36,369 nt of DNA from Prochlorococcus sp. AG-424-A03 (GTDB lineage: Bacteria > Cyanobacteriota > Cyanobacteriia > PCC-6307 > Cyanobiaceae), in assembly GCA_003213375.1 (NCBI GenBank), contig QCNA01000011.1:1-36369 (forward strand). The letters run 5' to 3'. This document shows positions 1-36,369 of this stretch, piece after piece. Every line of letters begins with the position of its first letter. Positions within the stretch are counted from its first letter, which is position 1. The notes below the pieces were generated by a model. The model ran no database searches. It worked only from the letters and a program-made list of their open reading frames with translations, and was not told the origin of the DNA. A program made the position numbers and the translations under genes.

Positions 1-509
1 TTCAAATTTAATAAAAGTGAAGCTGGCCAACTATCGTTAATTGCTTGTTCGGCAATATTCATTGCAATTTCTCCAGCAAATTCAAAATTTTTCCATTTAA
101 AACTAGCAACACTTATTGCCATGGAAGGAACATTTTCTAAAGTGCCTTCCATAGCTGCAGCGACTGTGCCTGAACAAAAAATATCTGTCCCTAAATTGGG
201 TCCGTGATTTATTCCGGATAGTACTAGATCAGGTTTATGATCCAAGAGTTCAGATAGTGCTAATTTGACACAATCAGCAGGTGTGCCGGAACATCCCCAA
301 GCTTCAATATCCTCTCCAAATAATTCGTCAGCTTTTTCCACTCTTAATGGGGATTGCAAAGTAAGACCATGACCAGTAGCTGATCTTTCTTGGTCAGGAC
401 ATACTACTTTTACCTTATGTCCTCTTTTTTGGGCTGATTTTGCTAAAGCTCTTATCCCCGCTGCGAAAACACCATCATCATTGCTAATTAATATATTTAA
501 CGGTTTCAT
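1..509 (-). CDS. surE: 5'/3'-nucleotidase SurE, 3' end cut by window edge
   Basis: Translating the minus strand from the ATG at 507-509 gives a SurE N-terminus that is still open at base 1, so only about 169 residues are visible. SurE is a metal-dependent phosphatase acting on nucleoside monophosphates. The family's metal-site residues are visible: the Asp pair D11-D12 in SNDDG, S43 in the ERSATGHG loop, and N101 in [12 protein letters not shown]. The CSGTPADC segment is also typical. It is divergent from pheS, with 68 bp between the two starts, so that gap should hold both promoters. The protein looks intact as far as it goes; the C-terminal part lies outside the window. Confidence 0.95.
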
Positions 510-577
510 TAATCAAGACATTTTATTTATGGACGATATTTAAGTAAGATAAAGCAATACTTATTTTTACTATATCA

Positions 578-1585
578 GTGAGTCAAATTGAATCATTAAG
601 TCAAATTGAGGAAAAACTAAATAATCTTTCTCTAACAGCAAAAAATAATATAGATAATTCTAATACTCATGAAGAACTGGATCAATTGAGAGTTTCCTTG
701 CTAGGGAAAAAAGGTGATTTATCAATTATTTTGAAAACAATGGGTCAATTATCTGCTACTGATAGACCAATTATTGGCCAGAAGGCAAATTTAATAAAAA
801 TAAATTTGCAAGAACTAATAACTGAAAGAAAAAATAAACTAAACAGCGAAGCCTTAGATAAAAAGATTAAAAAAGAAAAAATTGACGTAACTATCCCTTC
901 AATTGGAACACCCCCAGGGAATAAACATCCTTTGATTTCAACTCAAGACGAAATAATAGATATATTTTGTGGTTTAGGATACTCAGTTGAAAGTGGCCCT
1001 GAAATAGAAACTGATTTTTATAATTTTGAGTCTCTCAACATACCCAAAAATCATCCCGCAAGAGATATGCAGGATACTTTTTACTTAGATGAAAATCGAC
1101 TGTTAAGGACCCATACTTCTCCTGTTCAGATAAGGTACTTAGAGAAGAATCCTCCTCCAGTAAGAATTATTGCTCCAGGGAGAGTATATAGGAGAGATGC
1201 AGTAGATGCTACTCATTCTCCTGTATTTAATCAGGTTGAGGTTTTATGTATCGATCAAGATATTAATTTTAGTCATTTAAGAGGAACAGTTCTTACATTT
1301 TTAAAGGCCTTTTTTGGAGATATTCCTGTAAGATTTAGAGCTAGTTATTTCCCATTTACTGAACCTTCAGCAGAAGTAGACGTCCAATGGAAAGGTAAAT
1401 GGTTAGAAGTAATGGGTTGCGGAATGGTTGATCCAAAGGTCTTAGAAAAATTAGGAATTGATTCTGAGAAATGGACAGGTTTTGCAGCAGGATTAGGAGT
1501 TGAGAGATTTTGTATGGTGAGACATCAGATTGACGACATCAGAAAATTTTATACAAATGATATTAGATTCTTAGAACAGTTCTAA
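578..1585 (+). CDS. pheS: Phenylalanyl-tRNA synthetase alpha subunit
   Basis: This is the catalytic alpha subunit of the alpha2-beta2 class II synthetase that charges tRNA-Phe in the cytoplasm. The 335-residue length is normal for bacterial PheS. The N-terminal ~85 residues are the charged coiled-coil tRNA-binding arm. Class II motif 2 is visible as [18 protein letters not shown], and motif 3 as [16 protein letters not shown] near the C-terminus. The start is GTG at 578; there is no ATG alternative upstream in frame. It is divergent from surE and followed after 70 bp by nadK. The beta subunit gene is not in the window, as is common in cyanobacteria, where pheS and pheT are often unlinked. Confidence 0.97.
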
Positions 1586-1655
1586 TAGCATTTAATTTTT
1601 AAATTAGGATTGTCCAACAAATTAGTTTAAGATAGTTCTAGTTTTAATTTTTTGA

Positions 1656-2564
1656 TTGGTACGTAAAGCAGGACTAATCGTTAATGATGGAAAGGAACTA
1701 GCTGTTCAAACTGCAACTTCAGTTCAAAAAAAATTGGAAAAATCTAATTTTGAAGTTGTAAGAGTTAGTAGCTCTGGAGGGATGGTTGGTTTCGCAAATC
1801 CTGATCAACATGTACGTCCTTTGGGATATACGAATTGTGTCCCTGAGGGGTTTGATTCATCAATGGAATTTGCAATTGTTCTTGGCGGCGATGGGACTGT
1901 ACTTTCTGCTGCAAGGCAAACGGCACCTGCTAAAATTCCAATTCTTACAATAAATACTGGTCATTTAGGATTTCTTGCGGAAGCTTACTTGTCAAACCTG
2001 GATGATGCTATAAATAAAATAATTGCTGGAAATTGGGATATTGAAGAAAGAACTTGCTTTATCATTAGCGTAATGAGGAATGATCAGAGGAGATGGGAGT
2101 CTCTTTGCCTTAATGAGATGGCTCTTCATAGAGAACCTCTAACAAGTATGTGTCACTTTGAAATTTCTATAGGGCGACATGCTCCTGTGGATATTTCAGC
2201 TGATGGAGTAATTTTATCTACTCCAACCGGTTCTACTGCATATTCGTTGAGTGCTGGAGGGCCAGTAATTACACCTGATTGCCCAGTCGTGCAATTAACT
2301 CCAATTGCTCCACATTCATTGGCATCTAGGGCCTTGGTTTTTAATGATTCAGAGCCAGTAACTGTTTTTCCTGCAACTCCTGAAAGGTTAGTAATGGTTG
2401 TTGATGGCAATGCTGGTTGTTATGTTTGGCCTGAAGATAGGGTTTTAATAAGAAAAAGTAAACACTCAGTAAAATTTATTAGACTTGAAGATCACGAATT
2501 TTTCCAAGTTTTAAGAAATAAACTTGGTTGGGGTTTACCTCATGTGGCTAAACCTGATAAATAA
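1656..2564 (+). CDS. nadK: NAD kinase
   Basis: It phosphorylates NAD(H) to NADP(H), the NADP supply for photosynthetic electron transport and biosynthesis. The family hallmark GGDGT is at about residues 77-81, followed by [11 protein letters not shown], the LNE segment and the glycine-rich [19 protein letters not shown] block that forms the NAD site. The 302 residues match bacterial NAD kinases. The best start is TTG at 1656 (TTG-GTA-CGT-AAA); no ATG lies nearby in frame. Cyanobacteria usually carry two NAD kinases, and this is one of them. The gene converges on cobL, with only 13 bp between the stop codons. Confidence 0.95.
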
Positions 2565-2577
2565 CAATTATTTGAAT

Positions 2578-3852
2578 TTATTTTTTCCCTTTTAATAGAA
2601 AAACAGGATTATTTGGTTCTAGTCTCATTCCCTCCGCAATACTTAAGCTTTTATAGGTCTGAATTAAATTTAAATTTGTTTTGAAATTTTTATCTTCTAA
2701 TTCCTCTTTCAACTCTTTAATAGTTTGAATATTAATTATTGGGATAACGATAATGTCTCCAATATCCATATCTTGCGCAAGTTTATTAATAATCTGGAGT
2801 TTAGTTTTTTTATCACATCCTCCAATTATTAATCTATTAGGGTTTTCAAAAGAATTTAAATTTCTCGTATTCAAGGTGTAATTAATGTCTTCCTCAAAAA
2901 TAAATTTTGGTTTGACGTCAAGCCTTTTTGAGTTTTCTAGTATTAATGACTTTGAACCAATCCTTTTATCGAAACAAAACAAATCCAAATTAGGCCTTAA
3001 CTTTAGTGCCTCTAAACCAATTGACCCACAACCTGCTCCTATATCCCAAATGACACCATTTCTTGGGAGTTCTAAAGCAGCTAATATTTGAATACGAACT
3101 TCCCTTTTAGTTAATAAATTTGGTCTATCATCAAAAGTCTTAAAAAAATTGTCATTGATTCCGAATAGAGGAAGATTGTTGTTCGAATAATTTTCCTTTT
3201 TTTTTGAAAGAATAGCAATATTCAAACTTGATATATCTGAGGGCAATGACTCTTTAAGATTTAATTTTCTGATTTTTTCATTTTCGAAGCCTATTTCTTC
3301 ACAGAGCCAAAAATCATAGATGTCAATCAAATCAAATTCTGATAAGTTTTTTTTGATTATTTCTAGACTTTTGTTATTTGAATCTGTAATGATAGCCAAA
3401 TTTGAAGGTCTTGCTTTAAGAGCCTCAATTAACTTAGTCGAATCTCTGCCGTGAATACTCACATTAACAGTATCTTGCCATGGGATCTTTAACTTACTAA
3501 ATGCTAATTGAATGCAAGTATTTGAAGGGTAGAAACTTAATTCATCTTTTGAAAAATTATCTAGTAGTATTCTCCCAATGCCAAACCAAAGTGGATCTCC
3601 TCTCGAAATTAAAATTACATCAGTTTTTTGTGATCTAAGCCAGTTAACAAGTTCCTCATTACTATTGCTCGAAAAAAATAATTTCTTTTTTTTTAAACCA
3701 TTTTCTTTCCATGATTTTATTTCTTCAAAATATGAATTTGGAACGGCAATAGAAACTGTCTCTTGAAATAGATTTTGTAATTTGAAAGATAGATCCTCAA
3801 ATTTATAAGAATTAATTCCTACTACATGAATTTTTCTTTTTTTTTCAGTCAT
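2578..3852 (-). CDS. cobL: Precorrin-6Y C5,15-methyltransferase (decarboxylating), CbiE-CbiT fusion
   Basis: This bifunctional corrin-ring enzyme methylates C5 and C15 and removes the C12 acetate carboxyl, in the (pseudo)cobalamin pathway. The N-terminal half (about residues 1-210) is CbiE-like, with the tetrapyrrole-methylase motif SRGDPLWFGIGR. The C-terminal half (about 245-424) is CbiT-like, beginning LTKREVR and carrying the SAM-binding WDIGAGCGSIGLEA. The 424 residues equal a full CobL fusion. It is convergent with nadK and divergent from the small gene at 3906. De novo corrinoid synthesis is general in Prochlorococcus, so this is core content. Confidence 0.92.
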   Translation of the reverse strand: MTEKKRKIHVVGINSYKFEDLSFKLQNLFQETVSIAVPNSYFEEIKSWKENGLKKKKLFFSSNSNEELVNWLRSQKTDVILISRGDPLWFGIGRILLDNFSKDELSFYPSNTCIQLAFSKLKIPWQDTVNVSIHGRDSTKLIEALKARPSNLAIITDSNNKSLEIIKKNLSEFDLIDIYDFWLCEEIGFENEKIRKLNLKESLPSDISSLNIAILSKKKENYSNNNLPLFGINDNFFKTFDDRPNLLTKREVRIQILAALELPRNGVIWDIGAGCGSIGLEALKLRPNLDLFCFDKRIGSKSLILENSKRLDVKPKFIFEEDINYTLNTRNLNSFENPNRLIIGGCDKKTKLQIINKLAQDMDIGDIIVIPIINIQTIKELKEELEDKNFKTNLNLIQTYKSLSIAEGMRLEPNNPVFLLKGKK

Positions 3853-3905
3853 AAATATTTAATTAAAAGAAACTTATATATTTGAATGTTTTATTAAATT
3901 ATCTT

Positions 3906-4187
3906 ATGATTGTTCGAGCTTTTATAATAAATCAATTGTCTGAAAGAAGAAAGAGATTACATGATTTATTATTAACTCTAATAAATAAAGATAGTGAATT
4001 TGAGTTTATTGAAGAAGATTCTAACGATTTAACATCTAGCTATTCCGAAAAAGACACTTTGAATTTATCTCGAGTTATAGAAAAAAATCGTAAAATAATC
4101 AAAAGATATCAAGCTATTGTAAGAACAGCTGTTACTCTTGATGCCCTGATGGATTCTGAAAATGAAGAAAATTACAAAATCAAATAA
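3906..4187 (+). CDS. Small conserved cyanobacterial protein of unknown function
   Basis: This is a 93-residue protein if it starts at the ATG at 3906 (MIVRAFIINQLSERRKRL). A TTG at 3882 would add eight residues (NVLLNYL-like, atypical), so I prefer the ATG. It has no transmembrane segment or catalytic motif that I recognise. The middle is acidic (EFEFIEEDSND), the rest is helical and charged, and there is a conserved-looking C-terminal helix (IIKRYQAIVRTAVTLDALMD). Its 3' end overlaps the next gene by 26 bp, so the two are probably co-transcribed and translationally coupled. No function is claimed. Confidence 0.7.
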   Translation: MIVRAFIINQLSERRKRLHDLLLTLINKDSEFEFIEEDSNDLTSSYSEKDTLNLSRVIEKNRKIIKRYQAIVRTAVTLDALMDSENEENYKIK

Positions 4188-4662
4188 AAATATTTTTTTA
4201 AAAAAAATATTACCTTTACTTTTACTACTATCCTTTATTTTTAACCCTTTAAAAGTATCTGCACAAGTTGCAGAAACAGAAATAAATGGAGAATTTATGA
4301 ATGCCAGCAGTGAGTTTTTAAGAGATTTGGACTTTGAAACTTGGCAATTAGTAGCCTATAAATCACCTCTTTTTGAAGATAAATTGATCTTGAGAGTAAT
4401 AGGATATCCAGGAAATCTTAGGATTGATCATCCCACTGACTTGAGGGTTGAATCCGGGAGAAAAAAGTGGCTTTTAGATGATAAAACATTACTTAATGTT
4501 GATTTAGCAAATGATGGAAGGCAAGCTGCAGCAGAATTCAATCTTGATGAATTGATTAAAAATTTAGATAAAAATAGACCATTAAGATTATCTTTGTCGG
4601 GAGTTTTTTCTGAGTTACCTGTTCCTCCTTTTGTCGTTAAAGAGTGGAGATCACTTAACTGA
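4162..4662 (+). CDS. Exported DUF3122 family protein
   Basis: The 166-residue protein has a clear N-terminal signal peptide: Lys-rich start, hydrophobic core LPLLLLLSFIF, and a likely cleavage after VSA near residue 34. It should act in the periplasm or thylakoid lumen. The mature part matches the cyanobacterial DUF3122 pattern as I know it (WQLVAYKSPL, LRVIGYPG, a PPFVVKEW ending). No enzymatic residues are apparent and the function is unknown. It overlaps the preceding small gene by 26 bp and is followed 15 bp later by the ribD start, suggesting a three-gene transcription unit. Confidence 0.8.
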   Translation: MKKITKSNKNIFLKKILPLLLLLSFIFNPLKVSAQVAETEINGEFMNASSEFLRDLDFETWQLVAYKSPLFEDKLILRVIGYPGNLRIDHPTDLRVESGRKKWLLDDKTLLNVDLANDGRQAAAEFNLDELIKNLDKNRPLRLSLSGVFSELPVPPFVVKEWRSLN

Positions 4663-4677
4663 ATATAATTTTTGTTG

Positions 4678-5772
4678 ATGACTGAAAAAAATGTAAACCA
4701 TACAAAATGGATGAAAAGAGCAATTCTTTTGGCTTCTTTAGGCAAAAATACAACGAGTCCAAACCCAAAGGTGGGAGCAGTGATACTTGATAAGAATGGA
4801 AAGCTTATTTCAGAAGGGTTTCATTTCAAGGCAGGGATGCCTCATGCAGAGGCAATGGCTTTTAATAATTTAAAAAAAGATGCTAAAGGCGGGTCAATTT
4901 ATGTAAATCTTGAACCTTGTTGCCACCAGGGTAGAACTCCTCCATGTGTAGATAAGGTGATATCCTCTGGGATAAAAAGAGCTTTTATATCTATTGAAGA
5001 CCCTGATGTAAGAGTCGCTGGTAAAGGTATTAAGATGCTAGAAGAAGCTGGAATAAAAGTTCACTTAGGATTATGTAAAAAGGAATCCTTAAATTTAAAT
5101 AAGGCTTTCATTCATAGGAATATTACTAAAAAGTCATTTGGTGTTTTTAAATGGGCAATGAGTATTGATGGAAGAATAGCTTTAAAAAATGGAAAAAGTA
5201 AATGGATTACTAATGATGAATCAAGGGCATTAGTACATTCTTTTAGAGCAGAATTTGATGCAATAATCATTGGTGGAAACACATTAAGAAGAGATAATCC
5301 CCTCTTAACTACTAGAGGTTTAAAAAATCCTGAGCCTTTGCGGGTTGTTTTTACAAAAAGTTTAGACCTGCCAACAAAATCTAATCTTTGGGATTGTAAT
5401 AAGGCAAAAACATTAGTTATTTATGATTCTTCTAAAGCAAATGAAAGTCACCTCTCAAGGATTCCGAAATGTGTGGAGGTCGAAAAGGTATCATCAGATA
5501 ATCCAGAGTTGATTTCAAAAATACTTGCTAAAAGAGGATGTAATTATGTTTTATGGGAATGTGGCCCTCAATTGGCTACTGCTGCTATTAAATCTAATTG
5601 TATTCAGGAAATTATAACTTTTATTTCTCCAAAAATTTTAGGCGGAGAAAATAATATGAATCCCCTTGGGGACTTTGAGTTTGGAGAAATGCATGAAATT
5701 ATTAAATTAAGTGAACCTCAGCTTAGTTTGATTGGTGATGATATATGCGTTAAGAGTTTATTCAAAAATTAA
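4678..5772 (+). CDS. ribD: Bifunctional riboflavin biosynthesis protein RibD (deaminase/reductase)
   Basis: RibD deaminates the 2,5-diaminopyrimidine product of GTP cyclohydrolase II and then reduces its ribosyl chain. The N-terminal deaminase domain shows the zinc motif: H56 and catalytic E58 in PHAEAMAF, then C81 and C90 in PCCHQGRTPPC. The reductase domain begins near residue 155 with the WAMSIDGRIAL segment and continues with IIGGNTLRRDNPLLTTR. Starting at the ATG at 4678 gives 364 residues, a normal length; the two in-frame TTG codons at 4672-4677 are less likely starts. The gene follows the DUF3122 gene on the same strand. Confidence 0.95.
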   Translation: MTEKNVNHTKWMKRAILLASLGKNTTSPNPKVGAVILDKNGKLISEGFHFKAGMPHAEAMAFNNLKKDAKGGSIYVNLEPCCHQGRTPPCVDKVISSGIKRAFISIEDPDVRVAGKGIKMLEEAGIKVHLGLCKKESLNLNKAFIHRNITKKSFGVFKWAMSIDGRIALKNGKSKWITNDESRALVHSFRAEFDAIIIGGNTLRRDNPLLTTRGLKNPEPLRVVFTKSLDLPTKSNLWDCNKAKTLVIYDSSKANESHLSRIPKCVEVEKVSSDNPELISKILAKRGCNYVLWECGPQLATAAIKSNCIQEIITFISPKILGGENNMNPLGDFEFGEMHEIIKLSEPQLSLIGDDICVKSLFKN

Positions 5773-5788
5773 TTTTTAAGATATTTAT

Positions 5789-5819
5789 TTGGGTTAAAGT
5801 ACCGTACGGTTCTTACCCA
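5789..5819. promoter_or_regulatory. GC-richer imperfect palindrome upstream of ftsH
   Basis: Around a perfect 10-bp centre (ACCGTACGGT, 5801-5810) the arms continue imperfectly outwards (TTGGGT...ACCCAA). The whole is close to symmetric over about 30 bp in an otherwise AT-rich gap. An A-run, not a T-run, follows on the + strand, so it is not a convincing terminator for ribD. Its place about 70 bp before the ftsH start suits an operator or a 5' leader hairpin. The binding protein is unknown. Confidence 0.4.
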
Positions 5820-5885
5820 AAAAAAACAATACAGATACGGAAACTGTTGGTTTAGTTTATAATAAGTTCAAATTTGCCCACAATT

Positions 5886-7748
5886 ATGCCAATAAGACAA
5901 GACGATAATCAACCTAATAGAAGATTTGGAATTGTAAATATCATTTTGATAGGAGTTGGAGCACTACTTTTATTTAGTAGCCTTTTCCCTAACCAAAATA
6001 TGCAAATCCCTAGGGTTCCTTACTCCTTATTTATTGATCAAGTTAATGATGGAGAGGTAAAGAGAGCATATATTACCCAAGAACAAATCAGATATGAGTT
6101 AAATGGAGCTGAAGAAGGAGCACCTTCAGTTTTAGCAACAACTCCAATTTTTGATATGGATCTGCCCCAAAGGTTAGAAAGTAAAGGGGTGGAATTCGCT
6201 GCTGCCCCTCCAAAGAAACCTAATTTCTTCTCAACTATATTGAGCTGGGTTGTACCTCCTTTGATTTTTATCCTTGTCTTACAATTTTTCGCTAGAAGAA
6301 GCATGGGTGGCGGAGGTGCTCAGGGAGCTCTAAGTTTTACTAAAAGCAAAGCTAAAGTTTATGTACCAGATGATGAATCAAAAGTGACATTCGAAGACGT
6401 AGCTGGAGTTGATGAAGCTAAGGATGAATTAACAGAGATAGTTGATTTTTTAAAAAGACCAGAAAGATATACTGATATTGGAGCTCGAATACCTAAGGGT
6501 GTACTTCTTGTAGGACCTCCAGGAACAGGAAAAACTCTTCTTTCAAAGGCTGTAGCTGGTGAAGCAGAAGTTCCTTTCTTCATTATTTCAGGTTCTGAAT
6601 TCGTTGAGCTTTTTGTAGGTGCAGGCGCGGCAAGAGTTAGGGATCTGTTTGAACAAGCAAAGAAAAAAGCTCCTTGCATTATTTTTATTGACGAATTAGA
6701 TGCTATAGGTAAAAGCCGTTCTGGATCTATGGGAGTAGTTGGTGGAAATGACGAAAGAGAACAAACTTTAAATCAGTTGCTAACTGAAATGGATGGTTTT
6801 GCTTCAACTGATAAGCCTGTTATTGTTCTTGCTGCTACTAACCAACCGGAAGTCCTAGATGCCGCGTTATTAAGGCCTGGAAGATTTGATAGGCAAGTTT
6901 TAGTCGATAGACCTGATTTGTTAGGAAGAAAAACAATTCTAGAAATTTACACAAAAAAAGTTAAATTAGCAGACTCTATAGATCTAGATTCAATTGCACA
7001 AGCAACAAGCGGTTTTGCAGGTGCCGATTTAGCAAATATGGTAAATGAAGCTGCTTTACTTGCAGCCAGAGCAAAAAGAAAAAGCGTAGAGCAACAAGAT
7101 TTAAGTGAGGCTATTGAGAGAGTTGTTGCTGGTTTGGAAAAAAAGAGTCGTGTTTTGCAAGATGATGAAAAGAAAGTGGTGGCCTATCACGAGGTTGGTC
7201 ATGCAATAGTTGGTCATCTTATGCCTGGAGGTTCAAAAGTTGCCAAGATCTCAATTGTACCAAGAGGTATGAGTGCACTTGGTTATACTCTGCAATTGCC
7301 AACAGAAGAAAGATTTTTGAATTCTAAAGATGAATTAAAAGGACAAATAGCTACACTTCTTGGGGGAAGATCAGCAGAAGAGGTCGTTTTTGGAAAAATA
7401 ACAACTGGAGCTTCAAATGATCTTCAAAGAGCTACTGATATAGCAGAACAAATGGTCGGTACGTTCGGAATGAGTGACATTCTTGGTCCCCTTGCTTATG
7501 ACAAACAAGGTGGAGGTCAGTTCTTAGGAAATGGCAACAATCCAAGAAGATCTGTTAGTGATGCTACTGCTCAAGCAATAGACAAAGAGGTTAGAGAATT
7601 GGTAGATGATGCACACGAAACAGCACTAAATATTTTGAGGAATAATTTACCTCTTCTTGAATCGATTTCGCAAAAAATTCTCAAAGAAGAAGTTATAGAG
7701 GGTGAGGATCTTAAAACCCTCTTAGCTGAGAGTAAAATGCCTGCATAG
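5886..7748 (+). CDS. ftsH: ATP-dependent zinc metalloprotease FtsH
   Basis: This membrane AAA+ protease degrades damaged membrane proteins; in cyanobacteria members of this family turn over photosystem II D1. There are two N-terminal membrane segments (about 14-34 and 115-135) around a periplasmic/lumenal domain. The Walker A GPPGTGKT is at 210-217, Walker B is [11 protein letters not shown], and the second-region-of-homology is [10 protein letters not shown]. The zinc site is HEVGH (H435, H439), with the likely third ligand D512 in ASNDLQ. It is complete at 620 residues. I start at the ATG at 5886 (MPIRQDD); a TTG at 5874 would add four residues. Cyanobacteria carry several ftsH genes and the paralogue number cannot be fixed from sequence alone. 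Confidence 0.95.
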
Positions 7749-7776
7749 TAAAATTTAGGTTTTCGTATAAATTTAG

Positions 7777-8700
7777 ATGTTAAATCCGATAAAGCTTGCA
7801 AATAAAAATTTTCTTTCAAGCTTAGACATAACCACTGAAGAATTTATATATATCCTAGAACTTGCTAAAAATTTTAAGAACAAGGATGTAGACATAAAAT
7901 TGAAAGATAAAGTCTTAGGACTAATTTTCAATAAGTCTTCCACGAGAACAAGAGTTAGTTTTCAAGTCGCCATGTCAAGACTTGGGGGCACTACAATTGA
8001 TTTAGATCCTAATACTTCACAAATTGGAAGAGGAGAGCCTATTAAAGATACTGCAAGAGTGTTAAGTAGATTCTGTGATGTGCTTGCTATAAGAACATTT
8101 AATCAATCAGATTTGGAGGAATTTGCGAAGTGGTCTTCTATACCAATAATTAATGCTCTTACAGATTTAGAACATCCTTGTCAAGCTTTGGCGGATTTTA
8201 TGACAATCCAAGAGGAATTTGTTGATTTTAAAAATATAGTTTTAACTTTTGTTGGTGATGGCAATAATGTTGCTAACTCACTTATTTTATGTGGAGCATT
8301 ATTAGGTGTTGAAGTCAGGATTGCATGTCCCTCGGGCTATGAACCCAATTCTTCTATTGTAAATAAAGCATTAGAGATATACGAGAATAAAAGTTTATTG
8401 AAGATCACTAATGACCCTAATACAGCAGTTTACGGGGCAAATGTTATTTATACAGATGTTTGGTCTTCTATGGGGGAAGAAAATAAAAAGGAAGAAAAGG
8501 ATAAGGAATTTGATGGATTTACTATTGATAGTAATTTAATAAAAAACGCAGATAGAGATGCAATTATTCTTCATTGTCTTCCTGCTTATAGATCTAAAGA
8601 AATAACTGATGAAGTAATTGAAAGTAAGAGAAGTAGAATTTTTGATCAAGCTGAAAATAGGTTGCATGCGCAACAAGCTCTTCTGTCTTGCCTAATATAA
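7777..8700 (+). CDS. argF: Ornithine carbamoyltransferase
   Basis: It forms citrulline from ornithine and carbamoyl phosphate in arginine biosynthesis. The carbamoyl-phosphate motif SSTRTR sits at about residues 54-59. The LEHPCQALADF motif follows, and HCLPAYR near the C-terminus carries the ornithine-side Cys. The 307 residues match anabolic OTCases. Catalytic motifs are all present. It starts with ATG, 28 bp after ftsH on the same strand, and is followed by lexA. Confidence 0.96.
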   Translation: MLNPIKLANKNFLSSLDITTEEFIYILELAKNFKNKDVDIKLKDKVLGLIFNKSSTRTRVSFQVAMSRLGGTTIDLDPNTSQIGRGEPIKDTARVLSRFCDVLAIRTFNQSDLEEFAKWSSIPIINALTDLEHPCQALADFMTIQEEFVDFKNIVLTFVGDGNNVANSLILCGALLGVEVRIACPSGYEPNSSIVNKALEIYENKSLLKITNDPNTAVYGANVIYTDVWSSMGEENKKEEKDKEFDGFTIDSNLIKNADRDAIILHCLPAYRSKEITDEVIESKRSRIFDQAENRLHAQQALLSCLI

Positions 8701-8729
8701 GTAAAAACTTGCACTTTCCTCTTTGAAGG

Positions 8730-8743
8730 GGTACAAATGTATT
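8730..8743 (+). promoter_or_regulatory. Candidate LexA box 1 upstream of lexA
   Basis: GGTACAAATGTATT fits the cyanobacterial LexA box RGTACNNNDGTWCB except for one base (GTAT in place of GTWC). It lies about 30 bp before the lexA start, where autorepression would be expected. Confidence 0.55.
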
Positions 8744-8745
8744 AG

Positions 8746-8759
8746 AGTACATATGTTTT
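8746..8759 (+). promoter_or_regulatory. Candidate LexA box 2 upstream of lexA
   Basis: AGTACATATGTTTT again fits RGTACNNNDGTWCB with one mismatch (GTTT for GTWC). It lies 16 bp downstream of box 1 and ends 5 bp before the start codon, so bound repressor would also block the ribosome-binding region or the start of transcription. Confidence 0.55.
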
Positions 8760-8763
8760 AGTT

Positions 8764-9381
8764 TTGAATTCGTCTCGAAAGAATCTTTCTGAAGCTCAAA
8801 ACGAGCTTTATGAGTGGATAAAAAGTTATATGAGAGATTTTCATCATAGTCCTTCTATCAGGCAAATGATGTTAGCTATGGGTCTAAGGTCACCTGCACC
8901 TATACAAAGCAGATTAAAGCATTTACAGCAAAAAGGTTTTATTAGTTGGCAAGAAGGTAAAGCCAGGACTCTGCAAATTGTTGATGAAGTATTTGAAGGG
9001 GTACCAATTATGGGTTCTGTAGCTGCAGGAGGTTTAATTGAAACTTATTCTGATGTTCATGAGAATTTAGATATTTCAGATATTTTTCAAAAGAAAAATG
9101 TTTTTGCTCTAACGGTCAATGGAGATTCAATGATAGATGCATGTATTGCAGATGGAGATATGGTCTTGATGGAACCAGTTACAGAATCATTATCACTTAG
9201 GAATGGAATGATAGTAAGTGCAATGGTTCCAGGACTGGGTACAACTTTAAAATATTTTTTTAAGAGGGGAGGAAAAATTTTTCTTGAAGCAGCGAATCCA
9301 GCTTATGGACCAATTGAGTTAAATTTTGATCAGGCTGTAATTCAAGGAAAGCTTTTAGCTGTTTGGAGAAAAGTTAAGTAA
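8764..9381 (+). CDS. lexA: LexA repressor, SOS regulator with self-cleavage residues
   Basis: It represses DNA-damage genes and is inactivated by RecA-stimulated self-cleavage. The N-terminal winged helix (about 1-72) contains the SPSIRQMMLAMGLRSPAP recognition region. The S24-type peptidase domain has the Ala88-Gly89 scissile bond in SVAAGG, the catalytic Ser122 in NGDSM, and Lys163 in TTLKYF. It should therefore be a true cleavable LexA, unlike the Synechocystis protein, which lacks these residues. It is 205 residues long with a TTG start at 8764; the next in-frame ATG would remove part of the DNA-binding helix. Two LexA-like boxes precede it. It converges on the next gene with a 23-bp gap. 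Confidence 0.95.
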   Translation: MNSSRKNLSEAQNELYEWIKSYMRDFHHSPSIRQMMLAMGLRSPAPIQSRLKHLQQKGFISWQEGKARTLQIVDEVFEGVPIMGSVAAGGLIETYSDVHENLDISDIFQKKNVFALTVNGDSMIDACIADGDMVLMEPVTESLSLRNGMIVSAMVPGLGTTLKYFFKRGGKIFLEAANPAYGPIELNFDQAVIQGKLLAVWRKVK

Positions 9382-9404
9382 ATAAACTATCCAAAATAAT
9401 TGTT

Positions 9405-10340
9405 TTATAAATTGTTTTTAAACCAAGAAATTGTTTTGAGGAGGCCTTCCTCTAGTTCAATCTTTGGTTCCCAATTTAATAATTCCTTGGCTAATTGAAT
9501 AGAGGGTTGCCTCTGTTTTGGATCATCTTGTGGGAGCTTTTTGTATTGAAATTCTAAGTTTGGATTTATTAAAACTTTAACCAAATTAGCAAGTTCTTTT
9601 ATAGTAAATTCATTTGGGTTCCCAATATTTAAGGGATATTCATAATCACTCTCCATTAGTAGGGTCATTCCTTGAATTAAATCGTCAACGTAACAAAATG
9701 ATCTTGTTTGACTACCGTCACCATAGATTGTTATTTTTTCATTTTTTAAAGCTTGGATTATAAAGTTGCTAATTACTCTCCCATCATCGAATCTCATGTT
9801 TGGACCATAAGTATTGAAAATTCTCATTATTCTTACTTTGACCCCATGTACTCTTGAATAATCTGAGCAAAGAGTTTCTGCAATTCTTTTACCCTCGTCA
9901 TAACAACTTCTAATCCCAATTGTGTTTACTGATCCTTTATAAGATTCTTTTTGAGGATGTTCTTTTGGATCGCCATAAACTTCACTTGTGCTTGCTAATA
10001 AAATCTTTGCACCTACTCTTTTTGCCAGTCCCAACATGTTGTAAGTACCCATGAAGCTTGTTTTTGTTGTTTTAATTGGATTAAATTGATAATGAACTGG
10101 CGATGCAGGACAAGCTAAATGCCATATATTGTCAATTTCTAGTTTTATAGGCTCAGTTACATCATGTCTTATAAACTCAAAATTTTGATATTTAAATAAA
10201 TCTTTAATATTATTTTTAGTTCCTGTAAAGAAATTATCAAGACATATTACTTCTTCTCCTCTCTCGAGCAATTTTAGTGCAAGATGTGAACCTAGAAATC
10301 CAGCACCGCCTGTTATAAGATTTCTTTTTTTATTATCCAT
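9405..10340 (-). CDS. UDP-glucuronate decarboxylase (UDP-xylose synthase)
   Basis: This short-chain dehydrogenase/reductase converts UDP-glucuronate to UDP-xylose, probably for surface glycan. The Rossmann motif [10 protein letters not shown] is at residues 10-19. The active-site segment [10 protein letters not shown] gives T118 and E120, and SCYDEGKR gives Y147 and K151; E120 and the CYDEGKR context are characteristic of UXS within the SDR family. The 311 residues are normal for the soluble form. It is divergent from UDP-glucose dehydrogenase, which makes its substrate, so the pair forms one short pathway. It is the first gene of the surface island after the core block. Confidence 0.88.
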
Positions 10341-10467
10341 ATAATTAATGTGAACTTTATAAAAATACTTAGTTAATTGAGACCTAAATAATAATATTAT
10401 TATTTTAATATTAAATCATAGGAACCCAATAAAAAATAATCATTTTATTTTGGGAAATTTAAAAAGA

Positions 10468-11865
10468 ATGACCAATAAATTCAAACAAAACATTTGTTGC
10501 ATAGGTGCGGGATATGTTGGAGGACCTACGATGTCTGTAATTGCATTAAATTGTCCTCACTTAAGGGTTGATGTTGTTGATATTGATGAAGAAAGAATAA
10601 AAGAATGGAATAACAATGATATTTCCCAATTACCTATTTTTGAACCTGGTTTGGCGAATATTGTTGGCAAATGTAGGGGTATTAATCTTTTTTTCTCAAA
10701 TAAGGTTGAGGAATGTATTAGAGAAGCAGATATTATTTTTATTTCAGTTAATACTCCTACAAAAAAGAGTGGAATAGGAGCCGGATTTGCAAGTGACTTG
10801 AAGTGGATAGAATCTTCTGCAAGGCAAATTGCCAAATTTGCAAAAGCTCATACCGTAATTGTTGAGAAAAGTACTTTGCCTGTAAAAACTGCTGAAACTA
10901 TAAAAACTATTTTGGATTCATCTGAGCAAAATGATGAGGTGAATATAAAAAATAACAAAACTTTTTCAATAGTATCTAATCCAGAATTCCTTGCAGAGGG
11001 AACAGCTGTTAATGATCTTCAGAATCCTGATAGAGTTTTAATTGGAGGTGATGACGATAATGCAATTAAGTTGATCACAAATATTTATAAAAACTGGATT
11101 GATCCTACTAAGATAATCACAACAAATCTCTGGAGTGCAGAATTATCAAAATTAGTATCTAACGCTTTTTTAGCTCAAAGAATCTCATCTATAAATTCCA
11201 TAACTGCTCTTTGTGAGTCAACTGGGGCTAATATTAATGAAGTTGCTGAGGCAATTGGAACAGATTCAAGGATAGGAAGAAAATTTTTGAAATCTGGTCC
11301 AGGTTTTGGTGGAAGTTGTTTTAAGAAGGATATACTTAATCTCGTCTATTTATGTAATTTTTACGGCCTTTATGAAGTTGCAAATTATTGGGAACAAGTA
11401 GTTAAAGTTAATTTATGGCAACAAAAAAGAATATCAACTCTTATAATAAGACAATTATTTGGAACTCTTGCAAATAAAAAATTAGCAATATTTGGGTTTT
11501 CATTCAAGGCAAATACTAATGATACGAGGGAGTCCCCAAGTATAAATATTTCCAAAAATTTGTTGCAGGAAGGCGCTAAATTAAACTTCTATGATCCAAA
11601 AGTAAAAGAAGGACAAATCTTAAATGAATTTGATGAAACCACAAATAGGGAAAATTGTGTAGTTAGTGAAACACCTTTAAAAGCTGCAGAAGGATGTGAT
11701 GCAATTATAGTTTTAACTGAATGGGAAGAGTTTAAAGTTTTAGATTGGGAAAATATTTATAAAGTAATGCGAAAACCAGCATGGGTGTTTGATTCAAGAA
11801 TTTTTATAGATAAAGAAGTTTTAAAAAAGATTGGTTTCCAAGTCTGGACATTAGGAACTGTGTAG
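10468..11865 (+). CDS. ugd: UDP-glucose 6-dehydrogenase
   Basis: It oxidises UDP-glucose to UDP-glucuronate with two NAD. The N-terminal NAD-binding motif is GAGYVGGPTM, the catalytic Cys is C284 in GPGFGGSCFKKD, and the C-terminal UDP-binding domain contains FGFSFKANTNDTRESPS. It is 465 residues long from the ATG at 10468; a TTG at 10450 would add six residues. NICCIGAGYVGG resembles the longer, eukaryote-like UGDH branch rather than the E. coli type. It is divergent from the UDP-glucuronate decarboxylase, so the two enzymes probably act in sequence. Confidence 0.93.
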   Translation: MTNKFKQNICCIGAGYVGGPTMSVIALNCPHLRVDVVDIDEERIKEWNNNDISQLPIFEPGLANIVGKCRGINLFFSNKVEECIREADIIFISVNTPTKKSGIGAGFASDLKWIESSARQIAKFAKAHTVIVEKSTLPVKTAETIKTILDSSEQNDEVNIKNNKTFSIVSNPEFLAEGTAVNDLQNPDRVLIGGDDDNAIKLITNIYKNWIDPTKIITTNLWSAELSKLVSNAFLAQRISSINSITALCESTGANINEVAEAIGTDSRIGRKFLKSGPGFGGSCFKKDILNLVYLCNFYGLYEVANYWEQVVKVNLWQQKRISTLIIRQLFGTLANKKLAIFGFSFKANTNDTRESPSINISKNLLQEGAKLNFYDPKVKEGQILNEFDETTNRENCVVSETPLKAAEGCDAIIVLTEWEEFKVLDWENIYKVMRKPAWVFDSRIFIDKEVLKKIGFQVWTLGTV

Positions 11866-11973
11866 TGCTTAATAATTTTTATATAATCGCTATAGATTAA
11901 TTTTCAATTCTAGATAAAATAATTTTTTCTTATTGATTAATTTAAAAGATAGATTTATTTATTTTTCTTTTCT

Positions 11974-12111
11974 TTATACTATTATTTTATCTAAATTAGC
12001 TTGCCATCTCTGTCCATAATCATCCAAATTAGAAGTTTTTTGAGCGGTTTTAAGGGCTTTATCTCCCATCTCTTTTATTTTATTGGATTTTGATAAACAA
12101 TATTTATTTAT
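11974..12111 (-). pseudogene. C-terminal remnant of a GT4-type glycosyltransferase
   Basis: The minus strand is open for about 45 codons and ends at a normal stop (11974-11976). The peptide contains NKIKEMGDKALKTA and then DDYGQRWQANLDKII. That is the usual last helix of family 4 glycosyltransferases, and it resembles the tail of the broken GT at 19563-19667 (IKEMGNNAFETV...GNRWKKIL). There is no start codon and no donor-binding domain, because the frame closes at 12112-12114, inside the next gene's terminal codons. It looks like what is left after a deletion or cassette replacement. Coding similarity was judged by eye. Confidence 0.6.
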
Positions 12112-12802
12112 TCAATATATTCCTCTCTAATTTAGTTCTTATTACATCAATACAGGCCTTTTTGAAAAATCTATCCTCTGAAAACATGTAACACCATAGT
12201 CTTTCTATATAATGAGCTTCTATTGGATGTTGATGTTTATTTACAGTATTAAATAATTCAAAATAAAACTCTTTAGGGTGTTTATGAATAGCATCCCTAG
12301 TAACTGCGAAACATCCTCCGTAACTCGTGGGAACGAAAATAGGTATATTTGGAAAAAATTGTTTTGAATATTTTCTAAATCCTAGAATGTTTCTTGAGAT
12401 TTTGTTTTCATCCCAATCATTTTTATATCTAATATCTCTATCTATTGTTAAATTATCTCGCCAATGAAAAGGAGATAATAAACCTAATCTGCTTGCATTA
12501 AATCCGTTTTTTTGGAGATTCTTTAAATATTTTGAGATATCGTTATGTACCATACACCCAAGATCATCTATTCTACCTTGAAGAAAAATATTATTTTCTG
12601 ATATATTTTCATAATTTTCTAATATATGGTGAAGCCAAGTATGAGATTCTCTTCCGACGTTTTTAATTTCTATTAATTTATAATCCCTCTTAATCTTAAT
12701 TTTCTCACCTTTATTATAAATAACTATCTCAAATTCTTTATTTATCTTTCTTATCCAATCAAGATTTTCATTAAATCTTGAAATAATCACTGAAATACTC
12801 AT
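12104..12802 (-). CDS. DUF3431-like protein, possibly glycan-associated
   Basis: The 232-residue cytoplasmic-looking protein has no signal peptide or membrane segment. Visible landmarks are SVIISRFNENLDWI at the N-terminus, NVGRESHTWLHHI, then IFLQGRIDD and a later SYGGCFAVTRDAI. These match my memory of DUF3431, proteins frequently found in glycan clusters and distantly like nucleotide-sugar-binding folds; the activity is unproven. Its 3' end overlaps the glycosyltransferase remnant by a few bases, marking a recombination junction. It is divergent from the UDP-galactopyranose mutase gene with a 43-bp gap. Confidence 0.65.
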   Translation of the reverse strand: MSISVIISRFNENLDWIRKINKEFEIVIYNKGEKIKIKRDYKLIEIKNVGRESHTWLHHILENYENISENNIFLQGRIDDLGCMVHNDISKYLKNLQKNGFNASRLGLLSPFHWRDNLTIDRDIRYKNDWDENKISRNILGFRKYSKQFFPNIPIFVPTSYGGCFAVTRDAIHKHPKEFYFELFNTVNKHQHPIEAHYIERLWCYMFSEDRFFKKACIDVIRTKLERNILNK

Positions 12803-12845
12803 GATATTTTGAGTTATCTTTCTTAGATATATTAATATACTTAAG

Positions 12846-13970
12846 ATGGATAAAAACTCTTTATTAATTGTAGGGGCTGGTTTTGGAGGGGCAACTCTCG
12901 CAAGAATATTTGCTGAGAATAATCAAAAAGTTATTGTTATAGATAAAAGAAATCATATTGGCGGCAATTCTTATGACTATTTAAATGAAAATAACGAAAG
13001 AATACATAAATATGGTCCTCATTTACTTCATGGTGATGCTGATTCAAAAGCTATTAAGTTTTTAAGCAGATTTACAGAATGGACTAAATATGAACACAAA
13101 GTAAGGGCATTATTGAGCGATATGAGTACTACATCCCTTCCCATAAATAGAAACACATTAGAGCATATTTTTAAAATAAGTTTAAATAGTGATCTTGAAA
13201 CTAAAAATTTTCTTGATTCTATAAGAGAAAAAAGTATTGTTCCAAGAAATACTGATGAATTATTTTTATCTAGTGTTGGAGAGAAATTAGCAAATATTTT
13301 TTTTAGGCCCTATACCCAAAAAATGTGGGGGATAGACCCAAAAGAATTAGATGTTCAAATTGGGGCAAGATTACCTGTAAGAACAAATAGAGATGAAAGA
13401 TACTTTACAGATAATTTTCAATTTCTTCCTAAAAATGGATATTTTTCTTTATTTGAAAAGATGTTAGATCATAAGAATATTCAAGTAAATTTAAATACAG
13501 AGTTTTCTAAATCAATGGAAAAACACTATAAACATAATTTTTTATGCTTACCAATAGATCAATATTTTGATTATTGTTTTGGAGAATTACCCTATAGATC
13601 ACTGATCTTTGAAAACAAATTAATGATAAATGACAATTTATCTGCGTCACAAGTAAATTTTACTGATAATTCACCATATACAAGAATGACTCAATGGGAC
13701 CTACTCCCTAATTGTCAATCAAAGAATAAATTTCAACATACCTTAACCTATGAAAGGCCAGTTGATATAAGTAAAAATCCTGGGGAATATTACTATCCTG
13801 TTCAAACCCAAAAATCGAGGAGGATTTTCCAAAAATATGAAAAATTATCTAAAAATTTTGATCACATAACATTTTGTGGACGAACAGGGTTGTTTAAATA
13901 TATAGATATGGTTCCAGCAGTTTCGATACATCTACAAAAAGCATATAATTTTTTAAAAAAAATTAATTAA
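12846..13970 (+). CDS. glf: UDP-galactopyranose mutase
   Basis: This FAD enzyme converts UDP-galactopyranose to UDP-galactofuranose. The N-terminal FAD-binding motif is GAGFGGATLARIFAE, followed by DKRNHIGGNSYDY and HKYGPHLLHG, both classic for Glf. The middle contains RPYTQKMWGIDP, and the C-terminal FCGRTGLFKYIDM closes the FAD site. The 374 residues match bacterial enzymes. The stop overlaps that of galE by 8 bp in convergent orientation. With GalE it gives a complete route from UDP-glucose to UDP-Galf. Confidence 0.93.
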   Translation: MDKNSLLIVGAGFGGATLARIFAENNQKVIVIDKRNHIGGNSYDYLNENNERIHKYGPHLLHGDADSKAIKFLSRFTEWTKYEHKVRALLSDMSTTSLPINRNTLEHIFKISLNSDLETKNFLDSIREKSIVPRNTDELFLSSVGEKLANIFFRPYTQKMWGIDPKELDVQIGARLPVRTNRDERYFTDNFQFLPKNGYFSLFEKMLDHKNIQVNLNTEFSKSMEKHYKHNFLCLPIDQYFDYCFGELPYRSLIFENKLMINDNLSASQVNFTDNSPYTRMTQWDLLPNCQSKNKFQHTLTYERPVDISKNPGEYYYPVQTQKSRRIFQKYEKLSKNFDHITFCGRTGLFKYIDMVPAVSIHLQKAYNFLKKIN

Positions 13971-15006
13971 TACTATTGTTCCTGCAGTACCATTTCCATG
14001 CATGCTCGATAATTAATTCTATTTCTTTATATCTTGGTTCCCAACCTAAAATATCAAATGCTTTATCTGATGATGAAATTAATACTGGAGGATCACCCTC
14101 TCTCCTTTTAGCAATTTTGTAATTTATTTTCTTACCCGTAACTAAGCTTACTTTTTCAATAACTTCTTTTACTGAAAAGCCTTTACCATTTCCTAGATTA
14201 AAAATCTCAGGAGAAAATCCTTTTAATTTATTTTTTTGATTAAAAAGAAAATTTAATCCTTTTATATGGGCATCTGCAAGATCATTAACATGAATGTAAT
14301 CTCTTATACATGTTCCATCTAAAGTTGGATAATCATCACCAAATACCTCCAAAATTTCTTTTTTGCCCGAAATAACATCAAATATTAAAGGAATTAAATG
14401 TGTTTCAGGATTATGATCCTCTCCTATATCACTTGAAGGATCTGCTCCTGCGGCATTAAAATAACGAAAAATTACACTTTTTAATCCATAAGATTCACCA
14501 AAATCTTTTAAAAACCTTTCAACAAAAAACTTACTCCAACCATATGGATTTATTGGATTTTGAATATTATCTTCACTAATGGGAACTTTTTGGGGATATC
14601 CATAAGTAGCACAAGTACTTGAAAAAACTATTGGAATGAATTGCGCACTATTTTTGTTGAATTGAACAATAGATTCCAAAAGATTTAGACTTTTTTCTAC
14701 ATTGTTTTTATAATATTTGATTGGATTTTTAATGCTTTCTCCAACATATGCATATGCGGCGAAGTGTATAATTCCTTCAATTTTAGATTCTTTTGTTAAT
14801 AAATTATTACCTTTAAGCAAATTACTTATTAGGTTTTGATCTGATATGTCCCCTTCTATAAAGGGTACATTAAGTCTTTCTGTCACAATCTTTTCATGCC
14901 CATAAACTAGATTATCTAGAACTATAGGATTAAAGTTTTTCTTTTTTAAGGCTCTTACCGTGTGAGATCCTATATATCCAGCTCCTCCAGTGACTAAAAT
15001 ACTCAT
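13963..15006 (-). CDS. galE: UDP-glucose 4-epimerase
   Basis: It interconverts UDP-glucose and UDP-galactose. Motifs: the NAD-binding VTGGAGYIGSHT at residues 5-16, FAAYAYVGES, the catalytic SSTCATYG and NPYGWSK (Tyr and Lys of the YxxxK pair), and the C-terminal RREGDPPVL. The 347 residues are normal for GalE. It converges on glf, and the last codons overlap across a TTAATTAA sequence. The tRNA-Ala gene begins about 140 bp beyond its start on the other strand. As the supplier of UDP-galactose it is the natural partner of the mutase. Confidence 0.94.
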   Translation of the reverse strand: MSILVTGGAGYIGSHTVRALKKKNFNPIVLDNLVYGHEKIVTERLNVPFIEGDISDQNLISNLLKGNNLLTKESKIEGIIHFAAYAYVGESIKNPIKYYKNNVEKSLNLLESIVQFNKNSAQFIPIVFSSTCATYGYPQKVPISEDNIQNPINPYGWSKFFVERFLKDFGESYGLKSVIFRYFNAAGADPSSDIGEDHNPETHLIPLIFDVISGKKEILEVFGDDYPTLDGTCIRDYIHVNDLADAHIKGLNFLFNQKNKLKGFSPEIFNLGNGKGFSVKEVIEKVSLVTGKKINYKIAKRREGDPPVLISSSDKAFDILGWEPRYKEIELIIEHAWKWYCRNNSIN

Positions 15007-15146
15007 TTTTTATTTTTCAATTCAAATTAATGATCTTAACATTGGAAGTTTAGAAAAAAATATATAACTTATAAAGTATTATAGAAATTGCGGACGTTAA
15101 GCAAGTAATCTATAGATTAAATGTTGTGACTGACGTTAGGAGAATT

Positions 15147-15219
15147 GGGGCCATAGCTCAGTTGGTAGAGCACCTGCATGGCATGCAGGGGGTCAGGGGT
15201 TCAAATCCCCTTGGCTCCA
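15147..15219 (+). tRNA. tRNA-Ala (anticodon GGC)
   Basis: The 73-nt gene folds fully. The acceptor arm GGGGCCA pairs with TGGCTCC and includes the G3:U70 pair that marks alanine tRNAs. The D-arm is GCTC/GAGC, the anticodon stem CCTGC/GCAGG with loop ATGGCAT (anticodon GGC), the T-arm AGGGG/CCCCT with loop TTCAAAT, and the discriminator is A at 15219. CCA is not fully encoded. It sits inside the polysaccharide island and is followed by a partial second copy, so it is a candidate integration target. Confidence 0.95.
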
Positions 15220-15392
15220 TTGAATTTTATTAGTGATAGCAATAGATTCGGGCGATTCTCACAAATCTAATGATTAGACTGATATGGGTTGATAGTTGAC
15301 GATATAGCTAAATTCCGCAATAATTCTCGCAATTTACATTTAGTTATAATCTCTAACGCGTGTTATAGTAATGGGACTCACCTGTTTTTAGC

Positions 15393-15439
15393 CCTTCATG
15401 GCATGCAGGGGGTCAGCGGTTCGATTCCGCCTGGCTCTA
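15393..15439 (+). repeat. Diverged 3' fragment of a tRNA-Ala, candidate attachment-site remnant
   Basis: A 20-base block, CATGGCATGCAGGGGGTCAG, is repeated exactly at 15177-15196 (in the tRNA) and 15397-15416, 220 bp apart in the same orientation. The homology continues to the tRNA 3' end at 15439. Acceptor 5' half and D-arm are absent. The T-stem reads GCGG/CCGC instead of GGGG/CCCC, a compensated change, so this end came from a different functional tRNA-Ala rather than from recent copying. Such a displaced tRNA 3' end is what integration at a tRNA leaves behind. Confidence 0.75.
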
Positions 15440-15679
15440 TTAGTTATTGTTGATTCTTACGCTAAAAGTGTCCCCAAAGGAACATCAGAAAAAGATGAAG
15501 GATTCGCAGAACCTTTATATGAATCACAAGAATTTCTTGCTCCTAGTGATGCAACAACAATAGTTATGCATCATAGTGGCAGGGCTGAAAGTAATTCAGC
15601 AATAAAACTTAAAAGAAATAACCTTTTATTACTTACTTTAGAAGCAATAAAAAAAATAAAATTTAAAAATATATCTTAA
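15398..15679 (+). other. Open frame running out of the tRNA fragment; doubtful or truncated gene
   Basis: The frame is open for 93 codons, but its first ATG lies inside the tRNA-Ala fragment, and the first ~14 codons are tRNA sequence. The remaining part has a plausible amino-acid composition (KGTSEKDEGFAEPLYESQEF, then PSDATTIVMHHSG). No other ATG, GTG or TTG start occurs in frame before a late ATG in the middle. It may be the 3' end of a gene whose 5' part was cut off at the attachment site. I do not recognise the protein and claim no function. Confidence 0.25.
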
Positions 15680-15753
15680 TCTACCTATTTCATTAAGAGA
15701 CTGATTTCTTTAAAAAGACTAAATACATAAAAATGTATTAATCATATTAATAA

Positions 15754-16872
15754 TTAGTTTTCATTTTTTATGATGATTGATTCAATATAATTTGCAATAC
15801 TTCTTGAACCTTTTTTATTAGTATGTGTATAGTCATAAACTCCATCATCTTTTATTATATTCTGTAAATACATCGGGATTAATTCTACGTTTTTTTTGAT
15901 TTTAAATTCCGATAAAATTTTTTCTTGTAATTTAAAAACTTTTAAAAGAGGAGCGCAGTAATTATTATAAGCTTTATTTTCTTCGCCAAGATCTGGGTAC
16001 CTATCATAAACAATTTCTTTGCTAACAAAATTACAACCTGGAACCTGTTGCTGGATAATAAAAATTTTACTCTTTGGGAAATTATTCCTTGTTTGAGTTA
16101 TAAGATTTGAGAAAATTTCTTTATAATTTAAATAAACTTTTTTATTTATATTTTCGTTAAATATAATCTTTTCTCCAATTATCTTGAAATCTTTTTCTCG
16201 GGGTGTGTATGAACTTAAAAGATCATTAATTTCCGTTTTGGAATACAAAAAGAATTCTATTCTATTCCTTAATTCTAAAAATTTACTAACAAAAAATGAA
16301 TTATCTTTGAAAAGATTTTTTATATATCGCCTTTTAGATTGGGCAAAATCTGAATCACTAAATTTTTGATTTACCAATCTTCTATCATTAATTCCAACAT
16401 AGAAGATTACAATACTAACATCATCCTTATCTAAAAATTTTGAGTGCCAATTCAAAATAGATAAAAGATGACCATAGGAACTTTGACCATCAATGCCCCC
16501 ATTGACAAAATCATAATTTTTAAATTTTAAATCTAAGATATCTTGAAATGTCTCACCCTCTGATACATATCGTTGATTAGTCGTGGAACCTCCAATAGTT
16601 AAAACTATCTGTTTATTTGAAATTAAATCTCTACTTCGATAACCATGTGCATCTCGCTTATAAAGAACATTGACTGGTTTTTGAGAAGAATATAGTTTTT
16701 TTACATCGTATTTAAAAATTTTATTTCTCTCTAAACCAGGAATTTGTAAATACTCATTATTTTCAAAAAAATTTTTACGCCAATCGCCTAATATTAATTC
16801 AACTGTGCAAATAAATAATGAAAAAAAAAGAATATTTAAAGATACTAATTTTGGTATTTTTAAAAAATTCAT
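15754..16872 (-). CDS. Membrane-anchored SGNH/GDSL-family hydrolase
   Basis: The 372-residue protein has one N-terminal membrane segment (about 8-28), so the rest is probably extracytoplasmic. SGNH blocks can be followed in order: block I as TIGGSTT (Ser96), block II as NGGIDGQSS, block III as YVGINDRR (Asn162), and block V as DYTHTNKKG (Asp/His near the C-terminus). Members act as esterases or as acetyl-transfer/deacetylation enzymes on surface glycans; the substrate here is unknown. The start lies 3 bp after the stop of the truncated recombinase, so it seems to have been joined to it by recombination. Confidence 0.75.
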   Translation of the reverse strand: MNFLKIPKLVSLNILFFSLFICTVELILGDWRKNFFENNEYLQIPGLERNKIFKYDVKKLYSSQKPVNVLYKRDAHGYRSRDLISNKQIVLTIGGSTTNQRYVSEGETFQDILDLKFKNYDFVNGGIDGQSSYGHLLSILNWHSKFLDKDDVSIVIFYVGINDRRLVNQKFSDSDFAQSKRRYIKNLFKDNSFFVSKFLELRNRIEFFLYSKTEINDLLSSYTPREKDFKIIGEKIIFNENINKKVYLNYKEIFSNLITQTRNNFPKSKIFIIQQQVPGCNFVSKEIVYDRYPDLGEENKAYNNYCAPLLKVFKLQEKILSEFKIKKNVELIPMYLQNIIKDDGVYDYTHTNKKGSRSIANYIESIIIKNEN

Positions 16873-16875
16873 TTT

Positions 16876-17667
16876 TTAAAAATCTATTAAACTTTTAGCA
16901 AAACAACTGATACCTGTATGAAAAAAATAAAATCTTCTATCAATACCTTGAAAATTATTAAAGACGCCAAATAATACTTTTGCAACCTCACAACTTTGCC
17001 CAAATTCTGTCTTTGGTAAATCATTTAATAAAAATAAAATCTCATCATCTTTTAGTCTTTCAATCTTATAACTATTCTTAGATTTACCATCTTTTAATTC
17101 TTTAATAATCAAATCACTAGGCGGTAAAAGTCTTTCATCTAATACTTTTTTAACAACAATAAATTGTAAAAAAGTTTTTACATTTGTAACTACTCTTTTT
17201 TTATATGCACTATCTTTTTTATTTTTTACTAATTTTTCTAAGATAGCTTTGACCGTTGTTGGTACATTTTGGGAACCCTTCATAATTTTAATTTCATTTA
17301 ATAAATAACTGTAATTTCCTCCCCAAAATGACTTACTAATTTTTTTATATTCTTTAAAATCTTCAATTAATTTTTTCCAATCTAAGTTAATTTTGTGGGC
17401 ATTATCTTGGTATAAAATTTCAAGAGCTTCTCTCAAATTAAACCAATAATTTTGATTGCAATCATTAATATTTTGCAGGAAATTTAATAGAGATAATTCT
17501 TGATATGGTTCCCATACTATTGGTAAAGAAACAGTAGTTTTTTTATTTTTATCTGGGTAGTATCTTTGCAATAAAACTTTGCCACCCTTATCACGGACAG
17601 ACGAACCGAAGCCTCTTTGACACTTCAAAGCTTTTTGTATTTTCTTTTCCCAGATCAGCTTTGGCAT
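16876..17667 (-). pseudogene. Tyrosine-recombinase-like integrase, catalytic domain missing
   Basis: The 263-residue product begins PKLIWEKKIQKALKCQRGFG and continues with SSVRDKGGKVLLQRYYPD, an opening I associate with island integrases of marine picocyanobacteria. A helical SAM-like/core-binding region follows (about 90-215). A tyrosine recombinase would next show the catalytic R...HxxR...Y domain. Here the protein ends soon after AKVLFGVF with an unrelated-looking tail and stops, 3 bp before the SGNH gene. It is therefore probably inactive for recombination. With the tRNA-Ala fragment 1.4 kb away it suggests an old tRNA-targeted element. The family call rests on the N-terminal half only. 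Confidence 0.6.
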
Positions 17668-17937
17668 GGCCTTTAAGGGCTAAAACTACTATATACACCT
17701 TTCACCTTTTGGCCACATATTACTTGATCTCCTGACTGATCCTGGCATATCATAAAAAACTCTTTACTACCCAGCATGTGAGTTTACCTGAGATGGGAAT
17801 ATTATTCCTGATAATAGAAATAATGAAATAGGAATAGTTCTTAACTTCATAGAACCTTTTTAATTTCTTAAATATAAAGTTTTTTAAATTATTTTTAAAT
17901 TTCATATGAAAAGAATATAAGTAATTGAATAATCTTA

Positions 17938-18354
17938 ATGCATATTGATGATGCAGTTTTTTTAGAGGATTTATGCCCTAAGCTCAAATTAAGATTTTGG
18001 CGAAAGTCAATTCATACATTTACAAGCAAAAGATGCATATTTTGCGGAAAACCTTCAGAATCTATTGATCATATATTGCCACGAAGTCAAGGAGGATTAA
18101 ACATAACAGATAATTGCGTTCCAGCTTGTCTTTCATGCAATGGAGACAAATCAGATGAGAATGTTTTTGATTGGTACAGAAAGAAAAAATTTTATGATCC
18201 CAGAAGAGCAATGGCTATTAGTGCATGGTTAGAGGGAGACTTAAGATTATATATAAGATTATTACAATGGGCTAATCAAGAAATTAAGGAAAATAAAGCA
18301 AATTTTGAACAAAAAGAAAGGATTTTTTGCAAATTATATTTTTATAAAAAGTAA
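17938..18354 (+). CDS. HNH endonuclease family protein conserved in marine picocyanobacteria
   Basis: The 138-residue protein carries two CxxC-type zinc pairs (RCIFCGKP and ACLSCNGDKSDEN). Between them is the HNH core SIDHILPRSQGGLNITDNCV, giving the metal/catalytic His and the Asn. The N-terminus MHIDDAVFLEDLCPKLKLRF and the C-terminal helix with WLEGDLRLYIRLLQWA recall a small HNH protein recurrent in Prochlorococcus and Synechococcus. Whether it cuts DNA in a mobile-element or housekeeping role is unknown. It is monocistronic, preceded by a 270-bp gap with no gene that I can see. Confidence 0.8.
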   Translation: MHIDDAVFLEDLCPKLKLRFWRKSIHTFTSKRCIFCGKPSESIDHILPRSQGGLNITDNCVPACLSCNGDKSDENVFDWYRKKKFYDPRRAMAISAWLEGDLRLYIRLLQWANQEIKENKANFEQKERIFCKLYFYKK

Positions 18355-18471
18355 TTATCTAATTTGTGTTTTTACTTCTAATCCAACTAATTTAATAAGA
18401 ACTTTTGCATTACTTGACGTATTTTTTTATGTGTTAATTTAAGATAAATATTATTCACATAGCAAATATAA

Positions 18472-19670
18472 ATGAAAATTATTATTTCTTCATGTGGACC
18501 TTATCACAGTCTTCATCCAGCCAAAATTTTTCAGAAAGATGGTAATCTTGTCAAATACATAACAGGAGTCCCGAAAAATTATATTGAAAATCATCAAGAA
18601 TTTCCCAACAAAAAGTTCTTAAGTTTAAAGGTTCCTTTTTTAATTGGGTATATTTGTATTAAATTCAGATTACTTTTAGGCGATAATCTTTATTCAAAAA
18701 TACTAAGATATTCTCATAATTCATTCTCAAAAGCTTTAGCTAAAAATATAAAACTTCCATTTGATTTTTTTATTGGTTCATCCTCTTATTGCTCTGAAGC
18801 CCTATTTAAAGCAAAGAAATTAAACCCTAAATGCATCACCATAGTAGATCATGGAAGTTTAAATGAAGAATTTGAATTAGAGCAGAAAATTATTGAAGAA
18901 AAAAAATTTGGTTTTAAAATAACAGGAAATAGCCTGCACGAATGGCTAATAAATAAAGAGAATAAAGAACATCAATATGCAGACTATATTGTTTTACCAA
19001 GTTATTTAGCTAAAAAAAACATTTATTGATAGAGGTTTTAGCGAATCAAAATTAATAGTGAACCACCTTTACACAAATACAACTAAGTTTCAAAAAACTA
19101 TCAAAAGGGATAAAAAATTTAGAGTTTTATTCTGTGGCAGTATCGAACCTAGAAAGGGCATTCACTATTTATTAGAGGCTTTTAATAAATTAAAAATTGA
19201 AAATGCTGAACTATGGGTTATAGGTTCTCAAGATTATTTAAAAAAAGATAAATTATTTAAAAAATTTATAGATAAATCTAAAAATGAGAAAATAATCTAT
19301 TTTGATACTATTAATTCAAATAATTTAGCCGATTATTTTTCACAATGCTCTGTTCTAGTTCTACCATCGATTGCAGATGGATTTGGACTAGTGGTAATAC
19401 AAGCTATGTCATGTAATTTACCAGTAATAGTTAGTGAAAATACTGGAGCAAAAGATTTAATAAAAGAGGGGCATAATGGTTTTATTGTAGAAACAAGAAA
19501 TATTATTTCACTATCAGAAAAAATTAACTATTTTTACAAAAACCCAAAAAAAAATAAAAGAAATGGGAAACAACGCATTTGAAACTGTTAAAAATAATTA
19601 CACTAAGGAATCACATGGAAATAGATGGAAAAAAATATTAAATCAGTTGGCAAATAAACAAAAAATTTAA
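18472..19670 (+). pseudogene. GT4-type glycosyltransferase interrupted by two +1 frameshifts at poly-A runs
   Basis: Three consecutive frames together encode a normal ~398-residue GT-B glycosyltransferase. Piece 1 (18472-19029) is the acceptor domain, ending ADYIVLPSYLAKK. Piece 2 (about 19019-19582) begins TFIDRGFSESKLIVNHLY and includes the donor domain with GSIEPRKGIHYLLEAF and SIADGFGLVVIQAMSC. Piece 3 (19555-19670) is the C-terminal helix IKEMGNNAFETV...GNRWKKIL. The breaks fall in A8 at 19012-19019 and A9 at 19546-19554, each needing one A fewer. No other damage is visible. It is a recent pseudogene, a sequencing artefact, or a gene rescued by slippage; the sequence cannot tell which. 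Confidence 0.8.
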
Positions 19671-20023
19671 TTTTTTAAAAAGATAAGGATAGAAATATTT
19701 TTATTCTTTGGTGATATTGGTTGGAAAATATTTGATTTAATTTCACAAGGAAAACTAATTCTTGAAAAAGAAAAATTAAAAAAGCATATAATCTAATGTG
19801 TATAGGACCAGATCATCCGCTTTATAAAAGAATAATTATTTATTAAAATGGATTCCAATTAATTTATCTTAAAAAATAACTTTTGTAGATAGAAAATTTT
19901 TTTCAACTATTTTCCAATAATTTTTATATTACTATCTAGCAGATTCTAAAGTTTCAACTTTTGTACCTTTCATAAATGGATCACTTGATCTTTTATATTA
20001 GAATGATAGGAAGGGTAAATTTT
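19671..20023. other. Gap without a supported gene, possibly decayed coding DNA
   Basis: On the + strand there are two short open stretches, one with the peptide GDIGWKIFDLISQGKLILEK and one starting at an ATG near 19795 (MCIGPDHPLYKRIIIY). Neither is long enough or recognisable. The minus strand shows only a 13-codon ORF from the cat at about 19973. It may be eroded remains of an exchanged cassette. I see no RNA gene or terminator. Confidence 0.4.
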
Positions 20024-20800
20024 ATGCTGAAAAAACTTAAGCGATTTTTGATCCCAAATCTTAATCTAATATATGGTGGTCCATTAACTTTGGATGGATG
20101 GAGATGGATCTCAAGCAAATTACCTCCAACGGTAGATGATTGGACTCTTTTAGATATTGGTTGTGGATCTGGTGCATATACTATTAAAGCGGCTACTAAA
20201 GGATATATAGCGAGAGGTTTCTCATGGAATGCAAGTGCAACTAAGAAATGTACTATGCGAGCTAAATTAGTAAACTTAGAAAATTGTACATTTGATACTT
20301 TTGATGCAAGAGTCTTAGATAAGTATCCTTATGGAAATTATGATGTAATTATAAACTCTGAAAATATTGAGCATATATCTGATGATCTAAAATTAATGAG
20401 AGATATTTTTTCAAAACTTAAACCTGGGGGATTTCTATTGTTAACTTCTCCTTATTATTTTTATAATGTAATTAATAGTGATGATTTAGGACCATTTTCT
20501 AAATTTGAAGACGGAGGTCATGTAAGAAGAGGATATAGCAAAACAATGTTAGAGGAATTATGCGCAATTTCAGGCTTTAAGGTGGAAGAAATAACTATTC
20601 GTGGCGGATTATTCTCTCAATTATTAGAGAAAATTATTCGAAATTTAAATTTTTTATTAGGTGTTAAACTTACATGGTTATTAACGCTTCCATTAAGACT
20701 TTTCCCTATAATATTTGATCCTTTTGTAAGAAAAGTTTTTCAATATAAAGACTATAAGATTTGTCTTGTGGCATATAAGCCTAGATTTTCAGAACTTTAA
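20024..20800 (+). CDS. Class I SAM-dependent methyltransferase
   Basis: SAM motif I is LLDIGCGSGAYTIKAA, the acidic/post-I region follows, and NSENIEHISDD with LKPGGFLLLTSPYY are the post-II and III regions typical of Methyltransf_11/UbiG-like proteins. The best start is the ATG at 20024 (258 residues), 9 bp after the purine-rich AGGAAGG at 20008-20014; an upstream ATG at 19976 would add 16 residues without a ribosome-binding site. It is probably a sugar or lipid-carrier methyltransferase of the island; the acceptor is unknown. The ABC protein start follows within 2 bp, so the pair is likely co-transcribed. Confidence 0.8.
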   Translation: MLKKLKRFLIPNLNLIYGGPLTLDGWRWISSKLPPTVDDWTLLDIGCGSGAYTIKAATKGYIARGFSWNASATKKCTMRAKLVNLENCTFDTFDARVLDKYPYGNYDVIINSENIEHISDDLKLMRDIFSKLKPGGFLLLTSPYYFYNVINSDDLGPFSKFEDGGHVRRGYSKTMLEELCAISGFKVEEITIRGGLFSQLLEKIIRNLNFLLGVKLTWLLTLPLRLFPIIFDPFVRKVFQYKDYKICLVAYKPRFSEL

Positions 20801-20801
20801 T

Positions 20802-22469
20802 TTGAAAAAAGAAAGCTATAAATTTATCTACCAAGTCTTTTTTAGGTCGAAGAATAGTTTTGGTAACGTTTTATTTCTAATAATAATTTCAATTCTTGGA
20901 GCTTTTGTTGAGATTGGTTTTTTATCAACTATAAATATTATTCTTCAGCCCGAAAACGATAAATTAATATTTTCAAATTTAATTTTTATTTTAATTCTCT
21001 TAATGAGTATATTTTTTGGATTATTTAAATTTTACATAATGCGTATATGTGGAAGGATAATTGCACTGACGAGTGAAAGTATATATTTAAATTCATTCAT
21101 TTCTTCATTAAATAAATCATTGATTATATGGTCGGGAGAAGAATCAAGTTTTATAACGAAAAATACAATTTCAAACTATCGGATAGTCAATGGTATTTTT
21201 GTTCCTATAACTAATGCTATACCTCCATTTATCGTAAGTATTTTTCTTTCAATGTATTTGATTTATAAATATCCATTATTAGTTTTAATTTCTATATTAT
21301 GTGTGGTTTTGTATTATTTTGCGGTCATAAAATTTCTTTCGCCCCTCTTAAGAAGAAGATCTAAAATAATAAACAATCAAGATAAAAGAATGAAAGCTTT
21401 GTTAACTTTTAGTTTCAGGGATAAGTTGAATTTATTTTTTAACGGAAGTTTTCAAGATATATTTTCAAAGTACGATAGGGGAAATAATGAGGTTCGTAGG
21501 GCTGAAGCTGAAACCATTGTATTCAATAGTATACCCAGATCTATGCTTGAAGTAGCAGTATATGTTGTTGTTGTTTTTGCGTATTATATTTTGATTTTTA
21601 ACAACCAAAACGCTGATAAAAATAACATTACTCCAGGAGAATTAGCTACAATTTTAATTTGTTTTTTTAGATTAGCTGGTATAGCTAATCTAATTTATAA
21701 CACCATAGCTGCAGTAGGCATAAATAGTTCTCAACTAGAAGAATTAATTAATAGCAAGAAGTTTGTAAATATATTCAATAAAAAAACAAATCAAGGTAAA
21801 ATTGAAATTCCAAAGAAATCGATATTGAGAATAACAGGAAAAAGTTGTTATTTTAAAATACCTTTTAATATTCTAGATGAAATAAGAATTTCATCTGGAG
21901 AAATAACTACTATAGAAGGAGAGTCAGGAATAGGTAAGACAACATTTTGCAATTTATTAATGTTATCTGAATTTATAAATAAAACTGATGATTTCTCGAA
22001 CTTTAAACTTGAAGATAATATTAGTTTTGAAGATGATAAAAAATATCTGGGCTCCTTATTTTGTTTGAATTCTCAAAACTTATTAATAGATGGAATAACC
22101 GCTTATGAATTTCTAGAATCTGCAAATCCATCAAAAAGGAATGAAATATCAAGAGTTTTACAAAATTTATTTGGTAAGGATATGGTTATTTCTATAACTG
22201 AAAAAAGAAAAAAGCTAACGGAATTAAGCGGTGGAGAGTTTCAAAGACTTCTTATTGCGAGAACAATTATTTCTAATGCAAAATTTGTTTTTCTTGATGA
22301 AACAACAAGTGGTCTTGATAATGCAAACGAACTAAAAAGTATCGAGTTATTACTTCAAGAAAATATTGGAATACTAATTATTTCGCACAAAGGTATAGCG
22401 AAAAAATATGCAAAAAATAGATACAAGCTTTGCAAACTAGAAAAACAAATTAATATTGAAAGTGTTTAA
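20802..22469 (+). CDS. ABC transporter with fused permease and ATPase, PglK-like flippase
   Basis: This half-transporter has about six N-terminal membrane segments (residues ~20-300, starting VLFLIIISILGAFVEIGFL) and a C-terminal ATPase. Walker A is GESGIGKT at about 373-380, the signature LSGGEFQR near 474, Walker B VFLDETTSGLD, and the H-loop His in ISHKG. The overall plan resembles PglK, which flips lipid-linked oligosaccharides. TTG at 20802 is the likely start, directly after the methyltransferase stop; a TTG at 20766 would overlap it. No Wzx flippase is visible in the window, so this may be the exporter for the glycan. Alternatives such as lipid or peptide export are possible. Confidence 0.75.
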   Translation: MKKESYKFIYQVFFRSKNSFGNVLFLIIISILGAFVEIGFLSTINIILQPENDKLIFSNLIFILILLMSIFFGLFKFYIMRICGRIIALTSESIYLNSFISSLNKSLIIWSGEESSFITKNTISNYRIVNGIFVPITNAIPPFIVSIFLSMYLIYKYPLLVLISILCVVLYYFAVIKFLSPLLRRRSKIINNQDKRMKALLTFSFRDKLNLFFNGSFQDIFSKYDRGNNEVRRAEAETIVFNSIPRSMLEVAVYVVVVFAYYILIFNNQNADKNNITPGELATILICFFRLAGIANLIYNTIAAVGINSSQLEELINSKKFVNIFNKKTNQGKIEIPKKSILRITGKSCYFKIPFNILDEIRISSGEITTIEGESGIGKTTFCNLLMLSEFINKTDDFSNFKLEDNISFEDDKKYLGSLFCLNSQNLLIDGITAYEFLESANPSKRNEISRVLQNLFGKDMVISITEKRKKLTELSGGEFQRLLIARTIISNAKFVFLDETTSGLDNANELKSIELLLQENIGILIISHKGIAKKYAKNRYKLCKLEKQINIESV

Positions 22470-22525
22470 TTTAAGTTGTAATAGATAAAAAGTAAATATT
22501 TGGTAATTAATGTTAGAAAAACTTT

Positions 22526-23494
22526 TTATTCAATCTCTAAATTATTTAAATCAAGGAATAAAGAATAAGCCTTTTTACATAATTCTTTGTTAGTTTTTAG
22601 TCGGATTTCTTTTTTTGATTCTTTAAATTCAAAATTGTATAAATTTTCAATTTGAACTTTTTTCTGAATCTTATACCAATATTCTTTGCTTGAACAAAGT
22701 TTTTCATAACTTATAAAAATAATGTTGGCCTTATTCTTTAGCAATTTAACCGTGTTTTTATAAGTAAGATACCATTGCTCGATCCAATGATTGATATTCA
22801 GATCATCTTTAAAAGTTAGATTATCATTTCTAATGGGTATGTAATTTGGACCAAATTCGGTATGACCAATCCATTTCATATATTTAGATATAAAACGATC
22901 ATTTTTGCAATCTTCAATGAATTTTTTGTGTTGAATAAGTAAAGAGTATGAGTGCTGGATTGGATCTCTGTAAGGGATAAGTATCTTTGAATTTTTAAAA
23001 ATATTAGAAATTAATTCAATTCTTCTTATATTTTGATTATTTTTACTAAGGTATTTATCTTTGTTGTATTTTATAAGTATATTATTTACGTATTTTTTAA
23101 ATTTATCTTCCAATTCATAATCGTAAGCAAATGTTTTCCAAAAAACCTCTTCAAATGCTTCTGGAGACTCGGTTGAGACTTCAATACCATCCCCATGGGC
23201 TCTTTCTTTAAAGTTTAAATCATTTTTAATAAAGGAAATTTTAGACCACAAGTTAGGAGCTAATATGAATGGCATATCAGCATAAGATAAAGAAGCAAAA
23301 CTATTTGATTTAAAAAGTGCATTTAATAAAATTGTCGTTCCAGATCTTGCAAGTCCTGCAATAAATACATGGTTGTCCGGCTTTTGTAGAGAAGTTTTGA
23401 ATGAACTTTCGAAATCAAAAGTTACTTCTCGCATAAATTGTGATGATAGAGCAAATTGGTGAAGCTTTTGTTCCAACCAAGTGTAATTATTCAT
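22526..23494 (-). CDS. PAPS-dependent sulfotransferase family protein
   Basis: The 322-residue cytosolic-type protein has the 5'-phosphosulfate-binding loop FIAGLARSGTT at 44-54 and a 3'-phosphate-binding segment ILIPYRDPIQHSYSL with the Arg and Ser expected. It should transfer sulfate from PAPS to an acceptor, probably a glycan or lipid; the acceptor is not predictable. It is the last gene of a four-gene overlapping minus-strand set: its start overlaps the previous stop by 4 bp (ATGA type). No PAPS synthesis gene lies in the window. Confidence 0.78.
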   Translation of the reverse strand: MNNYTWLEQKLHQFALSSQFMREVTFDFESSFKTSLQKPDNHVFIAGLARSGTTILLNALFKSNSFASLSYADMPFILAPNLWSKISFIKNDLNFKERAHGDGIEVSTESPEAFEEVFWKTFAYDYELEDKFKKYVNNILIKYNKDKYLSKNNQNIRRIELISNIFKNSKILIPYRDPIQHSYSLLIQHKKFIEDCKNDRFISKYMKWIGHTEFGPNYIPIRNDNLTFKDDLNINHWIEQWYLTYKNTVKLLKNKANIIFISYEKLCSSKEYWYKIQKKVQIENLYNFEFKESKKEIRLKTNKELCKKAYSLFLDLNNLEIE

Positions 23495-23847
23495 TTTAAG
23501 ATTAACCTTCTTAAATACGCATAACTAAATGTTATTAATATTGAATAGATTATCCCAATCAATGAGAATGTAAATTCAAGAAAATTATTCAGAAATTTTT
23601 CTGTAATTAGAAAAAGTGAAGTAATCAATAAGAGGATAAATATCATTTGAAGTGAATACTTGATCATTTGCAATGAATATCTAGGAATTATATTTTCTTT
23701 CCAGTGATCGCTAATATTTTTATTCAAAATTATACCTATTGATTTTTTGCAAACTTTCACAGTCGAAGAAAGTAAGCCAAGATAATTTGAACGAATGAAT
23801 ATTTCAATAGATGATATGCAAATTAAGCAAAGAATCAATTGATTCAC
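23491..23847 (-). CDS. Small membrane protein of the sulfotransferase cassette
   Basis: This is a 118-residue protein with three or four likely membrane segments: an N-terminal one (LILCLICISSIEIFI), then FILLLITSLFLI and LIGIIYSILITFSYAYL. A basic cytoplasmic tail RRLILK closes it. It contains a small tandem repeat (YSLQMIKYSLQMI). There is no catalytic motif that I recognise. It overlaps its neighbours by 4 bp at both ends, so production is translationally tied to the arylsulfotransferase-like gene and the sulfotransferase. A role in membrane assembly or in holding the cassette proteins is a guess. Confidence 0.65.
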   Translation of the reverse strand: MNQLILCLICISSIEIFIRSNYLGLLSSTVKVCKKSIGIILNKNISDHWKENIIPRYSLQMIKYSLQMIFILLLITSLFLITEKFLNNFLEFTFSLIGIIYSILITFSYAYLRRLILK

Positions 23848-24032
23848 ATTCTTTTATTAATATTTTTTTTGGATGACATTTTTCTCTTTGCCTTCTTGTT
23901 TTTTAAAGCCCTTTTTATTGGATAATATAATATACCCCATAATCCCAAAAAGAATGCAGCAATTAGTCCAAAAATTGCTGCTATAACTCCTCCTCCCATT
24001 CCAGGGCCTAAGTAGGCAATTAAACTCTTCAT
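23844..24032 (-). CDS. Glycine-rich single-pass microprotein of the sulfotransferase cassette
   Basis: I start at the ATG at 24032 (MKSLIAYLGPGMGGGVIAAI), giving 62 residues; an upstream ATG at 24071 overlaps the preceding gene and adds 13 poor residues. The protein has a GPGMGGG loop, one hydrophobic segment (AAIFGLIAAFFLGLWGILYY) and a very basic tail (KRALKNKKAKRKMSSKK). I recall similar GPG-type small membrane proteins beside phosphatase, sulfatase and sulfotransferase genes, but this is memory only. Function unknown. Its stop overlaps the 118-residue gene by 4 bp. Confidence 0.65.
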   Translation of the reverse strand: MKSLIAYLGPGMGGGVIAAIFGLIAAFFLGLWGILYYPIKRALKNKKAKRKMSSKKNINKRM

Positions 24033-24063
24033 AATTGAGAATTTGAAATAAATTGAGATAGAT

Positions 24064-25425
24064 TCAGTCATTACATTTAACTCTTGATGATAAAAATTTC
24101 TTAACTATATTAATATCCTTATTATTGTATATAATTCTAGCCCAACCAACATCATATGTTTTTTTATCATCTGCACGATTAACATATGTCCATCTTAAAG
24201 ATCCATCTGAATTGATATAAAGCATTCGGCCAAAATTTGTTTCCTCAACAAAAAGGTCTCCATTTGACAAAATCTGACCTCGACCTTCAGTTGTTGTTCT
24301 TACATCATTTTTTATTAAACTATCATCAAGATATAAAGAATATTTATCAGTTTTGAAGTCATAAATGATTACTTGGTTGTTCCCATCAACAACATCACCG
24401 CTTATAAAATCCTTTGAATTATTATTAAAAACTGATATTGTATGGTCATTTAAAATATCAACATCATGTTGATGGAAAAATGGACCTGTGCCTTTCCAAA
24501 TTATTTTATTTGTTGATGGTCGATATAATATAACCATTGATTGATGTCTTAAAGATAAAAATAGGTCCCCTTTTTTCCAGAATTCTCCATCAAAATCTAC
24601 TGGTTGAATATCATTTAAATGAGTTGGATCAAATAAAAAGTTATTGATATCACCCGTCGCAAATAAAAGATACTCTAGACCATTTTCTATGAATATTTCT
24701 GAAAGAGACTTCTCAAATAAAATTTCTCCATTTGGCGACAATTTAACTATTCCATCGTCAACATAACCAAAATCACCCATCACTTTATTACCAACTTTTT
24801 CAATAGGTAGACTTTGTGGATAAATATAAGTTGAAGCCCAAATATTCCCTTCAATATCTGTCTCTATGGAGTGGTGAAATTTGTCATGATATTTTTGAAA
24901 AATTAGATTTGAACAAAAATCAATTTTTCTTAGTGGCGAATTATCAGTAAATACAAGACCACCATCTTCAATTAACTTTGGATGAGTTAAGACATACCTT
25001 GAATTATTAGCATCTCTTTTTATATAACGAAACTCTTCTTGATTATTTACCGATTTATTGAATTTATCAATATCAGGATTCCAAGTATGCAAAACTTGAA
25101 AATTGGTTAAATCAACTAGTTCAACTATTCCCTCTTTTAAATTTCCACTATATCTTGAAAGGAGAAGATAAGATTCTTTTGAATTAGGTTTACCATCAAA
25201 ACCATTTAATAAAGGGAATCTTGTTGGGACCCTATTATCATCATTAAATATTATCCTTTTAACTTTTACTGGTATTTCAACTAAAAATAATGCCTTTTTT
25301 GAGATTCCTCTAAATCTTGGTGCCTCAAGAAGTTCATGTCTTATTAGTAGACCAAAACTTATTGTTACAGGTATAGTTAAAAGGATGAATAAATAAAGGA
25401 TCCAAATTTCAATCTTTTTGAACAT
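24064..25425 (-). CDS. Arylsulfotransferase (ASST)-like beta-propeller protein
   Basis: The 453-residue protein has one N-terminal membrane segment (about 8-28) and an otherwise extracytoplasmic-looking body. ASST-family motifs in order: KFHHSIETDIEGNIWAS (His184/185), DPTHLNDIQPV (His269), FLSLRHQSMVILYRP (Arg293, His294), KGTGPFFHQHDVDIL (His318, His320), and late GRGQILSNGDLFVEE. ASST enzymes move sulfate between phenolic esters using an active-site His. It heads the four-gene set ending in a PAPS sulfotransferase; its stop lies near the next start. Substrate and whether it acts as a transferase at all are unknown. Confidence 0.72.
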   Translation of the reverse strand: MFKKIEIWILYLFILLTIPVTISFGLLIRHELLEAPRFRGISKKALFLVEIPVKVKRIIFNDDNRVPTRFPLLNGFDGKPNSKESYLLLSRYSGNLKEGIVELVDLTNFQVLHTWNPDIDKFNKSVNNQEEFRYIKRDANNSRYVLTHPKLIEDGGLVFTDNSPLRKIDFCSNLIFQKYHDKFHHSIETDIEGNIWASTYIYPQSLPIEKVGNKVMGDFGYVDDGIVKLSPNGEILFEKSLSEIFIENGLEYLLFATGDINNFLFDPTHLNDIQPVDFDGEFWKKGDLFLSLRHQSMVILYRPSTNKIIWKGTGPFFHQHDVDILNDHTISVFNNNSKDFISGDVVDGNNQVIIYDFKTDKYSLYLDDSLIKNDVRTTTEGRGQILSNGDLFVEETNFGRMLYINSDGSLRWTYVNRADDKKTYDVGWARIIYNNKDINIVKKFLSSRVKCND

Positions 25426-25821
25426 TGAACATTAAATAACAAAATGTTTGTGTAAGGTTTTAGATCTCTTTTAAAATAGCATAACTCTTAATTATATATC
25501 AAATACTATTTTAATAAGCGACATTTATTTGTTAATCATAATTATTTTTGATTTCTTATTTTTTTTAATTCAAAAGTCATGAAAGATATTAATAAAAATT
25601 TTTTAAACTTACAACAAAGGCTTGTATTTAAAGCAATTTTTATATGTTACATAAGGAGATAATAATATTTAAAGTTTTTTATTAGTTTATTGGCCCAATT
25701 AAAATAATAACTTTTGTTATTTAAAGGTCAAAAATAGTATTGCTAATTATGATTAACTTTGTTTATTATGTTTAAAATTGAGAATTTAAAATTTAATGTT
25801 TAAGGGATTAAGTTAAAAAGT
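25426..25821. other. Non-coding gap between divergent ASST-like and acyltransferase genes
   Basis: This is a 396-bp, very AT-rich gap that must hold both promoters. The only open frame of note is a 27-codon ORF from the ATG at 25579 (MKDINKNFLNLQQRLVFKAI). It has no recognisable product and may be a gene fragment. A purine-rich AAGGAGATA at about 25652-25660 has no start codon at the right distance. I see no RNA gene or repeat. Confidence 0.5.
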
Positions 25822-27954
25822 ATGAGCATTAAATCTAATATTAATAATTCCTATAGAAATGATTTAGATGGTCTTAGGGCTCTAGCTGTAGTTGCAGTAG
25901 TAATTAATCATTTTAATAAAAATATTCTTGAAAGTGGTTATCTAGGAGTTGATATATTCTTTGTAATTTCAGGTTATGTAATAACTTCTTCACTTGATAA
26001 TAAAAAATTTGAAGGATTTATTTTATTTATATCTTCTTTTTATCAGAGGCGTATCAAGAGGCTTTTACCAGCACTAATATTTTATGTTTTTCCAGTCACT
26101 CTTTTAATTTGGTTATTAGATCCAAGTGCTAAGGAATCTTTGCTTACAGGCATTAGTTCAATATTTGGTGTCTCTAATTTGTATCTTTATAGTAACTCCG
26201 TTGATTATTTTGCCACTACAACTGAATTAAATCCTTTTACTCATACATGGTCACTCGCTTTAGAAGAACAATTTTATTTATTCTTCCCTATTCTTTTTTG
26301 GTTCTCTAACTTTAACTCTGGTCAATTAAAGAGCAAAAGGAATTTTTTATTTATTTTATTAATGCTTTCTACTTTATCTTTATTATCCTTTATTTATATT
26401 TATGATAAAAATCAACCAGCGGGATATTTCTTAATGCCATTTAGGTTTTGGGAAATAGCTTTTGGTAGTATTTCTTATATTTTTTATAATCAAAAAAATT
26501 ATTTTTCAGAAAAATTAAAAAAAATAAACCCTTCTTTAGTAGTAATAATAATAGTTGCTATTTTTTTCTCTCCGATATCTTTTGCAAAAATCTCAACTTT
26601 TTCAACGGTATTCTTAACGTCTATTTTGATGTTTTCTTTAAGAGATGGGACTTTAATGTCTAAATTTCTTCAAAGAAAAGAAATATTATTTATTGGCAAA
26701 AGGTCTTATTCTATTTATTTATGGCATTGGGGTGTTCTCAGTTTAAGTAGGTGGACTGTAGGTATTATTTGGTGGACAGTACCATTTCAGATAATTCTAA
26801 TAATATTGCTATCAATATTTAGTTACAAATACATTGAAAACCCTTTTAGAAACAAAGAAATTAAAATAGGAGATATTGGTTTTAGATCATATTTAATAAT
26901 ACCTTTTACTTCTCTTTTATTAATAATAATAATAGCCATTCAATTTTTATTAACTAAATACATTAATAGAGGAAGAATTTATTTAGAAGGTAGTAAAAAA
27001 GTTTTTATAAATGAGATTAATCCTGATAGAAGCTTTTCACCAATCAATGAGATAAAAAATACTTCTGTAAATATTAATAATTGCGTTAATCCAATTGATG
27101 TTAAAAAAGCTTTAGAAAAATGTTTAACAAAAAATTTTGATGCAAAAAATTTAATTGCAATATTTGGAGATAGTATTAGTGGATCATTGTTGAAACTTGG
27201 AGATGCTTTTTATCAGACTGGAAAATTTAATGTAATGAATATTTCTTATAACGCTCAGATCTTTCCAAAAATTAAATATATTAACAGTAAACAAAAAGAG
27301 TCTTTTTCATTAATAGATAAATCAGGAATTTATGGCCAAAAAAGATTAGTTGAATTTGCTTTAAAAGAAATAAATAAAGAAATATATCATAATAAGTTGA
27401 TTTTAGTTGCTAATGACTTTAATCTTTATTTCTATGGAAGAAGAACAAATAGTTTTACTTTTAATTTTTATGATGAGGATAATAATTCCATTTCTAAAAG
27501 AGTTGCTCTAGAGCAATGGTTATTTAAATTAAAAGATTTTGTTAAAGAGATGAATAAAAAAAATATAAATGTCATTGTTTTAGGATCAATGCCAAGTTTT
27601 CCTAATGGCTCAAAATATACTTGCTTTTACAGAGATTTATTATCTAATTATCTTCCTCTTAATTTTAATGATTGTGTTGATGATGTAATTTCTAGAAGAC
27701 ATACAATAGATGGTTTAAAGTTAAAAAAAGATATTCTTAGCGAAGGATTAAGAGAAATTTCAAATTTAAATGATAACTTTATATATTTTGATCCAACAAA
27801 TGTCTTGTGCCAAGAAAAATCAGAATGTAAAGTTTATGATGGCGAGAAACTTATATCAATTGATGGATCTCATTATAGTAATAATGCTGCTTTAAAAATA
27901 TATGATGCATTAATAAAGGAGTTAACTAAAAAAAAATTTATAAGTAATTTTTAA
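25822..27954 (+). CDS. OafA/YrhL-type O-acyltransferase with C-terminal SGNH domain
   Basis: The 710-residue protein has an N-terminal acyltransferase-3 domain (about 10-350) of ten or so membrane helices. It opens with NDLDGLRALAVVAVVINHF (active-site His30) and includes GVDIFFVISGYVI and LALEEQFYLFFP. The extracytoplasmic SGNH domain shows block I as FGDSISGS (Ser451) and the terminal dyad as DGSHYSNN (Asp681, His684). This AT3-SGNH architecture transfers acetyl groups to O-antigen or peptidoglycan-linked sugars. The gene is convergent with the FkbM-like gene and shares a stop-codon overlap with it. Confidence 0.88.
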   Translation: MSIKSNINNSYRNDLDGLRALAVVAVVINHFNKNILESGYLGVDIFFVISGYVITSSLDNKKFEGFILFISSFYQRRIKRLLPALIFYVFPVTLLIWLLDPSAKESLLTGISSIFGVSNLYLYSNSVDYFATTTELNPFTHTWSLALEEQFYLFFPILFWFSNFNSGQLKSKRNFLFILLMLSTLSLLSFIYIYDKNQPAGYFLMPFRFWEIAFGSISYIFYNQKNYFSEKLKKINPSLVVIIIVAIFFSPISFAKISTFSTVFLTSILMFSLRDGTLMSKFLQRKEILFIGKRSYSIYLWHWGVLSLSRWTVGIIWWTVPFQIILIILLSIFSYKYIENPFRNKEIKIGDIGFRSYLIIPFTSLLLIIIIAIQFLLTKYINRGRIYLEGSKKVFINEINPDRSFSPINEIKNTSVNINNCVNPIDVKKALEKCLTKNFDAKNLIAIFGDSISGSLLKLGDAFYQTGKFNVMNISYNAQIFPKIKYINSKQKESFSLIDKSGIYGQKRLVEFALKEINKEIYHNKLILVANDFNLYFYGRRTNSFTFNFYDEDNNSISKRVALEQWLFKLKDFVKEMNKKNINVIVLGSMPSFPNGSKYTCFYRDLLSNYLPLNFNDCVDDVISRRHTIDGLKLKKDILSEGLREISNLNDNFIYFDPTNVLCQEKSECKVYDGEKLISIDGSHYSNNAALKIYDALIKELTKKKFISNF

Positions 27955-28907
27955 TTTTTTCTAAACAATAATTCTTTGGCTTTTTTAATTATTTCTTTAT
28001 AATTTTTTAAATACAAATTTCTCAATACCCATTTGAAATATTCAGTAAAATCTTTTTTAGAAACAAAAAATCTTAAAAAAGATGGAAGAAATTGGAAATT
28101 TGTTGGTGAAAATTGTGCTGAAACCCATGGACACTTTGGACCTTTATTTTTACTATCCCCAAACATAAATAATGTCCCATCATATCCAAATCCGAAAAAT
28201 CCATTAGCTTTGCTAAAAACTTCATATGATTCAATAGTTTTTAAATTATAGTTTTTAATAATATCTTTTCTTACTAGCAATAGATCTGTTTCAAAAAAAT
28301 GTACCAAACCATAACCTTTCTTTTCAGCTAGTTTTAAAACTGCACTAGAAGAGCTGCCCCAGTTAACTTTATAATCTTGTGGCTGAACAAATTCAACATT
28401 AGGATGAAAAGTGAAATTGTATTCTATTAATATTACCTTGGGTGATATATCTAAATCTCTAAGAATATAATAGTCCATACCATCTACATCTATGGAGATG
28501 AAATCTAAATCACTAATGCCTGCTCTTTTGAGAATTTTAGAAGGCGAACTAAATCCCTGAGGTGTTAGAAATTCATTTAAAGCCAATACCTTGCCAGAGG
28601 CTATTTCTTTAGAATGGTTCTTAAGTAAAACCTCAAATTTCTTTTTATTTGCCTCAACAAAAATACTAAAAGCATCATGATTCTTAAGTAAATTGCAAGT
28701 ATTAGATAAAGTCACACCATCCCATCCTCCTACTTCAAATGTTGTGATATTCTCCAAACAGTTTATTTTAGAAAATAATTTCTTTAGCACACCATCTTGA
28801 CCGTGTTGAGAAAATACATTTTCTTCATATTCAGTGAATTCATATTTGCTTTTTTTATTTGAAATTGTATTGATAAAACCGTTTTTTAAAAAATTATCTT
28901 TTTTCAT
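27951..28907 (-). CDS. FkbM-like SAM-dependent methyltransferase
   Basis: The 318-residue protein has the SAM-binding segment FEVGGWDG at 57-64, an acidic E85 in FVEANKKKFE, and the FkbM-typical core DFISIDVDGMDYYILRDL around 135-152. The N-terminal ENVFSQHGQDGVL is a signature often seen just before motif I in this family. It lacks membrane segments. FkbM-type enzymes make O-methyl groups, often on sugars; the target is unknown. Its stop overlaps that of the acyltransferase by 4 bp in convergent orientation. Confidence 0.75.
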   Translation of the reverse strand: MKKDNFLKNGFINTISNKKSKYEFTEYEENVFSQHGQDGVLKKLFSKINCLENITTFEVGGWDGVTLSNTCNLLKNHDAFSIFVEANKKKFEVLLKNHSKEIASGKVLALNEFLTPQGFSSPSKILKRAGISDLDFISIDVDGMDYYILRDLDISPKVILIEYNFTFHPNVEFVQPQDYKVNWGSSSSAVLKLAEKKGYGLVHFFETDLLLVRKDIIKNYNLKTIESYEVFSKANGFFGFGYDGTLFMFGDSKNKGPKCPWVSAQFSPTNFQFLPSFLRFFVSKKDFTEYFKWVLRNLYLKNYKEIIKKAKELLFRKN

Positions 28908-29218
28908 TTAAAAAATCTTGATTTATTTGGTAATTTTACTTTGCATCAGAGATTTTGTTAAGTAAATTAATTAAAATGTATTTTTTAAATTTTAGATTTG
29001 ATTCTTAGCTTTAAATTTCACAACTTAATAATTTTTTTATCTAAAAAATTTTCAAAAAACTGTTCTCTTTTTAGTTCTGAACATTAATTTTTTTTCTTAA
29101 TAGTAAAATAATTTACTATTTATATAAATAATATAAATTAATTTTTTTGAAATTTATATTATAAAAATATAAATAGATTTAGATAATCTTTATAATACAA
29201 AATACGATAATTATCTAT
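28908..29218. other. AT-rich gap with no gene seen
   Basis: These 311 bp lie between divergent starts and should contain the promoters of the FkbM-like gene and of the glycosyltransferase at 29219. The AT content is extreme and no ORF, tRNA, repeat or terminator hairpin stands out. Confidence 0.5.
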
Positions 29219-30448
29219 ATGAGAATTTTATATATTCTTCCGTACATGCCAATACCTGCTAATAGTGGAAATAAAAATTTAACATATAATCTATTAAAAT
29301 TTGCAAATAAGGAATTTGTAATTGATTTAATGATCATTGATTCTTTTTGTGATAGTGAAACTATAAATAAACTGATAAAAAAAGATTTTCCAGATATCAA
29401 AAATATTTTTTTTTATAAAAAAAATAGTAGTATTAAATTATTTTTATATAAGTTTTTTTTCTTTTTGAGAGGTCTGCCACCTGTATTAGGGAATTACTTT
29501 AGTTTCAATGTATCCAATTGGCTTAAGAAAAACCAAGCTTCTTACGACTTAATACACTTCGATATGTGGTATTGTTCACCATATACTGAAGTTTTAAAAA
29601 AGAAGCCAACTGTCTTAGTTTCTTCAGATGCATATTCATTGGCAGCAGATTTAGCTAACAAAGAAACAAAACAAATATTAAGGAAAATTTATATAAATGT
29701 CTATAAATATTTTTTTTTAACTTTAGAAAAATATTATTACCCAAAATTTGACTCAATCATATGTGTCTCAAATATAGATTCTTGCTATCTTGCAAATAAA
29801 AATAAATTAAAAAATATTTCATCAATTGGAATTCCAATTGATCAGAAACTAAAAAATAAATACATAACACATTTTAATCAAATAAAATCAAACCCTGATA
29901 AGGTTAAGATATTGATTGTTGGCAATATTAGCCATAACCTTATTTCTGCAAGGATTTATTCATATTTGGTAAATGTTTATCCCCACATACAAGAGAAATA
30001 CCCGAGATTAGAGACAGTAATCTTGGGCCAAAAACCTAGAAATTATTTATTAGAAAAGATTGATCAATTAAAAAATGTAATACATATTGATTTTGCAGAA
30101 AACTATTATGATTTCCTTGACCAGGATTGGATATATATTTATCCTCTAAATGTTGCAACAGGTTTACAAACAAAACTTCAACAAGCTTTAGCCATTGGAT
30201 TACCAGTAATCGCAAATAGAATCTGCTTAGGAGGACTTAAACTCTCCAATAACGTCAACGTCTTAGAGTCTAATAATGATAAAGATACTATTAAACATAT
30301 TACTGAATTGGTGGAATTCCCATCTAAAAGAATAAATTTAGGCAAGAGTGCAAGAGACCATATTTGTGAAAATTTTTGTATTAGCAATATTGGAGAGGAA
30401 TATAGGAAAATGTATTTGAGGACTTTAAGATCAAAAAATAATCAATAA
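29219..30448 (+). CDS. GT-B fold glycosyltransferase (family 4-like)
   Basis: The 409-residue protein begins MRILYILPYMPIPANSGNKN, the usual glycine/nucleotide-side entry of family 4 transferases. The acceptor domain runs to about 220. The donor domain includes ILIVGNISHN, WIYIYPLNVATGL and the acidic-loop region LQQALAIGLPVIANRI. The expected E in the EX7E motif is not evident by eye, so it may be a remote subgroup. It probably adds one sugar of the surface glycan. It is monocistronic, convergent with the Wzz-like gene. Confidence 0.78.
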   Translation: MRILYILPYMPIPANSGNKNLTYNLLKFANKEFVIDLMIIDSFCDSETINKLIKKDFPDIKNIFFYKKNSSIKLFLYKFFFFLRGLPPVLGNYFSFNVSNWLKKNQASYDLIHFDMWYCSPYTEVLKKKPTVLVSSDAYSLAADLANKETKQILRKIYINVYKYFFLTLEKYYYPKFDSIICVSNIDSCYLANKNKLKNISSIGIPIDQKLKNKYITHFNQIKSNPDKVKILIVGNISHNLISARIYSYLVNVYPHIQEKYPRLETVILGQKPRNYLLEKIDQLKNVIHIDFAENYYDFLDQDWIYIYPLNVATGLQTKLQQALAIGLPVIANRICLGGLKLSNNVNVLESNNDKDTIKHITELVEFPSKRINLGKSARDHICENFCISNIGEEYRKMYLRTLRSKNNQ

Positions 30449-30474
30449 AAAAGTTTAAGCTTTGTCGTTAAACT
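30447..30474 (-). terminator. Possible weak intrinsic terminator of the Wzz-like gene
   Basis: Read on the minus strand, a 7-bp perfect arm pair AGTTTAA/TTAAACT (30468-30474 and 30452-30458) is followed by five T residues (30447-30451). The hairpin begins inside the stop codon of the Wzz-like gene. The stem is AT-rich, so strength is doubtful. Confidence 0.35.
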
Positions 30475-32102
30475 ATAGCTATCCAACCGTTAATTTCAGA
30501 ATCATTAATATTAATATCACTGTTAAATTTTATGAGTTCTTTTCTTGTTATTTCTCCAGTTTGAGTAACGATAAATTTTTTATCACAATTTAAAATTTCT
30601 TCTAATTTATTGGAAAAAATAAAATCAGAATTTATATTTTCTTTTAGGTAACTTTTCATTTTTTTTATTTCAAGATTATTGTTAGTTAAACCGGCCATAA
30701 AAAAACCTATTGTGATATCAGATCGTATGTATTTTTTAATTAGTTTGTATGAAATTAAATTAATTTCTTCAATGCCGTTGGATATGCCTATAAGATCCAT
30801 ATCAAGGTAATTCTTTAATTCATTATTTGAGTATATGATCCCGGACTTTCTATCTTTTATAAAGATGATCAAAGGACTAACTATAAATATTGTGAAAAAA
30901 GTTACGATAAGTGATGATAATTTTGAAGGACCGATCTTAGTATCCAAAACTTTGGGCTTTGATATTAGTGCCCATCTCTCATTTTCTTTCGCTTTTTCCA
31001 AAGATAATGCGTATCTGTCATTTTCTAGTGAAGTTAAAATTAAACTTTGATTAAAAGCATTTCTCAAAAATTCTTTATATTTTATTATTACATCAGCAGG
31101 CCTTGATACGGATTTTAATGATGCTTTCGAAAACTCTAACTGTGACTTTAAATAATTAGTGATTTGAATTTTTAATAAGTTTCTTAGGCGATCCCTTTTT
31201 AACAAAAGGTTTTTAAATTCTTTATCATTATTTGTATAGATATATTTTTTGTCATCTATTTCTTGATTAATACTTTCTAGAAGGAAAGAAGTTTTTAATT
31301 CCTTTCCTTCTAAAGAGCTTGCATAGTTTAATATATCTTCATTACTTCCTATTTTTTTAATTTCATTTAATAATTCTTCTAATTGTTTAATCCTATTTTT
31401 ATAAGTAAAAATTAATTGCTCATTTCTAATACTTACTTGATTTTCTGCAGTATTTGGATTCTCAATAAGATCCCATTTTAATGCATATTCTTGAGCATCT
31501 TTATAAGAATTGTTCACTTTAATTTTATAGATTTGGATTTGATCATCAAAATACTTCATCAAGTTTTTAATTTTCTTTTCTCTATCTCTATATGTGTAAG
31601 ATTGATATTCACTTGCTATGAGATTCAATACATTTTCTACTAGAGTTTTATCATTATCTTGGTATTTAACATTTAATACTGCTGTATTTCTAGTTAATGC
31701 AACAGAGAGATTTTTACTAAACCAATCTGAATAATTAATCGGTGCTTTAATATTTTTTAGAGAATTTTTATAATTTCTTACATATTCGTAAACTGGCAAG
31801 AGAACAGATGGACTTTCAAGGATTTTTATCTCTGTTTTAAGTTTCTGATTAAAAGATGAACCCAGTAAATCGGGTTTAAAGTCTTTTGGAATCTTTTTAT
31901 CTAATAAACTAGGTTTTTCTGAAATAACTATTTGAAACTCACCACCCCATATGGGTTTTTTTCTTAAATGTATAAAAGCTCCAAATATAAAAATTGTTAC
32001 AGATGAGAGGAAAAATAGTCTTTTATTTCTTTTAAAAATACCGAAGTAATCAATATTAAAAATTTCAGAATCTAAAATAGACTTTTGATTATCTAAATTC
32101 AT
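30468..32102 (-). CDS. Wzz-like polysaccharide chain-length/co-polymerase protein
   Basis: The 544-residue protein has two membrane segments (about 28-46 and 400-420) around a long periplasmic region rich in predicted coiled coil (about 190-330), as in Wzz/Wzc polysaccharide co-polymerases. GGEFQIVISEKPSLL after the first helix is a typical lead-in. A ~115-residue cytoplasmic tail follows the second helix (IGFFMAGLTNNNLEIKKMK..., TQTGEITRKELIKF...). It lies where the BY-kinase of Wzc would be but has no Walker A motif, so it is not a kinase. With the Wzy-like polymerase at 33427 it should set glycan chain length. Confidence 0.75.
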   Translation of the reverse strand: MNLDNQKSILDSEIFNIDYFGIFKRNKRLFFLSSVTIFIFGAFIHLRKKPIWGGEFQIVISEKPSLLDKKIPKDFKPDLLGSSFNQKLKTEIKILESPSVLLPVYEYVRNYKNSLKNIKAPINYSDWFSKNLSVALTRNTAVLNVKYQDNDKTLVENVLNLIASEYQSYTYRDREKKIKNLMKYFDDQIQIYKIKVNNSYKDAQEYALKWDLIENPNTAENQVSIRNEQLIFTYKNRIKQLEELLNEIKKIGSNEDILNYASSLEGKELKTSFLLESINQEIDDKKYIYTNNDKEFKNLLLKRDRLRNLLKIQITNYLKSQLEFSKASLKSVSRPADVIIKYKEFLRNAFNQSLILTSLENDRYALSLEKAKENERWALISKPKVLDTKIGPSKLSSLIVTFFTIFIVSPLIIFIKDRKSGIIYSNNELKNYLDMDLIGISNGIEEINLISYKLIKKYIRSDITIGFFMAGLTNNNLEIKKMKSYLKENINSDFIFSNKLEEILNCDKKFIVTQTGEITRKELIKFNSDININDSEINGWIAIV

Positions 32103-32279
32103 AATTAATTATTAATAAATTAACCCTTTGATGAAATAAACTATTTCTAAAATAAAGAACCCTCAATAACATTCTAATATACTTGTAAGACATTACATTA
32201 AAATTTAATTGTTAATAACATCAATTATGATTTTATTTTTTAAACAAAAGTCAAAAATAAGATTAAAAGGTGAAAATCA

Positions 32280-33242
32280 ATGAAAAAGGCCTTGATATGT
32301 GGTGTTTCAGGGCAGGATGGCTCATATTTAGCAAAGTTTCTGCTAAATAAAGGTTATTCAGTAACTGGTACTTCAAGAGACATAGAATCCAATTCTTTTA
32401 GCGGATTAATTTATCTTGGAATAAAAGAAGATGTTAATTTAGTTTCTATGTCTATGACAAACTTTAAAAGTGTTCTAGAAGTTGTTGAGTCTTGTAAACC
32501 TGATGAAATTTATCACTTATCTGGGCAAAGTTCTGTCAGCATGTCATTCGATTTTCCTATCGAAACTATTGAAAGTATTAACAATAGTGTATTGAACTTG
32601 TTAGAGGCTATTAGATTTTCCAAAAAGAAGATAAAGCTATACAATGCTTCCTCTGGAGATTGTTTCGGAGGTAATAATGGTAACCCATGTAACGAAAATA
32701 CGGCATTTGATCCTAAAAGTCCTTACGCAGTTGGTAAAGCTGCAGCTTTTTGGGCGGTAGAAAACTATAAAGTTGCGTATGATATTTTTGCTTGTAATGG
32801 AATTTTATTTAACCATGAATCTGTTATTAGATCTGACAGGTTTGTGTTGAAAAAGATCATTAAAACTGCTGTAAGAATATCTAAAGGGAGTGAAGAAAAA
32901 TTGATCCTAGGAGATTTGTCTATATGCAGAGATTGGGGCTGGGCTCCAGAATATGTAGAGGTAATGTGGAAGATTATGCAACATAAAGAACCTGAAAACT
33001 TTGTTGTTGCTACTGGCAAATCAGAATCCTTGAAGAATTTTGCATTAAAGGTTTTTGATAAATTAAATTTAAATTTGGAAAATCATATTATCTCTAGTAA
33101 TGAATTTAAGAGACCTACTGACATTAAAATAAGTTATGGAGATCCATCAAAAGTAAAAAAATTATTAAATTGGGAAGCTAAGTATGATGTGAATGATGTT
33201 CTTAATCTAATGCTAGAGCATGAGAATAAAATTTCTAATTAA
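32280..33242 (+). CDS. GDP-mannose 4,6-dehydratase-like SDR enzyme
   Basis: The 320-residue protein opens CGVSGQDGSYLAKFLLNKGY, almost identical in pattern to Gmd, and has ACNGILFNHES and RDWGWAPEYVEVMW, also Gmd landmarks. The catalytic SPYAVGKAAAFW carries the Tyr and Lys. The other triad positions are changed conservatively: ASSGDCFG stands where Gmd has ASTSELYG, so Ser and Asp replace Thr and Glu. It is about 50 residues shorter than E. coli Gmd. It probably makes a GDP-4-keto-6-deoxy sugar, but a related substrate (for example a heptose) cannot be ruled out. A good AAAAGGTG site precedes the ATG. Confidence 0.75.
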   Translation: MKKALICGVSGQDGSYLAKFLLNKGYSVTGTSRDIESNSFSGLIYLGIKEDVNLVSMSMTNFKSVLEVVESCKPDEIYHLSGQSSVSMSFDFPIETIESINNSVLNLLEAIRFSKKKIKLYNASSGDCFGGNNGNPCNENTAFDPKSPYAVGKAAAFWAVENYKVAYDIFACNGILFNHESVIRSDRFVLKKIIKTAVRISKGSEEKLILGDLSICRDWGWAPEYVEVMWKIMQHKEPENFVVATGKSESLKNFALKVFDKLNLNLENHIISSNEFKRPTDIKISYGDPSKVKKLLNWEAKYDVNDVLNLMLEHENKISN

Positions 33243-33426
33243 AAATAGTATATTTGTAATTGATTTATGAAATATATGAGAAAAAATAAATTAAACGAAA
33301 AAATTGATGAAAAATTAAATTGTAGAATTCATTTAGAAACTATTCTTTTTCCTAAGAGTAGTAATTTTTACTAACTATGAATAAAAATTTAGATAAAACC
33401 AAAAATAATTCTAAAAAAAAAGATTA

Positions 33427-34896
33427 ATGAAAATATTTATTTCATTTTCTAAGTTATTAATTTTTTTAATAATTCCAACTGGTTACTTTTTCACTAAAGA
33501 ATTTCTTAATGAATACAATTTTTCTTATTTTTTGCTTTCATTAACTTCGGAGCTTATATTATTTGCAATTTTAAAAAAATCTTTTATAAGTATTATTTAT
33601 AAAATATCCAACTATATAATTCTTACAGTTATTTTATTAGCATATTATATACAATTTTATTTCATATTATATGTACAGTCAGCAGAAGGACTGGAAATTT
33701 ATAGAAGATTTTTTTATAGTCAATTAGACTATGAAAATATCGATCAGAACTTATTAATTACATATTCTATCATTACTACATGTTTACTTTTTGTTTTCTT
33801 ATTAGCACTAAATTTATTTAAGTATATTTTTAAAGATTTAAATTATAAATTTGATTTCGATGTTTATAAGATACAAAAATATAAGCCTATAAAACTTAGA
33901 AAAATTAAAGATTATATAGTTAAAAATATTTTTGTAATTACCTGTTTATCTTTCTTATCACTTTTTTTGGTGGAATATTTTAAAATAGGCACAATTTATT
34001 ATGCAGAAAATAAATTACCCTTTAGATTAGGTGGAATTATTTATTTAACATTAAAACTACTCCCAATTTTATATTTAAGAACGTATCATTTATGCCTTTT
34101 GTATAAGATTAATTATTTATCTAAAATAACAATTTTTTTGTATGCTGTTTATTGTTTTTCATGTTCATTTATTACAACTAGTAGAACATATATATTCTAT
34201 TTTTTATTCACAATAATTACATATAATTTATTAATTAATAGATTTAAAATAAAGAATTTAATTTTAATAGTTTTTTCTTTATTTCCTATTCAAATTTTAA
34301 CCTTAGCGATAACTAATTTAAGAAGTAGTAATTTACTTAGTCAAATTAAAGTTATTACCAATGAATCAATATTTTCCCTAGATTATGCAGAAACATTTTT
34401 TTTTCTAGATAATAATATAAAATTTTTATTTTTAATTTTCTCTTCGTTATTTAGGATACAAGGTTCTGAACCCCTTATGAATGTCTTGAGTGCAAAAAAT
34501 GAAATTATGAATGTTAATTTTTGGGATAGTTTAATTGGATTAAATACTCGGCTTACAACTTTTTATACTACTAATATTTTAAATAGGGATAATTTTGGGA
34601 CTGAGTTTACCCCAGCTCTAATAGGATCTTTTTTTATTACTGCAAAAAACTTATTACTGGTACTAGTTTTGTTTTTCATATATTTAATATTTTGGCAGAC
34701 ATTAATAAATTTTTTATCTAAATTAAATTTACGTTCATTTGTAGTGATTCTACCTTTTTTATATTGTCTGATTCTTTTACTTAGCCAAGGAGCTTTTCAA
34801 GTTGTTGGATTTTTATTGACCATATCACAATTTTTATTATTTTTTATTCCAATTGAAATTGAGTTTTTAAAAATTGAGAGAAGTATGAATAGTTGA
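33427..34896 (+). CDS. Wzy-like O-antigen/oligosaccharide polymerase
   Basis: The 489-residue protein is hydrophobic almost throughout, with about 11-13 membrane segments and a larger periplasmic-looking loop between about 285 and 400 containing RIQGSEPLMNVL and LNTRLTTFY. Sequence similarity within Wzy proteins is low, so the call rests on topology and on its place between a dehydratase and a methyltransferase in the same island that holds a Wzz-like protein. It starts at an ATG directly after an A-rich stretch. A transporter is the main alternative. Confidence 0.65.
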   Translation: MKIFISFSKLLIFLIIPTGYFFTKEFLNEYNFSYFLLSLTSELILFAILKKSFISIIYKISNYIILTVILLAYYIQFYFILYVQSAEGLEIYRRFFYSQLDYENIDQNLLITYSIITTCLLFVFLLALNLFKYIFKDLNYKFDFDVYKIQKYKPIKLRKIKDYIVKNIFVITCLSFLSLFLVEYFKIGTIYYAENKLPFRLGGIIYLTLKLLPILYLRTYHLCLLYKINYLSKITIFLYAVYCFSCSFITTSRTYIFYFLFTIITYNLLINRFKIKNLILIVFSLFPIQILTLAITNLRSSNLLSQIKVITNESIFSLDYAETFFFLDNNIKFLFLIFSSLFRIQGSEPLMNVLSAKNEIMNVNFWDSLIGLNTRLTTFYTTNILNRDNFGTEFTPALIGSFFITAKNLLLVLVLFFIYLIFWQTLINFLSKLNLRSFVVILPFLYCLILLLSQGAFQVVGFLLTISQFLLFFIPIEIEFLKIERSMNS

Positions 34897-34948
34897 AATT
34901 TGGAATTTTAGTTTAAACTAAAATAAAACGACTAAAGTTTCATAGTTA

Positions 34949-35581
34949 ATGGTAATTTTCAAATACGACAAATATAAGAACTTAGATACTTCTCATAATT
35001 GGTTAGATAACATAATTCTTAATATGATTAAGAAAATACCCTGTGAAAGCATTATAGATCTTGGATGTGGCAATGGGAACTTTGCCGCTAGATTGCAAAA
35101 GGAAGGTTACGATATTGTTGGTGTAGACGCAGAGGAAACTGGAATTGAAATTGCAAAAAAAAATTACCCAAAATTAAAATTTTTTCAATATAGCATTTAT
35201 GATGATCCACAATATTTAAAGATAAATAAAGTAGATTTGATAACCTCCATAGAGGTAATAGAACATTTGTATAAGCCGGATGAATTATTAATGTTTGCAA
35301 AATATTTTTTGAAATCAAAAGGTAAATTAATATTATCTACACCTTATTATGGGAACTATATCAAAAATCTATTATGTTCAATATTTAATAAATGGGATGA
35401 TCAATTTACTGTTTTATGGGATGGGGGACATATAAAGTTTTTTTCTCTAAAGACTTTGAATGTTTTGCTTGAGAAATCAGGATTTAGTATAATTTCTCAC
35501 AAAATTTGCAGTAGAAAAAACTTCTTTTTGAATTATATTTGGCCTAATAACATCATTATTATTGCAGAAAAGAATAATTGA
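34949..35581 (+). CDS. Class I SAM-dependent methyltransferase, UbiG-like
   Basis: The 210-residue protein shows motif I IIDLGCGNGNFAARL, the acidic VGVDAEETGI, the post-II TSIEVIEHLYKPDELL and KSKGKLILSTPYYGNYIKN. It shares with the methyltransferase at 20024 the C-terminal pattern PYY...DGGH(I/V)K/R. It looks like a sugar- or lipid-intermediate methyltransferase of the island; substrate unknown. It lies 52 bp after the Wzy-like gene on the same strand and may be in its operon. Confidence 0.78.
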   Translation: MVIFKYDKYKNLDTSHNWLDNIILNMIKKIPCESIIDLGCGNGNFAARLQKEGYDIVGVDAEETGIEIAKKNYPKLKFFQYSIYDDPQYLKINKVDLITSIEVIEHLYKPDELLMFAKYFLKSKGKLILSTPYYGNYIKNLLCSIFNKWDDQFTVLWDGGHIKFFSLKTLNVLLEKSGFSIISHKICSRKNFFLNYIWPNNIIIIAEKNN

Positions 35582-35730
35582 AATAGCTAAATATGGATAA
35601 TATTTGAATTTAATATTAATATTGAATAATAGATTATTGAATTATAAAAATTGCATTTCTTAAACAAAATAGATATGAGTAAAAAGATAGCTTCAAATTT
35701 TACTCAGAGAATTTAATTATTTTTATCTTT

Positions 35731-36369
35731 ATGAAAATATTAATATTTAGTTCTAATTCAAGTTCTCGTGGTGGAGGAGAGAGGTTTTTAATAAACCTTG
35801 CAAAGTCTCTAAAAGATCTAGGCAATAATGTAGAGATTGTTTTGTCAACAAATAAATATATGGATACATGGTCCAGAGAATTTGAAGAATTAAATTTAAA
35901 TATCCACAGATATAATCTAAAAGCTTTAGTTCAAAGAAAATTAAGGTTTGTATCTGCTATTTTAGATTTCTATCAGATAAAAAAATTAAAAGACATCTGC
36001 AATCAAATAATGCCTAATCTAATCATTGTTAATCAGCAATATGATGAAGATGGATTAGATTATATCAAAGGTGCACTGAGCTCAAAAATAAGTAACGTAA
36101 TTGGTTTTATACATATGCCAATGACAAATAGTAAAAAAGATAGGCCTTTGGGTCTCTTAAGAATGAAGTTACTTAAGAGTTGGTATTATAAAAATCCTTA
36201 TAAAGTGGTTTTTTGCTCAGAGGGTTCTAAGACAGAATTCAAAAACTTTTATAAAAAAATAGATAATGTTTTTGTAGTTAATAATTCAATTCCTCTTTTT
36301 AAGGTAAGGGATTATAATGATTACTATAAAAGAAGAAAAAATTGCGATATAATAAATCTTACTTTTGTT
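35731..36369 (+). CDS. GT4-type glycosyltransferase, 3' end cut by window edge
   Basis: From the ATG at 35731 the frame is open to the end of the window (213 codons). The N-terminus MKILIFSSNSSSRGGGERFL has the glycine-rich GGGER pattern of GT-B family 4 enzymes, followed by INLAKSLKDLGNNVEIV. Later YKVVFCSEGSKTEFKNFY and NNSIPLF fit the linker to the donor domain, which lies outside the window. It is probably another glycan-assembly transferase. The preceding 149 bp contain no gene that I can support. Confidence 0.78.
   Translation, partial: MKILIFSSNSSSRGGGERFLINLAKSLKDLGNNVEIVLSTNKYMDTWSREFEELNLNIHRYNLKALVQRKLRFVSAILDFYQIKKLKDICNQIMPNLIIVNQQYDEDGLDYIKGALSSKISNVIGFIHMPMTNSKKDRPLGLLRMKLLKSWYYKNPYKVVFCSEGSKTEFKNFYKKIDNVFVVNNSIPLFKVRDYNDYYKRRKNCDIINLTFV

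Follow-up and report, generated by a model that had tools for sequence, protein, structure and literature searches.

A four-gene set in the genome of Prochlorococcus sp. AG-424-A03 encodes an ASST-like protein, two small membrane proteins (here m75 and m118) and a PAPS-type sulfotransferase (ST). It lies at positions 22526-25425, all on the minus strand, of the window, by which we mean the whole stretch of 36,369 nucleotides that was analysed (contig QCNA01000011.1). The set is best read as a variant of a known two-step sulfation, in which the two membrane proteins without a family model are the new element. We consider it probable that the four genes act as a sulfate relay across the membrane, in which sulfate would pass from PAPS to the ST, a membrane carrier, the ASST and finally an acceptor. 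The gene unit, its conservation, its candidate catalytic residues, its fusions and the counts of one putative charger to many putative writers can all be read from the sequences.

The ASST-like gene (25425..24064, minus strand) encodes 453 aa and matches Pfam PF14269 (4e-51) and also PF05935. It is followed by m75 (24071..23844, minus strand), which is 75 aa long from an upstream ATG and 62 aa from an internal ATG, and by m118 (23847..23491, minus strand), a membrane protein of 118 aa with a GTG start. The last gene, ST (23494..22526, minus strand), encodes a PAPS-type sulfotransferase of 322 aa matching PF13469 (Sulfotransfer_3, 2e-9). No Pfam or NCBIfam model reaches its cut-off in m75 or m118. 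The original prediction had described 4-bp start/stop overlaps at two joints and a 62-residue gene starting near the ASST stop, and both features are present. The 4-bp overlaps are those of m75/m118 and m118/ST, and the ASST stop is separated from the 62-aa start by a gap of ~30 bp (the 75-aa start overlaps it by 8 bp). The window's genome, which is 64% complete, also contains an APS kinase gene.

A genome scan yielded 28 related loci. Their records bear the names Prochlorococcus, Synechococcus, SAR86, Gamma- and Alphaproteobacteria, Pelagibacteraceae and Marinamargulisbacteria; these titles also supply the class names used below (Alphaproteobacteria for L026, and for L017 SAR86, which we take to be a gammaproteobacterial group). 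Iterated profiles detected m75 at 27, m118 at 26 and ST at 25 of the 28 loci, and all four genes are present at 25, covering cyanobacteria, SAR11, SAR86 and other proteobacteria. Conservation of the four-gene order had been proposed as a check on the original prediction, and the order was found elsewhere, kept on a single strand in every complete locus except the rearranged L016 and L030 (23 of 25). The contig of the Marinamargulisbacteria record (L025) ends just past the ASST, the only one of the genes seen there, and that of L029 ends inside the expected ST. Locus L028 has an ASST and m75 without an adjoining m118 or ST, neither of which was detected at E 1e-3 though the contig continues; in its genome (G107) there are two copies of m75, both with an ASST alongside. 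Among the 23 same-strand complete loci, m118 and ST overlap in every case (by 4 bp in 15), and m75 and m118 overlap in 20. The linkage of the four genes exceeds chance. Of the 29 loci that include the window, no more than 7 share any other ORF family (at least 80 aa) as a neighbor, and the flanks of the set vary in length among these loci. Occurrence within Prochlorococcus is patchy, with type 1 in 4/61 and a divergent type 2 in 2/61 genomes (G000-G060, many of them incomplete). Carriage by phages was considered and rejected: no relative was found in viral_contigs, and annotated phages gave just two partial matches at 25% identity.

The ASST begins with an N-terminal membrane anchor (predicted helix 2-32), followed by the PF14269 beta-propeller. 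Foldseek matched its AF2 model (pLDDT 86) best to 9kf4/9kf6 and 3ett, and by fold comparison the nearest structures were Cpz4 (Z 27.8) and E. coli AssT (Z 24.6), with the other proteins listed at 21.9 or below; by both methods, the propeller fold of AssT and Cpz4 is present in the window's ASST. The original prediction named a missing catalytic histidine in the propeller as a ground for refutation. H320 and the supporting H184, H185, H269 and N271 are invariant in 14/14 deep ASST homologues, with identities down to about 20%, and R293 is kept in 13/14 (L006 has Ala). We regard H184/H185, H269, N271, R293 and H320 as candidate catalytic residues, with H320 the likely sulfohistidine. In profile alignments with Cpz4, H269 falls on the VHIN stretch, R293 on SGR and H320 on WQHD. 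In AssT, H320 would fall at about His436, going by the coordinates of a weak profile match (E 0.41, profile 320-397 against chain 433-512). The available text of PMC13426309 describes His436 as the transiently sulfated residue of AssT. Across 29 members of the window's ASST subfamily, the N-terminal 12-mer MFKKIEIWILYL ranks first in conservation among 442 sequence windows, and its codons are free to vary (5 positions only), together suggesting that this terminus makes membrane contact. The MFKKIEIW start is missing from most deeper ASSTs.

The m75 protein has an AYLGPGMGGG motif and, by hydropathy and charge, one strong hydrophobic window or helix and a basic C-terminal tail; judging by the charge pattern, the motif probably faces outward and the tail inward. 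All 51 m75 homologues listed (three are of a YLDPG type) retain Y-x-[GD]-P, and Ala precedes the Tyr in 48 of them. In proteobacterial m75 this Ala often closes an AxA, which could be a signal-peptidase site. We place little faith in m75 itself as a protein-borne sulfate carrier, in which the invariant Tyr (AY-x-GP), at the outer face of the membrane and at or close to the N-terminus of the mature protein, would be the phenol that is sulfated and then discharged by the ASSTs. The motif AYxGPG as a mark of sulfation only is weakened by the YLDPG relatives, which keep the Tyr where no ASST was found and are either stand-alone (L058) or fused to Glyphos_transf (L062, L064).

The ST scores above both Pfam cut-offs and has no membrane-helix window. 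Residues R50, G52, T54, R176, P178 and S184 are kept in 48/48 homologues; R50-G52-T54 and R176-P178-S184 are presumably the PAPS-site motifs for 5'-phosphosulfate and 3'-phosphate binding, and we infer that the ST uses PAPS. A role of the ST in sulfating protein tyrosines was rejected. TPST1 is the closest relative of solved structure (E 9e-5), but no single stretch is significant alone, and the m75 Tyr is predicted on the opposite side of the membrane. The original prediction of an exported propeller coupled to a cytosolic PAPS sulfotransferase and two small membrane proteins appears to be borne out as a conserved unit, comprising an anchored ASST with candidate catalytic residues, a helix-free PAPS-type ST and the two membrane proteins.

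The AF2 model of m118 (pLDDT 94.8) has helices at 2-19, 22-41, 47-85, 89-93 and 96-117. Against solved structures, Foldseek returned nothing better than E 1.0, and it gave no support to the idea of an Oxa1/GET1-like insertase, which came from the helix order. Since an m118-like segment lies in one frame with the ST in L066, L126, L137 and L138 (E 6e-4 to 5e-7), m118 is the probable anchor of the ST. Proteins in this position are m118-like and 117-136 aa long in some lineages and 238-272 aa long in others. The longer ones lack any match to the m118 profile and are called anchors by gene position, and four of the proteobacterial proteins of ~240-270 aa had no Pfam match. Within the class of G101, the anchor position is occupied by an m118-like gene (G695), an m118-like segment fused to the ST (G783), an ORF of 238-272 aa (six genomes) or one of 121 aa (G888). 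No anchor gene was seen between m75 and ST in G346 or in the Prochlorococcus type-2 loci.

Sampled proteobacteria and six plasmids yielded divergent forms of the set. In the class of G106, 13 of 240 genomes match the m75 profile, one being the query's own. Eight of the other 12 have AYxGPG and an adjoining ST, and in these the ASST is adjacent (six genomes) or elsewhere in the genome (G315 and G346, where no ASST adjoins the m75-ST pair). In G165, one of these six, a single DUF3137 gene separates ASST from m75-ST. The ST is kept and m75 is broken in G211; no ASST was found there or in the three YLDPG-type genomes of this class. In the class of G101, the deep ASST profile matches 15 of 274 genomes, reduced to 12 by leaving out the query's own genome and the weak matches G655 (25 bits) and G824 (19 bits), under a ~60-bit cut chosen after the list was seen. 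ASST, m75 and ST lie close together in 9 of these 12. G888 has a broken ST frame, and its m75 motif reads AYMGPT. The gamma genomes G690, G773 and G743 have remote ASSTs, and a genome search found neither m75 nor ST in them.

When three alpha genomes are added to the 12 from the class of G101, 12 of the resulting 15, which like the other genomes in these counts are mostly drafts, have exactly one m75 and one ST. Their ASST copies number four in G832 (one in a shortened frame), three in G315, two in G708, G346 and G165, and one in the others. The contrast of 12 against 3 has p 0.002, but the three alpha genomes it includes were picked for having m75; the contrast for gamma genomes only, 9 against 3, is 1 in 220 (calculated by hand).

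Six of the seven records of plasmids with the unit were examined (the Streptomyces record H39 was left out). All six, from named Alphaproteobacteria, have ASST, m75 and ST side by side, with the membrane protein separate or fused. As controls, seven of 31 records with plasmid ASSTs were used (H4, H9, H10, H12, H16, H17 and H20): no ST was found within 5 kb in six of the seven, and no m75 by profile in any. An O-antigen-like region of control H9 contains two annotated STs together with an m118-like ORF. Among cyanobacteria, 22 of 292 genomes surveyed have matches, 18 of them at 36 bits or less. Beyond the window's genome, ASST matches above 100 bits occur only in G467, G509 and G530 (L075-L077), and within ~1.2-1.4 kb of these the profiles detect neither m75 nor ST.

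In the relay that we favor, the ST, tethered to the cytoplasmic membrane at its inner face by m118 or a membrane protein in the same gene position, would take sulfate from PAPS and load it onto a membrane-borne aryl or similarly activated carrier. The charged carrier would arrive at the outer face, where the AYxGPG motif of m75 is predicted to lie, and m75 would present it or help its movement. The membrane-anchored ASST would strip the sulfate off the carrier via the sulfohistidine (H320) and pass it on outside the cytoplasm, where the acceptor is probably a glycan or another molecule of the envelope. Together, m75, the anchor and the ST would form a single charging module, and the ASSTs as exchangeable writers, one to several per genome. 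We infer both the topology of this relay and its direction of transfer. The relay would account for a single charging module that occurs alongside several ASSTs, and it agrees with the gene linkage, the fusions and the precedent of Cpz8/Cpz4. In an 18-member core, distances of m75, m118 and ST co-vary with r 0.78-0.94, and those of the ASST more loosely (0.45-0.52). Across all 26 complete sets the ASST distances also co-vary strongly with the partners (r 0.82-0.91), so the looser link is limited to the core. Exchangeable ASSTs would fit the C-terminal ASST remnant at L016 and the lone ASSTs in G165, G315 and G832.

No carrier-synthesis gene was seen within the unit. The triketide pyrone that serves as carrier in caprazamycin biosynthesis is made by a type III PKS. 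Such an enzyme (PF00195) was rejected as the general carrier maker: it scores over the cut-off in 7 of 30 unit-related genomes, never at the unit, and none was found in the window's own genome at its 64% completeness.

The original prediction is only partly upheld, and the surface material that it named is a candidate acceptor. By eye, the window's unit sits among polysaccharide genes. However, the neighbors at L008, L013, L015, L019 and L024 in Prochlorococcus are housekeeping genes, and in several proteobacteria the unit lies outside any evident polysaccharide cluster (both by eye). Because many copies are so placed, surface polysaccharide is only one candidate acceptor. One unit follows mdoG-mdoH (periplasmic glucan) and one adjoins an APS-kinase-like gene that scores below the NCBIfam cut-offs, too few cases to point to an acceptor.

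The setting of the window's unit would also suit a scheme in which the ST sulfates a final product, such as a lipid-linked sugar, inside the cell, and the ASST, after export, only shifts the sulfate to a different position or molecule of that product. The synechan cluster of Synechocystis lends this some credit, with two sulfotransferase genes and 'arylsulf' absent from the main text of the paper (PMC8205485). We nevertheless think it unlikely: there is one ST per one to four ASSTs, some encoded at other sites of the genome, and units lie outside polysaccharide clusters, both of which suit a general donor better than a single product. The weaker co-variation of the ASST with its partners in the core, and the Ala of L006 at R293, might instead suggest that the propeller is a binding or structural partner, non-enzymatic in vivo, with the ST doing all sulfation. 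This seems less plausible still, given that five of the candidate residues (H184, H185, H269, N271 and H320) are invariant even at about 20% identity and that the closest fold is that of an ASST for which a reaction intermediate has been solved.

A third possibility is that phenol sulfates from the environment feed the ASST, a scavenging role that has been suggested for E. coli AssT, and that the ST is a separate activity encoded in the same operon. Characterised ASSTs do use aryl sulfates, and the natural substrates of most are said, in the text available, to be unidentified (PMC13426309). Linkage of ASST, m75 and ST in both cyanobacteria and proteobacteria speaks against scavenging, as do the genomes with remote ASSTs that have neither m75 nor ST, and we give this reading the least weight of the three.

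PAPS is made in the cytosol. If the relay operates as proposed, it would help explain how sulfate is activated beyond the membrane and the sulfate source of extracytoplasmic ASSTs, and could be tested in cultured bacteria, among which Rhodobacter sp. CZR27 and Paracoccus saliphilus are carriers of the set; it also predicts yet-unfound sulfate modifications in the very abundant marine bacteria Prochlorococcus, SAR11 and SAR86. Literature searches, mostly without subscription papers and thus weak evidence of novelty, found no paper joining arylsulfotransferase with Prochlorococcus or SAR11 (the spelling 'arylsulfate sulfotransferase' was covered only without marine terms). Within the same limits, none was found on arylsulfotransferase with PAPS, gene cluster and lipopolysaccharide, or on a sulfate-donor lipid carrier.

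Among known systems, AssT of E. coli CFT073, for which we know of no PAPS-ST partner, has the propeller fold in common with the present ASST. AssT differs in bearing an additional beta-sandwich domain at its N-terminus, and PMC13426309 gives its natural substrates as unknown. Synechan (xss) of Synechocystis is likewise a case of cyanobacterial sulfation with sulfotransferases of PF00685/PF13469, but these lie in a Wzx/Wzy polysaccharide cluster (PMC8205485). The closest parallel is caprazamycin of Streptomyces, where the PAPS-dependent Cpz8 makes an aryl sulfate on a triketide pyrone carrier, which is the donor for the PAPS-independent Cpz4 (PMC6731281 and PMC4257720, in part); Cpz4 favors a sugar hydroxyl as acceptor (PMC13426309, in part). 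With this two-step principle already known, the original view of the cassette as an undescribed system holds only in part; its two membrane proteins reach no Pfam or NCBIfam cut-off. The present unit likewise combines genes for a PAPS-type ST and an ASST, and Cpz4 is the nearest solved fold. Caprazamycin is a secondary-metabolite pathway, whereas the present unit has no PKS, is spread across phyla, and adds two membrane proteins and an apparently anchored ST; its linkage, fusions and counts suggest that its ST and ASST may share a pathway.

At L016, a locus in another genome, a complete gene for the arylsulfate sulfotransferase ASST (6001-7368, plus strand) lies tail to tail with a minus-strand block (7612-9368) that carries the genes for the PAPS-type sulfotransferase (ST) and the membrane proteins m118 and m75, and that terminates in a 70-aa C-terminal remnant of ASST. 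This arrangement suggests that ASST was exchanged at L016. Within the window, the region 15146-17667 may be an integration site: it holds a tRNA-Ala close to a minus-strand ORF of 263 aa (16876-17667), which on visual inspection looks like part of a tyrosine recombinase.

Two Prochlorococcus loci, L123 (8116-11053) and L124 (5211-13988), carry the divergent type-2 form, whose gene arrangement differs from the standard unit. Their ASST is divergent (about 480 aa), their ST is about 346 aa, and their small protein bears AYGGPGAA or AYAGPGAA. A profile search found no m118 at either locus. At L062 (376-1674) and L064 (403-1761), a single reading frame encodes both a YLDPGTG segment similar to the m75 motif and a CDP-glycerol glycerophosphotransferase domain (Glyphos_transf).

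At L065, a DUF3137 gene (10205-11185) separates ASST from m75. In one gammaproteobacterium, mdoG-mdoH (periplasmic glucan synthesis) immediately precede the unit (L126, 7394-14356). A DsbB gene is close to the unit at L128 (5890-6387); Dsb partners are also known for E. coli AssT.
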